From assembly GCF_000716675.1 (NCBI RefSeq), contig NZ_JNXT01000055.1, positions 1 to 56,208 of the forward strand: DNA of 56,208 nt, in the 5' to 3' direction. This document shows, one piece after another, positions 1-56,208 of this stretch. The stretch comes from Streptomyces alboflavus. GTDB lineage: Bacteria; Actinomycetota; Actinomycetes; Streptomycetales; Streptomycetaceae. How positions within the stretch are numbered: position 1 is the stretch's first letter; the number at the start of each line of letters is the position of its first letter. Below the pieces are notes generated by a model. The model had not been told where the DNA came from and did no database searches. It was given only the letters and a program-made list of their open reading frames with translations. The translations under genes and the position numbers were made by a program.

Positions 1-128
1 CGCCCGTGGGGGCCGTTCGCCGTTGGCGGCTGCGGCGTTCGGTGGTGTGCGTCCGTGGGGCGGCTGTGTGGTGTCCGGGGCCCGGCGGTGCGGCTGGGAC
101 GGGAGTGACGGGTGGGTGGGTGGGAGAG

Positions 129-157
129 ACCCCCGCCGCGGTAGCGGTGGGGGTTTT
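129..157 (+). terminator. Intrinsic terminator-like hairpin at the left edge
   Basis: An 11-bp stem (129-139 with 144-154, one G-T pair) carries a GGTA loop and runs directly into TTTT at 154-157 on the + strand. It lies just past the 3' end of the minus-strand symporter gene. It could serve that gene as a bidirectional hairpin, or end a plus-strand gene lying left of the window. Positions 1-128 show no gene I can support. Confidence 0.55.
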
Positions 158-184
158 GGGTTGCAGGCCCGACCCGGTCCAGGG

Positions 185-1744
185 TCAGGTGACCGTCTTG
201 GGGGCCGCGGGCTCCGCCTGCGTGGGGAGAACCGCAGAGGCCGAGTCGTCGTCGTCCGTGTTGATGCGTTCGATCAGTGCGTCCCGCTCGGGGGTGTCCT
301 CGGGCTTGAAGTAGCCGATGGCGATGTAGAGGATCAGGGAGACGGCCAGGGGGATGGAGACCTGGTACTGGAGGGGCACGCCGCCGTCGACGTTCCAGTG
401 GATGGGGTAGTTGACCAGCCAGAAGGTGAGCAGCCCGAGCGCCCAGCTGGTGAGCGCGGCCGTGGGCCCGGAGCGGCGGAACGGGCGGAGCAGGCCGAGC
501 ATCATCGGGATGGCGATGGGGCCCATGAGCCCGGCGACCCACTTGATGACGACGGTGATGATGTCCTTGAAGGCGGGCGAGTTGACCTGCGTGGCCACGG
601 CCATGGACAGGGCGAGGAAGACGACGGTGGTGAGCCGGGCGGCGATGAGCCCGGCGTGATCGGTCCAGGCGCGGGCCCGCTTGGAGAGGACGGGCGCGAC
701 ATCGCGGGTGAAGACGGCCGCGATGGCGTTGGCGTCGGAGGAGCACATGGCCATGGTGTGGGAGAAGAAGCCGACGATGACGAGGCCGAGGAGTCCGTGG
801 GGGAGCAGTTGCTCCGTCATCAGGGCGTAGGAGTCGGAGCCGTCGGGCTTCTTCGCGTCGACGAGGAGCGGCGACATCCACATGGGGAAGAAGAGGACCA
901 GGGGCCAGACGAGCCAGAGGACGGCGGAGAGCCGCGCGGAACGGGTGGCCTCGCGGGCGTTGGCCGTGGCCATGTAGCGCTGGGCCTGGTTGAGCATGCC
1001 ACCGTTGTACTCGAAGAGCTTGATGAAGAGGAAGGCCAGGAGGAAGACGGTGCCGTAGGGGCCGACCAGCGGTTTCGCGTGGCCGTCCAGCTCGGGCTCG
1101 TCCCAGACGCCGAAGAACCCGCCGTAAGGGCCGAGCTTCGCGACCACCGCCACGAACATCGCGACACCGGCGAGCAGCTGGATGATGAACTGCCCCAGCT
1201 CGGTGAGGGCGTCCGCCCACAGCCCGCCGATGGTGCAGTAGATCGCGGTGATCACGCCGGTGATGAGGATGCCCTGGTTGAGGGAGACGCCGGTGAAGAC
1301 GGAGAGGAGGGTCGCGATCGCGGCCCACTTCGCGCCGACGTCCACGATCTTCAGGAGCATTCCGGACCAGGCGAGGGCCTGCTGGGTCTTCAGGTTGTAG
1401 CGGTTCTTCAGGTATTCGAGGGGCGAGGCGACGTGCAGGCGTGAGCGGAGGCGGTTGATGCGTGGCGCGAAGAGCTTGGCGCCGATGGCGATGCCGAGGG
1501 CGATCGGGAACGACCAGGTGATGAAGGACGTGACGCCGTAGGTGTAGGCGATGCCCGCGTAGCCCGTGAACATCACCGCGCTGTAGCCGGACATGTGGTG
1601 CGAGATGCCGGACAGCCACCACGGCATCTTGCCGCCGGCCGTGAAGAAGTCACTGACGTTGTCCACGCGTTTGTGGGACCAGACGCCGATCGCGACCATC
1701 ACGCCGAAATACGCGATGAGCACGGCCCAGTCGAGACCGTTCAT
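185..1744 (-). CDS. Sodium:solute symporter (SSS family)
   Basis: This 519-residue polytopic membrane protein opens with a hydrophobic segment (LDWAVLIAYFGVMVAIGVW) and continues with about 13 hydrophobic helices, the size and pattern of the SSS/SLC5 family. FFTAGGKMPWWLSGISHHM near residues 34-52 matches the conserved first-repeat region of these Na+-coupled importers. The C-terminal tail is short, acidic and cytoplasmic. The start is an ATG with GGGAGGGG just upstream. The substrate cannot be read from sequence; sugars, carboxylates and amino acids are all possible. It appears monocistronic, with its promoter somewhere in 1745-1950 and a hairpin just beyond the stop. Family assignment is secure. 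Confidence 0.9.
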   Translation of the reverse strand: MNGLDWAVLIAYFGVMVAIGVWSHKRVDNVSDFFTAGGKMPWWLSGISHHMSGYSAVMFTGYAGIAYTYGVTSFITWSFPIALGIAIGAKLFAPRINRLRSRLHVASPLEYLKNRYNLKTQQALAWSGMLLKIVDVGAKWAAIATLLSVFTGVSLNQGILITGVITAIYCTIGGLWADALTELGQFIIQLLAGVAMFVAVVAKLGPYGGFFGVWDEPELDGHAKPLVGPYGTVFLLAFLFIKLFEYNGGMLNQAQRYMATANAREATRSARLSAVLWLVWPLVLFFPMWMSPLLVDAKKPDGSDSYALMTEQLLPHGLLGLVIVGFFSHTMAMCSSDANAIAAVFTRDVAPVLSKRARAWTDHAGLIAARLTTVVFLALSMAVATQVNSPAFKDIITVVIKWVAGLMGPIAIPMMLGLLRPFRRSGPTAALTSWALGLLTFWLVNYPIHWNVDGGVPLQYQVSIPLAVSLILYIAIGYFKPEDTPERDALIERINTDDDDSASAVLPTQAEPAAPKTVT

Positions 1745-1950
1745 TGCCCCTCCCAGGGGTCCGACTTGTGAACTCGGTCAACTCCGCTGAAACGGCGCCC
1801 ACTTCCTTGTGGCGGCGCCTGAACGGCCGCGAAGTGCCCGCTCATAGTCGGTTCGGCGAGAGGGCGTGGACAACCGCCCGCATGGTCAAGAGGGAGTAAA
1901 ATCGTTCGAGTTGACGACCTTGGTTCATATACGTGATTAGAGGGGGGCGG

Positions 1951-1993
1951 CAAAAGCCCCCGAAGGGGTACCTGTCGGCCACCCCTCGGGGGC
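1951..1993 (-). terminator. Intrinsic terminator of the SDR gene
   Basis: 1956-1969 pairs with 1981-1993 (13 bp with one bulged A). Read on the minus strand, the stem ends in GGGGGC followed by TTTT. It begins 18 bases past the SDR stop codon and separates that gene from the symporter. A U-run terminator of this classic form is uncommon in Streptomyces. Confidence 0.7.
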
Positions 1994-2011
1994 GTGCTCG
2001 GGAGCCGGGCC

Positions 2012-2797
2012 TCAGCGCATCAGCTCGCCCGCGTTCACCAGCAGCGACTGGCCGGTGATGGCCCGCGCCCGGTCGGAGGCGAGGAACACGCAGGCGTCCG
2101 CGACGTCCCCGTCGGTGGCCAGCTCCGGCAGCGCCATCCGCTCGGTGAGCCGCCGCTTCACCTCCGCCTCCGGAACGCCCTCGGTGTGCGCGGTGAACTT
2201 CACGTACGCCTCCACCGGCGGCCCCCACATCCAGCCCGGCTGGACGGTGTTCACCCGGATCCGGTGCGGGCCGAGCTCGCGCGCGAGGGAGTACATCGCC
2301 GAGACGAGCGCGCCCTTCGACGCCGCGTACGCCGCCTGCCGCACCTGCGAGGGCGCGGCCACCGACGACTGCGTGCCGATCAGGACGACCGAGCCGCCGC
2401 GCTCCTTGAGGTGCGGCAGGCAGGCCCGGGTCATCCGCAGCGAGCCGAGGAGGTTCACGTCCAGGATGCCCTCCCAGGCGGCGAAGTCCGCGTCCTGAAG
2501 GCCGCCGAAGTAGCTGTCCCAGGCGGCGACCTGCACCAGCGCGTCGATCCGCCCGAACCGCTCCACGGCCAGGGCGGCAAGCGCCGCGCACTGGCCCTCG
2601 TCGGTGATGTCCGTCGGCAGGTACGCGACGTGCTCGCCGTCCGCGTCGATCTCGGCGGCGGACCGGGCGAGGTTGTCCTTCGTGCGCGCGCCGAGCACCG
2701 CGTTGCCGCCGTCGCGCACCACGGCGGCGGCGACCTCGTGGCCGAGCCCCGCGCCGACCCCCGAGACGATCACGGTCCTGCCGTCGAGCAATGACAT
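2012..2797 (-). CDS. SDR family NAD(P)-dependent oxidoreductase
   Basis: This 261-residue classical short-chain dehydrogenase has the cofactor motif variant SGVGAGLGHEVA near residues 11-22. The catalytic Ser is in LIGTQSSVA and the YxxxK pair is in AAYAASKGAL. The C-terminal end GQSLLVNAGELM is typical of the fold. I place the start at the ATG at 2797, preceded by GGAGG six bases upstream; a longer reading to 2899 would add a poorly coding stretch and cross the palindrome at 2833. The gene is divergent from the unrecognised gene at 2886, and the shared palindrome suggests joint regulation. The substrate is unknown. Confidence 0.88.
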   Translation of the reverse strand: MSLLDGRTVIVSGVGAGLGHEVAAAVVRDGGNAVLGARTKDNLARSAAEIDADGEHVAYLPTDITDEGQCAALAALAVERFGRIDALVQVAAWDSYFGGLQDADFAAWEGILDVNLLGSLRMTRACLPHLKERGGSVVLIGTQSSVAAPSQVRQAAYAASKGALVSAMYSLARELGPHRIRVNTVQPGWMWGPPVEAYVKFTAHTEGVPEAEVKRRLTERMALPELATDGDVADACVFLASDRARAITGQSLLVNAGELMR

Positions 2798-2832
2798 GAG
2801 GAACCTCCGGACTCCGGACTCTGGCAGTTTTC

Positions 2833-2847
2833 CTGACGGGGCGTCAG
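2833..2847. promoter_or_regulatory. Palindromic operator candidate in a divergent promoter
   Basis: CTGACGGGGCGTCAG is a perfect 6-bp inverted repeat with a 3-bp spacer. It sits between the starts of the SDR gene (2797, minus) and the gene at 2886 (plus). The position and half-site length suit a TetR-type dimer, but no cognate regulator is encoded nearby. Confidence 0.5.
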
Positions 2848-2885
2848 AGTATGGGCGTCCAACGGAGGAAGGAAGGGGAGAGCCG

Positions 2886-3725
2886 GTGACTGAGGACACC
2901 CGCGCCGAGGCGTACGGAGAGCTGGCCGCCGTCGGGCCCTACGGGGTGCGCCCGGGCCATGCGCTGATCACGATGGTCGAGCCGCACCCGGGCCAGGAGT
3001 ACGCCTACAACCGCTGGTACGAGGACGACCACTACTACGCGGGCGCGATGGCGATGCCGTGGATGTACGCGGGACGGCGCTGGGTGGCGACCCGCGAGCT
3101 GCAACTCCTGCGCCTGCCCGAGAAGTCGGCGGTCGCGCAGCCCGTGACGGCCGGCTGCTACCTCTCCACGTACTGGATCACCGAGGGCCGCTACGACCAC
3201 CACATGAAGTGGACCGTCGGCATCAACAAGCGCCTCAACCGCGACGGCCGCGTCCACCAGGCCCGCACCCACGTCTTCACGGCCTTCCAGGACCACGAGG
3301 CCACCGTCTACCGGGACGGCGCCGCCGGGCCCCGCGACTTCCACGCCCTCGACCACCCCTACCAAGGGCTCGTCCTCGAAGTCATCGACGCCGAGAGCCC
3401 CGAGCGGCGGCCGGAGCTCCTGGAGTGGCTGCTCGCCCGCAGGCTCCCGCGCGCCCTCGCGGGCTCACCCGCCGCCCTGGTGACGGTCTTCCGGCCGACA
3501 CCGCTGCCGGGCGACCGGATGACGTACGTGAAGCAGGTCGAGGGGGTCGACACCCGGCTGACCCTGCTGTGGTTCCTGGAGGACGATCCGCGCGCGTGCT
3601 GGGCCGAGCGGTTCGCCGGGGCCGTCGACGAGGTCGCCGATGCGGGGCTCGGGCGGGTGGAGCTGGTGGCGCCGTTCATCCCGACCGTGCCGGGGACGGA
3701 CCGGTACGTGGACCAGCTGCGCTAG
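2886..3725 (+). CDS. Conserved hypothetical protein, possible dimeric alpha/beta-barrel
   Basis: I do not recognise this 279-residue protein with certainty. It is soluble, with no signal peptide or membrane helix. The N-terminal segment (MVEPHPGQEYAYNRWYEDDH) looks like the first strand and helix of an EthD/ABM-like ferredoxin fold, and a second similar block follows residue 160 (LVLEVIDAESPERRPELLEW), so a duplicated fold is possible. The start is a GTG at 2886 behind AAGGGGAG. It is divergent from the SDR across a palindrome, which suggests a shared pathway, perhaps oxidation of a lipid or aromatic compound; that is inference from context only. Confidence 0.6.
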   Translation: MTEDTRAEAYGELAAVGPYGVRPGHALITMVEPHPGQEYAYNRWYEDDHYYAGAMAMPWMYAGRRWVATRELQLLRLPEKSAVAQPVTAGCYLSTYWITEGRYDHHMKWTVGINKRLNRDGRVHQARTHVFTAFQDHEATVYRDGAAGPRDFHALDHPYQGLVLEVIDAESPERRPELLEWLLARRLPRALAGSPAALVTVFRPTPLPGDRMTYVKQVEGVDTRLTLLWFLEDDPRACWAERFAGAVDEVADAGLGRVELVAPFIPTVPGTDRYVDQLR

Positions 3726-3852
3726 CGGTTCGCCAGGGCGGCGGGGCCGGGGTGGCGGGGCAAAGGCCGAGCCCCCTCGGCCAGGACGGCGGACCAGTCG
3801 AGAGGGCTCATGCGGTGGTGCTATGCGGTTGTGGTCGCGTCGGTGGCACGTA

Positions 3853-4062
3853 TCACCCGCGGTCGTAGTTCCCGTCGCGGACCTGGGCCACGAAGACGTT
3901 CCAGGAGTCGGCGGGGAAGGCGATGACCGCGCCGTCGGTGACCTTGGAGTCCCGCACGGAGATCGCGTGCGTCACGGGGGACTTGACCTCGACGCAGGCG
4001 CCGTTGCCGGTGGAGTAGGAAGACTTGGTCCAAGCGTGCGAGGCACCTTGCTGGATTGCCAT
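3853..4062 (-). CDS. scr2: DUF397 domain protein (Scr2-like)
   Basis: This 69-residue protein has the DUF397 pattern: WTKSSYSTGNGACVEVK, then VRDSK, then a C-terminal block ending WNVFVAQVRDG. DUF397 proteins usually lie just downstream of an XRE regulator, as here. From memory, the S. coelicolor pair SCO4441/SCO4442 (Scr1/Scr2) is such a pair, raises antibiotic production, and lies beside a D,D-carboxypeptidase gene with a long N-terminal region; the local gene order here matches. The gap to the XRE gene is 263 bp, so this gene may have its own promoter. The symbol rests on synteny and family only. Confidence 0.8.
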   Translation of the reverse strand: MAIQQGASHAWTKSSYSTGNGACVEVKSPVTHAISVRDSKVTDGAVIAFPADSWNVFVAQVRDGNYDRG

Positions 4063-4325
4063 GTTTGCTCCGTTTTGCGCAGTTGGTGAATTGCTGTAAC
4101 CGCCTGAGAGCGGTATACGCCAACGTTCTTGCTGTTGGCGTGAATGACGCTACTCGCCAACATCGACCGGCGGATGGGTCGTTCACTCAACCGGATGGCA
4201 TATTCCAGAGGGGTCTTCCGTCGCGCCCTGGCGAAGGTGTACTGTGCGGCATTTTTGCCGACAGGGCGTGGTTCAGCGCGCCGCCGCCGGGTTTCCCGCA
4301 CCGGCCTGCCGAGCCCCGGAGGGCC

Positions 4326-5183
4326 TCAGCGGGCGTACTCCTTGGCGATGTCCGCGATCAGCTGACGGGATTGCTCCACATTCAGCGCCTGTGCCCGCAA
4401 ATGCTCGTACATGACGCTGTACTGCTGCACGTCATTCGCCTTTTCCAGATACAGATCGCTCGTGACACCCTCGATGTACACCACGCTGGAATCCGAGGCG
4501 TCCGGGAACTCGAGAATCGCGTACTGACCGTTCAGACCCGGATGCGCGCCCATGTCGAACGGAATCACCTGCACCGTGACGTGCGGCAGCTGGGACTGCT
4601 CCACCAGGTACTCCAACTGCTCGCGCATCAGCGCGCGGGTGCCGACGACGCGGCGCAGCGCGGACTCGTCCAGGACGGTCCACAGGCGCAGCGGATTCTC
4701 CGGCGCCGCGATCCGCTCCTGGCGGCGCATCCTGACCTGCACCCGTTTCTCGATGTCCGTCGGCGTGGTCTCCGGCAGCGCGCCGGTGATCAGCGCCTCC
4801 GCGTACGGCCGGGTCTGGAGCAGGCCGGGGACGACCTGCGGATCGTAGACGCGCAGGGACGCCGCGTCCGTCTCCAGACCGATGTAGACGCTGTACGGGA
4901 TGTCGCCGAACGAATGCCACCAGCCCTGCTGGCGGGAGTCCTTGGCCATCTGCATGAGCGAGTCGACGATCCGGTGGTCCTCGACCTCGTACACCCCGCA
5001 GAGGTCGCGGACGTCGCGCTGGCTGATCGAACGGCGGCCGTTCTCCAGGCGACTGATCTTCGACTGCGAGACCAGCAGCCGCTCCGCCACCTCTTCGGCT
5101 GTCATGCCTTTCAGCTCGCGCAGCCGACGCAGCTCCTGACCGAGCCGGCGTCGCCTGACAGTGGGATTGACGTTGGACGCCAC
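4326..5183 (-). CDS. scr1: XRE-family regulator with DUF5753 domain (Scr1-like)
   Basis: This 285-residue protein has an N-terminal helix-turn-helix (residues about 13-65, with LLVSQSKISRLENGRR as the recognition region). A long C-terminal DUF5753-type ligand or partner domain follows, with typical landmarks VPGLLQTRPYAEALI and QVIPFDMGAHPGL. The start is a GTG at 5183 with GGAGGT nine bases upstream. It pairs with the DUF397 gene downstream. Known relatives act as transcriptional activators working with their DUF397 partner; toxin-antitoxin behaviour has been proposed for such pairs but, as I recall, not seen for Scr1/Scr2. Confidence 0.88.
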   Translation of the reverse strand: MASNVNPTVRRRRLGQELRRLRELKGMTAEEVAERLLVSQSKISRLENGRRSISQRDVRDLCGVYEVEDHRIVDSLMQMAKDSRQQGWWHSFGDIPYSVYIGLETDAASLRVYDPQVVPGLLQTRPYAEALITGALPETTPTDIEKRVQVRMRRQERIAAPENPLRLWTVLDESALRRVVGTRALMREQLEYLVEQSQLPHVTVQVIPFDMGAHPGLNGQYAILEFPDASDSSVVYIEGVTSDLYLEKANDVQQYSVMYEHLRAQALNVEQSRQLIADIAKEYAR

Positions 5184-5198
5184 GGGACGTGCACCTCC

Positions 5199-5243
5199 GG
5201 CACTATGCCTCTACTTTGCGTGTCTGCTGCCATGCAGAGTGCC
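5199..5243. promoter_or_regulatory. Inverted repeat upstream of the XRE gene
   Basis: GGCACTATGC (5199-5208) and GCAGAGTGCC (5234-5243) form a 9/10 inverted repeat with a 25-bp spacer, immediately upstream of the XRE start. It could be an autoregulatory operator. The rest of the 307-bp gap (5184-5490) shows no gene. Confidence 0.35.
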
Positions 5244-5490
5244 ACCACGGGTCAACTCGGCGCTGGGAAACAGCAGAACAGCGGTGTGTGGGGGTGCCGG
5301 CGCGGCGTGCGCCGAGTGCGTCGGCCCAACAGGCGTGCCCCATGAGGCGGTTGCGGCCGCGCGGACGGCGCACCGGCATCCTTCGTGGACGCCCGGTGCC
5401 CCGCCCGCGCGGCTCAGCGGCTCCCGAACCGGGTCTGGGGGACTGCGGTGCGGTGGCGCGGATGACGCGTGTGCTGCGGGTGTGGCCGGT

Positions 5491-6261
5491 TCAGTGGGCC
5501 ACGGCGCGGGCCATGGCTCCCGCACCCCGGCGTGGCTGCATCGGAACCCTGCCGGGGTCCGGTGCGGTCCGCGCCGTCTGCGCGGGCTGCCGCCCGCCGC
5601 CCTGCCCCGCGGTCGCGGGGCTGCGGCGCGGTTGCGCCGCCACACCGTTCTGGACGTCCATCACGGCGTGCGCCACGAGGCCGCCCATCGGGTCGTGCCT
5701 GATCAGATCGCGCAGCCGGGAGCGGGACGAGCGTCCCTCGTTGCCCGGATACAGGTGCTTGCCGAGTCCGACCGCGTGGGCCAGTGCGGCGAGCGCCGCG
5801 GTCCGCGGGTCCGGCGGGACGCCGGTGCGGATCGCCGAATCCAGTCGGGACCTGATTTCCCGGCTGATCGCCGTGTCCGTCGCTTGATAGCGAGTCGTCG
5901 GCAGTACCCCGCACATCTGACCCGCCACGGCATGCACCATGCCGCACCGCTCCAGATGCGAAAGGTAGGTCTGGCGAAGCCCCAGGCGAGGCCCGCCGAT
6001 CCAGTGGACGGCCCGGACCGGGCTGCCGCGCCTGCGCAGCAGTTCCAGTGCGGAGTCCAGAGTCGGATCTCCGGTCGGCCGTGGCATCACCACGGCGATA
6101 CGATCCCCGTCAGGGGCTATCCGTCCGGCCAGTGCCAGCTCTACTAGCTGTGCGCCGGCCAGACCCAGGTCGAGCGACTGCGGCTGCGCTGTGGTACCCG
6201 TGGCCGGGTCCAGAGCGAGCAGCAGAAGCTCCTCCGGAATTGTTCTGCGGCTCCTGCCCAT
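5491..6261 (-). CDS. GPP34 / GOLPH3-VPS74 family protein
   Basis: This 256-residue protein opens with TIPEELLLLALDPATG and has LAGAQLVELALAGRI near residues 33-47, both typical of the GPP34 fold that binds phosphoinositides in eukaryotes and is frequent but unstudied in actinomycetes. An HLERCGMVH-type segment and a helix-rich middle follow. The last 50 residues are Gln/Pro/Arg rich and probably disordered. The start is an ATG with GGGGAGG five bases upstream. It is divergent from the carboxypeptidase gene and sits between it and the XRE/DUF397 pair. Its cellular role in Streptomyces is unknown. Confidence 0.85.
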   Translation of the reverse strand: MGRSRRTIPEELLLLALDPATGTTAQPQSLDLGLAGAQLVELALAGRIAPDGDRIAVVMPRPTGDPTLDSALELLRRRGSPVRAVHWIGGPRLGLRQTYLSHLERCGMVHAVAGQMCGVLPTTRYQATDTAISREIRSRLDSAIRTGVPPDPRTAALAALAHAVGLGKHLYPGNEGRSSRSRLRDLIRHDPMGGLVAHAVMDVQNGVAAQPRRSPATAGQGGGRQPAQTARTAPDPGRVPMQPRRGAGAMARAVAH

Positions 6262-6472
6262 CCATGCCTCCCCGCGTGGATGAATGACAGGGTGACCCCT
6301 CTCACATTGGTCTGTCGAGAGTGCGTGGGCGGTACGTACGGGAACCAGTAGGTATGTCGTTCTCGTCTACCACGGGGGTTAAGCCCTCACACAGGACACT
6401 GGTACATGGTTCGGACAGCGGGTCCGGGCCATGGTTGGGCGTGGCGAGTACGGCAAGCACGAGGAGGCATCG

Positions 6473-9118
6473 GTGGCGGGCGAGTTCCCCGACGGGTCTA
6501 AGACGGTTTCTGGCGGGGGCGCCTCGGACGGTGCGGACGACGCCTCGTCGGCGTCCGGTTCCGCCTCCGGTTCCTCGGCCGGCGCCACGCCGGGCGACGC
6601 CAAGGGAGACGCACGACTGCGCGCCGCGGTTGCCGCGTGGGTCGCGGGATCCGAGGAGGGTGAGTCCGACTCCGGGGCCGGTGCTGGGTCCGGGTCCGGT
6701 GCGGCGTCCGCGTCCGGCTCCGCGGCCGGGGCGGATGAGGCGGCCGAGGGTTCCGGTGCGGCTGCGGGGGAAGGTTCCTCCTCGGGTGAGCCGGAAGGTT
6801 CCTCCTCGGGCGTGGCCGGGGGTGCGGACGACGACGCCGAGGGCGACGACGCCGAGCAGGCGGGGTCCGCGGTCGACATGGCCACGGCCGTGTTCACGGC
6901 TGCGCGGCCCGAGACACGGGCGGACGGCGCCAAGGACGACGACGGTGCGCAGGGCGAGGGCGGGAAGTCCGCGGGTGCCGAGGCCGGGGCCGACGACTCC
7001 GCCGACGCCGAGCCGGAAGACCCCCGGGTCGACCGGGCCACCGCGGTGTTCACGACCGTACGGCCGGGCGTGAACGGCAAGTCCGACGCCGGGCCGAAGG
7101 CCGACGCCGAGCCCGAGAGCGCCACGGATGCGGACTCCGACGCCGACCCGGAGCCCGCCGCCAAGGCCCACACCGACGCCGAGCCCGCCGCCAAGGCCGA
7201 GCCCGCGCCGAAGGCTCCGGCGAAGTCCGACGCCACCCTGACGCTCACCGCGAAGCCCGGCACCGAGCCGAAGTCCGCCGAGAAGCCGAAGTCCGACGAG
7301 AAGCCCAAGGCCGACGACGCCAAGCCGAAGACCGACGCCAAGCCCAAGGTCGACGACGCCAAGCCCAAGGCCGACGACGACAACCCCGACGCCCCCAGCG
7401 GCCCGCTCGACCAGGCCACCGCCGTCTTCAAGGCCGTCCGCCCCGCCTCCGCGGGCGTGGACCAGCCGACGACGATGCTGAAGCTCGGCGACGTACCCGC
7501 CGAGCGCAAGCCGAAGCCCGACGACGCCGCGAAGCCCACGGCCGCCGCAGCTGAGGCAGCTGAGTCTGAGTCTGAGCGCACCAGCAAGTTCGTCGCGCTC
7601 AAGCCGCTCGACGAGCCCCGCGTGAAGCCCGAGCCGAAGGCGCAGCCCGCTCCGGGCACGAAGCCGGGTACGAAGCCCGGCCAGGAGGGCAAGGCCCTGC
7701 CCGGACAGGCCGCCGCGCAGCCCTCGGCCCCGGCGGGCGCACCCGCGCGGGCCCAGCAGGGCGCGGGCACCCCGGTCCAGGCGCCCCCGCCCGGAGGCCG
7801 CACCAGCCAGCAGCCCCTGCCCCCGCTGCCGCCGCTCGACCTGCTCGCCGAGCTGACGAACACGCCGCCGCCCCCGGAGACCCCGACCCGCACCATCGTG
7901 CGCCGGGTCAAGATCTGGACGCCGCTCGTCGTGCTCCTCGCGATTGTGTTCGCAGTCGCACAGGCGTTGCGTCCGCTTCCGGAGCCGAAGCTGACCCTGA
8001 CGGCCGCCACCACGCACTCCTTCGAGGGAGGCAAGCCGTCGATCCCGTGGCCCGAGGACGGTCAGGCGGCCATGGACGTCGACGGCATCGGCAGCTTCGG
8101 CTCGTCCGGGAAGCAGAAGCCCGTGCCGATCGCGAGCATCGCCAAGGTGATGACGACCTATCTGATCCTGCGCGACCACCCGATCAAGAAGGGCGGCGAC
8201 GGCAAGACCATCGAGGTCGACGCCGAGGCGCAGCGGCACTACGAGAAGGGCAAGCCGGCCAACGAGTCCGTGGTCAAGGTGACCGAGGGCCAGAAGCTCA
8301 CCCAGTACGAGGCCCTGCAGGCCGTGATGCTGCCGTCCGCCAACAACGTGGCCCGGCTGCTCGCGCGCTGGGACAGCAAGGGTTCCGAGGACAAGTTCGT
8401 CGCCAAGATGAACAAGACCGCCAAGGAACTCGGCATGAAGAACACGCACTACACGGACCCCAGCGGCCTCGACAAGACGACCGTGTCGACCGCCGAGGAC
8501 CTGGTGAAGCTCGGCCGCGTCGCGATGGAGAACCCGACCTTCAAGGAGATCGCGGGCCAGCGCAGCTACGAGGACATCAACGGCGACAAGCAGGACAACT
8601 ACTTCGGTCTCGTCCCGACCGTCGCCATCGGCATCAAGACCGGCACCACGTCGGCCGCGGGCGGCAACATCCTCTTCGCCGCGGAGAAGCGCGTCGGCGG
8701 CAAGACCCACATGGTCATCGGCGCGGCCCTCGCCCAGTTCGGTTCGCAGGGCGTGGCCAACATCGACAAGGTCACCAACGTCACCAAGGACCTGATCGCG
8801 GCCGGGCAGGACGCCCTCAAGGCCAAGACCGTGGTGAAGAAGGGCCAGGTCGTCGGCGAGGTCGACGACGGCCTCGGCGGCACCACGCCGGTCGTCGCCA
8901 CCAAGGACGTCACCGCCGTCGGCTGGTCCGGCCTGACCGTCAAGGCGGAGCTCTCGGACGGCGGCAAGACGCCCCCGCACTCCGCGAAGGCCGGGACGGT
9001 CGTCGGCCGCCTGCTCGTCGGTGACGGCACCACCAGCGGCGCGATCAAGGTTCCGGTGGCCCTGCAGAAGGACCTCTCCGAGCCGGGCCTCGGCGCGAAG
9101 CTGACCCGCGTGAGCTGA
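6473..9118 (+). CDS. D-alanyl-D-alanine carboxypeptidase (peptidase S11) with long disordered N-terminus
   Basis: This 881-residue protein has a roughly 480-residue Ala/Asp/Glu/Pro/Lys-rich cytoplasmic region, one membrane helix (about 481-501, TPLVVLLAIVFAVAQAL) and an external S11 domain. The active-site motifs are intact: S555-IA-K558, SAN at 622-624 and KTG at 722-724. It should trim the terminal D-Ala of peptidoglycan stem peptides. I chose the GTG at 6473 because GAGGAGG lies five bases upstream; an ATG at 6431 has no good ribosome site. The cytoplasmic region holds at least three copies of an ATAVF motif. From memory, S. coelicolor SCO4439 is a similar long enzyme involved in spore wall maturation. 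Confidence 0.92.
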   Translation: MAGEFPDGSKTVSGGGASDGADDASSASGSASGSSAGATPGDAKGDARLRAAVAAWVAGSEEGESDSGAGAGSGSGAASASGSAAGADEAAEGSGAAAGEGSSSGEPEGSSSGVAGGADDDAEGDDAEQAGSAVDMATAVFTAARPETRADGAKDDDGAQGEGGKSAGAEAGADDSADAEPEDPRVDRATAVFTTVRPGVNGKSDAGPKADAEPESATDADSDADPEPAAKAHTDAEPAAKAEPAPKAPAKSDATLTLTAKPGTEPKSAEKPKSDEKPKADDAKPKTDAKPKVDDAKPKADDDNPDAPSGPLDQATAVFKAVRPASAGVDQPTTMLKLGDVPAERKPKPDDAAKPTAAAAEAAESESERTSKFVALKPLDEPRVKPEPKAQPAPGTKPGTKPGQEGKALPGQAAAQPSAPAGAPARAQQGAGTPVQAPPPGGRTSQQPLPPLPPLDLLAELTNTPPPPETPTRTIVRRVKIWTPLVVLLAIVFAVAQALRPLPEPKLTLTAATTHSFEGGKPSIPWPEDGQAAMDVDGIGSFGSSGKQKPVPIASIAKVMTTYLILRDHPIKKGGDGKTIEVDAEAQRHYEKGKPANESVVKVTEGQKLTQYEALQAVMLPSANNVARLLARWDSKGSEDKFVAKMNKTAKELGMKNTHYTDPSGLDKTTVSTAEDLVKLGRVAMENPTFKEIAGQRSYEDINGDKQDNYFGLVPTVAIGIKTGTTSAAGGNILFAAEKRVGGKTHMVIGAALAQFGSQGVANIDKVTNVTKDLIAAGQDALKAKTVVKKGQVVGEVDDGLGGTTPVVATKDVTAVGWSGLTVKAELSDGGKTPPHSAKAGTVVGRLLVGDGTTSGAIKVPVALQKDLSEPGLGAKLTRVS

Positions 9119-9146
9119 CGCGCGACGCGCACGGGACACGACGCGC

Positions 9147-9198
9147 ACGAGAAGGGGGTGGGGGTGAGCCGGCCGGCTCACCCCCACCCCCTTCTCGT
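9147..9198. terminator. Perfect 52-nt palindrome, bidirectional terminator
   Basis: Positions 9147-9172 are the exact reverse complement of 9173-9198, giving a 26-bp stem with the centre at GG/CC. It lies between the convergent ends of the carboxypeptidase (9118) and the membrane-protein gene (9256), so it can stop transcription from both sides. There is no U-run. Confidence 0.85.
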
Positions 9199-9228
9199 AC
9201 TCCGGAAGACTTCTCGTACTCCCGAAGA
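9191..9228. repeat. 19-bp tandem duplication
   Basis: Two adjacent copies (9191-9209 and 9210-9228) begin CTTCTCGTACTCC and differ at one base. The first copy overlaps the right arm of the terminator palindrome, so part of the stem has been duplicated. Confidence 0.8.
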
Positions 9229-9255
9229 GCGGGTCCCGCGCTGGTCCTTGTCGGG

Positions 9256-10977
9256 CTAGTCCTTGTCGGGATCCGGCTCGCACTTCGGCTGCGGCCCCGA
9301 CGGGCCGCCGTAGTTCGAGGCGATCCGCACGTCGCCCGGCTTCTTCACCGTCAGGCGCGTGAAGTCGCCCTCCTTGTAGAGGCAGCCGCCCTCCGCCCAC
9401 AGCCACGGCGAGTAGGCGACGCGGACGGTGACCGAGCCGGGCTCGGACATGCGGACCGTGAGGTGGGCGCCGTCGGCGGTCACCACGGAGCCGGGCTTGT
9501 CGACCAGCGGGACGGCGTCCTTGACGCGGTAGATCCGCCAGTTGTCGTCGTGCCAGACCTGGTCCAGATAGCTCGGCTCGCTGGTCACCAGGTCGTGCTC
9601 GCGCTCGGCGGCGCCGTCCGGCTTGCCGTCGCCCTTGTAGAGCACCACGAAGCCGACGGCCCAGTGGTTCAGCCAGGCGCGGTACGAGGACGACGTGAAG
9701 GCGCCCTCCTTCACCTCGGAGACCGGGCGGCCCTCGTAGAAGAGCCGGCCGCGCTCCACGTCGGCCTGGCGGTTCCAGCCGCGCGCCATGTTGATGTACG
9801 GCGAGAGGACGGCCGCCTCGCGGTGGTCGCGGGCCGGGACGACCTCGACGCGGGTGCGTTCGGCGCCCAGGCGGTTGAGCTCCTTGACGACGCCGTCGGT
9901 CTCGACGGCCCAGGTGGGCACCTTCGTGTACGCCACTATGTCGGAGGTCGTCTTCACCGACACCCAGATGAGGGACAGGACGACGGCGCAGATCAGCACC
10001 GTCCGGTGCCAGAAGTGGCGCGGCGTGCCGCTGGGCCGCAGCAGGCGCAGGGTGGAGAACTTCCGGTTCAGGACGGCGGCGAGCAGTATCGGCGGGGCCG
10101 CGATCTCGGCGAAGCGCTCGACGTTCGTACCGATCGGGGTGGGGATCAGCCAGGTCAGCACCACGCCCACCGCGTACACCGCGGCGCCCACCTTCAGGAG
10201 CTTCCAGGAGCGCGGCGCCGCGAGGATGACGACCCCGCAGAGCAGCACCGGCGGGAAGATCCTTATGAACGCCATCGGCTGCTCGCCCTCGAAGGGGAAC
10301 AGCCATGTCGTCAGGCCGACGACGACGAACGGCGGCAGGATCAGGGCGAGCCCCTTGCCCCACTCGCGCAGCAGCAGATAGGCGCCGCCCACCACGACGA
10401 GGAAGAGACCGGCGACCGGGCTGCCCATGGTCGCGAGCGCGGCGCAGAGCGTGGCGCCCGCGACCCGGCGCCGGGTGGCCGTACCGGTGACCGCGAGGAC
10501 CGCGCCGACGCCGAACGCGACGCCCAGCATGAACGTCGCCCGGCCGCACACGACCTGGCACCACATCGAGAAGCCGACGATGACGGAGGGCCACAGCGGC
10601 TTGCGGATGCCGCTGCGCATGATGATCGCGACACCCATCCAGGTGGCGGCGATGCCGGAGGCCGCCGCCACGGTCCGGACGCCGAACGCGGCCATCAGAT
10701 ACGGCGAGATGACGCTGTAGTTGGCGGTGTGCAGGCCGCCGTACCAGAAGAGGCTGTACGCCGAGCCCGGGTAGCGCCGGGCGAAGCCCGCCCAGGCCTC
10801 CTGGGCCGCGAGGTCGCCGCCGCCCGTCGCGAACACGGTCCACCACAGCAGATACAGCGGCAGCACGCCCGCGGTGATCAGCAGCGGCATGCGGTAACGC
10901 ACGTGCCACGGTTCGGGCATGCCACTGCCACGGTCGGCTCGGCTGAGAGTCGGGGTGGACAGTTCGGCAGAGGCCAC
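9256..10977 (-). CDS. Polytopic membrane protein with large C-terminal extracytoplasmic domain
   Basis: This 573-residue protein has about ten hydrophobic helices between residues 30 and 350, starting with MPLLITAGVLPLYLLWWTVF. A soluble C-terminal region of about 220 residues contains VWHDDNWRIYRVKDAVPLV, a pattern seen at the end of actinobacterial GT-C-like membrane proteins. Such proteins are often labelled MFS transporters, but the helix spacing does not convince me. The GTG start has only a weak ribosome site, and an in-frame ATG at residue 20 is an alternative. The last codons are duplicated just beyond the stop (a 15-bp near-repeat around 9241-9270). Function unknown; a cell-envelope glycosyltransferase-like role is a guess. 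Confidence 0.7.
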   Translation of the reverse strand: MASAELSTPTLSRADRGSGMPEPWHVRYRMPLLITAGVLPLYLLWWTVFATGGGDLAAQEAWAGFARRYPGSAYSLFWYGGLHTANYSVISPYLMAAFGVRTVAAASGIAATWMGVAIIMRSGIRKPLWPSVIVGFSMWCQVVCGRATFMLGVAFGVGAVLAVTGTATRRRVAGATLCAALATMGSPVAGLFLVVVGGAYLLLREWGKGLALILPPFVVVGLTTWLFPFEGEQPMAFIRIFPPVLLCGVVILAAPRSWKLLKVGAAVYAVGVVLTWLIPTPIGTNVERFAEIAAPPILLAAVLNRKFSTLRLLRPSGTPRHFWHRTVLICAVVLSLIWVSVKTTSDIVAYTKVPTWAVETDGVVKELNRLGAERTRVEVVPARDHREAAVLSPYINMARGWNRQADVERGRLFYEGRPVSEVKEGAFTSSSYRAWLNHWAVGFVVLYKGDGKPDGAAEREHDLVTSEPSYLDQVWHDDNWRIYRVKDAVPLVDKPGSVVTADGAHLTVRMSEPGSVTVRVAYSPWLWAEGGCLYKEGDFTRLTVKKPGDVRIASNYGGPSGPQPKCEPDPDKD

Positions 10978-11158
10978 GGTCGGCGGTCCGTTCGGCTGGC
11001 TGGGACAACTCCTTCGGAGTAGACGCTAACCGCTGCGGAATGGTTGGCAGACGGCGACCCCAGGGGCCCGGTCCACGCCAGTATGCAACCGAATGTCTGT
11101 TCCCGCAGGTCGCTCCGGGCCTGGTCGGACGGCCCGGCCCGGTGGTGTGTGGGGCGGC

Positions 11159-12508
11159 TCACCCCGGCGCGGGGGGTGCGCAGAGGAGATCCGGGGCGAG
11201 GGTCCCGCCGCCGGTCTCCGCGCGGACGGTGTCCAACTGGCCGAGGAGGGTGTCGAGGCGGGCGGCCGAGGGGTCGCGGAAGTAGCGGAGCACCGCGCGG
11301 TGGAAGGCGTCCCGCAGCGCGGGCGGCATCGCGTCCGAGGCGTCGAAGCAGAGCGCCTTCGCCCCGCCCGTGAGGATCGCCGCGACCTCGTCGCCGCCCG
11401 GGTCGGTCGGCCGGGGGTCGCCCGCGCCGGGGAAGAACGGCCGCAGCTCCGGCTCGGCCTCCTCGTGCCACAGCCGTCGCGCCGCACCGCCGGAGAGCCG
11501 CTCGACCAGCTCGCGCGCGGCCGGGCCGCCCCGGAAGGCGGCCGCCATGTCACCCGCGACCTCGTACGCGCCGTCATGGGCGGCGGGCCCGGGCAGGAAC
11601 CGGGCCGACGGATCCACCCGCACACCCCCACCACCACCCTCTTTTGCGCCCCCTTTACCCTTTGCGTTCGCATACAGATAGCGGATGAAGGCGCTCTGGT
11701 GCTCATGCGTGCAGTCCAGCTCCGGCGAGTTGAGCAGCCCCCGGGGGCGCGGCCGCTCGGCGTCCGGATCCCGGGTCCCCTCGTACGAGGTGGTCAGCGA
11801 CAGGTCGACCGACTTCTTGGACCGCTCGCCGAGCAGCCGCGCCCACGCGGTCCAGGCCCCCCGCACCGCGGCACTGCGCCAGCTCAGCCGCCCGCTCGCC
11901 CACCGCGCGTACACGTCGGGGCCGGACCGGTGCAGGACCAGGTCCTCGATCCAGTCGGTGCCGGGCCACCCGGAGGTGGCCTGCGAGGCGAGCCCGACGC
12001 ACCACCGAGGGTTCCCCTCGCTCCCCTTGTTCCCCTTGCTCCCCTTGCTCCCCTTGCTCCCCTTGTTCTTCTTGCTCCAGACCAGACTCTTCAGGTCGAC
12101 CTTGAGGGGGACCCAGTAGGTGTGGCGGGAGCCGTTGACGTCGATGCGGGGGGCCCAGGGCGGGTGGCCGGGGGTGTCGAGGGGTTCGAGGCGGTTGCCG
12201 CGGGCGTACTCCGTCAGCTCGCCCAGGCTGTTGAGGACGGCGACGTCCGGCGGGTCACCGGCCTCCAGCTGCGCGACCAGGGTCTCGCGCAGGGAGCGGG
12301 TGCCGCGGTACGCGTACGTCTTGCCGGTGCCGTCGTCGAGCCGCTTCAGCATCGCCTCGAACGCGATGCCCTCCGCGCCGGTCCACGGGCCGAGGACGAC
12401 GAGGGTGTCGCGTCTCTCGGCGGAGCAGCCGCCGCTGGTGAGGGCGGCGACGAGGGCGAGGGCGGTGAGCCCGGAGGCCAGGGCGGTACGCCGGGGGCGG
12501 CGGGTCAC
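11159..12508 (-). CDS. Lipoprotein solute-binding protein, family 1 type, in a kinase operon
   Basis: This 449-residue exported lipoprotein has an Arg-rich N-terminus, a hydrophobic core and a lipobox-like TSGGC ending at Cys28. The mature part begins DTLVVLGPWTGAEGIAFEAM and continues with GDPPDVAVLNSLGELTEYA, the layout of carbohydrate-type family 1 binding proteins. No permease or ATPase gene is nearby; instead it lies last in an operon with a PknG-like kinase and a membrane protein, so a sensing role is likely. The GTG start overlaps the upstream stop (GTGA), which implies translational coupling. A Lys/Gly/Ser repeat array interrupts the protein near residue 150. Confidence 0.82.
   Translation of the reverse strand: MTRRPRRTALASGLTALALVAALTSGGCSAERRDTLVVLGPWTGAEGIAFEAMLKRLDDGTGKTYAYRGTRSLRETLVAQLEAGDPPDVAVLNSLGELTEYARGNRLEPLDTPGHPPWAPRIDVNGSRHTYWVPLKVDLKSLVWSKKNKGSKGSKGSKGNKGSEGNPRWCVGLASQATSGWPGTDWIEDLVLHRSGPDVYARWASGRLSWRSAAVRGAWTAWARLLGERSKKSVDLSLTTSYEGTRDPDAERPRPRGLLNSPELDCTHEHQSAFIRYLYANAKGKGGAKEGGGGGVRVDPSARFLPGPAAHDGAYEVAGDMAAAFRGGPAARELVERLSGGAARRLWHEEAEPELRPFFPGAGDPRPTDPGGDEVAAILTGGAKALCFDASDAMPPALRDAFHRAVLRYFRDPSAARLDTLLGQLDTVRAETGGGTLAPDLLCAPPAPG
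12011..12073. repeat. Seven 9-bp tandem repeats inside the binding-protein gene
   Basis: Seven consecutive units of the form G(C/T)TCCCCTT run from 12011 to 12073; the fourth to sixth copies are identical and the outer ones have drifted. On the coding strand each unit is three codons, giving KGS/KGN repeats. Length changes would stay in frame. Confidence 0.9.
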
Positions 12509-13611
12509 GGGGCGGCTCCCGGGCGGGTGAGGCGGACGTACTCGCGGCGGTAGGAGTGCAGGGTGACGCCGGTGACGGCGGCGCTGAGCAGGCCCGCGGG
12601 GACCACCCAGGCGGGCGCGGGGCCGAGGAAGGCGAGGCGGCCCTCGGCCAGTTCGCGGTCCACGGAGTCCTCGAGCGCGGCGATGACGTACCGGTCGGGG
12701 GCGGCGAACGGGTGGGTCTCGGCGGCGGACTCGATGCGCGGGGATGTCTGGGTGGACAGGGCGCGGGCGGTGGACTCGGCGGCGCGCTGGGCCTTCTGTA
12801 CGAGGACGGCGTCGGCGGCGAGCAGGGGCAGCGCGAGCAGGGGCAGAGCGGCGGCGAGCAGGGGCAGGCTGACGTAGAGGCGGAAGCGGTGGTGCAGGAA
12901 GACCTGGGTGCGCCACAGGCCGTGGACCAGGAGCAGGAACGCGACGCCGGAGACGGCGAACGCGGCGAGGACGTCGGCCCCGGGGTCCGCGCGGTCGGCG
13001 ATGCGGTCCTGGAGGGCGCGTTCGAGGGCGGTGACGCGGTCGACGACGGCGGTGGCGGTGGAGCCGGTGGCGGGGCGGCAGACGAGGGTGGCGGGGTCCG
13101 CGCGGGTGGAGCACAGGATGCTGCGGGCGTACGCGAGGGAGGCCTCGCGCAGGGCGCGGTCGGCGGCGTTGGCCTGGGCCCAGGCGGTCCAGGTGCCGTA
13201 GTCGGCGACGAGGCCCGCGACGACGTCGAGGTCCTGGCGCTCGGAGGTGGAGAGGGCGCCGCTGCGGGCCACCTGGTTCAGGCGCTGGGTGGCGCGGGTG
13301 GTGCGGGTGCGGTAGCGCTCGCTGAGGCCGCTCAGCTCGACGGCGCGGCCCGCGCGCAGGCTGTCGGCGGCCTCGCCGTCGGCGATCTGGAGCGAGGCGC
13401 GGGCGTCCGCGAGGTCGCCGAGGGCGGGGGCGGCGCGGTCCTGGATGTACGCGGCGTCCGCGCGGACGGTGGTGTGGGCCCAGGCGAAGGGGGTGAAGGC
13501 GAGGGCGGTGAGGAGGGGGAGCGCGACGAGGCGCTCCCGCAGGTAGGCGTGGTTGCGGCAGCCCCGGACGCCGGGCGCCCACACCCACTTCCACAGGACG
13601 GAGGGCTTCAC
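12505..13611 (-). CDS. Four-helix membrane protein with external helical domain (GlnX-like sensor)
   Basis: This 368-residue protein has a first membrane helix near residues 28-46, an external all-helical domain of about 170 residues (many heptad-like Ala/Leu/Arg stretches), two helices close together (about 215-236 and 247-275), a second loop and a last helix near 330-350. The layout resembles GlnX, which in mycobacteria links a periplasmic binding protein to the kinase PknG; I see no strong sequence motif, so that is by architecture and gene order. The GTG at 13611 has GGAGG five bases upstream. The frame stays open to 13857, so a longer form with 8-residue repeats is possible. Its stop overlaps the binding-protein start. 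Confidence 0.75.
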   Translation of the reverse strand: MKPSVLWKWVWAPGVRGCRNHAYLRERLVALPLLTALAFTPFAWAHTTVRADAAYIQDRAAPALGDLADARASLQIADGEAADSLRAGRAVELSGLSERYRTRTTRATQRLNQVARSGALSTSERQDLDVVAGLVADYGTWTAWAQANAADRALREASLAYARSILCSTRADPATLVCRPATGSTATAVVDRVTALERALQDRIADRADPGADVLAAFAVSGVAFLLLVHGLWRTQVFLHHRFRLYVSLPLLAAALPLLALPLLAADAVLVQKAQRAAESTARALSTQTSPRIESAAETHPFAAPDRYVIAALEDSVDRELAEGRLAFLGPAPAWVVPAGLLSAAVTGVTLHSYRREYVRLTRPGAAP

Positions 13612-13961
13612 GGGCGCCTCCGGTCGGGGTGGGCGCGGGGTCCGGTGGCGGTGTGGCGGGACCGGGCCCCGGCGGTGCTGCCGCCGCGCGCGTGCCGGGC
13701 CGTCGTGACCACGCTTCTCCTGGCCGTCGTGACCACCCTTCTCCGGGCTTTCGGCTCCGCCCTTCTCCGGGCCTTCGGCTCCGCCCGAGCGGGGGAGGAC
13801 CCTGCCGCCCTGCGGAACGACTGCCCCCGGGGACGGCGGCAGGGGGGCGGCGAGCACGGCCGGAGGGCGGTCGCGCTCGCTCGCGGCGCCTTGGCTCCCG
13901 CGAGGGCGGGGCGCCGGCCCCGCGGTGGGCGGCCTGCCGGGGCGGTCGAGGGGGGCCTCAT
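13608..13961 (-). other. Possible small coupling ORF between kinase and membrane gene
   Basis: The 346-bp gap holds an open frame of 117 residues. It starts with an ATG overlapping the kinase stop (ATGA) and ends with a stop overlapping the next gene's GTG (GTGA). The predicted peptide is Arg/Pro/Ala rich with 8-residue repeats and uses AGA/AGG codons. Second codon positions are unusually G/C rich, which argues against coding. It may be a real coupled peptide, an upstream extension of the next gene in another frame, or untranslated spacer. Confidence 0.3.
13698..13791. repeat. Four 24-bp tandem repeats
   Basis: Units 13698-13721, 13722-13745, 13746-13769 and a shorter 13770-13791 follow each other directly. 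The first two differ at two positions; the third switches its left half to a second sequence type, shared with the fourth, while keeping CCCTTCTCCG. The array lies in the kinase/membrane gene gap and encodes 8-residue repeats in any open frame. Confidence 0.85.
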
Positions 13962-16252
13962 CGGGTGCCCCTGTGGTGGCGCAGGCCGAAGGGGCGGATG
14001 GCGTAGGCGCGGTCCAGGAGGAGTTCGGCGAGGGAGGTGTCGGAACCCGCGGGGTCGCGGGCCGCCTGCTGGGCCAGGCCCACGCAGAAGCGGGAGAGAT
14101 CCACCCGGACCTGCCGCTCGGACACGGGGAAGCCCAGCCGGCCGTCCGCCCCGCGGGCGACGTCCCGCAGCCCCGCCGCCGACACCGCGCCCCCGCTCAG
14201 GAGCGCCCGCGCCACCTCCCACACCTGCGCCCGCATCCGCAGCCGCGCCTGCTCGTCGGTGAGCCCGTGCGCGTAGAAGAGCCGGCCGAGGCGCCGCACC
14301 ACCTCCGCCAGGTCCTCGGCGCCCCGCGCGTGGTCCGCGCACACCCGCACCGCCCCGACGCGCGCCGCCGTCCGGTACCGCGAGTGCTGCGCCACCGCGT
14401 CCAGCGCCTCGACCGCGTAGGCGAGCGCCCGCGCCCCGCCGAGCGCGAGCCGTGCCCGCGCCGCCCCGAACGCCGCCCCGCCGAGCGAGGGATTGCGCAC
14501 CCGCACCGCCTCGTGGAACGTGAGCGCCTCCCGCCACCGCCCGAGCCGCTCCGCGCAGTGCCCGAGCGCCAGCTTGGGCGCGTACTCGCCGGGGATCGCG
14601 GCGTACACCCGGTCGAAGTGCCCGCGGGCGAGCGGCACGTCGTCGGCGGCGAGCGCGAGGAGCCCGCGGTGCCAGGCGAGCCGCCAGTCGTACGGGGCCG
14701 CGCCGGGCCCGATCGCCCGCTCGGCGCGGACCAGGGCGACGGCGGCGTCGTCCAGGCGCGGCGGCACCTGCGCGCCCGGCCGCAGCGCGATCCGCAGCAG
14801 CAGCCGGCAGCGCAGCAACTGCACTTCGGGCGAGCCCGGCCACTCCGCGGTGTGCTGGAGCAGCGCGGCCGGGTCGTCGTCGCCGAGGCGGCTCAGCTCG
14901 GCGTGGCGGGCGTCGTCGGGATCGGGGCGGGGGACGGGCAACTCCTTGGCGAGGTCGCCGGGGCGTGGGGCTTCGTAGCGGGCGGGTGCGGGGTGCGGGC
15001 CCACCCACCGCGACAGCGGTGGCGGCACGCCGAGGCCGCCGTCGAGCGCGAACGCCGACTGGAGGAACAGCGGCGACGGCTCGAAGGTCTCCACGCCGAG
15101 GCGCAGGGAGCGCAACTCCCGGAAGACGCCCCGCAGTTGCTCGTCCATCTCGCGGGCCGTGGCGAACCGGTCGGCGCGGTCCGGGCGGGTGGCCCGGCGC
15201 AGCGCGCGGGCGAGGGAGAGCAGGCCGAGGCCGAGGCCGTCGGGCGGCAGGGGCACCGTCATCAGCTGGGTGGCCCGGTCCTGCGGGGGGCCCGGCGGCT
15301 CGGGCGGTCCTTCCGGGCGGGGCAGCGGCGGGAGCCCGGCGAGGTCGTCCAGGTCGCCGAGCCCGCACAGGTGGCGCAGCGTCTCGCCGAGGCTGTACAG
15401 GTCGTCGGCGCCGGTGGACTCGCCGCACGGGCCGACGGTCGGCGCGCGGTAGTCCGTGGAGGTCAGGCCCGGCGCCCCGGCCCGCCGCACGCTGCCGACG
15501 TCGACGAACTTGACGGCGGACCCGTCGTGCATGACGTTCGACGGCTTCAGGTCCCCGTACACCTTGCCGCGTTCGGGCGCGTGCAGATACCCGAGCCCCG
15601 CCAGGAACCGCACCCCGTACGCGAGCACGAACTCGTAGAAGCGGGAGCCGCCGAACTCCTCCGGGTACAGCTGCGCGCGGGCCCGCACCTCTTCGAGGGT
15701 CGGCCCGTCCACGTACTGCAGGACGAGGAAGTCGCCCACGTCCGGATGGTGCCCGTAGTTGAAGACCCGGATGATGTCCTCGTGGTTGAGCTCGACCAGC
15801 TCCTGCCGCTCGCGCGCCAGGGGGTGGTCGGGGGAGTCGGGGGCGGGCTGCGGGGCGCCGCACTCGCGACCGGCGTTGTCCGGGCGCAGGATCTTGATGG
15901 CGACCTCGCGCCCGCCGACCTTCGTGTCGAGCGCCAGATACACCTCGCCCATGCCGCCGTACCCGAGCGGCCGCACCACCCGGTACTGCCGGGCGAGCAG
16001 CCGGTCCGGCGGCAGCGGCAGGCCGTCGAGCGCGTCCGGGTCGTCGCCGCGCGAGACCGCCCGGTCAAGCAGGGTGATCTCGGGCAGGACGGTCGGGTCG
16101 GGGCTCTCCGGGGGCAGCTCCACGCGGGCGGCGCGCGGCGGCGGCCCGGCGACGAACAGGGGCGGCAGGGACGACTCGGGGCGCGACTCGCCGCCCCAAC
16201 CCGACCCGGTCCGCGTCGAGTTGGGTCGGGTATCGGTCCCGTCCCCCTCCAT
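13958..16252 (-). CDS. pknG: PknG-like serine/threonine protein kinase with TPR region
   Basis: This 764-residue cytoplasmic kinase has no membrane helix. A disordered N-terminus leads into VLPEITLLD near residue 55. The kinase domain runs from about 88 to 330: glycine loop GYGGMGEVY (97-105), VAIK Lys120, catalytic loop YGDLKPSN (Asp234) and metal-binding Asp251 in FVDVGS rather than DFG. These loops match PknG more than Pkn receptor kinases. A helical TPR-like region fills the C-terminal half. The Cys-pair rubredoxin domain of mycobacterial PknG is absent. The gene heads an operon with a membrane protein and a solute-binding lipoprotein. A TATTCT box eight bases before the ATG hints at a leaderless message. 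Confidence 0.9.
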   Translation of the reverse strand: MEGDGTDTRPNSTRTGSGWGGESRPESSLPPLFVAGPPPRAARVELPPESPDPTVLPEITLLDRAVSRGDDPDALDGLPLPPDRLLARQYRVVRPLGYGGMGEVYLALDTKVGGREVAIKILRPDNAGRECGAPQPAPDSPDHPLARERQELVELNHEDIIRVFNYGHHPDVGDFLVLQYVDGPTLEEVRARAQLYPEEFGGSRFYEFVLAYGVRFLAGLGYLHAPERGKVYGDLKPSNVMHDGSAVKFVDVGSVRRAGAPGLTSTDYRAPTVGPCGESTGADDLYSLGETLRHLCGLGDLDDLAGLPPLPRPEGPPEPPGPPQDRATQLMTVPLPPDGLGLGLLSLARALRRATRPDRADRFATAREMDEQLRGVFRELRSLRLGVETFEPSPLFLQSAFALDGGLGVPPPLSRWVGPHPAPARYEAPRPGDLAKELPVPRPDPDDARHAELSRLGDDDPAALLQHTAEWPGSPEVQLLRCRLLLRIALRPGAQVPPRLDDAAVALVRAERAIGPGAAPYDWRLAWHRGLLALAADDVPLARGHFDRVYAAIPGEYAPKLALGHCAERLGRWREALTFHEAVRVRNPSLGGAAFGAARARLALGGARALAYAVEALDAVAQHSRYRTAARVGAVRVCADHARGAEDLAEVVRRLGRLFYAHGLTDEQARLRMRAQVWEVARALLSGGAVSAAGLRDVARGADGRLGFPVSERQVRVDLSRFCVGLAQQAARDPAGSDTSLAELLLDRAYAIRPFGLRHHRGTR

Positions 16253-16373
16253 GTCTCACCAGAATAGGTGCGGCAGGGGGACGTTGGCGCCCGCGCGACA
16301 TCAAGTGAAGTACGGGAGTCCGTAACGCATGTGACTGATCATCAGGTCCAAGCGGTCTCCCTCACGCCGCCCC

Positions 16374-17294
16374 TCACGTCACCGGGTACGCCACATCGCA
16401 CACGTCGTCTCCGGGCCCCGCCGCGTCCCAGTCCGTGAAGTACACCTCGCGGCACGGGCCCGCCTGGCTCAGTCCCTCCCGCGCGATCCACTCCTCGACG
16501 GCGTCGTACGCGCCGATGATCTGCGGATAGGCCACCTGCGCCTTGGCGATGCGGGCGTAGGCGAGGCGCCGGGCGGGCTCGACGCGGGCCCGCACGTCCC
16601 GCTGCCGCCCCTGCGCCTTCGCCCAGGCGCGGGCCGCCTCGGGGTCGGCGACGGGTACGCAGGCCTCGGCGGGGCCGTCGCTGTCCTCGGTGACCTCGGC
16701 GTGGTAGATGACGAACGGCGAGGCGGTGACGCCGCCGCAGAGCTCGTCGGCGACCTGCTCCAGGCGCCCGAGCGAGGCGTCGATCCAGGTGGACAGCTCG
16801 TGGGTGAACACATGGCGCCGCTCGCAGAGGACGAAGGCCTCGGGGACGTCGGCGGTGCGGATCTCGAACGTGCCGTACATGGTGGGGCTCCTTCCCGACA
16901 GCCGGCCACGGAGGTAGTCCACGAGGGTGCGCTGGGCGGCGATCCGCTCCTCGACACCGGCCCAGTACGCCCCGAGCGCCGTCGCGGCGGCCGCGTCGTC
17001 GAGCCCCAGCAGCGCCCCGATGTCCGCGAGCGGCATGTCGAGGCGGCGCAGGAGCGCGACGGTGCGGGCCCGCTCGACCTGGTCGGTCCGGTAGTAGCGG
17101 TAGCCGGTCGCCTCGTCCACGTACGCCGGGGGCAGCAGGCCCTGGCGGTCGTACAGGCGCAGGGCCTTGGCGGACAGACGGGTGCGGGCGGCGAAGGCGC
17201 CGAGCTTGAGGAGGCCGGGCTCCCTGCCGGGCTCCGGCCCCCCGCCGAGTGCCGGTTCGCTGTCGAGTGCGTGCTCTCTGCCGGGTACGTCCAC
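16374..17294 (-). CDS. MerR-family regulator with GyrI-like effector domain
   Basis: This 306-residue protein has a winged helix-turn-helix after a 27-residue lead (LLKLGAFAARTRLSAKALRL, then LLPPAYVDEATGYRYY) and a dimerisation helix near 85-125. The C-terminal GyrI/BmrR-type ligand fold (residues 140-306) contains FVIYHAEVTEDSDGPAEACV. The family activates genes, often efflux pumps, in response to hydrophobic cations or drugs. No pump is adjacent; the gene lies 54 bp downstream of the PBP1 gene, with three GGTGACC-type copies in and around that gap as candidate operator. The start is a GTG with GGAGA eight bases upstream. Confidence 0.88.
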   Translation of the reverse strand: MDVPGREHALDSEPALGGGPEPGREPGLLKLGAFAARTRLSAKALRLYDRQGLLPPAYVDEATGYRYYRTDQVERARTVALLRRLDMPLADIGALLGLDDAAAATALGAYWAGVEERIAAQRTLVDYLRGRLSGRSPTMYGTFEIRTADVPEAFVLCERRHVFTHELSTWIDASLGRLEQVADELCGGVTASPFVIYHAEVTEDSDGPAEACVPVADPEAARAWAKAQGRQRDVRARVEPARRLAYARIAKAQVAYPQIIGAYDAVEEWIAREGLSQAGPCREVYFTDWDAAGPGDDVCDVAYPVT

Positions 17295-17348
17295 GTGGTC
17301 ATTCTCCGTGACCGGCGGTCACCGGTCACCGAAGGCGGCTGCCTCCGG

Positions 17349-19298
17349 TCACCCGACCTTGGACCCTGACCCAGGGGCAAGGTCAACGCCGAGCAGGGAG
17401 TCGCGCCAGATCCGCTCGGTGAGGGCGTTGCCGTGCCGCGACCCGCGCCCGCCGACGTCGGACAGCGGCTGGAGGAGCGGATCGCGCGGGCGCAGCCGGA
17501 ACAGGGTCACGGCCGTGGACACCTTGGGCGTGTACCCGGCGAACCACGCGGACTTCAGCCGGTCCTTGTCGTTGGTGCGGCCCGCCGCGACGGGCGCCCC
17601 GTCGATGCCGGAGGCCTTGCCGAGGCTGTCCCTGGCGACGTCCCGGAGCACGGTGTCGACCTGGGTGGCGACGCGCGAGTCCAGGGCGCGCCGGGTGCGC
17701 GGCGGTTCGAGGCCCTCGATCTGCTCGCGCTCCTCGCCGTCCCCCTCGGCGTCGCCGTCCCTGGTCACCGACGTCACGGAGTACGGGTCGTGCTGGAGGC
17801 CGCCGCGCGCGAACGTGCCGTACGCGCTCGCGAGCCGCACCGCGCTCGGCGTGGATGTGCCGAGCGGATACGAGTCGTCGGGCCGCGCCATGCTCGACTC
17901 CAGCATCCCCGCGTCCACGGCGACCTCCCGCACCCGCCCCATGCCGGTCTCCTCGCCGAGCTTCTGGTACGTGGCGTTGCCGCCCTCGACCAGGGCCTCG
18001 CCCGGAGTCAGCCCGCCCGGACCCTTGCTGTCGGCGCGCAGCCCGTCCTGGAGGGCGGCGGCGAGCACGAACGGCTTGAAGGCGGAGCCCGCGGGGACGC
18101 CGGAGGTGTCGGCGTTGTTGCTGAAGTGGCGGGTGGCGTCGGCGCCGCCGTAGGCCGCGAGGAGCGCGCCGTCCTGGGTGCGCACGGAGGCCGCGCCGAT
18201 CTGGACGCCCTTGTCCTGCGGGCGCTTCTTCGGGTCGAGGCCGTCGAGCGCGCGCCGGGCGGTGCGGGCGAGCTGGTGCACGCGGCGCTTGTCGAAGGTG
18301 GTGTGGATCTTGTAGCCGCCGAGGGCGAGGTCCTTGTCGGTGAGGCCGGTGCGCTGCTTCAGGTATTTGTTGGCGATGTCGACGAGGTAGCCGGTCTGGC
18401 CGTAGTGCCCGCTGAGGCTGGTCGAGCGGGACTCCTTCTGCGGCTCGGGGAACTTCTTGTACCGGGCGCGCTCCTCGGCGCTCATCCGGCCGACGGCGAC
18501 CTGCCGGTCCAGGATCCAGGCCCAGCGGGCCTTCGCCCGGCGGTGGTTGGCGGCGCCGCCGGAGGGGTCGTACATCTCGGCGCCCTTGAGGAGGGCGGCG
18601 AGGACGGCGCCCTGGCTGGCGTTCAGCTGCCGAGCGGGCACTCCGTAGTACGCGTGCGCGGCGGCCTCGATGCCGTAGGCGCCGCGCCCGAACCAGCTGC
18701 TGTTCAGATACCCCTGGAGGATCTCGTCCTTGGTCTTGCGCTGGTCCACCTTCAGCGAGATGACGAACTCCCGGACCTTGCGCGTCATCGTCTGGTCCTG
18801 GGACAGGTAGGTGTTCTTCACGTACTGCTGCGTGATGGTGGAACCGCCCTGCGTCTCCTGCCCCTTGACCATGTTCACCACGGCCCGCCCGAGGCCCATC
18901 GGGGACACCCCGGAGTCGGTGTAGAAGCTCGCGTTCTCCGCCGCGATGACGGCGTCCCGCACGGACTCCGGGACGTCGTCGAGCTCCACGTTCTGCCGGT
19001 TGACGTCCCCGGTGCTGACCATCTGCGTGCCGTCGGCCCAGTAGTACACGTTGGCCTCACGGCTGGCCGCGGCGTTCTCGTCCGGTATGTCCACGGTGAC
19101 GTACACGTACGTGAAGAGCCCCGCGAGCCCGCAGGTGCCGAGCAGGAAGGTCCCGAGCCACTGCCGCCACGACGGCAACCAGCGCCGTGCGCCCCGGCGT
19201 CCTTGCCGTGGGTAGTCGATGAGCCGCCGCCGCCGACGCCGCGTCCGGGTCGTGATCTTCCTGGCGTGCGCGCGTACGCGTTGCGCGTGTGTCCCCAT
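17349..19298 (-). CDS. PBP1-type glycosyltransferase with degenerate transpeptidase domain
   Basis: This 649-residue class A penicillin-binding protein has a basic cytoplasmic tail (1-45), one membrane helix (47-69), a GT51 domain with catalytic Glu121 in AAENASFY and the QGGSTITQQYVKN block (149-161), and a penicillin-binding domain. SxxK is intact (S405-AF-K408), but the expected SxN is GGN (439-441) and the expected KTG is RTN (574-576). It should polymerise glycan strands; transpeptidase activity and beta-lactam binding are doubtful. The ATG at 19298 lacks a close ribosome site. It lies upstream of the MerR gene in the same direction. Confidence 0.88.
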   Translation of the reverse strand: MGTHAQRVRAHARKITTRTRRRRRRLIDYPRQGRRGARRWLPSWRQWLGTFLLGTCGLAGLFTYVYVTVDIPDENAAASREANVYYWADGTQMVSTGDVNRQNVELDDVPESVRDAVIAAENASFYTDSGVSPMGLGRAVVNMVKGQETQGGSTITQQYVKNTYLSQDQTMTRKVREFVISLKVDQRKTKDEILQGYLNSSWFGRGAYGIEAAAHAYYGVPARQLNASQGAVLAALLKGAEMYDPSGGAANHRRAKARWAWILDRQVAVGRMSAEERARYKKFPEPQKESRSTSLSGHYGQTGYLVDIANKYLKQRTGLTDKDLALGGYKIHTTFDKRRVHQLARTARRALDGLDPKKRPQDKGVQIGAASVRTQDGALLAAYGGADATRHFSNNADTSGVPAGSAFKPFVLAAALQDGLRADSKGPGGLTPGEALVEGGNATYQKLGEETGMGRVREVAVDAGMLESSMARPDDSYPLGTSTPSAVRLASAYGTFARGGLQHDPYSVTSVTRDGDAEGDGEEREQIEGLEPPRTRRALDSRVATQVDTVLRDVARDSLGKASGIDGAPVAAGRTNDKDRLKSAWFAGYTPKVSTAVTLFRLRPRDPLLQPLSDVGGRGSRHGNALTERIWRDSLLGVDLAPGSGSKVG

Positions 19299-19712
19299 GA
19301 TCCAAGAGAGTGCCCCTCGGGGAACGGGGGTTGTGCGCAAAGGTGTCAGCGGCACGTAACAGTGGGGCAAGGCATGGTGACTTGGGGGCATTTGGACAGG
19401 TCAGGAGGTGCGTACGGCAGGCCCGGGCGCGCACGCGCCCGCCGCTGTGGCCTGGGCGTGACGACAACCCCCCGACCGTACGCCCCAGGCACCAACAGAA
19501 CGAAACTTCCGCCTCGTCGCCCGGCAGCGAGCGGCACTCTATGAGGTGTGCCGGGCCGCGCGGGGGTACTCGGCGTGTGCCTCCGGCTATCCGGCAGGGC
19601 ACAGAGGAAAGGCGCGACCGAAACACCACACCACACCACACCACACGACATGACATGACATGAAACGACGCGCACGAGGCGCGTCTGGGGGAACTGGGGG
19701 GAGCAGTCGCCC
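19299..19712. other. Intergenic region between PBP1 and leader ORF
   Basis: No gene is supported in this stretch, apart from the short pentanucleotide array at 19623-19667. It must carry the promoter of the minus-strand PBP1 gene and that of the plus-strand leader/GNAT unit. I could not fix either promoter. Confidence 0.5.
19623..19667. repeat. Pentanucleotide tandem array
   Basis: Nine consecutive 5-bp units read ACACC four times, ACACG once, ACATG three times and AAACG once. The array is A-rich, unlike its surroundings, and shows stepwise drift along its length. It lies 46 bp upstream of the leader ORF. Confidence 0.9.
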
Positions 19713-19814
19713 ATGCGACGCAGCGATGTCGATCCACGCGTCTTACCCACCCTACGGGCCCGCACTGCGACCGGGATGTCCCTCGCGGAGCCTGTGGAAG
19801 GGCGGTTGACCTGA
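19713..19814 (+). CDS. 33-residue leader ORF with a TTA codon
   Basis: An ATG at 19713, with GGGGGGAG about eight bases upstream, opens a 33-codon frame. Its stop (19812-19814) lies one base before the GTG of the acyltransferase. Codon 11 is TTA (19743-19745), the rarest codon in Streptomyces and dependent on the bldA tRNA; codon 14 is CTA, also rare. The ribosome site for the next gene (GGAAGGGCGG, 19796-19805) lies inside this frame, so leader translation could gate downstream initiation. It could still be a chance frame. Confidence 0.45.
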   Translation: MRRSDVDPRVLPTLRARTATGMSLAEPVEGRLT

Positions 19815-19815
19815 G

Positions 19816-20928
19816 GTGGACATAACGAATCACAGGCCCGAGGAGCTGAGTCCGTCGCTCCGCGGGGCCTGGTACCGGGCGATGGAGGAGTCGCCCGAAT
19901 ACGCCAACCCGTTCCTGGCACCGGAGTTCGCCGCCGGGGTGGGCCACTGCCGGGGCGGGGCACGGGTAGCGATCATGCACGAGGGCGGGGAGCCCGTCGG
20001 CTTCTTCCCCTACGAACGGGGCCCCTTCGGCGTCGGGCGCGCGGTGGGCCTCGGCCTCTCCGACTGCCAGGGCCTGGTGCACCGCCCCGGGATCACCTGG
20101 GACCCCCAGGAACTCCTGCGGGCCTGCGGCCTCTCCGTCTTCGAGTTCGACCATCTCGTCGAGGAGCAGAAACCGTTCGGCGAGTACGTCACAGGGACGT
20201 TCGCGTCGCCGGTGGTGGACCTCGGGAACGGGGACGCCGACGGCGGCGACTACGCGCGCTGGCTGCGGTCCTCCTACCCCGGCCTCGCGAAGACGACCCT
20301 CAAGAAGGAGCGCCGCCTCAGCCGCGACCTCGGCGAGATGCGGTTCGTCTTCGACGAGCGCGACCCGAGGGTGCTGCGGCAGCTCATGGACTGGAAGTCG
20401 GCGCAGTACCGCAGGACGGCCCGGATGGACCGGTTCGCGAAGCCGTGGATAGTGGACCTGGTCAACCACCTCTTCCAGGTCAGGCACGAGCACTTCACCG
20501 GTGTGCTCTCCGTCGTCTACGCCGGGGACCGGCCGGTCGCGGCGCACTTCGGGCCGAGGTCGAGCACGGTGTTCGCGGCCTGGTTCACGGCGTACGACCC
20601 GGAGCTGCGCTACTACTCGCCCGGGCTGATCATGCACCTCAGGATGGCCGAGGCGGCGGGCCGCCAGGGCGTCAGGCTCATGGACTTCGGGCGCGGCGAC
20701 AAGGAGTACAAGGACTGGCTCAAGACCCGTGAACTACGCGTCTGCGAGGGCTTCGTGACCCGCCCGCACCCGGTCGCCGTCGCCCACCGCCTGTGGCGCA
20801 GGCCCGTCCGCGGCCTGCGCAATACGGTGCTCGCCCACCCGCGGCTGCGCACATCGGCGGACCGGCTCCTGAAGACGGCGGGGGCGATCCGGACGTCGGG
20901 GCGGTCGAGGGCGCCCGGGCACCGCTGA
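19816..20928 (+). CDS. GNAT-fold acyltransferase, CelD/FemAB-like
   Basis: This 370-residue soluble protein resembles the CelD/BcsL group of GNAT-like enzymes found beside polysaccharide and envelope genes. Typical blocks are GFFPYERGPFGVGRAVG near residue 60, the basic TLKKERRLSRDLGEMRF near 160 and GRGDKEYKDWLKTREL near 290-310, the last being characteristic of the family's C-terminal GNAT fold. It probably transfers an acyl group to a sugar or peptide; the substrate is unknown. The GTG start follows the TTA-containing leader ORF by one base, so control through bldA is conceivable. Confidence 0.85.
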   Translation: MDITNHRPEELSPSLRGAWYRAMEESPEYANPFLAPEFAAGVGHCRGGARVAIMHEGGEPVGFFPYERGPFGVGRAVGLGLSDCQGLVHRPGITWDPQELLRACGLSVFEFDHLVEEQKPFGEYVTGTFASPVVDLGNGDADGGDYARWLRSSYPGLAKTTLKKERRLSRDLGEMRFVFDERDPRVLRQLMDWKSAQYRRTARMDRFAKPWIVDLVNHLFQVRHEHFTGVLSVVYAGDRPVAAHFGPRSSTVFAAWFTAYDPELRYYSPGLIMHLRMAEAAGRQGVRLMDFGRGDKEYKDWLKTRELRVCEGFVTRPHPVAVAHRLWRRPVRGLRNTVLAHPRLRTSADRLLKTAGAIRTSGRSRAPGHR

Positions 20929-21049
20929 GGCCCTGCCCGCGACCCGCGGCCCACGCGTGCGGCCACCGCCCCGACGGGCCGGTGGCCGCACGCCCTTGTC
21001 CCCAGGACGACGGTGTCCCCTGCCGCACGGCCCGGTGCGCGGGGGCGGG

Positions 21050-23062
21050 TCAGGGAGTGGTGAGGCCGAACCAGTAGTCGAAGGTGTCCAGCGTCGAGTA
21101 GAGGGTGTTGAGGGGGTCGATGGTCCCGGAGGTGACGGTCAGGTCGCCGTCGGCCAGGAGCGTGGCGGGGTCCTTGGCGCTGATGGTGAGGTTGTTGAGG
21201 CCGGTGCGGGTCAGGGTGTACGTGGCGTCGGGCGTGTCCGCGTCGGCACTCGTGGGCGTGTAGACGAGGACGCCGTTGCGGATCCGGACGGTGCACCTGC
21301 TGGGGTCCTGCGGCAGTCCGCCGGTGATGGTGAAGCCGATGTGCAGCGGGCTCGCGGCGGCGTTGGGGCCGTTGAGGCGGATGCCGAGGTAGTCGAAGAG
21401 CATCTTCAGCGGCATCGCGGCCAGGACGGGCTCGGTGATGATCTGCGGGGAGGGCAGGTGCTCGCCCGAGCCGTGCGCGGGCCGGTTGCGCAGTTCGTGG
21501 GCGGCGGCGAGGTAGAAGTTCCGCCAGGGCCCGCTCTCGGCCTGGTAGCCGAGCTGCTCCAGGACGTCGGCCTCCAGGTCGCGGGCGTCGTGGTCGGTGG
21601 GGTCGGCGAAGACGGCGTGGCTCAGGAGCTCGGCGGCCCACCGGTAGTCCTCGGCGCTCTTGGCGTTGTCGTACGCCTGCCGGGCCAGCTCCACGACCTT
21701 CGCGGCGCCGCCCATGGCCTCGACGTACCGGGGCCCCGACTGCTCCGGGGGCAGGGTGTGCAGATGCGCCGCGTTGCCGTCGTACCAGCCGAGATAGCGC
21801 TGGTAGACGGCCTTGGTGTCGTGGTTCACGGTGCCGTAGTAGCCGCGGTTGAACCACTGTTCGGCCAGGATCTCGGGCACCTGGGCGTCGAGGACCTCGG
21901 CGATCTCGGTCATGGTCTGGCCGTGGTTGGCCAGGCGCAGGGACTGGTCGTGGAGGTAGCGGTACAGGTCGGCCTGGCTGGTGAGGAAGGAGACGATCGC
22001 GTCGGGCGTCTCCTCGGTGTTCCAGCGGGGCCAGAAGTGGCTCGCGAACAGCGTGTCGGAGCGGTCGCCGAACCACGCGACGGACTGGCGGAGGTACTCC
22101 GACCAGGCCTTGGCGTCCCGGACCTGGGCGCCGCGCAGGCTGTAGAGGTTGTGCAGGGTCGGCGTCGCGTTCTCGGCCATGCACAGGGTGCGGATGTCGG
22201 GGAGGTAGAAGTTCAGCTCGGCCGGGGCCTCGGTGCCCGGGGTGAGCTGGAACTCGATGTTCACAGGACCGAAGGGGACGATGTTCCGCGGCCTCGCGAC
22301 CTCGGACGTGACGTCGAACGTCGGGGTCACCAGGCCGGACAGACCGTTGGAGTTGGTCTTGCCGAGCCCGGCGTCGACCTGCCCCTGCGGGGAGCGGTCA
22401 AGCAGGGACCCGTACATGAACAGCGCCCGGCGCTGCATCGGGTTCCCGGCGTAGACGTTCTCGCTCACCGAGTGCTCCAGGAAGCCCTCCGGAGCGACGA
22501 TGTCCACTCCCTGCGGCACCGTCCGGTCCTCGAAGAGGCCGAGGACACCGCCGTAGTGGTCGATGTGGGAGTGCGTGAAGATCACCGCGCGGATGGTCCG
22601 CTCCTGGCCGCGGTGCTCGCGGTAGAGCTTCAGCGCCGCCTGTGCGCACTCCTCGCTGATCAGCGGGTCCACCACCACGATCTCCTGGGAGACACCGGTG
22701 GGGTCCTCCAGGAACGAGATGTTGGACAGGTCCATCCCGCGGACCTGGTAGACGGCGTTCGCGACCACCTCGAACAGGCCGGTGTTCATGTTCAGGAGCG
22801 CGTTGCGCCACAGGCTGGGGTTGACCGTGTCGGGCGCGTCTCCGGTCAGGAACGTGTACGGGGCGAGGCTCCACGCGGGGACGCCGCGCTGGTCACCGCT
22901 CGCCTTGTCCACGGTGAAGTCCGGGGGCAGGGCGGCGAGCAGCCCCTTCGCGGCGAGCGCCGCCTCGGCGTCCTGGTCCGGCTGCGGGACGGTGACTGCC
23001 GCGTTCAGATCCCTGGTCAGGGCGGTGGCGGGCTTGGACGTACGGTCGGCTGAACCAGTCAA
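21050..23062 (-). CDS. Alkyl/aryl sulfatase, metallo-beta-lactamase fold (SdsA1-like)
   Basis: This 670-residue enzyme has the zinc motif THSHIDHYGG near residues 166-175, flanked by the conserved IVVVDPLISEE, and the SdsA1-type block RNIVPFGPVNIEFQLTPGTEAPAELNFYLP, here split by me only for description. A helical dimerisation domain and a C-terminal SCP2-like domain (from about 540, with HIGFTITGG) complete the alkylsulfatase architecture. Relatives cleave the sulfate ester of alkyl sulfates such as dodecyl sulfate. I see no signal peptide, so action in the cytoplasm is likely. The start is a TTG at 23062 behind GGGAAGAG. It appears to be a single-gene unit. Confidence 0.9.
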   Translation of the reverse strand: MTGSADRTSKPATALTRDLNAAVTVPQPDQDAEAALAAKGLLAALPPDFTVDKASGDQRGVPAWSLAPYTFLTGDAPDTVNPSLWRNALLNMNTGLFEVVANAVYQVRGMDLSNISFLEDPTGVSQEIVVVDPLISEECAQAALKLYREHRGQERTIRAVIFTHSHIDHYGGVLGLFEDRTVPQGVDIVAPEGFLEHSVSENVYAGNPMQRRALFMYGSLLDRSPQGQVDAGLGKTNSNGLSGLVTPTFDVTSEVARPRNIVPFGPVNIEFQLTPGTEAPAELNFYLPDIRTLCMAENATPTLHNLYSLRGAQVRDAKAWSEYLRQSVAWFGDRSDTLFASHFWPRWNTEETPDAIVSFLTSQADLYRYLHDQSLRLANHGQTMTEIAEVLDAQVPEILAEQWFNRGYYGTVNHDTKAVYQRYLGWYDGNAAHLHTLPPEQSGPRYVEAMGGAAKVVELARQAYDNAKSAEDYRWAAELLSHAVFADPTDHDARDLEADVLEQLGYQAESGPWRNFYLAAAHELRNRPAHGSGEHLPSPQIITEPVLAAMPLKMLFDYLGIRLNGPNAAASPLHIGFTITGGLPQDPSRCTVRIRNGVLVYTPTSADADTPDATYTLTRTGLNNLTISAKDPATLLADGDLTVTSGTIDPLNTLYSTLDTFDYWFGLTTP

Positions 23063-23352
23063 CGAACTCTTCCCTTCCTACGGTCCTGCTCCGTTCCTGC
23101 TCCGACTGTGGGGGGTGCCCCGTACGAGGACGCGGACTCACCGTAAGCACGCCACTGCGCCGTGTCAGGGTGGGCTTCCGGCCCTGGGGCAGGTTGGCCG
23201 GGAGGAAACCCTTGCCTCCCCGCGCGCCCCTTGCCGCACAGCGGCCCCCGGCACGGCGCTCGCGCGTGGGGCCGGGCGACCGGCCTGATGCCGTCGCCGC
23301 CGCCCTGTGCCGGGCCCCGCGGCCGGTCTCAGATGGAACCCTTGCCCCGGGG

Positions 23353-24045
23353 TCAGGGCGGTGTGCCGTCCAGGTGGGAGTGACGGTGGACGACGTCGTC
23401 GGCGACGTCGAGGATGGCGCGGTCGTGCGTGAAGGCGTAGGCGCGGATCCGGGCCAGGGCCTCGTCGATGGGGATGTCGAGGCGGAACATGAGGGCGCCG
23501 GCCGCCTGGTGGATCAGGGAGCGGTGCAGGGGGATGCCGCCGCCGATGTCGTGGACGCCGCTGGGGGTGAGGAGGATGAGGGTGGCGGCCTCGGCGAGGG
23601 CGAGGGCGCTGGTCATCTGGGCGCGCGTGAGAGGGCCGGGGGTGGTGCGGCGGCCGGTGAGCACGCCGAGCCGGATGACGCCCAACTGCAGGGGCAGGGC
23701 GAAGACGGCGCGCACGGGGTGGTTGCGGGCGGCGGGCAACAGGGCGGGCCAGCGCTCGTCCGGCACGACGTGCAGGTCGGGTACGACGACGGGCCTGCCG
23801 GTGCGGGCGGCGTCGCAGCTGGGGCCCTCGCCCAGGGTGTACTGCAGGTCCTCCAGGGCGATGCCGGCCTTGTCGGCGGGGTCGTACCAGACCAGTTCGA
23901 GGCCGGACCGGTCGATCAGGGAGACGGCCAGGCCGTCCAGAGCCAGTGCCGTCGCGCACTTGGCGGGCGGGAGGGCCGCGAGCCCTTGGGCGCTCTGGGC
24001 GGCCGCGGCCAGGAGCGCGGTGAGGTCGAAAGCGGCTGCGGGCAC
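23353..24045 (-). CDS. GAF-ANTAR regulator (first of a tandem pair)
   Basis: This 230-residue protein has a GAF-like sensor domain (residues about 10-155; LGEGPSCDAARTGRPVVVPD is the typical GAF core) and a C-terminal ANTAR RNA-binding domain (about 165-220; LIHQAAGALMFRLDIPIDEA). ANTAR proteins bind paired hexaloop RNA stems and act as antiterminators. The GTG start has GGAGG seven bases upstream. It lies 69 bp downstream of a second GAF-ANTAR gene in the same direction. The GAF ligand and RNA targets are unknown. Confidence 0.85.
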   Translation of the reverse strand: MPAAAFDLTALLAAAAQSAQGLAALPPAKCATALALDGLAVSLIDRSGLELVWYDPADKAGIALEDLQYTLGEGPSCDAARTGRPVVVPDLHVVPDERWPALLPAARNHPVRAVFALPLQLGVIRLGVLTGRRTTPGPLTRAQMTSALALAEAATLILLTPSGVHDIGGGIPLHRSLIHQAAGALMFRLDIPIDEALARIRAYAFTHDRAILDVADDVVHRHSHLDGTPP

Positions 24046-24114
24046 CGCGGGGCCTCCTTCGCTGGGGTACGGCGGACGCCGTGGCGCGGGCCGCGGCGCC
24101 GGGTCGCCGAGGGG

Positions 24115-24873
24115 TCAGTCGTCATGGGCCGCGTCGAGAGGCGCGGTGAACAACTTCGTGTCCGCGGTGCCCTCGACGACTTGTTCGCACAGTCGGGTCA
24201 GTGACATCCGGTGGGCGCGGGCGTGGCCGCGCAGCCGGGTGAAGGCGGCATCGGGGGAGATGTCCAGGCAGGCGCCGAGGTAGCCCTTGGCCTGATCGAT
24301 CGCGATCCGGCTGTTGAGCGCGGTCTGCAACTGCCCGACCCGCTCCGCCTGGTCGCCGGCGAGGCGCTGGTGCAGGATGCCGATGGTCGCCGCGTCGGCG
24401 AGGGCCTGCCCCAGGCGCAGGTCGGCCGGCCGCAGCGCGCCGGGGTGGGTGTGGAAGAGGTTCAGCGCGCCGATGACCTCGTCACGCAGGCGCAGCGGAA
24501 GCGCGGCCACGGCGGCGAAACCGGCCGCACGGGCCGCCTCGGCGAAACGCGGCCAGCGGTCACGGACCGCACGGTCGGCCAGGTCCAACGGGCCGACGGC
24601 CTCGTGCTCGTAGCAGCAGTCCCGGCACGGCCCCTCGTCGAACTCCAGCTGAGCCTCTTCCAGTTGGTGCGCGCCGGCCGTGGAAGCGGTGACGTCCACG
24701 AGGCGGCCCTGAGCGTCGACCATGACCACTCCGGCCGCCGTCACGTCCAGCAGATCGACCACGTGGTCGGTCAGGACATGCAGGAAGTCGATCAGGTGAA
24801 AGCCGTCCACCAGGGTGTCAGCCAACTCCAGGAAGGCCCGCGCGAGCCGCTCGTCCCGCTCCGGCTGCGCCAT
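24115..24873 (-). CDS. GAF-ANTAR regulator (second of a tandem pair)
   Basis: This 252-residue protein has a GAF domain (with LDVTAAGVVMVDAQGRLVDV and the Cys-containing core DEGPCRDCCYEHEAV) and a C-terminal ANTAR domain (NSRIAIDQAKGYLGACLDIS; RLRGHARAHRMSLTRL). The CxxCC cluster in the GAF core is a possible metal or redox site. I prefer the ATG at 24873, with GAGGTGA five bases upstream, over an ATG at 24900. The gene is probably cotranscribed with the GAF-ANTAR gene downstream. Confidence 0.88.
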   Translation of the reverse strand: MAQPERDERLARAFLELADTLVDGFHLIDFLHVLTDHVVDLLDVTAAGVVMVDAQGRLVDVTASTAGAHQLEEAQLEFDEGPCRDCCYEHEAVGPLDLADRAVRDRWPRFAEAARAAGFAAVAALPLRLRDEVIGALNLFHTHPGALRPADLRLGQALADAATIGILHQRLAGDQAERVGQLQTALNSRIAIDQAKGYLGACLDISPDAAFTRLRGHARAHRMSLTRLCEQVVEGTADTKLFTAPLDAAHDD

Positions 24874-25362
24874 GTCCATCACCTCGCCGAATCCGATCAC
24901 GCAACGCCCGTGCTCGCCGACGGTGAGTCACCGCGCGTGCCCTGACGGCATTCTCGCGCCCCCCGAGCCGGGACCGGAACGGGCTCGTCACTCCGTCCTC
25001 CGGAAAGTGACGACACGCTTGCGCGCCCGTGGGCTCGCTGCTTCGGCTGCCTTCCGGCGGGGTCCACGCCATGGGTGCCCCACAAGCCGAAAGCCCTCCC
25101 ACCCTCTCGGGCGGCGTGACAACCACGGTGAGGGGCAAGGGTGGGGATCAGTCACCAACGAACCAGACATATCGGTGCGAGCCTTCCTCCGCGCTCCGGC
25201 ACAAGGCTCGCACCGCGGCCCACCCAATATCACCGCAGCTCAGTTCCGTGAGGTCTACCGCGAACCCAGTGAACGAGAGCTGTCACAGCCAGTGGATGCT
25301 CCACAACAAGTGGGTCAGAACCGGTTCACGAGGCCAGAGCCACGCCACCGGACCACGGCCCG
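24874..25362. other. Intergenic region with one strong hairpin
   Basis: No gene is supported in these 489 bp. Composition from about 25160 rightwards is visibly less G+C rich than the flanks. It holds the promoter of the ANTAR pair on the left and the hairpin at 25174-25214. The stretch 25215-25362 contains short imperfect repeats around CCACTTGTTGTGG but no coding pattern. Confidence 0.5.
25174..25214 (-). terminator. Hairpin downstream of the HAD gene
   Basis: GGTGCGAGCCTT (25174-25185) pairs perfectly with AAGGCTCGCACC (25203-25214) around a 17-nt loop. It lies about 150 bp past the stop of the minus-strand HAD gene and ahead of the ANTAR promoter region. Confidence 0.6.
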
Positions 25363-26028
25363 TCACCCGATGACAGCGAGCACCCCTTCTGTGTCCGCCA
25401 GGTTTTCCAGCACGGCGTCGGCGCCAGAGTCGCGCAGTTCGGCCGCCGTGGTGCGCCCTGTAGCAACAGCGATCGTCCGGACGCCGGCATCCCGCCCGCC
25501 CTCGACGTCGGCGGCTGTGTCCCCCAGGAACACCACGTCCTCAGGCCGAACGAAGGAACGGGCCAGGGCCGCACGCAGCAACTCTGGTCGTGTCTCCCCG
25601 TCTTCGCCATACGCCCCGTCTTCGAGACGTAGGTATGTGTCGAGGCCGAAGACGGCCAGCTTGACCTCTGCGGCCGCGCGGACGTTTCCCGTCACCACGG
25701 TCTGCCGTACCCCCTGCTCCGCGAGGCGGGCGAGGGATGCGGCAGCGCCGGGCAACGCGTGGCCGTGCTCGCGCAGTTCACCTGCCCGTTGGGCATGCAC
25801 CCCACCGAGAGCTGCGGCGAACGACTCGAACAGCGCCTCGCTGTAGGGGAGATCATGCAGACGCGTGGTCTCCCGCAGGATGACGCGCTCTGTCGAACCG
25901 GTGACGGAGGCCTGCTCTCTCAGCTCGACTCCGGTGGTCTTGAGCCAGGCCTGCGCCCATAGTTCACGCCCGAGGCCTCGCGTCGCCATCAGCGTATGGT
26001 CGACGTCCCACAACACCAGCTCCGGCAC
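25363..26028 (-). CDS. HAD-superfamily phosphohydrolase
   Basis: This 221-residue protein has all four HAD motifs: LWDVDHTL at residues 5-12 (nucleophile Asp, general acid Asp), TVVTGN (motif II Thr) near 110, a Lys-containing motif III segment, and VVFLGDTAADVEGG (motif IV) near 165-178. A helical cap with an LPYSEALFESF stretch follows motif I, as in phosphoglycolate-phosphatase-like enzymes. I chose the GTG at 26028 with GAGGGG upstream; an in-frame GTG at 26064 would overlap the divergent promoter more. The substrate is unknown. It is divergent from the XRE regulator. Confidence 0.88.
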   Translation of the reverse strand: MPELVLWDVDHTLMATRGLGRELWAQAWLKTTGVELREQASVTGSTERVILRETTRLHDLPYSEALFESFAAALGGVHAQRAGELREHGHALPGAAASLARLAEQGVRQTVVTGNVRAAAEVKLAVFGLDTYLRLEDGAYGEDGETRPELLRAALARSFVRPEDVVFLGDTAADVEGGRDAGVRTIAVATGRTTAAELRDSGADAVLENLADTEGVLAVIG

Positions 26029-26110
26029 GGCGTCCCCTCTCCCGGTGGATTCCCGTGTCCCCACGTAGCGGGCACCCTACGCTCAGGAGCAGTGAGCGAG
26101 GAGTGGGCAG

Positions 26111-27313
26111 ATGGCTGCAGCAGATCTTCCCATCGGGGATCGGATCAGGCACTACCGCGGAGGGCGTCGGCAGGACGCGGTTGCTGGGCTGGTGGGCATC
26201 TCGCCGGACTATCTGTCCCAGATTGAGCGCGGCCTCAAGGTTCCGTCACTGCCGGTCCTGTACGCCCTCGCGCAGGAGCTAGGCGTGCCCACCGCAGCCC
26301 TGCTCTCTGCCCAGCCCTCGCCCGAGGAGGAGACGGCCGGGAGCCCTGACGCTGCCGTGGGGCGCGCGCTCCTCGGCTCCGGGCCGGCGCGCAACGCTGC
26401 GCCTGTGACGGCAGGCGTGCTGAGGGATCGGGTGGAGGCCGCGTGGCACAGCTGGCAGACCAGCGGGGACCGGTTCAGCACGGCCGCCGCGGCGCTGCCC
26501 GAGCTGGTCGCTGACGTGGAGCACGCGGTTCGCGCGGCGCGTGCCGGCTCCGATGCCATCGACCGCCGCGCTGTCTTGCGCACCGCCGCCGATCTGTACT
26601 GCCTGCTCCGCTCGTACCTGCGTCGCACGGGGCGGGTCGACCTTGCGACCCTCGCGGCGGATCGAGCGATGCGGGCGGCAGAGGACGCTGACGATCCGCT
26701 GCGCATCGCCACAGCGCAGTGGAACTTGGGCCACGTTCTCCTCGCTGCCAACCAGCCTGCCGAGGCGGAGGAACTGGCGCTTCGCGCGGCGGAGCGCGTC
26801 GCGTCCGCCCGGATTCCGGAGATGGAGCGCACGGCGATGGACGGCGCGCTCCAGTTGGTGGCCGTGCTCGGGGCAGCTCGGCGACGACGCTGGGCCGAGG
26901 CACGCGAGCGGCTGGTCCGGCGTGCCGCGCCTGCGGCGTGCGCGGTCCCGGACGGCAGCAACATCGGCTGGACGGTCTTCGGACCGACGAACGTCGCGTT
27001 GCACGCCCTGTCCATCGAGATGGAAGCGGGCGAGACAGGCGAGGCGCTTCATACAGCGGACGCCATCGACACCGGCCCGCTGGTTTCGCTGGAGCGTAAG
27101 TTCACCTTCGGACTGGAAGTGGCGGCCTGCCATAGCCGGCGTCGAGACGACGCCGCCGCGCTCCTCGCTCTGCTCGGCTTGGAAGCCATCGCCCCGGAAG
27201 ACTTGGCCCGGACCCCGCTAGCGCGGCAACTGGTGCTGACGGTGAAGCGTCGGGCCCGGGCCTTGCACGCACGGCAGGCTGAGCAACTTGCTGTGCGAAT
27301 GGGCCTCGTGTAG
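26111..27313 (+). CDS. XRE-family regulator with TPR-like C-terminal domain
   Basis: This 400-residue protein has an N-terminal helix-turn-helix (residues 7-65; AGLVGISPDYLSQIERGLK is the recognition region) and a long helical C-terminus with TPR-like repeats (IATAQWNLGHVLLAANQPAE near 198-217). The architecture is common in Streptomyces regulators next to small genes of unknown function. The ATG has GAGGAG eight bases upstream. It is followed, 106 bp later, by a three-gene unit and is divergent from the HAD phosphatase; it probably controls one or both. Confidence 0.85.
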   Translation: MAAADLPIGDRIRHYRGGRRQDAVAGLVGISPDYLSQIERGLKVPSLPVLYALAQELGVPTAALLSAQPSPEEETAGSPDAAVGRALLGSGPARNAAPVTAGVLRDRVEAAWHSWQTSGDRFSTAAAALPELVADVEHAVRAARAGSDAIDRRAVLRTAADLYCLLRSYLRRTGRVDLATLAADRAMRAAEDADDPLRIATAQWNLGHVLLAANQPAEAEELALRAAERVASARIPEMERTAMDGALQLVAVLGAARRRRWAEARERLVRRAAPAACAVPDGSNIGWTVFGPTNVALHALSIEMEAGETGEALHTADAIDTGPLVSLERKFTFGLEVAACHSRRRDDAAALLALLGLEAIAPEDLARTPLARQLVLTVKRRARALHARQAEQLAVRMGLV

Positions 27314-27419
27314 CTGGCGAGCCTGTGGTTCGCCCGAGCTCTCAGTTCGGGTGAGTTCGGCAGAACCTACCTACGGTCACAGGTGCGAGTCACATCACCA
27401 TGACTGGGAGGGTTCTCCG

Positions 27420-27893
27420 ATGACCACGCTGAAGGACCGGGGCCGGCAGATCGCCGCATGGTTCGCTGGCGCCCACCCCGTCCCGCGCCAAGCCGAGACC
27501 GAGTGGGCAAGACACGGGGTCGCGATGCTCCCGCTCGGCGAGCGCTTCGACGCCATCCGCGTCCCGGCGAGCCGCATTCACGCCGCCCTGGGTAGCGACG
27601 ACCCCGACACTGTGGATGCTGCACTGCTCGACTGGCTGCACGGCCCCGTCGTCCGCGACGTCCGGACCGGCAGTGGCCTGTACTACGTCCTCATCGCGCC
27701 CGACGCCGCGTGGGAGGGGACGGAGGACCGCCTCCGCCGGGACGTCTATCTGGCCCTCCCGCGGCTCGGCCAAAGGATCTCGCCGGTCACGTACTGGGTT
27801 GTGCAGCCGGAGCGCGCCGGGCAGTTGTGCGACCCTGCGCGCCTGGTCGCACTCCTCTCAACCGCCGAGGCTTTGAAGGCGACCGAGTCATGA
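27420..27893 (+). CDS. Conserved hypothetical protein (157 aa)
   Basis: I do not recognise a named domain. This soluble protein has the landmarks RHGVAMLPLGERFDAIRVPA, GLYYVLIAP and SPVTYWVVQP, which I have seen only in uncharacterised Streptomyces proteins encoded beside small Cys-rich partners. The ATG at 27420 has GGAGGG seven bases upstream. Its stop overlaps the start of the next gene (ATGA), so the two are translationally coupled. No signal peptide or membrane segment is present. Confidence 0.75.
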   Translation: MTTLKDRGRQIAAWFAGAHPVPRQAETEWARHGVAMLPLGERFDAIRVPASRIHAALGSDDPDTVDAALLDWLHGPVVRDVRTGSGLYYVLIAPDAAWEGTEDRLRRDVYLALPRLGQRISPVTYWVVQPERAGQLCDPARLVALLSTAEALKATES

Positions 27894-28069
27894 CCGTCAC
27901 CGACGGCGCGACATCGCGCGCCGACGAGCTGTACCGGATCCACCTCCGCCACCTCGACGCCTGCCCGGTGTGCCGCAAAGGCGCCGAGTGCGGCCAGAGC
28001 GCCCGCCTGCGCCGTGCCGTGCGCGCGGCACGGCTCGCCGCCGACAAGGGGCGGCCGCGGTGGACGTGA
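27890..28069 (+). CDS. Small Cys-containing protein (59 aa)
   Basis: This 59-residue basic protein starts at an ATG overlapping the upstream stop. Its core is HLDACPVCRKGAECGQSARL, with CxxC and a third Cys that could bind zinc. An Arg-rich amphipathic tail follows. It is translationally coupled on both sides: its stop overlaps the next gene's reading frame. Function unknown; nucleic-acid or protein binding is possible. Confidence 0.7.
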   Translation: MTVTDGATSRADELYRIHLRHLDACPVCRKGAECGQSARLRRAVRAARLAADKGRPRWT

Positions 28070-28590
28070 CCGACGCGGCCGAGGCCGTCCGAGCCTTCCT
28101 CGTGCCCGCCGCGAGCGCCCTCACGATCGAGCAGCGCGTGGGGAACGCGTGCATCTGGTGCCCGACGGTGATCCTGCCCGGCCAGGGCGTGAGCCTCGGC
28201 GACGCCGACGGCTGCTACCCGCACGCCTGCCCGCCGTGCCACGAGCTCCAGGGCGCGGCGCTGGCCGCGTACCTCGACTGGGATCACCACGTGACGGACT
28301 GCACGCTCTGTCGGACAGGCCCGTGCGAAACGACCCTGACCATGAAGCACGAGGCCATGCGGGCACGGGAGCGAGCGGGGTGGGGAGCGGCCTACTGCGG
28401 GCGCTGCCAGCGCGCGTTCGGGCCGGGCGAGACGTTCATGCCGCACGTGTGGCTCGGGACATCGCGCGTAGTGCTCTCCCTCGTCCACACCGGCCCATGT
28501 GCGGTTACGGACCCGGGCGAGACTGGCGCCCAGCCCTTCCGGACACCGGGCTGGCGGATCCAGCGGACGAGCCTCTCCCGGGGTGTCTGA
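28060..28590 (+). CDS. Cys-rich putative zinc-binding protein (176 aa)
   Basis: This 176-residue soluble protein has CxxC pairs at ACIWC, ACPPC, DCTLC and YCGRC plus His-rich segments (DWDHHVTDC), suggesting two or more structural zinc sites. I do not recognise a named family; the first half resembles neither a full HNH nuclease nor a zinc ribbon polymerase subunit. The GTG at 28060 follows AAGGGG; a GTG at 28066 overlapping the upstream stop is an alternative. It is the last gene of the XRE-associated unit and ends 27 bp before a strong terminator. Confidence 0.7.
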   Translation: MDVTDAAEAVRAFLVPAASALTIEQRVGNACIWCPTVILPGQGVSLGDADGCYPHACPPCHELQGAALAAYLDWDHHVTDCTLCRTGPCETTLTMKHEAMRARERAGWGAAYCGRCQRAFGPGETFMPHVWLGTSRVVLSLVHTGPCAVTDPGETGAQPFRTPGWRIQRTSLSRGV

Positions 28591-28616
28591 GCGTGTAGCC
28601 GGAGTGCACACAAACG

Positions 28617-28656
28617 AAGGCCCAGGTCCGGAGACTTGCTCCGTGACCTGGGCCTT
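28617..28656. terminator. Bidirectional terminator between the Cys-rich unit and tRNA-Arg
   Basis: AAGGCCCAGGTC (28617-28628) pairs with GACCTGGGCCTT (28645-28656). An inner 5-bp CGGAG/CTCCG stem continues it past one bulged base, leaving a 5-nt loop. It ends the plus-strand unit and the minus-strand tRNA. Confidence 0.85.
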
Positions 28657-28672
28657 GGCCGTTCTGACGCTG

Positions 28673-28745
28673 TGCCCCCGGCAGGATTCGAACCTGCGAC
28701 ACCCGCTTTAGGAGAGCGGTGCTCTATCCCCTGAGCTACGAAGGC
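28673..28745 (-). tRNA. tRNA-Arg(CCT)
   Basis: The 73-nt minus-strand sequence folds as a tRNA. The acceptor stem is GCCTTCG with CGGGGGC (two G-U pairs), the T arm is GCAGG-TTCGAAT-CCTGC, and the anticodon loop is CTCCTAA giving anticodon CCT, which reads AGG. The discriminator base is A and CCA is not encoded. tRNA genes of this kind are common integration sites for actinomycete elements, and the flanking genes here look accessory. Confidence 0.97.
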
Positions 28746-28803
28746 GGGGCCTTGCGCAACGTGGCTGAATACTCTGCGTGAGGGTTCAGCTTGTCCCTGC
28801 AAG

Positions 28804-28835
28804 GTCTGGGACCGCCACGGATGGCGGTCCCAGAC
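28804..28835. terminator. Perfect hairpin 5' of the tRNA
   Basis: GTCTGGGACCGCC (28804-28816) pairs perfectly with 28823-28835 around a 6-nt loop. It lies upstream of the tRNA on its strand, so it may insulate the tRNA from readthrough. Confidence 0.6.
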
Positions 28836-28950
28836 AGGGTAGCGGATCAGGACGGGGCCGTGATGGGCGGCCGCTGCGTGGTCGGCGGGATCGGTAAGGG
28901 GGCGGTGCGCTCCAGGAACTTGATCAAGCCCTGGGTGCGCGGCCTTTCGA

Positions 28951-29319
28951 TGTGGCGGTACCGCCCCGATGGTCGTACGCCGCGACGGCAGCGTGCACTT
29001 CCCGGACCCGCCCGCCTCCGCACCGCCCCTGAGCCTCGGCGGGCACAGCGGCGACGGCCCGCAGCCGTACGGCGTCGAGCACACCCCCGGCGAGCAGGTA
29101 CTCCTGTACACCGACGGCATCACCGAAGCCCGCGACGGCGACGGCTCTTTCTGCCCGCTCGGTGAGCGGGCGGGTCTGCTCAAGGCCGTCGGCGCCCGGA
29201 ACGCCCTCGACCTGCTGAGTGAGGACGTGGCGGGGCATGTCTGCGGACCTCAGCACGACGGCATGGCGCTGTTGCCGCTGCGCTGTCACGCACATGCCGA
29301 CGTGACCGAGAATCCCTGA
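28951..29319 (+). pseudogene. 5'-truncated SpoIIE/PP2C-family phosphatase
   Basis: About 120 residues match only the C-terminal third of a SpoIIE-like phosphatase: a VVRRDGSVHFPDPP block that normally follows the AGHPPP motif, then GEQVLLYTDGITEARD with the metal-binding Asp, and HDGMALLPLRC at the end. The N-terminal sensor and first metal motifs are missing, and no compatible upstream frame supplies them. The homology starts close to 28950, some 200 bp from tRNA-Arg, as if an insertion or deletion at the tRNA removed the rest. The fragment is unlikely to be active. Confidence 0.75.
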
Positions 29320-29548
29320 GACGCACCCTGGCTCACCCTGCCCGGCGGACGCTCGGACGGTCGCTGCCCCCGTGATCCCGCCCATGGTGATCCGGCCCGT
29401 GGTGGGGCGGCCCCGTCCGCAGGCGTCTCCGCGCGCATCGCCGGCTCCGTCCGCCGTCCCCGGCCCCGCCCGCCGTCCCCCGCCTCGTCCGCGAAACGCG
29501 GCCACGATCCGCTCGCCCGCCACCGCGCTCGCCGCGGTGACGGGGGCG

Positions 29549-30349
29549 TCAGGTCAGTTCCAGGCCGCCGTCGATGGTGAGGATCTGCCCGGTGAGCCAG
29601 GTGGTGGCGGGATCGGCCAGGCGCAGGATCCAGGTGGCGACCTCGTCGGGTTCGCCGCGGCGACCGAGCGGGATGCGGGCGGCTTCCTCCCGCTTGATCA
29701 TTTCGACGGTCGCCTCGGAGAGTCCGGCGGCGGTCAGGGCCTGGGTTTCGGTCGGGCCGGGGGCCAGGGCGTTCACGCGGATGCCGTCGGGTGCGAGCTC
29801 CATCGCCCAACTGCGGGTGAGCTGTTCGAGGGCGGCCTTGGAGGCGGCGTAGTGGGCGCCGCCCGGCAGCGGCCGGTGACCGTAGGTGCTGGAGACGTTG
29901 ACGATCGAGCCGTGGCTGCGGCGCAGGTGCGGCAGCGCCGCGTGTGCCAGCAGGCTGGGCGCGACGACGTTGAGGTCGAACAGAGCGGCGATGCCCACGG
30001 CGGTGGTGTCGGCCAGCGGCATGACCCGGGTGGCTCCGGCGTTGTTGACCAGGACGTCCAGTTGTCCCCAGCGGTCGATCGCCGCGTCGATCACGTCCTG
30101 TGGCGTTCCTGGAGCGCTCAGGTCGGCCCGGTGGGCGGCGATCGAGGGGTGTCCGGCGGCCGTCTCCTCCAGGGCGTCGCCGCGGCGGCCGACGCCCAGC
30201 ACCCGGGCGCCCGCGCGGGCGAAGGCGCGCGCGGCGGCCCGGCCGATGCCGGATCCGGCGCCGGTGACGATGACGACGCGTTCGGCGAGGTCGACGCGTT
30301 CGGCGAGGTCGACGGGGTCGATGCGTTCGGCGGGGGACCCGGCGTTCAT
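29549..30349 (-). CDS. SDR family oxidoreductase
   Basis: This 266-residue classical SDR has the cofactor motif TGAGSGIGRAAA (residues about 29-40), NNAGATRV, catalytic Ser in VNVSSTYG, and YxxxK in HYAASKAAL. The end WLTGQILTIDGGLEL is typical. The ATG at 30349 has AGG five bases upstream; longer readings would cross the palindrome at 30363. The N-terminus carries a short duplication (VDLAERVDLAERV) that mirrors a 15-bp DNA repeat. It is divergent from an ArsR regulator and very likely its target. The substrate is unknown. Confidence 0.9.
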   Translation of the reverse strand: MNAGSPAERIDPVDLAERVDLAERVVIVTGAGSGIGRAAARAFARAGARVLGVGRRGDALEETAAGHPSIAAHRADLSAPGTPQDVIDAAIDRWGQLDVLVNNAGATRVMPLADTTAVGIAALFDLNVVAPSLLAHAALPHLRRSHGSIVNVSSTYGHRPLPGGAHYAASKAALEQLTRSWAMELAPDGIRVNALAPGPTETQALTAAGLSEATVEMIKREEAARIPLGRRGEPDEVATWILRLADPATTWLTGQILTIDGGLELT

Positions 30350-30362
30350 GATCACCTCAATG

Positions 30363-30385
30363 TTCGATGTTCGTGAAACATCGAA
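30363..30385. promoter_or_regulatory. ArsR operator candidate
   Basis: TTCGATGTT (30363-30371) and AACATCGAA (30377-30385) form a perfect 9-bp inverted repeat with a 5-bp spacer. It lies 10 bp before the ArsR ATG and 14 bp before the SDR ATG, and is A/T-rich against its surroundings. Confidence 0.75.
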
Positions 30386-30394
30386 TAACGTAGC

Positions 30395-30757
30395 ATGGTC
30401 GCCATGAAGCAGGCGCGGCACCCGGCTCCGGACGAGATCAACCTCATCGACGTGATGGGCGCGCTCAACGACCCCCTCAGGGTCGGCCTGGTGCGGGTGC
30501 TCGCCGACGGCCGCGAACACGGATGGGGCGAACTGCGGGCGCCGGTGGCCAAGTCCACCCTCAGCCATCACCTGCGCGTGCTCCGCGACGCGGGCGTCAC
30601 CCGCACCCGACAGGAAGGCACCCGCTGCTTCGTCGAACTACGCCGCGGCGACCTCGACGCCCGCTTCCCCGGGCTGCTTGACGCCGTCCTCGGCGCCGCC
30701 CACCGCGACGGCCTGGGTACCCACGTCGGCCTCGCCGACGACGCGCCGACAACCTGA
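30395..30757 (+). CDS. ArsR-family winged-helix regulator
   Basis: This 120-residue protein has an ArsR winged helix: NLIDVMGALNDPLRVGLVRV at residues 16-35 and STLSHHLRVLRDAGVTRT near 54-71 as the recognition helix and wing. The usual metal-binding Cys motif is absent, so the signal is probably organic or redox rather than a metal. The start may be the ATG at 30395 or that at 30404; neither has a clear ribosome site, consistent with a leaderless message. It is divergent from the SDR across the palindrome at 30363-30385. Confidence 0.88.
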   Translation: MVAMKQARHPAPDEINLIDVMGALNDPLRVGLVRVLADGREHGWGELRAPVAKSTLSHHLRVLRDAGVTRTRQEGTRCFVELRRGDLDARFPGLLDAVLGAAHRDGLGTHVGLADDAPTT

Positions 30758-30865
30758 CGGCACCGGAGCCCGTCTGGCCGTCGGCGGACACCAGCCTGGA
30801 GCGGTGTCGCACGCGGGCCGCAACGGGCTGCCGGATCTCTCCGGTCGCGGCTCACGGAGCGGGCA

Positions 30866-30921
30866 CCCCGTGAGCCACGCCCCGTGAGGCACACCCCGTG
30901 AGCCGCGCCCCGTGAGCCGCG
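30866..30921. repeat. Four 14-bp tandem repeats
   Basis: Four contiguous units share CCCCGTGAG; the third and fourth are identical, the first and second differ at one to three positions. The array fills the gap between the convergent ArsR and FG-GAP genes. Confidence 0.9.
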
Positions 30922-30928
30922 CCGCAGG

Positions 30929-32419
30929 TCAGTCGGCGAAGCGGAAGCCGAACTGCGGGCTGCCCGTGGCGGAGATGCCGGCCGTGGAGGTGTAGACGCC
31001 GGAGGCGCCCTTGAGGGAGCCGTCGGCGCGGGAGATCAGCGGGTACACCGCGCCGTTGCCGCCGTTCTCACCGGAGGCACCGAGGACGATGTCGCCGCGG
31101 CCGTCGCCGTTCAGGTCGTCGATGTGCACGTCCGAGCCGAGGAAGTCGCCCTTCTCGTCGGAGTTCGGCACGCCAGCGGTGTTCTGGGTGAGGAACCTCG
31201 CGCCCTTGCCGCTGATGCCGGAGCCGTTCGCCGCGCCGTACAGGACGGTCGCCGCGCCGGTGTCCGTCACGCCGTTGACGGTCTCGCCGGGCGCGCCGAC
31301 CACGAGGTCCAGGTGGCCGTCGCCGTTGACGTCGCCGAGGTCGATCTCGGTGCCGAAGGAGTCGCCCTTCTCGCCTGCGCCGGGCACGCCGGAGGTGTCC
31401 TGGGTGAACTTCTGCCGGTCGCCGCTGTCCGGCCCGTTCACGCTGCCGTGCACCACGTGGACGGCGCCGCCGCGCGCGGAGCCTGTGATGTGATCGTCCC
31501 AGTAGTTGCCGATGACGACGTCGTCGTAGCCGTCCTTGTCGGTGTCACCCAGGTCCGTGATGACGCCCGGCAGCAGCTTCTCGGCGGTGCCTGCCTTGAG
31601 GCCCGAAGGAGAGCCGGGCAGCCAGAAGTTGGCGTTGTAGCCGTTCGGTGTGTCCTTCTCGTAGCCGTTGACGATCAGGTCGTCGACGCCGTCGCCGTTG
31701 GCGTCGCCGGAGTGCAGGTTGCGCACGCCGTCGCCGCTGCCGCCGTGGATGGGGGGCTTGACCGTGTAGCGGCTGGTGCCGCCCTGGGAGAGGCCGCCGC
31801 GGTAGACGTCGATGGTCGCAGCCGAGTACGTGCCCAGCGCGAGGTCGTCCCTGCCGTCGCCGTTGAAGTCACCGGCCTCAAGGGCACCGCCGAAGCCGTC
31901 GTGCTTCGTGGGGCGCGGGTCCTGCACGGTGGTGCCGCCCTTGAGGCCGCTCGCCGACCCCCACAGGATCTGCGCGGTGCCGCCGTCCTTGTCGCCGCCG
32001 ACGTCCTCGCCCGGCGCGCCGACGGCCAGGTCGTCGTAGCCGTCGCGGTCGAAGTCCCCGTACGCGGTCTCGCCGCCGAAGAAGTCACCGGCCTCGGCGG
32101 TTCCGGGCACCCCCGGGCTGTTCTGGGAGTACGTCGTGGTGCGGCCGGCGCCGGTCGCCTTCCCGTAGATCACGGAGACGGTGCCCGCGTGCTTCTTGCC
32201 GTTCACGGAGGCGGTGGGCGCGGACGCGGCCACGTCGGCGTAGCCGTCACCGTTGAAGTCGGCGTCCGCGGCCGGAAGGTCCGCCTTCGGCGCCGCCGTC
32301 GCCGCGGGGGCGGCGACCATGAGCAGCCCGCCGGTCAGCGCGGCTGCCACGCCGATGGCGGCGGCGAGGTGGGGGCGGCCGCGTCTGTGCGGGGTGGTGC
32401 TGTGCTCCTGATGGGGCAT
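30929..32419 (-). CDS. Secreted FG-GAP / integrin-like beta-propeller protein
   Basis: This 496-residue protein has an export signal (hydrophobic core AAIGVAAALTGGLLMVAAPA, cleavage near ATAA-PKAD). Seven FG-GAP blades follow, each with a Ca2+-binding D-x-(N/D)-x-D-G-x-x-D-(L/V/I) loop, such as DFNGDGYADVA, DFDRDGYDDLAVG, DANGDGVDDLIV and DLNGDGRGDIVLG. Seven repeats fit a closed seven-blade propeller. There is no C-terminal anchor or catalytic domain. Secreted propellers of this kind are abundant in Streptomyces, with adhesion or ligand binding suspected. AGGAGA lies nine bases before the ATG. Confidence 0.92.
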   Translation of the reverse strand: MPHQEHSTTPHRRGRPHLAAAIGVAAALTGGLLMVAAPAATAAPKADLPAADADFNGDGYADVAASAPTASVNGKKHAGTVSVIYGKATGAGRTTTYSQNSPGVPGTAEAGDFFGGETAYGDFDRDGYDDLAVGAPGEDVGGDKDGGTAQILWGSASGLKGGTTVQDPRPTKHDGFGGALEAGDFNGDGRDDLALGTYSAATIDVYRGGLSQGGTSRYTVKPPIHGGSGDGVRNLHSGDANGDGVDDLIVNGYEKDTPNGYNANFWLPGSPSGLKAGTAEKLLPGVITDLGDTDKDGYDDVVIGNYWDDHITGSARGGAVHVVHGSVNGPDSGDRQKFTQDTSGVPGAGEKGDSFGTEIDLGDVNGDGHLDLVVGAPGETVNGVTDTGAATVLYGAANGSGISGKGARFLTQNTAGVPNSDEKGDFLGSDVHIDDLNGDGRGDIVLGASGENGGNGAVYPLISRADGSLKGASGVYTSTAGISATGSPQFGFRFAD

Positions 32420-32692
32420 GGGTCGGTGTCTCCTGCGGTGTCTCGATGAGTTCGCCGGACGTTGGCCTTGGGTTCGGATACCTGTTGGTCCGGATCTCGG
32501 TGCAGGGGAGACCAGTGGCAGAGAGTGGCGGTTGTGGAAGGCGGGGAGGGTGTTGTGGAGTTGTTACCGGCGTGGCGGCCCGCATCCCCGGCACCTGGTG
32601 GGGCGATGGTTGCCGCTGAGCACCGCTGAGGCGATCACTACGACGGTGATCTCCCCGGCGGGCATCCGCGTGCGGGTTTCCGGGCGATGAAA

Positions 32693-33055
32693 TCAGGTGA
32701 GGTCGCACTCGACCGAGTCGTCGACCCGCACGGCTTCGATGGTGCCGAACGGGATGTCGACGGCCGACTCGGGCTGGATGCACTGGGCGCCACCCTTGCT
32801 GTCGCCGATCCAGACCGTCTCATGACGCGTGTTCACGACCCGGAGCGGAGCGGGCAGCGGGATCGGCAGGTACTGCCAGCCGGACACGTGGTAGTACTCG
32901 TCGACCATTTCTCCGCCGTGGATGAAGCAGACCGAAGGATACGAGCAGGTGGGTTCGGCCTCGGAGGCCGCCGCCTGTGCCGTCGTCCCGCTGAGCACCG
33001 CGGTTGTGGCCGCGATGCCGACAACGATGCCTTGGAAAGTAGTACGTGCCTTCAT
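32693..33055 (-). CDS. Small secreted Cys-containing protein
   Basis: This 120-residue protein has a clear signal peptide (MKARTTFQGIVVGIAATTAV, cleavage near AQA-AAS). The mature part of about 90 residues has four Cys (TCSYPSVCF early, QCI, and VEC near the end), fitting two disulfides, and is rich in predicted beta structure. It faintly resembles the I36 peptidase-inhibitor/crystallin-like group, but I would not assign it. The ATG at 33055 has GGGGGAG upstream. It is 273 bp upstream of the FG-GAP gene in the same direction. Confidence 0.7.
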   Translation of the reverse strand: MKARTTFQGIVVGIAATTAVLSGTTAQAAASEAEPTCSYPSVCFIHGGEMVDEYYHVSGWQYLPIPLPAPLRVVNTRHETVWIGDSKGGAQCIQPESAVDIPFGTIEAVRVDDSVECDLT

Positions 33056-33299
33056 GAGTTCTCCCCCTCGGGCTGCGAACAAGCCATCCATGGAACAGTC
33101 ACACTATCCTCACGAGTTTCACATCCGGTCAAGGTCACCCTGTCTCCAACATCAGGGCGTCGACGGAGAGTTGCGCATCCCTCGAGAGGTGACCGCGCAT
33201 GATGTGGCTCTGACCGAGCCCGTCCAGTCGCCCGCTCTGCCCCGCCCGGGCGCGCCGGACGGGGCATCTCCCTGCCGCAGCCGGGGTCGAGGCCCGGTG

Positions 33300-33623
33300 C
33301 TACCGAGTGAAGGGCAAGAGGTCGCGCAGTCCGGATCGGTCGAGGGCTTCGTGGACGGACTTGCTCGCGGAGGTGAGAGCGAGGCTGCCGCCGGCGTGGC
33401 CGGCGGCGTGGCGCATCCCCAGCAGCGTGAAGAGGCTGCCGTTGTCGCAGTACGTGATCTCGTTCAGGTCGAGCAGCAGATGCCGGTGGCCTGCCTTCAG
33501 CTCGCGCACGACGGCATCACTGAGTTGGCCGACGTTCATGACGTCCAGTTCCCCGAAGAGCGTGAGCGTGAGAAACGCGGGGCTGCCGCCAGAGGAGGTC
33601 TCATAGATCGCCAACCGGTCCAT
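33300..33623 (-). CDS. STAS-domain anti-sigma factor antagonist-like protein
   Basis: This 107-residue single STAS domain has LTLTLFGELDVMNVGQLSDA, HLLLDLNEITYCDNGSLFTL and a C-terminal helix with SVHEALDRSGL. In active antagonists the third block reads D-S-S-G, with the second Ser phosphorylated; here it is D-N-G-S, so the phosphoacceptor position is Gly and a Ser lies one residue later. Control by phosphorylation may be lost or shifted. No anti-sigma kinase or sigma gene is adjacent. The ATG at 33623 has only a close GGAG. Confidence 0.85.
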   Translation of the reverse strand: MDRLAIYETSSGGSPAFLTLTLFGELDVMNVGQLSDAVVRELKAGHRHLLLDLNEITYCDNGSLFTLLGMRHAAGHAGGSLALTSASKSVHEALDRSGLRDLLPFTR

Positions 33624-33913
33624 CGCTCCACTTTTGCACACGGCAACGGTAGGAAGGGTCCTGGATCCCGCAGGACGAGCGTGAACGGGTGTTTGCCCCG
33701 CAGGTTGCCCCACAGCACGTCGAGGCAACGCCCGCCGCACGTGACATCGAGCGAGCGAGGGGACCAGGCGGACGGTGTTTCGAGGGGCCCTGCTGACGTG
33801 GCGGGGCATCCTGCTGCACGATGGGGAGAGATCGTTCCAGCGCCTGATCACCGGTCATCAGCAGTCCGCGTCGCACCTGTGTCGAACCTGTGTTGAGTGG
33901 GAGGGATCGCACC

Positions 33914-35149
33914 TTGACCTCTGCGTCGGCCGCACCATCCGGTACCCCTGACCCGTCCGGCCAGCCCGACCCGTCCGACCTGCCCGACACCCCCTCCCTC
34001 GTCATCGTCGGCGGCGGCGTCATGGGCGTCTCCATCGCCTTCCACCTCGCCGAGGCCGGGGTCGGGGACATCGTCGTCGTCGAGCGCGGCACGCTCGGGT
34101 GCGGCAGTTCGGGCAAGCCGATCGGCGGGGTGCGGGCGCAGTTCTCCGACCCGGTCAACATCGAGCTGGGGCTGCGGAGCCTCAGGGCGTACGGCGACTT
34201 CGGGCGCAGGCCCGGCGGCGACATCCGCCTGGAGCGGGCCGGGTATCTGTTCCTGCTCAGTGACGAAGCGGATCTCGCCGCGTTCGAGGAGAGCGTCGCC
34301 ACGCAGAACGCCCTGGGCGTGCCCAGCCGCGTCATCAGCCCGGAACGCGCACGCGCGCTGTGTCCGTACGTACGCACCGAGGGCCTCGTCGGCGCCGTCC
34401 ACTCGCCGGACGACGGCCACGCCCGCCCCGGCCTCGTCATCCAGGGCTACGCCCGCGCCGCCGCCCGCGCCGGGGTCCGGTTCCGCACCGGCACCACGGT
34501 CACCGGCGTGGACCTCGACGACGCCGGCGGGCGCGTCACCGCCGTCCGCACCGACCGCGGCGTCATCCCCTGCTCCACCCTGGTGTGCGCCGCCGGAGCC
34601 TGGTCCGCCGGGGTCGGCGAGGCGGCCGGGGTGCGGCTGCCGGTGCGGCCCCTGCGACGGCAGATCGCCCTCACCCGGCCGCTCGACCCACCCGCCCCGC
34701 GCATCCCCTTCACCATCGACTTCTCCTCGACCGCCTACTTCCACAACAGCGACGACGGCCTGCTCGTCGGGCTCGCCGACCCCGCCCAGGAGGAGGGGTT
34801 CGACACCACCTGGACCCCGGACTGGCTCGAGCTGTTCCGGGACGTGGCGCGGCGGCGCGCCCCCGCCCTCGCCGACCTGGAGATCGCCGGGGGGTGGGCC
34901 GGCCTCTACGAGGTCACGCCCGACCGGAACGCCCTCATCGGACGGGACGCGCGCGTCTCCAACTTCCTTTACGCCACCGGGTTTTCGGGGCACGGGTTCC
35001 TTCAGGCCCCCGCTGCGGGAGAGGTTGTACGGGATCTTTTCCTCGGGCGGCGGCCGGTCGTCGACGTCACCCCGCTCGGCGCGGACCGCTTCCGCGACGG
35101 CGACGGCGGCGCGGCCACCGGCGGCCGCCCCGAGGCCCACGTCGTGTGA
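33914..35149 (+). CDS. FAD-dependent amine oxidase (DAO family), probable L-pipecolate oxidase
   Basis: This 411-residue flavoprotein has a Pro/Asp-rich lead, then the dinucleotide motif LVIVGGGVMGVSIAFHLAEA (GGGVMG at 33-38), GSSGKPIGGVRAQF downstream and the C-terminal YATGFSGHGFLQAPA typical of sarcosine/pipecolate-type DAO oxidases. Next to hglS and an aminoadipate-semialdehyde dehydrogenase, the likely reaction is oxidation of L-pipecolate (AmaA-like); other secondary amines remain possible. I chose the TTG at 33914, with GGGAGG eight bases upstream, over a TTG at 33890. It is the first gene of a three-gene operon, divergent from the STAS gene. Confidence 0.82.
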   Translation: MTSASAAPSGTPDPSGQPDPSDLPDTPSLVIVGGGVMGVSIAFHLAEAGVGDIVVVERGTLGCGSSGKPIGGVRAQFSDPVNIELGLRSLRAYGDFGRRPGGDIRLERAGYLFLLSDEADLAAFEESVATQNALGVPSRVISPERARALCPYVRTEGLVGAVHSPDDGHARPGLVIQGYARAAARAGVRFRTGTTVTGVDLDDAGGRVTAVRTDRGVIPCSTLVCAAGAWSAGVGEAAGVRLPVRPLRRQIALTRPLDPPAPRIPFTIDFSSTAYFHNSDDGLLVGLADPAQEEGFDTTWTPDWLELFRDVARRRAPALADLEIAGGWAGLYEVTPDRNALIGRDARVSNFLYATGFSGHGFLQAPAAGEVVRDLFLGRRPVVDVTPLGADRFRDGDGGAATGGRPEAHVV

Positions 35150-35209
35150 CGAGCGGGAATCGCAGGAACGGCAGGAACTGCGGCAACTGACCGACAGGGA
35201 GGCAACGTG

Positions 35210-36658
35210 ATGGAGCATCAGGCAGCGCGCGAGGTGTCCGGCACCGTCCCGCAAGGGGCCGCCTGGCTCACCCCATGGCAGCTCCGCGCCGCCTTCGCCG
35301 CCCGCCTCTCCACCATGTACGGGCGCGAGGTCCCCGCGTACACCACCCTCGTCGACGTCTCGCGCGAGGTGAACGAGGACGTGCTGCGCGAGCGCGGCGC
35401 GGACGCCGAGCGGCTCGGGGCGATCGGGCGGGTCACCGCCGAGCGGCACGGGGCCATCCGGGTCGGGACGCCCGCCGAGCTGGCGCAGGTCGGCCGGGTC
35501 TTCGGAGCCCTCGGGATGCGGCCCGTCGGGTTCTACGACCTGCGCGAGGCCGCCGCCAGCGCCGTGCCCGTCGTGTCCACCGCCTTCCGCCCGGTCGACG
35601 GCGTCGAGCTGGCCCGCAACCCCTTCCGCGTCTTCACCTCGCTGCTCACCCCGGCCGACCCCCGCTTCTTCGACGCCGACCTGCGGGCCAGGCTCGAACG
35701 GTTCCTGGGGGAGCGGGAGTTGTTCCCCGCCGAGCTGCTCGCCCTCGCCGACCGGGCCGAGGCGGAGCAGGGACTGCCGGGCGGCGACGCCGAGCGGTTC
35801 CTGCAACTCGCCGTCAGGGCCTTCGAGTTGTCGCCCGAGCCGGTCGACCGGGCGTGGTACGAGACGCTGGAGCGGGTCTCCGCCGTCGCCGCGGACATCG
35901 GGGGCGTACGCAGCACCCACATCAACCATCTGACCCCGCGCGTCCTCGACATCGACGAGCTGTACCGGCGCATGACAGAGCGCGGCGTCCGGATGATCGA
36001 CGCCATCCAGGGGCCGCCGAAGTGGGACGGGCCCGACGTGCTGCTCCGCCAGACCTCCTTCCGCGCCCTGGACGAGCCGCGCGCCATGCGGCAGCCGGAC
36101 GGAAGCGTGGTCCCGGGGGCGCTGCGGGTGCGGTTCGGGGAGGTCGAGGCGCGGGGGATCGCGCTCAGCAGGCGGGGGCGTGCGCGCTACGACGAGCTGC
36201 TCGCGCGGCTCGACGCGGAGGGGCCCGCCGACACCCGCGCCGACCGCGCCCGCGCCCTCTGGCCCGACCACTTCCCCCGCACCGAGCACGCCCTCGCCGC
36301 GTGCGGCCTCGCCCACTTCACGTACCACGTCGTCGCCGACAGGCCCCGCGACGGCCGCACCCCGCCGCAGGACCTGCCCGGGCTGCTCCGCGAGGGCTGG
36401 GTGCGCGCCGACCCGATCGTGTACGAGGACTTCCTGCCCCGGTCCGCCGCCGGGATCTTCCAGTCCAACCTGGACGGCTCCGGCACCCGCAAGGACGGCG
36501 AGGCGGGCGCCGCGTACGACAGCGACTGGCTGTCCGGCGCCGTCGGCCGGGACGTACTCGATCCGTTCGCCCTGTACGAGGGGCAGCAGGAACGGTCCCT
36601 CGGGCGGGTCGCCCAGGAGCTGCGGCTCGACCGGGTGGAGGTGCCGCCGCCCGCCTGA
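35210..36658 (+). CDS. hglS: 2-oxoadipate dioxygenase/decarboxylase (HglS, DUF1338)
   Basis: This 482-residue protein is the right length for HglS, an Fe(II) enzyme that turns 2-oxoadipate into D-2-hydroxyglutarate in lysine breakdown. The expected metal and substrate residues are present: the ERHGAIR block (His about 80, Arg about 84), INHLTPR (His about 240) and FGEVEARG (Glu about 311); these match, from memory, His70/Arg74/His226/Glu294 of the Pseudomonas putida enzyme. The ATG at 35210 has GGGAGG seven bases upstream. It lies between the FAD oxidase and the aldehyde dehydrogenase, which fits a complete lysine/pipecolate route apart from the aminotransferase. Confidence 0.92.
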   Translation: MEHQAAREVSGTVPQGAAWLTPWQLRAAFAARLSTMYGREVPAYTTLVDVSREVNEDVLRERGADAERLGAIGRVTAERHGAIRVGTPAELAQVGRVFGALGMRPVGFYDLREAAASAVPVVSTAFRPVDGVELARNPFRVFTSLLTPADPRFFDADLRARLERFLGERELFPAELLALADRAEAEQGLPGGDAERFLQLAVRAFELSPEPVDRAWYETLERVSAVAADIGGVRSTHINHLTPRVLDIDELYRRMTERGVRMIDAIQGPPKWDGPDVLLRQTSFRALDEPRAMRQPDGSVVPGALRVRFGEVEARGIALSRRGRARYDELLARLDAEGPADTRADRARALWPDHFPRTEHALAACGLAHFTYHVVADRPRDGRTPPQDLPGLLREGWVRADPIVYEDFLPRSAAGIFQSNLDGSGTRKDGEAGAAYDSDWLSGAVGRDVLDPFALYEGQQERSLGRVAQELRLDRVEVPPPA

Positions 36659-36779
36659 GCCCGGCCCCGAGCCCGAGCCGAGCCCGGCCCGACCGCACCT
36701 GAGCCCGGCCCCCGCCTCGCCCAGCCCGTCCGTCCAGCCTCACGGCCCCCGGCCCGCACCCCTCGACTCAAGGAGCCCC

Positions 36780-38330
<1,551 letters not shown>

Positions 38331-38388
38331 CGGGCCGCTTCTGCTGAACGAGGTGCGCTGAAGAGAGCGTTCGTTCCAGCGAACGTCC

Positions 38389-38916
38389 TCACGCGGTGTA
38401 CCGTCGCCCGGACACGGCCCCGGTCCGGGCGACGCCCGTGAGGTCCCGGGTGTACGTGATCCCGGGGCGGCCGTCGAGCTCGATCTCGCCCGCCGGGACG
38501 AAGCCGCAGCGGGCGAGGACCGCCTCGGAGCCGGGATTGTCGTGGGTCGTCGAGGCGCGCAGGGACGTCAGGCCGTACTCGGTGGCCGCGAGGGCGCACA
38601 CCTTCTCCACGGCGGACGTGGCGAGGCCCTGCCGGGCGGCCTTCTCGGCGATGCGGTAGCCGAGTTCGGCCGATCCTTCCGCCACGTCCACGAGGTTGAC
38701 CCGCCCGAAGATCTCGCCGTCGCCGCCCACGAGGACGTGGAAGTGACAGTCCCCGGCCTCCTGCTCGGCCAGGAGCGCCGCGTGCCGTGCGTCGAACTCG
38801 GCGAAGTAGGCGTCGCCGCGGTCCGGTACCGACGCGGCGAAGTACGCGCGGTTCTCCCGTTCGAAGGCGAGCAGGGCCGGGGCGTGGTCGGGGCGCAGGC
38901 GCTGGAGTTCGGGCAT
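38389..38916 (-). CDS. GNAT N-acetyltransferase, RimJ/RimL type
   Basis: This 175-residue GNAT has the RimJ/L-like pattern LGYRIAEKAARQGLATSAVE (acetyl-CoA loop Q/R-x-x-G-x-G/A form RQGLAT) near residues 90-110, and NPGSEAVLARCGFVPAGEIE near the end. Such enzymes acetylate protein N-termini or small molecules; the substrate is unknown. The ATG at 38916 has no ribosome site, but TACCGT lies seven bases upstream, so the message may be leaderless. It converges with the aldehyde dehydrogenase gene. Confidence 0.85.
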   Translation of the reverse strand: MPELQRLRPDHAPALLAFERENRAYFAASVPDRGDAYFAEFDARHAALLAEQEAGDCHFHVLVGGDGEIFGRVNLVDVAEGSAELGYRIAEKAARQGLATSAVEKVCALAATEYGLTSLRASTTHDNPGSEAVLARCGFVPAGEIELDGRPGITYTRDLTGVARTGAVSGRRYTA

Positions 38917-39612
38917 GGGAGAACGGTACGGCGGGGCGGGTCCCGAACGGCAGGGCGATCGGCCTGAGTTGTCGACTCTCTTGCGGTGATGGGGGGTTCT
39001 GGGGGCCTTTGTCCCTCGTGGGCCCGGCAGCCAGGGCCGCACGCGGCGTTCTGGTTCCGCGTGCGACCCTCCCGCCGCCCGTGCCCACCCCCGCCCGGCT
39101 GCCCGTGGGGGGCGCAGTCGGGCGGGGCGGTCAGTTGTGGGACGGGCTGTCCGTGCGCCGGCCGACGCGCTCAGGGGCATCGGCCGACGCGGTTCGGGGG
39201 TGGTGCCCCTTACGAGTACTGAACGTACTGGATCACGTACGTAGCGTCACCGGGCGTGCGGAGGCTCAAGATCCTCGGCGGATTGCGCCGTTGGCGCCGT
39301 CGGTGTGCTACGGTGCGGACAGCACGTGTGTACGCCCGCTCTGGGCGCCGGTGCTTCTTTCCCCGTTTCGGGTGCAGCCGTTCTCTCGGGCGCTGAACTT
39401 CTCCGCCCCAGTCTCCACGCACAACCTCACCACCCCAGCACCACCTGCTCCACCCCCTCGGCTCCACCCCGTACCGGGTCTCGTCCCCTTCACGGCTCGC
39501 TCGTGGTCCGCGTTCCGTCGGCCACGCTCCCGCCGATCGCCCGTCGTACCAGGCGTGAACTCTCCGCCGCGCGGGCCCCTTCATTCGCATGTCCGCGAAA
39601 GGACCCACACTC
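38917..39612. other. Long gap: GNAT promoter side and rho-paralog leader
   Basis: No gene is supported in these 696 bp. 39000-39205 has no feature I can name. 39211-39243 contains repeated GTAC/ACGTAC words. A TACGGT box at 39309-39314 is a plausible -10 element for the rho paralog, giving an untranslated leader of about 290 nt whose right part (39401-39500) is extremely C-rich. Confidence 0.6.
39401..39500 (+). promoter_or_regulatory. C-rich, G-poor leader, candidate Rho-utilisation (rut) site
   Basis: By hand count, 39401-39470 has 43 C and 7 G, which is exceptional here because neighbouring DNA is G/C balanced. The RNA would be C-rich and weakly structured, the classic Rho-loading substrate. 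It lies in the leader of the Rho paralog itself, so autogenous termination is a natural reading. Confidence 0.55.
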
Positions 39613-40755
39613 ATGACCAGCCAGATCCTCCACAGCGGTGTCCTGGACATCGCACCCACCCGTACGAACCGCGCGCCCAACGGACATCTGCGCGCCGCCG
39701 GTTGCCTCCCCGGCCCGGACGACGTGCTCGTCCCGGCCGCCCTCGTCCGCCGACTCGGCCTGCGCACCGGCGACTTCGTCGAGGGCACCTGCGGTGAGAA
39801 GCCACGCGTGCTCACCGACGTCGCCCGCGTGAACGGCCGCGCGCCCCAAGCGCCCGGCTCCCGAACCGAGTTCGCCGACCTCACCCCGCTGCACCCGCGC
39901 GAGCGGCTGCGCCTGGAACGGCCGGGCAACGCCCCCGGCGCCTTCGCGACCCGCGTCATCGACCTCGTCGCGCCCGTCGGCAAGGGGCAGCGCGGCCTGA
40001 TCGTCGCGCCGCCGCGCACCGGCAAGACCGTCCTGCTCAAGCAGCTCGCCGCCGCCGTCGCCGAGAACCACCCCGAGTGCCACCTCATGGTCGTCCTCCT
40101 GGACGAACGGCCCGAGGAGGTCACCGACATGCGGCGCTCCGTACGCGGCGAAGTCCTCGCCTCCACCTTCGACCGGCCGCCGAAGGCACACATCGCCCTC
40201 GCCGAACTCGCCGTCGAACGCGCCAAGCGGCTCGTCGAGGAGGGCCGCGACGTCGTGATGCTCTTCGACTCCCTGACCCGCCTGTGCCGCGCCTACAACA
40301 ACTCCGCCGCGTCCGGCGGCCGCACCCTCAGCGGCGGCGTCGACGCGGGCTCCGTCCAGGGCCCCAAGCGCCTCTTCGGCGCCGCCCGCCTGGCCGAGGA
40401 GGGCGGCTCCCTGACCATCCTCGCCACCGCCCTGGTCGACACCGGCTCCCGCGCCGACGACTACTACTTCGAAGAGCTCAAGTCCACGGGCAACATGGAA
40501 CTGCGCCTGGACCGCACCCTCGCCGACCGCCGCGTCTTCCCGGCCATCGACGTCACCCCGTCCGGCACCCGCCGCGAGGAACTCCTCGTACCGCCCACGG
40601 AGTTGACCGCCCTGCGCGGCCTCCGTCGCGCCCTCCACACCCGCGAGACCAGCGGCGGCCTGGAAGCCCTCCTCGAACACATCCGACGCACGCCCAGCAA
40701 CGCGGTGTTCCTGCGCCAGGTGCGGGAGACGGTGCCGGGGGCTGTGGCGGCGTGA
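39613..40755 (+). CDS. rho: Short transcription termination factor Rho paralog
   Basis: This 380-residue protein is a Rho ATPase: [13 protein letters not shown] from the N-terminal region, Walker A APPRTGKT (132-139), [16 protein letters not shown], Walker [11 protein letters not shown] (214-223), the secondary RNA-binding loop region [14 protein letters not shown] and [11 protein letters not shown]. It is far shorter than the usual Streptomyces Rho, which has a large charged insertion. The RNA-binding RNP1 strand (normally GFGFLR) is degenerate (GHLRA), and the P-loop has RTGKT where PKAGKT is usual. It is therefore probably a second, specialised Rho. The ATG at 39613 has AAAGGA upstream. 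Confidence 0.88.
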
Positions 40756-40777
40756 GCGTTGCGGCGCGCGGGCGCGA

Positions 40778-41278
40778 TCAGAGTTTCGACACGCAGGCCC
40801 TCCAGGACCAGCCCGCGCCGAGCACCGCGTCCCGCAGCGGGTTCTTCAGGTCCGCGGTATCGGTCCTGTCCAGTCTCTCGAACCGAGGCCTTCCTCCCGG
40901 TCCGCGTTCGAGCGCCCAGGCGGGGGACACGAACCGGTACTGGCCGCGGCCCCAGGTGTAGATGTCGCCGGACTCGTTGCCCAACTGCCACTGGTAGTCC
41001 AGGGATCGGACCTGACACTCGTCCGGCATCAGACGCATCCGCGTCTGCAGGACCGACTCCTCCCTGACCCGGTAGAAGTACTTGCGCCAGGCGGGGTCCG
41101 TGCAGTGCCAGTCCGCCACCAGGTCGGCGCCCTCGTCCGGACCTCCGTCGCGCACGGTCCAGGGGGCGTCGGGCCCGTTGAGGTCGAGCAGCGCCTCGAT
41201 GACCTCCTCCGGCGTGGAGGGTGATGCGATGCCGTCGGGCGGGTGGGTGACGCGTGCGAAGCGGCTGAAGATACCCAT
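40778..41278 (-). CDS. Hypothetical protein, last gene of the WXG-protein operon
   Basis: I do not recognise this 166-residue soluble protein. It is acidic and Trp-rich, with EEVIEALLDLNGPDAPWTVR near residue 25 and DYQWQLGNESGDIYTWGRGQ near 95. No signal peptide or membrane helix is visible. It follows the upstream gene by 9 bp, so it belongs to the four-gene operon starting at 43670. As the last gene after secretion-type substrates it could be an immunity or chaperone-like protein, but nothing in the sequence proves this. Confidence 0.65.
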   Translation of the reverse strand: MGIFSRFARVTHPPDGIASPSTPEEVIEALLDLNGPDAPWTVRDGGPDEGADLVADWHCTDPAWRKYFYRVREESVLQTRMRLMPDECQVRSLDYQWQLGNESGDIYTWGRGQYRFVSPAWALERGPGGRPRFERLDRTDTADLKNPLRDAVLGAGWSWRACVSKL

Positions 41279-41287
41279 GGGAGCAAC

Positions 41288-41770
41288 CTACTTGGGCCGC
41301 ACCGTGGCCACGATGTCCCGGAAGTCCTCCAGGACGTCGTCGTGCTGGGCCGTGGTGGCGGTCAGGATCAGCCGGACCACCATGCGGCGGTCCGGGGCGT
41401 GGATGTCAAGGAGGGACAGGTACACCTGGGACTGCGTGAGTTCGCGGCGCACGCCGTTCACGACGGTGGTGAGGGCCAGGGTCTGCGTGAGGCCGGGGGC
41501 CTCGGCGGAGCCGATCTCATGGCGGCTTGTGACGTCCAGCGACTCGGTGACCGTGCTCAGGTCCGCCACTGACTCGTCACCGATCTCGGCCAGAGTCGCC
41601 GTGTCCGGCCGGTATGCGCTGTCGACGGTCACGTTGGCGGTGAAACCCCCGTCCGGATGCGCGTGGACCGCGACGAAGGAGGCGTCCGGGACGCCCACCA
41701 GCTCCGGGGGCGCCGCCTGCCAGCTCTCCGGGAGCCGTAGTTCAAGGAGGGCGGGTATGGGGCTGGACAT
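41288..41770 (-). CDS. Hypothetical protein, LpqN/DcrB-like fold possible
   Basis: This 160-residue soluble protein opens with SSPIPALLELRLPESWQAAP and ends VLEDFRDIVATVRPK; alternating strands and a terminal helix in between resemble the LpqN/PsbP-like fold often encoded near actinobacterial type VII substrates. There is no signal peptide. It lies 69 bp downstream of the WXG protein gene and 9 bp upstream of the last gene. The fold assignment is tentative. Confidence 0.65.
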   Translation of the reverse strand: MSSPIPALLELRLPESWQAAPPELVGVPDASFVAVHAHPDGGFTANVTVDSAYRPDTATLAEIGDESVADLSTVTESLDVTSRHEIGSAEAPGLTQTLALTTVVNGVRRELTQSQVYLSLLDIHAPDRRMVVRLILTATTAQHDDVLEDFRDIVATVRPK

Positions 41771-41839
41771 GGAGTTCTCGCTTCCGTGAGCGGGGGCGTG
41801 GGGCTGCCGTTGGTGCGGGTACGCCGCATCGGACCGGGA

Positions 41840-43177
41840 TCAGGGCCGCAGGCTGCGCAGCCCGTCCGTGACCCCACCCGCTATGTCCCTGACCTTCTCG
41901 GCACCGTCCCCGAGCACTCCGGCCGCATCCTTGGCGGTGTCCACCACCTTGCCCGGCTCCACCGTGATCTCGAGGCCGACGGCGCCGGGCCCGAGACCGG
42001 CCTTGGCGCCGATTTTGTACTTTCCGTCCTCGTCCCTGAAGAGCAGCTTGCCCTCCACGCCGGCCCCCTTCCAGCCCTCGGCCGTGGCGCCCAGGCCGAT
42101 GCCGCCGAGGTCGCCGCCTCCGGCAACCCCGCCTTTCGCCCCGGCGAACAGCTTTCCCCCGATCGCGAACCCGTCCAAGCCGGCCTTCGCTTCGCCCGAG
42201 GCCTCGGCCCCCGCGAACCCGGTCCCCCGGCCGTAGACACCGAAGTTCCCCGCTTCCGCCCGCCCCTCGACCATGCCCCGGGCCCCCGCAGACGCTTCGC
42301 CGTTGAGGTTGACTCCGGCGTTGGAGATGTCGAGGCCCCCCGTGACCCTGGCCCCGCCATACACGTCGGCGATGCCGGAGAACGTCCGGTGCCCGTCGGT
42401 GATCTTCCCGTCCGCGGTCAGATGGAACCCGTCGGCCGCCAGCTTGACCATGCCTTGTCTGCCGTAACCCGGCCCGGAGACGGCGTAGTCGATGCCGGGT
42501 CCGGTGAGGACGACACTCCCGTCGGCCCGCCACGATGTGCCGTCCGACGAGGCATCGCCCGAGGGGGCGACGCAGGGCTTGTCCAGGTTCCCGTCGGCGT
42601 AGGGGTTGAAGCCGATGGAGCCGCCGCGCTTCGCGGGGTCGCCGCCCGCCGCGCGCGTCAGGGCCCGGCGCACACTCTGGTCGGCGTCGTCCACGGCCCG
42701 TACCGTGTCGGCGATCCGCTCGGTCCACTCCTGCGCCGCACCGCGAGCCTTGGCCATCACGGCCGCGTAGTCGGGATCGTTGTCGGTGCTGCCGCCCGCG
42801 GAGTGCTTGTCGAGGCCGACGTACGTGGCCCTGCCCGAGCTGTCGACCTTGAAGTCCTTCGCCTCGGCGTCGGCGACCAGGTCCCGCAGGGACTTCTGCA
42901 TCCCGGTCAGCTTGGTGTGCGCCTGCTTCAGCAGGCTGGCGAGGGCCAGTGCCTCCTGTCTGGCAGCCGCGTACTCGAACCCCGTTGCCGTCGCGCTCTT
43001 CTGGTGGGCGCGGAAGGCCTCACCCTCCCACTTGCCGTTGGCCAGCGCCCGCGGCACCAACTTCTCGTAGTCGTCCTTGAGTTCGCCGAATCGGTCACCC
43101 ATCTTCCGCCAGGCGTCGGACACGTCCGACAGTGGCGACAGATCGGCGGTCATCACGTCTTGATATGTCAGTGCCAC
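41840..43177 (-). CDS. WXG-domain protein with glycine-rich C-terminal region (type VII cargo-like)
   Basis: This 445-residue protein has a helical N-terminal WXG100-like domain (about 10-110) with NGKWEGEAFRAH placing Trp-Glu-Gly between two helices. A middle region of Gly/Asp-rich strands follows, then a long Gly/Ala-rich beta-repeat stretch (about 270-420; AGAKGGVAGGGDLGGIG). That layout is typical of actinomycete type VII secretion substrates. No toxin motif is visible at the C-terminus. The start is a GTG at 43177 behind a GGAGGGGGAG tract. It follows the smaller WXG gene by 22 bp. No ESX membrane components are in the window. Confidence 0.75.
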   Translation of the reverse strand: MALTYQDVMTADLSPLSDVSDAWRKMGDRFGELKDDYEKLVPRALANGKWEGEAFRAHQKSATATGFEYAAARQEALALASLLKQAHTKLTGMQKSLRDLVADAEAKDFKVDSSGRATYVGLDKHSAGGSTDNDPDYAAVMAKARGAAQEWTERIADTVRAVDDADQSVRRALTRAAGGDPAKRGGSIGFNPYADGNLDKPCVAPSGDASSDGTSWRADGSVVLTGPGIDYAVSGPGYGRQGMVKLAADGFHLTADGKITDGHRTFSGIADVYGGARVTGGLDISNAGVNLNGEASAGARGMVEGRAEAGNFGVYGRGTGFAGAEASGEAKAGLDGFAIGGKLFAGAKGGVAGGGDLGGIGLGATAEGWKGAGVEGKLLFRDEDGKYKIGAKAGLGPGAVGLEITVEPGKVVDTAKDAAGVLGDGAEKVRDIAGGVTDGLRSLRP

Positions 43178-43199
43178 GGTCCCGCTCCCCCTCCGGACG

Positions 43200-43670
43200 T
43201 CACATGCCGTCGAACGCGCTGGCCGGTCGCCGCAGCACACCTATGCCTGCGACTTGGGTACCGATGCCGACGTCAGGGGAGTGCAGGGCGTTCTTCGCGC
43301 CGCGCAGCCCGTTCATCTCCTCGTGCAGACGTGTGAGCAGTGCCGAGGTCTGGCCCTGCCACACCGCCATGGCGTCGGAGAGCCCCTTGTGCGTGGCCCA
43401 GCTCGACAGGTCGCCGCTCAGGCCCGTGTCGGGCTTCCCCATGCCTCCCTGCGGGGAGCCCGGACCGGCCAACGGCGCGTGCACCTGGCCGCCGCCCTCG
43501 GCCATCTGTCCGGCGGCCTTCGTGTCCGGCAGCAGCCGGTTCTCCATGAACCGGGCGGCGCGCTCCTTGTCCGTCGCCGAACTCGCCAGTGACGTCTCCC
43601 CGGCACCGCCCCACGCCGGATCCGTCTGGGCCAGTTGCATGCGCCGGCCCGCGTCTTCCTCTGAGCCCAT
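43200..43670 (-). CDS. Small WXG-containing protein (type VII partner-like)
   Basis: This 156-residue helical protein is charged and Met/Ala-rich, with a WXG-type turn in AMAVWQGQTSALLTRLHEEM near residue 115. It is encoded just upstream of the larger WXG protein, the usual arrangement for heterodimeric type VII substrates. The ATG at 43670 has GGGGG four bases off; a GTG at 43694 is an alternative start. Secretion is inferred, not shown. Confidence 0.65.
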   Translation of the reverse strand: MGSEEDAGRRMQLAQTDPAWGGAGETSLASSATDKERAARFMENRLLPDTKAAGQMAEGGGQVHAPLAGPGSPQGGMGKPDTGLSGDLSSWATHKGLSDAMAVWQGQTSALLTRLHEEMNGLRGAKNALHSPDVGIGTQVAGIGVLRRPASAFDGM

Positions 43671-43797
43671 GGCTCCCCCGTTTGCTGTTCCCACCCTCGC
43701 CTGGTCGTGGCTGAGGGAGAGGTGCGTACGCCTGTGGTCAGCGTAGCGTCAATTCCCCTGTGCAAACTAGTGGGTTGGGGGAGACAGGCGCCGTGAT

Positions 43798-45129
43798 TCA
43801 GTCGGAGGTACGCGTGATGTGCACCCGGTAATTCCCCTCCAGATCCGCCCCCGCGACGGTGACCCGCACCCCCGCCTCCCGGTCCCGGAACGTTTCGCCG
43901 GGGGTGTAGGGGGCGTCCGAGAGTTCGGCGTGGACGTTGGGGCTGCGGGTGCAGCCGCCGCTGTCGCGGGTGGCGTCGGAGACCGTGATGGGGCCGCGGC
44001 CGGTGTCGACGTCGGCGTCGACGCGGTAGATGAGGACGCCGGGGCGGCAGACGGCCTCGTCGTTGCCCGCCTGGGTGCGGACCTCGACGGCGTAGCCGGT
44101 CTTCTTGGTGAGGGGGATGAAGGCGAGCTTCGTGCCGCCGTTCCCGGCCAGCGGGCTGAGCAGGTGTTCCGTGGTGCCGGGGGAGGCGGCGCAGTGCACC
44201 TGGGTGTCGTCGAGCCAGCCCAGCTTCCACTTGTGCCAGGCGAGCAGGTCGTTCCCGGCGCCCCAGTCCTCGCTCATGATGTCCCAGTGGCCGACCGCGC
44301 CCCCGCCGTCCTGCGTGTACAGGTCGGGCAGGCCGAAGACGTGGCCGTTCTCGTGCGGGAGCACGCGGTAGCCGGTCTGGTCGTAGCTGCCGGAGCCGTC
44401 GTCCTGGCGGCTGTAGACGAAGGACGCGTTGGAGACCGGCACGCCGTCGGCGACGGGCGCCTCATGGTTGCCCGCGAACGTCACCGACAGGACCGTGTCG
44501 AGCGCGGAGGGGCCCGCGTTCGGGGTGACGAGGACGTTCACCAGGTCGTACTCCGAGAAGTCCACGTCGGCGTCGGCCGCGGCCACGATGTCGTCGACCA
44601 GCTCCCGGTAGCCGGGGTCGAAGGGGGCGCCGCGCTCTATCCCGTACTTCTTGAAGGGCTTCGGCATCCGCAGCCAGTCCTGGACGGGCGCCTCCGCGCG
44701 GTAGTCCACGCGGCCGTAGGAGCTGGTGCGGAACCAGTCCGTGGTCTGCGGGAAGAACTCCCCGAGCCGGTCGAGCGCGGAGCCCTCGCCGGGGGCGTCG
44801 GAGAAGTCGATCATCAGGTTCAGGGCCCGCACCGTGCCGGTGGAGCGGGCGTAGCCGGGGCCCGTGGGGATGCCCTCGGGCATCTGCACCCCGAGGTCCC
44901 CGCTGATCATGCACGGGCCGAGGGCGGTCGGCCGCGCCTGCGCCGTGGACCCCGCGGCCGACGGCGTCTCGGCCATCAGCCGTCCGGTGCTCGCCGACGC
45001 GGTCACCGCCAGGGCGAGGGCCGTGAGCCCGGCGAGGGCCGCCGTGCGCGGCGGGACCCGACGGGCCGCCCGGGCCGCCCGATCGCGCGGGCGGGGGCGG
45101 GCTATCGGCTTCGGGGTCGGCTGCTGCAT
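43798..45129 (-). CDS. Secreted M6-family metalloprotease
   Basis: This 443-residue exported protein has an Arg-rich N-terminus and hydrophobic segment (TAALAGLTALALAVTASAS). The catalytic zinc site HENGHVFGLPD lies near residue 285, matching the M6 (immune inhibitor A-like) HExxHxxGxPD pattern, with FMSEDWGAG-type downstream residues (DIMSEDWGAG) forming the Met-turn. A C-terminal beta domain ends VAGADLEGNYRVHITR. It would degrade extracellular protein. The ATG at 45129 has GGAGGG seven bases upstream. A Crp-like palindrome lies about 140 bp upstream. Confidence 0.9.
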   Translation of the reverse strand: MQQPTPKPIARPRPRDRAARAARRVPPRTAALAGLTALALAVTASASTGRLMAETPSAAGSTAQARPTALGPCMISGDLGVQMPEGIPTGPGYARSTGTVRALNLMIDFSDAPGEGSALDRLGEFFPQTTDWFRTSSYGRVDYRAEAPVQDWLRMPKPFKKYGIERGAPFDPGYRELVDDIVAAADADVDFSEYDLVNVLVTPNAGPSALDTVLSVTFAGNHEAPVADGVPVSNASFVYSRQDDGSGSYDQTGYRVLPHENGHVFGLPDLYTQDGGGAVGHWDIMSEDWGAGNDLLAWHKWKLGWLDDTQVHCAASPGTTEHLLSPLAGNGGTKLAFIPLTKKTGYAVEVRTQAGNDEAVCRPGVLIYRVDADVDTGRGPITVSDATRDSGGCTRSPNVHAELSDAPYTPGETFRDREAGVRVTVAGADLEGNYRVHITRTSD

Positions 45130-45263
45130 GCGTGAGCCCTCCACTCCGCGGCAGCCGCCGGTCCTGGCTGCACCCTGTTCGCTCACCCTGTGCCGGGGTG
45201 TGCGCGGGCGCTCGCTGAGCGCGACCGATCGTGGGTTTCCGCCGGTGGGAGGGGGTGGCATGA

Positions 45264-45283
45264 GATGTGACTCAGGTCACATC
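45264..45283. promoter_or_regulatory. Crp/FNR-type palindrome
   Basis: GATGTGAC (45264-45271) and GTCACATC (45276-45283) are perfect arms with 4 bp between. The core is TGTGA-N6-TCACA, the classical Crp consensus. It lies between the M6 protease (minus, 45129) and TetR (plus, 45455) genes, so it may control either. The rest of the 325-bp gap has no gene. Confidence 0.6.
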
Positions 45284-45311
45284 AGGGTCGGGAAATAAGC
45301 GGGGATCGTTT

Positions 45312-45344
45312 CCCCGTTTAGACCGGTGTCCGTGCGAAACGGGG
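45312..45344. promoter_or_regulatory. Inverted repeat upstream of tetR
   Basis: CCCCGTTT (45312-45319) and AAACGGGG (45337-45344) form an 8-bp inverted repeat spaced by 17 bp. It lies about 110 bp before the TetR start and is a candidate operator for that regulator. Confidence 0.4.
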
Positions 45345-45454
45345 ATCCACTCCCCGGATCGCGCACCTCAGTTCTCCCACCGGGAAAATCGTTGGACCCG
45401 CCGTCGCGAGCCCTGCGAGCCTGAGGCCTTTGACCGCTTAGGGGAGTGTTCGCC

Positions 45455-46171
45455 GTGGAAACCGCCACCGCCGCGCAGCGCCGTGTATCCCGTCCGCGGG
45501 CCGACGCCCTGCGCAACCGGGAGCGGATCGTCACCGCCGCCCGCGAGATGTTCGTCGAGCAGGGCCCCGACGTGCCCCTGGACGAGATCGCGCGCCGCGC
45601 CGGAGTCGGCAACGCCACGGTCTACCGCCACTTCCCCGACCGCGGCGAACTCGTGCACCACGTCGTCCTGTGGGTCACCGACCGCATCACGGCCCAGGCC
45701 GACGAGGCGACCGCGGCCGCCGAGGCCGACCCCGGGGCCGCCTTCGAGGCGCTGCGGGCCTTCGTCCACGCCGCGGTGGACGAGCGCATCGGCGCCCTCT
45801 GCCCGATCCTCCACGAGGACATCGACCCCGACCATCCCGATCTGCACGCCGCCCGTGTCCGGCTCGAAGACGCCGTCGAAGGGCTGATGGCGCGAGGTCG
45901 CGCCGTCGGGCAGCTGCGTACCGACATCGCCGTCGGGGATCTGATGGTCGCCCTCTCCCAACTGACCAGGCCGCTGCCCGGCGCCGGCTGCCTGGTGGAC
46001 TTCGACCAGTTCGTCCACCGCCATCTCCAGCTGTTCCTGGACGGCCTGATGGCACCGGCCCGCTCCGAACTCCCGGGGCACGCCGCGACGTTGGAGGAGC
46101 TGCGCCGCGACCACGACCAGCGGCGGCAGCGGCAGCCGCGCATCAGCGAGGAGGGTCTGGGTCAAAAGTAG
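45455..46171 (+). CDS. TetR-family regulator
   Basis: This 238-residue protein has a TetR helix-turn-helix: RERIVTAAREMFVEQGPDVP, then LDEIARRAGVGNATVYRHFP as the recognition helix (ending near residue 65). The all-helical ligand domain has an SBP-like end with a charged tail. The GTG at 45455 has GGGGAG eight bases upstream. It is 98 bp ahead of a DHA2 pump gene in the same direction, so it probably represses that pump and itself. Confidence 0.9.
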   Translation: METATAAQRRVSRPRADALRNRERIVTAAREMFVEQGPDVPLDEIARRAGVGNATVYRHFPDRGELVHHVVLWVTDRITAQADEATAAAEADPGAAFEALRAFVHAAVDERIGALCPILHEDIDPDHPDLHAARVRLEDAVEGLMARGRAVGQLRTDIAVGDLMVALSQLTRPLPGAGCLVDFDQFVHRHLQLFLDGLMAPARSELPGHAATLEELRRDHDQRRQRQPRISEEGLGQK

Positions 46172-46269
46172 GACCCGGCCTCAGGACCAGAGGCCCATGT
46201 GCTCGCACGCCCATCGGGTGTCTCTTATCTCCCGTAATCACCTCTTTGTCTTCCTAGGTGGACCCACCC

Positions 46270-47799
46270 ATGTCTCAATCACCCGTCACCTCACCCGCTC
46301 CCGACCCCATGCGCTGGAAGGCGCTCGCCTTCATCGCGATCGCGCAGCTCATGGTGGTGCTCGACGCGACCATCGTGAACATCGCGCTGCCGTCCGCCCA
46401 GGAGGATCTCGGCATATCCGAGGGCAACAAGCAGTGGGTGATCACGGCCTACGCCCTCGCCTTCGGCGGTCTGCTCCTGTTCGGCGGCCGCATCTCCGAC
46501 CTGTGGGGCCGTAAGCGCACCTTCGTGACCGGCCTCATCGGCTTCGCCGCGGCCTCCGCCCTCGGCGGCGCCGCGACCGGCGAGGCCATGATGCTCGGCG
46601 CCCGCGCGCTGCAGGGTCTGTTCGGCGCGCTGCTCGCGCCCGCCGCCCTGTCGCTGATCGCGGTGATGTTCACCGAGGCCAAGGAGCGCGCCAAGGCGTT
46701 CGGCATCTACGGTGCGATCGCCGGTGGCGGTGGCGCCGTCGGCCTGATCCTCGGCGGCTTCCTCACCGAGTACCTGAACTGGCGCTGGACGTTCTTCGTG
46801 AACATCCCGTTCGCGATCATCGCCGCCGTCGGCGCGTACTTCGTGGTCCGTGAGCCCGCCGAGGGCCGCAACCGCTCGCCGCTCGACATCCCCGGCGTGG
46901 TCCTGTCCACCCTCGGTCTGGTCGCGCTCGTCTACGGCTTCACGCGCGCCGAGTCCGACGGCTGGACCGACGCCGTGACCATGACCATGTTCGTCGCCTC
47001 CGTCGTTCTGCTCGCCGCGTTCGCCGTCACCGAGTCCAAGGTCAAGTCGCCGCTGCTCCCGCTGCGCGTCCTGACCGAGCGCAACCGAGGTGGCGTCTAC
47101 CTCTCCCTCGGCCTCGCGATCATCGCGATGTTCGGCCTGTTCCTGTTCCTCACGTACTACCTGCAGATCGTCAAGGGCTTCTCGCCGGTCAAGACGGGCT
47201 TCGCGTTCCTGCCGATGATCATCGGCATGATCGTGGGCTCGACGCAGATCGGAACCCGCCTGATGACCCGCGTCGCGCCGCGCCTGCTGATGGGTCCCGG
47301 CTTCCTGCTCGCCGCCGTCGGCATGCTGCTCCTGACGCAGCTGGAGGTCGACACCTCGTACGCCGGTCTGATCCTGCCCGCGCAGCTGATGCTGGGCCTC
47401 GGCATGGGTACGGCGTTCATGCCCGCCATGTCGCTGGCCACGCACGGCGTCGAGCCGCGTGACGCCGGTGTCGCCTCCGCGATGGTCAACACCTCGCAGC
47501 AGGTCGGCGGCGCCATCGGCACGGCCCTGCTCAACACCATCGCGGCCTCCGCGACCACCGCGTACCTCACCGACCACGCGGCCTCCGCCACCACCCCGGC
47601 GGCGCAGAAGCTGCTCGCCGCCCAGTCCATGGTGGAGGGCTACACCACCGCCATCTGGTGGGCGGTCGGCATCCTCGTGGTGGCGTCGGCGATCGCCTTC
47701 GTCCTGGTCAACACCGGTGCCGACGACGGCTCCGCGACGGCCTCCAGCGATGGTGAGGGCGTCGAGGACGCGGTGAAGATCCCGGTCGTGGCGCACTGA
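46270..47799 (+). CDS. DHA2-family MFS drug/proton antiporter (first pump)
   Basis: This 509-residue protein has the 14-helix DHA2 layout. MVVLDATIVNIALPSAQEDL in the first helix and loop matches motif D1 of the family; GGRISDLWGRKRTFVTG is motif A; ILGGFLTEYLNWRWTFFVN is motif C. It should expel hydrophobic compounds using the proton gradient. The ATG at 46270 has AGGTGG upstream. TetR precedes it, and a convergent MarR gene follows across a shared hairpin. Substrate unknown. Confidence 0.92.
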   Translation: MSQSPVTSPAPDPMRWKALAFIAIAQLMVVLDATIVNIALPSAQEDLGISEGNKQWVITAYALAFGGLLLFGGRISDLWGRKRTFVTGLIGFAAASALGGAATGEAMMLGARALQGLFGALLAPAALSLIAVMFTEAKERAKAFGIYGAIAGGGGAVGLILGGFLTEYLNWRWTFFVNIPFAIIAAVGAYFVVREPAEGRNRSPLDIPGVVLSTLGLVALVYGFTRAESDGWTDAVTMTMFVASVVLLAAFAVTESKVKSPLLPLRVLTERNRGGVYLSLGLAIIAMFGLFLFLTYYLQIVKGFSPVKTGFAFLPMIIGMIVGSTQIGTRLMTRVAPRLLMGPGFLLAAVGMLLLTQLEVDTSYAGLILPAQLMLGLGMGTAFMPAMSLATHGVEPRDAGVASAMVNTSQQVGGAIGTALLNTIAASATTAYLTDHAASATTPAAQKLLAAQSMVEGYTTAIWWAVGILVVASAIAFVLVNTGADDGSATASSDGEGVEDAVKIPVVAH

Positions 47800-47829
47800 C
47801 GCCACGTACCACCGCATGACACGGCGGGC

Positions 47830-47870
47830 CGGACCTGCCCGGCGCTCCTAGCGGAGCCAGGGCAGGTCCG
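47830..47870. terminator. Hairpin between DHA2 pump and marR
   Basis: GGACCTGCCC (47831-47840) pairs with GGGCAGGTCC (47860-47869), extended by one outer pair and an imperfect inner stem. It overlaps the last codons of marR and can serve both convergent genes. Confidence 0.65.
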
Positions 47871-48375
47871 CCCCCACGTCCTTGGGCTGAAGTCCCTCGG
47901 CGACGATCCTCATGATCTCGCCGAGGGACTTCTGCTGTTGGGGGCTCAGCCGGTCGAAGAGGGCCTGGCGCACCGCGTGCACATGCCCCGGAGCGGTCTG
48001 GCGCAGCACCTCGAAGCCCTCGTCCGTGAGGATCGCGAACTGCCCGCGCTTGTCCGTCGCGCAGTCCTCGCGCCGCACCCAGCCGCTCTTCTCCAGGCGC
48101 GCGATCGCGTGCGAGAGCCGGGACCGGGTGATCTTCGAGCTCTTCGCCAGCTCGGTCATGCGCAGGCGGCGCCGGGGTGCGGCGGACAGCTGCACCAGCA
48201 GGCCGTAGTAGACGTGCGGCATGCCCGCGTCGCGCTGGAGCTGCCGGTCGAGGAAGTCCTCCAGGAGCGTGGAGGCGTGTATGTACGCCAGCCAGGTGCG
48301 CTGTTCCTCGTCATCGAGCCAGCGCGGTCCTGTGGTGTCCGCGGCGTTCGCGGTCGCGGTGGATGGCGTGTCCAT
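47848..48375 (-). CDS. MarR-family regulator
   Basis: This 175-residue protein has an N-terminal Thr/Ala lead, then the MarR helical dimer and winged helix: LRMTELAKSSKITRSRLSHA is the recognition region and SGWVRREDCATDKRGQF is the wing. It ends PQQQKSLGEIMRIVAEGL in the dimerisation helix. The ATG at 48375 has no ribosome site, but TACAGT lies seven bases upstream, so a leaderless message is likely. It is convergent with the DHA2 gene and 173 bp from the questin-oxidase gene upstream. Confidence 0.88.
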   Translation of the reverse strand: MDTPSTATANAADTTGPRWLDDEEQRTWLAYIHASTLLEDFLDRQLQRDAGMPHVYYGLLVQLSAAPRRRLRMTELAKSSKITRSRLSHAIARLEKSGWVRREDCATDKRGQFAILTDEGFEVLRQTAPGHVHAVRQALFDRLSPQQQKSLGEIMRIVAEGLQPKDVGADLPWLR

Positions 48376-48548
48376 GTATCCCACTGTACGAGGCCTTTCT
48401 GTGTCCCCCGGAGCGGTGCCCGTATGTCCCCCGGAGCGTGCCTCCTCGTGTGCCTCGTGTGCCCGGAGCGGGGCCCGGCCGCACACGCCGCCGCGCCCCG
48501 CCCGCCCCCGGCGTGCGGTTCGCCGCGAGGCGGGGCGCTTCGACTCGT

Positions 48549-49643
48549 TCAGAGCGTGGGCGGGTTGAGCTCCACGCCCCGCAGCGCGGCGGCCCGCGCC
48601 AGGCGGTCGCCCACGTCCAGGGCGGTGTCCGCGAACTTGATCGTGTGGTCGTCGCCGTGCGCGGCGGCCCGCGCGAAGACCTCGTCGAAGGTGCTGCGGC
48701 CCGCTTCCGAGTCGGCTTCCCGGTACGTCTCCGGGGTGGCCGGCGAGTAGGCCGCGGTCACCGCCGCGCTCGCCGCCCAGGCCGCGTCCAGGGAGGCGGG
48801 CCACAGCTCGCGGGGGAGCGCGGGCAGGGTGCGCAGGACGGCGTTGGGGGCGGTCGCCGCGTGCACCAGCATGATCGGCTCGCCGTGACCGTGGGAGGCG
48901 AAGCGGTGCACGGCGGCGGTGACGAGGTCGGCGAGGCGGGCGCGGGCGGCCTCGGGGTCGGGGTGTGCCGAGCCGCCGGGGGTGCTCCCGGGCCACGCCG
49001 GGACCTGGGTGAGCTGGGCGAAGCGGTCCGGCAGGCTGCCGTCCTGCACCGGGATCCGCTCCACCGCGGCGAGCGCGTCGGCCGCCCCGGCCGACGACGG
49101 CAGGACGACGGGGGTGCGCGGGGGCAGCGGGGTGTGCCGCGCGGCCCAGTAGCCGAGGCCGTGGGCCAGCTCGGCGACGCGGGGCGCGGTCTCGCCGCCG
49201 GGGCCGAGGAGGCTGCGCACGGCGTGGCCGACGCGGATCACCGGGTGCGTGGAGCCGCCCGAGATGCCCGGCAGGAGAACCGGCCACCAGGCGGCGAGCA
49301 CTTCGCGCCAGGGCCGCTCGGCGAGGGCACGCTCGAAGTAGCCGATCCAGTCGGCGGCGCGCCGCGGATCGCCCAGGGCCGTGCGCCAGTCGGCGTCGGT
49401 GACCGGCGTCCCCGGCGCGGGCATGTCCTCCAGCTTGGCGCGGTAGTAGTCGAGCCAGCGGTGCACGGTGTGGCCCTGTCCGCCCCGCACCAGGGCCTCG
49501 ACGGCCATCGGTCCGTGGTTGGTGAGCCGCCCCATGCGCTCGGGTCCTGAGGCGTGCAGGCGCTGCAGGGCCTCGTCGAGGATCCCGCTGTCACCGGGGG
49601 CGGCGACGGCCCCGGCGTGGCTGATTCTGCTCGTGTCGGTCAT
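48549..49643 (-). CDS. Questin oxidase family protein (DUF4243)
   Basis: This 364-residue soluble protein has the family landmarks TNHGPMAVEALVRGG near residue 41, the HRWLDYY segment, the middle HAVRSLLGPG block and the C-terminal HGDDHTIKFADTAL. The type enzyme, fungal GedK-type questin oxidase, performs a Baeyer-Villiger ring opening of an anthraquinone; bacterial members are largely untested. Many His residues are present but no classical flavin motif. No polyketide genes are nearby. It is divergent from hrdD across a 542-bp gap. Confidence 0.85.
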   Translation of the reverse strand: MTDTSRISHAGAVAAPGDSGILDEALQRLHASGPERMGRLTNHGPMAVEALVRGGQGHTVHRWLDYYRAKLEDMPAPGTPVTDADWRTALGDPRRAADWIGYFERALAERPWREVLAAWWPVLLPGISGGSTHPVIRVGHAVRSLLGPGGETAPRVAELAHGLGYWAARHTPLPPRTPVVLPSSAGAADALAAVERIPVQDGSLPDRFAQLTQVPAWPGSTPGGSAHPDPEAARARLADLVTAAVHRFASHGHGEPIMLVHAATAPNAVLRTLPALPRELWPASLDAAWAASAAVTAAYSPATPETYREADSEAGRSTFDEVFARAAAHGDDHTIKFADTALDVGDRLARAAALRGVELNPPTL

Positions 49644-49701
49644 GGCCGCACGCTAAGGCGACCCCATCGGCGGCCGTAACGGTCTGGGGGACTAGGCCCC
49701 T

Positions 49702-49723
49702 GGTCCGAGCGGTTTCTCGGACC
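49702..49723. promoter_or_regulatory. Palindrome upstream of the questin-oxidase gene
   Basis: GGTCCGAG (49702-49709) and CTCGGACC (49716-49723) form a perfect 8-bp inverted repeat with a 6-bp loop, about 60 bp before the gene's start. It is a candidate operator. The rest of 49644-50185 has no gene and carries the hrdD promoter. Confidence 0.45.
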
Positions 49724-50031
49724 GGTACCGCTGAAACGTCCTACCCGAGAATGCCGGATTTGTCCCGCTGGGCAACCATCAGGCGGCGCGGGTCGTCTTC
49801 TGGGTGGGAGAGCGGCCAAAGGCGGCCCTCTTCCGGTGGGACCCGGCGGGAAAGAGGCCGTGTCGATGTGACGGCGGTCTCACGTACGTGGTGGTTGCGG
49901 ATGTCGGTGAGAGCTCCGGGATCGGTCCCGGATCCCGGTCTGACCTGCACCTCTGTACGTTCCGACGGCAACGGCCCGCACTCTGCGGCGGCACAGGGTA
50001 CTGCATGATCACAAAAACGGGTGCGCGGCAT

Positions 50032-50059
50032 GGGAATTCTGTCCGGATTCCAGTCGTTG
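50032..50059 (+). promoter_or_regulatory. Sigma-R-type promoter of hrdD
   Basis: GGGAAT at 50032-50037 and GTTG at 50056-50059 are separated by exactly 18 bp, the consensus for the thiol-stress sigma factor SigR. It lies about 120 bp before the hrdD ATG. hrdD is, from memory, a known SigR target in S. coelicolor. Confidence 0.85.
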
Positions 50060-50185
50060 TTTCCATCGGATGCAGAGCACCTGGGAAGGTGTGCCGTCCA
50101 CCACAGGCCCGGCCCCCGGGCCCGGACCATCAGGGCCACCGGTCCATGACGGACCGACCAGTGACAACCACGCAAGGGAGCACGC

Positions 50186-51208
50186 ATGGCAACCCGTGCC
50201 GTCGCCCGTCGTAAGTCCGCCGCCACCGGCGGGACCGACGCGGCACGCAGTGTTCGCGCCGTAGGCGGCGAGATCGCCGACCGCGACCTGGTCGGCATGT
50301 ACCTCGACGAGATCGCACGCACCCCCCTGCTCGACGCCGCCAAGGAGGTCGAGCTGTCCCAGATCATCGAGGCGGGCGTCTATGCCCGGCAGATACTGGA
50401 CGGTGTGCTGGGCCGCGACGCCGACGGGATGGAGGAGTCGGCCGTGACCGCCTCGCGCGAGGAGCTCGAAGCCCTCGTCGCCGACGGCGACCGCGCCAAG
50501 GACGTCTTCATCCGGTCGAACCTCCGCCTGGTCGTGGCCGTGGCCCGGCGCTATCCGCGCAGTGGCCTGCCCCTACTCGACCTGATCCAGGAGGGCAACG
50601 CGGGCCTGGTCCGCGCGGTCGAGAAGTTCGACTACGCCAAGGGCTTCAAGTTCTCCACGTACGCGACCTGGTGGATCCGCCAGGCCATCACCCGCTCCAT
50701 AGCCGACCAGTCACGCACCATCCGGCTGCCCGTCCACCTGGTCGAGGAGCTGGGCCGGATCCGGCGCGTGCAGCGCGAGTTCAACCGCGAGCACGGCCGG
50801 GAGCCGGAGCCCACGGAGATCGCCGCCGAGCTGGCGTCCACGCCCGAGCGCGTGGTCGACGTCCTCGACTGGGCCCGCGACCCCGTCTCCCTGAACATGT
50901 CGGTGGACGACGAGGGCGACACCCAGTTCGGCGACCTCCTGGAGGACACCTCCGCCGTCTCCCCCGAGCAATCCGTCCTCACGCTCCTGCGCAGCGAGGA
51001 GCTGGACGACCTCATAGGCCGCCTCGACCAGCGCACCGCCTCCATCATCAAGATGCGGTACGGCATCGTGGACGGCCGCGAGCGGACGCTGACGGAGGTC
51101 GGCAAGGAGCACGGGCTCACGCGTGAGCGGATCCGTCAGATCGAGAAGCACGCACTCCTTGAGCTGAAGAAGCTGGCTCGGGACACGGGCTTCGACGCGG
51201 CCGCCTGA
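50186..51208 (+). CDS. hrdD: RNA polymerase sigma factor HrdD (group 2 sigma-70)
   Basis: This 340-residue sigma factor has region 1.2 (DLVGMYLDEIARTPLLDAAK), region 2 (SNLRLVVAVARRYPRSGLPL; FSTYATWWIRQAITRS), region 3 and region 4 (LTEVGKEHGLTRERIRQIEK). It lacks the long N-terminal extension of the essential HrdB, and the N-terminal MATRAVARRK and length fit HrdD. Group 2 factors share HrdB-like -10/-35 specificity but are dispensable. AAGGGAGC precedes the ATG. The upstream SigR-type promoter implies induction by thiol stress. Confidence 0.9.
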   Translation: MATRAVARRKSAATGGTDAARSVRAVGGEIADRDLVGMYLDEIARTPLLDAAKEVELSQIIEAGVYARQILDGVLGRDADGMEESAVTASREELEALVADGDRAKDVFIRSNLRLVVAVARRYPRSGLPLLDLIQEGNAGLVRAVEKFDYAKGFKFSTYATWWIRQAITRSIADQSRTIRLPVHLVEELGRIRRVQREFNREHGREPEPTEIAAELASTPERVVDVLDWARDPVSLNMSVDDEGDTQFGDLLEDTSAVSPEQSVLTLLRSEELDDLIGRLDQRTASIIKMRYGIVDGRERTLTEVGKEHGLTRERIRQIEKHALLELKKLARDTGFDAAA

Positions 51209-51546
51209 GGCCGGCGGGGCGAGCAGGGGGGTTCGTTCCCGTTGGGCCCCGGTTTGCGGCGGTGCGCTTTCCGGTGGTGCCGGTCACCCCCTATCGGCGC
51301 TCCGCGCCTCGTCCTCAATCGCCGGACGGGCTGGGCTGGGCTGGGATGGTCACGGCTGGGCTGGATGGCCGCCCGCAGCCGCGAGGGGTCCTGCACCCCA
51401 GACGCCGGTTGGCCGCGGCGTTGAGCTTCCGTTCGGGAGTAAACGGGAAGGGGGTCCCCCCTGCTCATTAAGAGCTTGGGGGAGGGTGGGAGAAAACCCC
51501 GCGCGGAGCGCGGGGCACCCCCACCGGCGGAGAGCCGAACAACGCC
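51209..51546. repeat. Intergenic stretch with two Streptomyces-type repeated elements
   Basis: 51297-51333 resembles a widespread Streptomyces intergenic element whose core is CTCAATCGCCGGACGGGCTG, followed by GGGCT iterations (to about 51346). 51451-51485 resembles a second common element with GGTCCCCCCTGCTC and GAGCTTGGGGGAG arms that can pair. The identification as multicopy elements is from memory. No gene is visible in this region. Confidence 0.55.
51493..51515 (-). terminator. Intrinsic terminator of the WYL regulator gene
   Basis: CCCCGCGC (51497-51504) pairs with GCGCGGGG (51508-51515). On the minus strand the stem is followed by TTTT (51493-51496), a canonical U-run terminator about 30 bp past the WYL-gene stop. 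Confidence 0.8.
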
Positions 51547-52527
51547 CTACCCCACGCCGGAGGCGGCCCGGACCAGGCGCATGCCCAACTCGCGCACACG
51601 CACGACCAGTTCCTCCGGCCCGTGCACGACGAAGTCGCACTCGAGCCAGAGGAGCCGCGCAGCCACCCACTCCACGGGCTCCGTCACCGTGCCCCGCAGA
51701 CGGCACCGTTCAGCACCGACAGGCACCAACTCGCCCAGGGAGGCGGGCAACCGCCCACCCACCCGGTCCGGCGGGGCGTGGAACACCACATCCACCTCGT
51801 ACGCCGTCCTCTCCTGCGGCCGCGCAAGGACACTGCGCCGCACATAGGCGTCCGCGCTGCCACCGGGCAGCATCCGCTCGGTGAAACGGACCCCCGTGGC
51901 GAACGGCTCCGACACCCGGTCCACCCGGAACGTCCGCCAGTCCTGCCGCTCCAGGTCGTACGCGACCAGGTACCAGCGCCGCCCCGTCGACACGAGCCGG
52001 TGCGGCTCGGTGAGGCGCCGCGACGGCGTCCCGTCCTTCGCCTCGTACGCGAACCGCAACTGCTCGTGCGCGGCCGTCGCCGACGCCATCACCGTCAGCG
52101 TCTCCGGCGCGATCCGCACACCGTCCCCCGTGGCGAGCGACATCGTCGCGGCCCCGAGCGCCGACACCCGGTGCCGAAGGCGTGACGGCAGCACCTGCTC
52201 CAGCTTCGCGAGCGCCCGCACCGACGCCTCCTCGACGCCGTCCACGGCGTGCCCGGCCCCGGCCCGCAGCCCCACCGCGATGGCCACCGCCTCCTCGTCG
52301 TCGAGGACAAGCGGCGGCATCGCCTTCCCCGCGACCAGGCGATAGCCCCCGCTCGCGCCCTGCGTCGCCTGCACCGGATACCCCAGCTCACGCAGCCGGT
52401 CGACGTCCCGCCGCACCGTGCGCCGGCTGACGCTCAGCCGGTCGGCCAGCTCACCGCCCGGCCACTCGCGCGGGGTCTGCAACAAGGAGAGGAGCTGGAG
52501 CAGCCGTGCCGGTGTGTCCGTACTCAT
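51547..52527 (-). CDS. WYL-domain transcriptional regulator (YafY type)
   Basis: This 326-residue protein has an N-terminal winged helix (LLQLLSLLQTPREWPGGELA, then RLSVSRRTVRRDVDRL) and a WYL domain near residues 140-220 with RLVSTGRRWYLVAYDLERQ. A C-terminal WCX region follows. WYL domains bind nucleic-acid or nucleotide-like ligands. GGGAGG lies six bases before the ATG. It is divergent from the second DHA2 pump across 105 bp and is the natural candidate for its regulator. Confidence 0.9.
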   Translation of the reverse strand: MSTDTPARLLQLLSLLQTPREWPGGELADRLSVSRRTVRRDVDRLRELGYPVQATQGASGGYRLVAGKAMPPLVLDDEEAVAIAVGLRAGAGHAVDGVEEASVRALAKLEQVLPSRLRHRVSALGAATMSLATGDGVRIAPETLTVMASATAAHEQLRFAYEAKDGTPSRRLTEPHRLVSTGRRWYLVAYDLERQDWRTFRVDRVSEPFATGVRFTERMLPGGSADAYVRRSVLARPQERTAYEVDVVFHAPPDRVGGRLPASLGELVPVGAERCRLRGTVTEPVEWVAARLLWLECDFVVHGPEELVVRVRELGMRLVRAASGVG

Positions 52528-52598
52528 GAGAGGCCTCCCGTACGCCGTGGTCCGACATCCGTCCCGAACCTGATCCCAGGATCCCGTACATCTAGGAC

Positions 52599-52626
52599 GT
52601 GACCTGACCTATATGGCCCCTAGCCT
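52599..52626 (+). promoter_or_regulatory. Promoter of the second DHA2 gene, probably leaderless
   Basis: GTGACC (52599-52604) and TAGCCT (52621-52626) are spaced by 16 bp. TAGCCT lies six bases before the ATG at 52633 and there is no ribosome site, so transcription probably starts at or next to the ATG. Confidence 0.5.
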
Positions 52627-52632
52627 TACGGC

Positions 52633-54195
52633 ATGACTTCTTCCAGCAGCACCTCCACGTCAGCGGGGCTCGAGCCCACGGCAGCGGGGTCCCCGACGGA
52701 CCGGCGCCGCTGGTTCGCCCTCGCGATCGTCATGACGGCCGCCTTCATGGACCTGGTCGACGTGACGATCGTGAACATCGCGATCCCGTCCATCCAGCGG
52801 GACGAGGGCGCCTCGTTCAGCCACATCCAGTGGATCACCGCGGGGTACGCGCTCGCGCTCGGCGCGGGCCTGATCACCGGCGGGCGGCTCGGCGACATCT
52901 ACGGCCGCAAGAAGATATTCCTCGTCGGCATCACGGGCTTCACCATCGCCTCCGCGCTCTGCGGCTTCGCCGCCAACCCGGACATGCTGGTCGCCTCCCG
53001 CATCCTGCAGGGCGCGATGGCCGCCCTGATGGTGCCGCAGGTCCTCTCGATCGTGCACGCCACCTTCCCGGCGCACGAGCGCGGCAAGGTCTTCGGCCTG
53101 TTCGGCATGGTCGTCGGCCTCGGCGCGGTCTCCGGGCCGCTGCTCGGCGCGCTCCTGACGGAGTGGAACCTCTTCGGCCTCGAATGGCGCCCGATCTTCC
53201 TCATCAACCTCCCCGTCGGCATCGCGGGCCTGATCCTCGGCCGCAAGTTCATCGAGGAGTCCAAGGCCCCGAAGGCCCTCAAGCTGGACCTGGTCGGCGT
53301 CGTCCTGGTCACGGCGGGCGCCCTGATGCTGCTCTACCCGCTCACGCGCGGCCGTGAGCTGGACTGGCCGGTGTGGGGGTACGTGATGATGGCGGGCGCG
53401 CTCGTCGTCTTCGCCGCCCTCGTGGCGTACGAGAAGCACAAGTCCAAGAAGGACGGCTCGCCGCTGATCGAGCTGTCGCTGTTCAAGGTGAAGAGCTTCG
53501 CCGGTGGCATCGCCGTGCAGACCGTGTTCGGTGTCATGATGGGCATCTTCTTCCTGGTCTGGACGATGTACATGCAGGTCGGCCTCGGCTGGAGCGCGCT
53601 GCGCGCCGGTGTGACGGGCGTGCCCTTCTCCATCGCCGTGTCCGCCGCGGCCGGTCTCTCCGTGCAGGTGTTCGTGCCCCGCTTCGGTCGCAAGGTCCTT
53701 CAGGCCGGTGCGCTGACCATGGCCGCGGGCGCCCTCATCTACATCTGGGAGGCCGATCGGTACGGCAGCGGCATCGCGTCCTGGCAGATGGCGCTCCCGC
53801 TGGTCGTGATGGGCGTCGGCATGGGCCTGATCGTGGCGCCCCTGACGGACGCGATCCTCTCCGAGGTGCCGCGCGAGCACGCCGGTTCGGCGTCCGGCCT
53901 CCTCAACACCGTCCAGCAGATGGGCAACGCGTTCGGCCTCGGCCTGGTCTCCGTCGTCTTCTACGGCGTCATCGACGAGAAGGTGACCCCGGACCGCATC
54001 CCGGCCGAGTTCATCAACGGCTTCCAGCACGCCATGTGGTGGGTCGTGGCGGTCCTCGTCGCCATCTTCCTGCTGATGCTGACCCTCCCGAAGCGCCCGA
54101 AGCAGCACATCGAGGGCGCGGACGACTCCGGCGAGGAGCCGGACGCCCCGGCCGAGGCCGTGTCGAAGACCCGCGAGGCGGCCCTGACGCACTGA
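52633..54195 (+). CDS. DHA2-family MFS efflux transporter (second pump)
   Basis: This 520-residue, 14-helix transporter has FMDLVDVTIVNIAIPSIQRD (motif D1), GGRLGDIYGRKKIFLVG (motif A) and a motif C region (GAVSGPLLGALLTEWNLFGL). It shares only family-level similarity with the pump at 46270, so it is not a recent duplicate. The acidic tail is cytoplasmic. Divergence from the WYL gene suggests ligand-controlled expression. Substrate unknown. Confidence 0.92.
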   Translation: MTSSSSTSTSAGLEPTAAGSPTDRRRWFALAIVMTAAFMDLVDVTIVNIAIPSIQRDEGASFSHIQWITAGYALALGAGLITGGRLGDIYGRKKIFLVGITGFTIASALCGFAANPDMLVASRILQGAMAALMVPQVLSIVHATFPAHERGKVFGLFGMVVGLGAVSGPLLGALLTEWNLFGLEWRPIFLINLPVGIAGLILGRKFIEESKAPKALKLDLVGVVLVTAGALMLLYPLTRGRELDWPVWGYVMMAGALVVFAALVAYEKHKSKKDGSPLIELSLFKVKSFAGGIAVQTVFGVMMGIFFLVWTMYMQVGLGWSALRAGVTGVPFSIAVSAAAGLSVQVFVPRFGRKVLQAGALTMAAGALIYIWEADRYGSGIASWQMALPLVVMGVGMGLIVAPLTDAILSEVPREHAGSASGLLNTVQQMGNAFGLGLVSVVFYGVIDEKVTPDRIPAEFINGFQHAMWWVVAVLVAIFLLMLTLPKRPKQHIEGADDSGEEPDAPAEAVSKTREAALTH

Positions 54196-54208
54196 CCCCA
54201 CAGCTCGA

Positions 54209-54257
54209 CACGGCAGAGCCCCGTCCCACCTCATGGTGTGGGCGGGGCTCTGCCGTG
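54209..54257 (+). terminator. Strong hairpin after the second DHA2 gene
   Basis: 54209-54223 pairs perfectly with 54243-54257 (15 bp), continued by CCCAC/GTGGG inside one bulged T. It begins 13 bases past the stop codon. Confidence 0.85.
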
Positions 54258-54325
54258 CGCCCCCACGGCCGCCGCGTGGCCCGGCCGGGGGACCTCAGTC
54301 CCACCCGCACCAGGACCAAAGCCCG

Positions 54326-54381
54326 AACATGTCCACTGCATGCCCGTTCATGTTTACTTCCAGGGATCGGGGTCGTACGCT
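54326..54381 (+). promoter_or_regulatory. fru promoter with paired operator half-sites
   Basis: AACATG (54326-54331) and CATGTT (54349-54354) are inverted words 23 bp apart, about two helical turns. The second overlaps the -35-like TTTACT (54353-54358), which is 17 bp from TACGCT (54376-54381). A DeoR-type repressor binding here would block the promoter; the adjacent DeoR gene is the likely owner. Confidence 0.5.
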
Positions 54382-54426
54382 CCAGGTGAACCAACGTAAT
54401 CGGGCAAAGGCAGGAGGCCCCTAGCC

Positions 54427-55188
54427 ATGTACGGCCCAGAACGCCAACAGGAAATCCTGCGCCTCGCCAGAGAGGGAGGCCGCGTGGACGTCCTCTCCCT
54501 CGCCACCGAGTTCCAGGTCACCGCGGAGACCATCCGCCGCGACCTGAAGGCCCTGGACCGCGCGGGCCTCCTCCGCCGGGTGCACGGCGGCGCCATCCCG
54601 GCAGGCCGCCTGGACTTCGAACCGGACCTCGCGGAACGCGAGAGCACGGCCGCCGACGAGAAGGACCGCATCGCCCACGCCGCCCTCGCCGAACTCCCCG
54701 CCGAAGGCAGCGTCATCCTCGACGCGGGCTCCACGGTGGCCCGCCTGGCCGCCTCCCTCCCCCTGGATGCGGAGCTGACGGCGGTCACGCACAGCCTCCC
54801 CACGGCGGCCCGCCTGGCCGACCACCCGGGCATCCAGCTGCACCTGGTGGGCGGCCGCGTAAGGCACCGCACGCGGGCGGCCGTGGACGCCTGGTCCCTC
54901 CGCGCCTACGGCGAGATCCGCGCCGACGTCCTCTTCCTCGCCGCCAACGGCTTCTCCACGGCCCACGGCCTGACCACCCCCGACCTGGCCGAGGCCGCCG
55001 TGAAGCGCGCCGCCGTCGCCGCGGCCCGCCGCGTGGTCCTGCTCGCCGACTCCGGCAAGCACGGCCAGGAGCACTTCGCCCGCTTCGGCGACCTCACCGA
55101 CGTGGACCTGCTCATCACGGACACGGGCCTGCCCGAGGCCGAGGCCGCCGCCATCGAGAAGGCGGGCACGGAGGTCGTACGCGTATGA
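54427..55188 (+). CDS. fruR: DeoR-family regulator, probable fructose operon repressor
   Basis: This 253-residue protein has a DeoR helix-turn-helix (MYGPERQQEILRLAREGGRV; TAETIRRDLKALDRAGLLRR) and a C-terminal sugar-phosphate isomerase-like effector domain (VILDAGSTVARLA, LFLAANGFS, LADSGKHGQEHFARF). It is followed by fruK with an ATGA overlap, the usual order of actinomycete fru operons. The effector is probably fructose-1-phosphate by family analogy. AGGAGG lies nine bases before the ATG. Confidence 0.9.
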   Translation: MYGPERQQEILRLAREGGRVDVLSLATEFQVTAETIRRDLKALDRAGLLRRVHGGAIPAGRLDFEPDLAERESTAADEKDRIAHAALAELPAEGSVILDAGSTVARLAASLPLDAELTAVTHSLPTAARLADHPGIQLHLVGGRVRHRTRAAVDAWSLRAYGEIRADVLFLAANGFSTAHGLTTPDLAEAAVKRAAVAAARRVVLLADSGKHGQEHFARFGDLTDVDLLITDTGLPEAEAAAIEKAGTEVVRV

Positions 55189-56165
55189 CGGAAGCCGCCC
55201 CCACAGCCCCAGAAGCCTCCACAGCCCCAGAAGGCACCACCCGCATGATCCTCACCGTCACCCCCAACCCCTCCCTCGACCGCACCTACGAGGTCCCCGC
55301 CCTCGACCGCGGCGAGGTCATCCGCGCCACCGGCGAGCGCATGGACCCCGGCGGCAAGGGCGTGAACGTCTCCCGCGCCGTCGCCGCCGCGGGCGTCCGC
55401 ACCCTCGCCGTCCTCCCGCTCGGCGGCGCCCCCGGCGCCCTCGTCGCGAGGCTCCTCGACGAGCAGGGCATCGAGGTCGCCCCCGTCCACGTAGCGGGCC
55501 AGACCCGCTCGAACATCTCCGTCGCCGAACCGGACGGCACCCTCACCAAGATCAACGCGCCCGGGCCCGAACTGACCCCCGCCGAACGGGAGTCGCTGCT
55601 CACCACCGTCGGCGAGCACTCACCGGGCGCCGACTGGATCGCCTGCTGCGGCAGCCTGCCGCGCGGCCTCGCCCCCTCCTGGTACGCCGACCTGGTCGCC
55701 CGCTGCCACGCCGCGGGCGCCCGTATCGCCCTCGACACCTCGGGCCCGGCCCTCCTCGCCGCCCTCGCCGAACGCCCCGACGTCGTCAAGCCCAACGCCG
55801 AGGAGCTCGCCGGAGCCGTCGGCCGCCCCCTCGCCACCGTCGGCGACGCCGTCAAGGCCGCCGAGGAACTGCGCGAACGGGGCGCCCGCGCGGTCCTCGC
55901 CAGCCTCGGCGCGGACGGCCAGCTCCTCGTCGACGACTCCGGCACGTACTTCGGATCCGCCCACGTCGACGTCGTACGCAGCAACGTCGGCGCGGGCGAC
56001 AGCTCCCTCGCCGGATTCCTGATCGCCGGCGGCACAGGACCCCGCGCCCTCGCCTCGGCCGTGGCCCACGGCGCCGCCGCCGTCCGCCTCCCCGGCAGCG
56101 CCATGCCCACCCCGTCCGACCTGTCCCCGGACACCGTCACGGTCACGCCCGAAGCCCCCCTGGAC
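55185..56165 (+). CDS. fruK: 1-phosphofructokinase, 3'-truncated by contig end
   Basis: 327 codons are present without a stop. The PfkB-family protein has ILTVTPNPSLDRTYEVP at the core N-terminus, DPGGKGVNVSRA for substrate binding and VVRSNVGAGDSSLAGFLIAG with the catalytic Asp of the GAGD motif. It phosphorylates fructose-1-phosphate to fructose-1,6-bisphosphate after PTS import. The ATG overlaps the DeoR stop; an ATG at 55245 is an alternative, since the first 20 residues are a low-complexity repeat (PTAPEAS/TAPEGT) of an 18-bp duplication. Length suggests only a few codons are missing. A PTS gene would be expected next. Confidence 0.92.
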
Positions 56166-56208
56166 CTGTCTCTTATACACATCTCCGAGCCCACGAGACT
56201 AAGGCGAA
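56166..56208. other. Illumina Nextera adapter contamination
   Basis: 56166-56184 is the 19-base Tn5 mosaic end in reverse complement, beginning CTGTCTCTTATACAC. 56185-56199 is the following adapter arm CCGAGCCCACGAGAC, and 56200-56207 is TAAGGCGA, the i7 index N701. It is library sequence, not genome, and creates false peptide ends in any frame across it. Confidence 0.98.

What the first reader, a model, noticed from the sequence alone, without database searches (positions are those of the whole stretch)
11159..16252. Kinase / membrane sensor / orphan binding protein operon: PknG pathway with a sugar-type receptor
A PknG-like kinase (13958-16252), a four-helix membrane protein with an external helical domain, and a lipoprotein solute-binding protein are transcribed together, the last two coupled by GTGA. 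No permease or ATPase gene is present, so the binding protein is probably a sensor. In mycobacteria PknG works with GlnX and the amino-acid receptor GlnH. Here the receptor looks like a family 1 (carbohydrate-type) protein and the kinase has no rubredoxin Cys pairs. That suggests the same signalling chassis with a different input, which I have not seen described.
Basis: partly seen in the sequence, partly recalled or inferred. Interest (0 to 1): 0.8.

Follow-up and report, generated by a model that had tools for sequence, protein, structure and literature searches.

The report
PknG-type kinase with sugar-type receptor
Many Streptomyces carry a second copy of a nutrient-sensing kinase pathway in which the usual amino-acid receptor has been replaced by a sugar-type binding protein, suggesting that this bacterial signalling device is modular.

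Summary
Confirmed. On the minus strand, 16252-11159 encodes a PknG-family kinase (Pkinase + PknG_TPR), a four-TM helical membrane protein and a family-1 solute-binding protein, the last two overlapping by GTGA. No ABC permease was found in the window. The kinase groups with PknG against 27 other kinases of this genome. The membrane protein is a distant GlnX homologue. The receptor shows no sequence relation to GlnH, and its best fold matches are carbohydrate-binding proteins. The same genome keeps a canonical rubredoxin-PknG/GlnX/GlnH operon, so this is a parallel, receptor-swapped paralogue.

The receptor occurs in 96 of 238 Streptomyces sampled, and related operons in Amycolatopsis, Micromonospora and others. 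The fuller operon is trypsin-like protease - kinase - VWA protein - GlnX-like protein - receptor; the window copy lacks protease and VWA. In 8 loci membrane protein and receptor are one polypeptide; in 8 (plus one truncated) the protease is fused to the kinase. The fusions bear on the GlnH-GlnX contact, which a 2022 paper calls undemonstrated.

The missing rubredoxin cysteines are lineage-specific: 51 of 74 relatives have them. A 2018 paper mentions SCO1468, probably this kinase, in one sentence. Ligand and substrate are unknown. New variant of a known kind.

The parts
13958..16252 (-). PknG-family Ser/Thr kinase without rubredoxin domain; kinase domain about 15985-15374, TPR domain about 14971-14054
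   Evidence: Pfam Pkinase 60.4 and PknG_TPR 113.6 bits; best PDB sequence match M. tuberculosis PknG 2pzi, E 6e-43; tree; catalytic residues kept and non-RD like PknG
12505..13611 (-). GlnX-like four-TM membrane protein with a large external helical domain and a shorter second one
   Evidence: NCBIfam GlnX 29.2 bits, E 5e-7, below cut-off 250; hhalign to canonical GlnX 96.4%, E 1.1e-9; TM layout; model pLDDT 89
11159..12508 (-). Family-1 (carbohydrate-type) solute-binding protein with an export signal and lipobox-like Cys28; proposed receptor
   Evidence: Pfam, below cut-off, alignment A3, model pLDDT 85, fold matches
12505..12508 (-). GTGA overlap: stop of the membrane gene and start of the receptor gene
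   Evidence: sequence; a 4-base overlap of membrane and receptor gene in 46 of the 78 related loci in which the two are not fused (its figure of 48 includes the fused L041 and L134)
13612..13957 (-). 346-bp gap between kinase and membrane gene; position of the VWA gene in relatives such as L010; no convincing remnant (best tblastn E 0.004)
12014..12073 (-). Low-complexity Lys/Gly/Ser insert in the receptor (about residues 146-165), short or absent in most aligned relatives, low confidence in the model
16374..17294 (-). Flanking MerR-type regulator gene; in L010 the protease gene lies between its homologue and the kinase, which shows what the window lacks

Best explanation
The operon is a second, receptor-swapped PknG system. 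A lipoprotein of the carbohydrate-binding family 1 binds a ligand outside the cell, most likely a mono- or oligosaccharide. Bound or free, it docks on the external helical domain of the GlnX-like protein. That protein passes the change across the membrane to the TPR domain of the PknG-family kinase, which then phosphorylates cytoplasmic targets. Shown by computation: family membership of kinase and membrane protein, fold of the receptor, operon conservation, absence of a linked transporter, intact catalytic residues, and natural fusions of membrane protein to receptor in relatives. Inferred: sugar as ligand, direction of signalling, TPR contact, and substrates (the genome has a GarA-like FHA protein, but nothing ties it to this kinase rather than to the canonical PknG). 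The fuller form in relatives adds a trypsin-like protease, fused to the kinase in one lineage, and a VWA protein, so the ancestral output probably included a proteolytic arm that this lineage has dropped.
For: Kinase: PknG_TPR; clade with canonical PknG 100/100 versus 27 own kinases; K, E, D, N, D catalytic residues in 74 of 74 family kinases, HRD Arg replaced by Gly or Cys in 72 of 74 (Cys in both canonical PknGs, Arg in 28 of 28 other own kinases). Membrane protein: GlnX homology, same 4-TM layout. Receptor: fold; 48-row alignment with conserved core. Linkage: membrane gene next to receptor 79 of 81, kinase 76 of 81; profile hits for all five genes in 61 of 74 named loci (at least eight of these are the same contigs, by length, as loci of the first survey). 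Fusions: membrane-receptor in 8 loci, protease-kinase in 8 plus one truncated. Paralogue of an intact canonical operon. Genomes with the family receptor (96 of 238) and with two or more PknG_TPR matches (97 of 238) coincide in 87, Fisher p 2e-42.
Against: No ligand, interaction or phosphorylation was tested. The window's own receptor is below Pfam's SBP_bac_1 cut-off (20.6 vs 26) and its membrane protein is far below the GlnX model cut-off (29 vs 250). The N-terminal Thr that might dock an FHA substrate is not conserved even in close relatives. In L147-L149 the membrane-receptor pair has no kinase beside it, so the pair may serve other outputs. L008 has membrane and receptor genes but no kinase beside its VWA gene. 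Family-1 fold does not prove a sugar ligand: dinucleotide-, opine- and iron-binding proteins and a glycerophosphocholine-binding one are also in the match lists. Outside Streptomyces, binding proteins that score 177-278 bits with the family profile sit in ABC operons (L151-L156).
Confidence: 0.72

Rival explanations
1. The binding protein is an orphan component of a sugar ABC importer that works with a permease and a shared ATPase elsewhere in the genome; its place beside the kinase is incidental or regulatory.
For: The only other match of the family profile in this genome (124 bits) is an ABC-linked SBP with two permeases (L063; SBP_bac_1 90.9 bits; best PDB match a chitin-oligosaccharide-binding protein). 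Outside the genus, ABC-linked SBPs score 177-278 bits with the family profile (L151-L156). Source names often call the family 'alpha-glucoside ABC transporter substrate-binding protein'.
Against: Membrane gene next to receptor in 79 of 81 loci, with a 4-base overlap in 46 of 78 unfused ones; permease hit in 2 of 81 and 1 of 74; eight membrane-receptor fusions.
Confidence: 0.12
2. The five-gene family is a conflict or damage-response module: an extracellular glycan (of a competitor, phage or the own wall) is read by the receptor, and a protease-kinase-VWA assembly executes a response; the window's three-gene form is a remnant or tuned-down version.
For: Trypsin-like protease with a divergent Trypco2 gene where the place is visible (14 of 20 loci, and 26 of 65); Trypco2 and VWA occur in conflict systems described in PMC7159879 (passages); protease-kinase fusions; weak PADLOC hits of one protease (LmuA 18 bits, RT-Protease_XI 17 bits).
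Against: No MoxR, VMAP or EAD family is listed in the Pfam scans of the proteins tested; the PADLOC hits of the kinases are kinase-domain hits and those of the protease are weak trypsin-domain hits; the window lacks protease and VWA; an operon with an SBP_bac_3 receptor of the canonical type also carries VWA, PP2C and FHA genes (L065).
Confidence: 0.13
3. The window copy is a decaying paralogue with little function left: compared with relatives it lacks the rubredoxin domain, protease and VWA genes, and its kinase-membrane spacing is loose.
For: Differences from L010; Cys cluster in 51 of 74 relatives; 346-bp gap; low-complexity insert in the receptor.
Against: All three frames are open and the catalytic residues intact; near relatives with the same three-gene form have full-length genes (L012, L014-L019); homologues at 95% (P0005) and 98% (P0124) identity are full length.
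Confidence: 0.08

Closest known systems
PknG-GlnX-GlnH pathway of Mycobacterium and Corynebacterium (PMC6069109, PMC9769921, PMC8546545; passages read)
   Same: PknG-type kinase with TPR domain; four-TM helical membrane protein of the GlnX kind; extracytoplasmic binding protein without linked transporter; genes linked
   Different: Receptor is family 1 (carbohydrate-type) instead of family 3 (Asp/Glu-binding GlnH); no rubredoxin domain in this copy (as in Corynebacterium); gene order kinase-membrane-receptor; second external domain of the membrane protein shorter; a canonical operon coexists in the genome
Streptomyces kinases linked to binding proteins SCO1468 and SGR_4432 (one sentence in PMC6069109)
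   Same: SCO1468 is probably the kinase of this family: in S. coelicoflavus (L172) the order fmt-rsmB-protease-kinase-VWA-membrane-receptor-rpe fits the S. coelicolor gene numbering as recalled
   Different: That paper lists them as examples beyond PknG and, in the passages read, gives no TPR, GlnX or family-1 receptor assignment; SGR_4432 was not placed here
Actinobacterial pknG operons with PP2C and VWA genes (L064, L065)
   Same: Kinase-first order; VWA and GlnX genes between kinase and receptor
   Different: Receptor is SBP_bac_3; PP2C gene (and in L065 an FHA gene) present; no trypsin-like protease in the stretches seen
MSMEG_1200/StpK7 kinases with a fused binding domain (NCBIfam NF052427; mentioned in PMC6069109)
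   Same: Kinase coupled to a binding protein
   Different: Single polypeptide; the window kinase scores only 39.6 bits against a cut-off of 900
Trypsin/Trypco2/VWA conflict systems (PMC7159879, passages read)
   Same: Relatives carry a trypsin-like protease, often with a divergent Trypco2 gene, and a VWA protein
   Different: No MoxR, VMAP or EAD listed in the proteins scanned; coupled to an extracellular receptor; the window copy lacks these genes

Membership tests
PknG kinase family | Kinase domain followed by PknG_TPR domain | tested here: met
   Pkinase 60.4, PknG_TPR 113.6 bits, both above cut-off
PknG kinase family | Groups with PknG rather than with other Ser/Thr kinases | tested here: met
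   100/100 split from 27 own kinases; 58 rows, 28 of 74 family kinases used, root by midpoint
PknG kinase family | Non-RD catalytic loop with catalytic Lys/Glu/Asp/Asn/Asp kept | tested here: met
   (non-RD as a PknG hallmark is recalled; both canonical PknGs here show it)
PknG kinase family | N-terminal rubredoxin-type metal site (absent in Corynebacterium PknG) | tested here: not met
   absent in the window; Cys cluster in 51 of 74 family kinases, three of the 23 without it have a short or missing N-terminus in the gene call; PknG_rubred over cut-off in L034, L044 and L062
PknG kinase family | Phosphorylates GarA/OdhI | not testable with these tools
   FHA protein with an ETTS motif, GarA-like by recalled motif, is in the genome (L097); N-terminal Thr of the kinase not conserved
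GlnX | Reaches NCBIfam GlnX cut-off (250 bits) | tested here: not met
   29.2 bits; 57-109 bits in 8 of 9 relatives tested
GlnX | Sequence-profile homology to GlnX | tested here: met
   hhalign 96.4%, E 1.1e-9, 206 columns, 38 versus 3 sequences
GlnX | Four TM helices with two external domains | tested here: met
   hydropathy and model; second domain about 60 instead of about 175 residues; orientation in the membrane inferred
GlnH (SBP_bac_3, Asp/Glu receptor) | SBP_bac_3 sequence | tested here: not met
   no SBP_bac_3 hit; hhalign 0.5%
Family-1 carbohydrate-binding protein | Reaches Pfam SBP_bac_1 cut-off (26 bits) | tested here: not met
   window copy 20.6 bits; relatives L034 39.1, L060 52.6 and L133 36.8
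Family-1 carbohydrate-binding protein | Family-1 fold over the whole mature protein | tested here: met
Family-1 carbohydrate-binding protein | Binds a sugar | not testable with these tools
   needs a binding assay
ABC importer | Linked permease | tested here: not met
   none in the window; 2 of 81 and 1 of 74 related loci have a permease hit over 50 bits
Trypsin/VWA conflict system | Protease and VWA genes in the operon | tested here: not met
   no hit among the window's genes; profile hits in 65 and 59 of 81 relatives

The most novel reading that the evidence does not exclude
Actinobacterial PknG signalling is a modular receptor-kinase platform. The GlnX-type membrane protein accepts binding proteins of unrelated families, so one chassis reads amino acids and, in parallel in the same cell, carbohydrates. 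In its fuller form the carbohydrate receptor gates a joined protease-kinase, a bacterial transmembrane receptor with both proteolytic and phosphorylating output. The natural membrane-receptor fusions show the contact that the mycobacterial and corynebacterial work has not yet demonstrated.
Probability: 0.4. Interest if true: 0.8.

Novelty: new variant of a known kind. Interest (0 to 1): 0.62.

Why it matters
[quoted passage not shown] A widespread paralogue with a sugar-type receptor would break that rule. It offers fused natural proteins in which the contact can be studied, and it gives antibiotic-producing Streptomyces a candidate route from extracellular carbohydrate to protein phosphorylation.

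Tried and rejected
Orphan importer, conflict system and decaying copy are kept as rivals. Rejected: (a) simple duplication of the canonical operon, because gene order, receptor family and rubredoxin status all differ; (b) remnants of the VWA or protease gene in the window gaps, because the best tblastn seen is E 0.004 over 35 residues among many chance-level hits. A Foldseek search of the membrane-protein model against the PDB gave no match at E <= 0.001. A promoter and terminator scan gave nothing; its consensus is not made for Streptomyces.

Literature: searches found no description of this operon; the only relevant sentence seen was the SCO1468/SGR_4432 remark in PMC6069109. The library holds open-licence PubMed Central papers only. 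Papers were read as found passages, not in full: PMC6069109, PMC9769921, PMC8546545, PMC7159879, PMC1262709, PMC12321487.

Weak points. Gene calls in relatives come from a codon-usage caller written here and trained on this window. It miscalled L011 and L013, where one search shows the membrane gene next to the receptor. Of the 79 loci counted with an adjacent membrane gene, 3 are fusions and 7 were counted by size and place only. The profiles used were built partly from 40 of the same loci (first recognised by BLAST), so their hits there are no independent test; the adjacency is. A protease hit means 30 bits or more and includes genes cut by the stretch end; in L062 and L150 it is only a 201- or 114-aa gene resembling the protease's C-terminal part. 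Five of 81 loci lack a kinase call: L023 and L061 at a contig end, L009 near one, L011 a gene-call artefact, L008 unexplained. Catalytic-triad and MIDAS counts were made on partly truncated genes and are not used. The Cys-cluster counts were faulty and were replaced. Genome lists were transcribed by hand; those searches score only the top candidates per genome, so counts are lower bounds. Long-branch effects in the tree were not tested.
Full report
What is there. On the minus strand the window encodes, in order of transcription, a 764-aa kinase (16252-13958), a 368-aa membrane protein (13611-12505) and a 449-aa exported binding protein (12508-11159). The last two overlap by GTGA. The kinase has Pkinase and PknG_TPR domains above Pfam cut-offs, and its best solved relatives by sequence are the PknG of M. 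tuberculosis (2pzi, E 6e-43) and the TPR-bearing kinase entry 7mxb (7mxb as C. glutamicum PknG is recalled). The membrane protein hits the NCBIfam GlnX model at E 5e-7, far under its cut-off. The binding protein hits SBP_bac_1 only, under the cut-off. The called genes of the window hold no hit to a permease profile made here and no LSGGQ-type ABC signature. The kinase and membrane genes are 346 bp apart, more than in the seven close relatives measured (-4 to 215 bp).

A second copy. The genome holds two matches to PknG_TPR and two to the GlnX model. The other set, on contig C79 (L005), is the canonical one: GlnX (496 bits), GlnH (SBP_bac_3, 96 bits), a coiled-coil protein, and PknG with its rubredoxin domain (102 bits) and TPR (271 bits). 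Between the two sets the kinases are 32% identical over 309 residues of the kinase region, the membrane proteins barely align (E 0.006) and the receptors do not align (E 0.43). The window operon therefore runs beside the canonical one.

Distribution. The membrane protein sequence alone found relatives in 50 of 395 genomes, all in the same genus. With the receptor profile, 96 of 238 Streptomyces genomes have a receptor above 200 bits; the next score is 169 bits, and the two such cases inspected (L138, L139) sit in ABC operons. 97 of 238 genomes have two or more PknG_TPR matches; 87 genomes are in both sets (Fisher p 2e-42; lists transcribed by hand). In a class-wide sample of 394 genomes, genomes outside the genus also score. 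Of those I inspected, G486 (L060), G584 (L062) and G306 (L150) carry kinase, VWA, membrane and receptor genes together; G561, G357 and G436 (L147-L149) show a membrane-receptor pair without an adjacent kinase; G479 (L061) ends at the membrane gene; and six (L151-L156) are ABC operons, with profile scores of 177-278 bits. So outside Streptomyces the score alone does not tell receptor from transporter. A scan of named genomes with one family kinase gave 74 loci, including Amycolatopsis, Micromonospora, Kibdelosporangium, Actinokineospora and Actinacidiphila; 61 of 74 have profile hits for all five genes, none has a hit to the GlnH profile and one (L170) has a permease hit. At least eight of these loci are the same contigs, judged by length, as loci of the first survey.

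The fuller operon. Of 81 loci with a family receptor (78 Streptomyces, 3 others; 40 of the 49 other genomes, 38 more, 3), 79 have the membrane gene adjacent or fused, 76 the kinase, 65 a protease-profile hit and 59 a VWA hit; many misses lie at contig or stretch ends (limits under Tried and rejected). Typical order: protease - kinase - VWA - membrane protein - receptor. Pfam confirms Trypsin_2 above cut-off in L010, L040, L022 and L060, below it in L034, and VWA_3 in L010, L034, L040 and L046. A divergent Trypco2 gene lies next to the protease in 14 of 20 and 26 of 65 loci where that place is visible. L010 has the same flanks as the window (MerR homologue on one side, 9256 and 6812 homologues on the other) and shows that the window lacks protease and VWA; no convincing remnant was found. 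The rubredoxin-type Cys cluster is present in 51 of 74 family kinases and absent in the window's close kin and in the protease-fused lineage, so its absence is lineage-specific. Reading it as a loss rests on the canonical PknGs and most family members having it.

Fusions. In eight loci membrane protein and receptor form one 750-793-aa protein (L041, L133, L134 of the first survey; L188, L189, L194, L195, L199 of the second; no shared contig lengths). In eight loci, plus a truncated ninth (L030), the protease is fused to the kinase, 1182-1431 aa. The three fused membrane-receptor proteins checked have an extra hydrophobic segment before the receptor part, as needed to place it outside.

Other PknG operons. 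In two other actinobacteria (L064, L065) the SBP_bac_3-type operon reads pknG - PP2C - VWA - a small gene (FHA domain in L065) - glnX - glnH (SBP_bac_3 confirmed by Pfam in L064). Kinase-first order and a VWA gene are thus shared with such operons. The receptor is what differs, together with the protease.

Mechanism. By analogy with the GlnH-GlnX-PknG model (passages of PMC6069109, PMC8546545, PMC9769921) the receptor signals through the membrane protein to the TPR domain of the kinase. The fusions support receptor-membrane contact. Ligand, direction and substrate are inference. A GarA-like FHA protein (recognised by a recalled motif) is in the genome (L097), but the N-terminal Thr that could dock it is not conserved among close relatives.

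What was known. [quoted passage not shown] S. coelicoflavus locus L172 reads fmt - rsmB - protease - kinase - VWA - membrane - receptor - rpe (fmt, rsmB and rpe recognised by eye from sequence starts). With the S. coelicolor numbering as I recall it (rpe SCO1464, fmt SCO1473), SCO1468 would be this kinase. No other description was found.

Verdict. It is a new variant of a known kind, with a good test bed in the natural fusions.

Noticed in passing
6431-9118 and 9256-10977: A gene that looks by eye like a D-Ala-D-Ala carboxypeptidase and a polytopic membrane protein without Pfam hit flank the operon; homologues flank it in several relatives too (for example L009, L010, L034-L036, L041), so the neighbourhood is conserved beyond the three genes.
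   Followed up: partly
L005:3328-4647: The canonical PknG operon of this genome holds a coiled-coil gene without a Pfam family above cut-off between glnH and pknG; it shows BLAST similarity to proteases of the paralogous operon, probably in their C-terminal part.
   Followed up: partly
L064, L065: In two other actinobacteria the pknG operon includes a PP2C phosphatase, a VWA protein and (L065) an FHA protein between pknG and glnX-glnH.
   Followed up: partly
L147, L148, L149: Membrane-receptor pairs of this family without a kinase beside them, followed in the same direction by a gene of 372 aa; their output is unknown.
   Followed up: no
L151: An ABC operon outside Streptomyces whose binding protein scores 278 bits with the receptor profile: a possible donor lineage for the receptor.
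   Followed up: no
L107-L114, L140-L144 and L159-L160: A divergent branch of the five-gene operon (receptor about 267-287 bits, membrane protein hardly or not recognised by the GlnX-like profile).
   Followed up: partly
L228: A 1295-aa gene in Actinacidiphila soli matches both the kinase and, weakly, the VWA profile: possibly a further fusion.
   Followed up: no
12014-12073: A Lys/Gly/Ser-rich low-complexity insert in the receptor gene that most aligned relatives lack.
   Followed up: no
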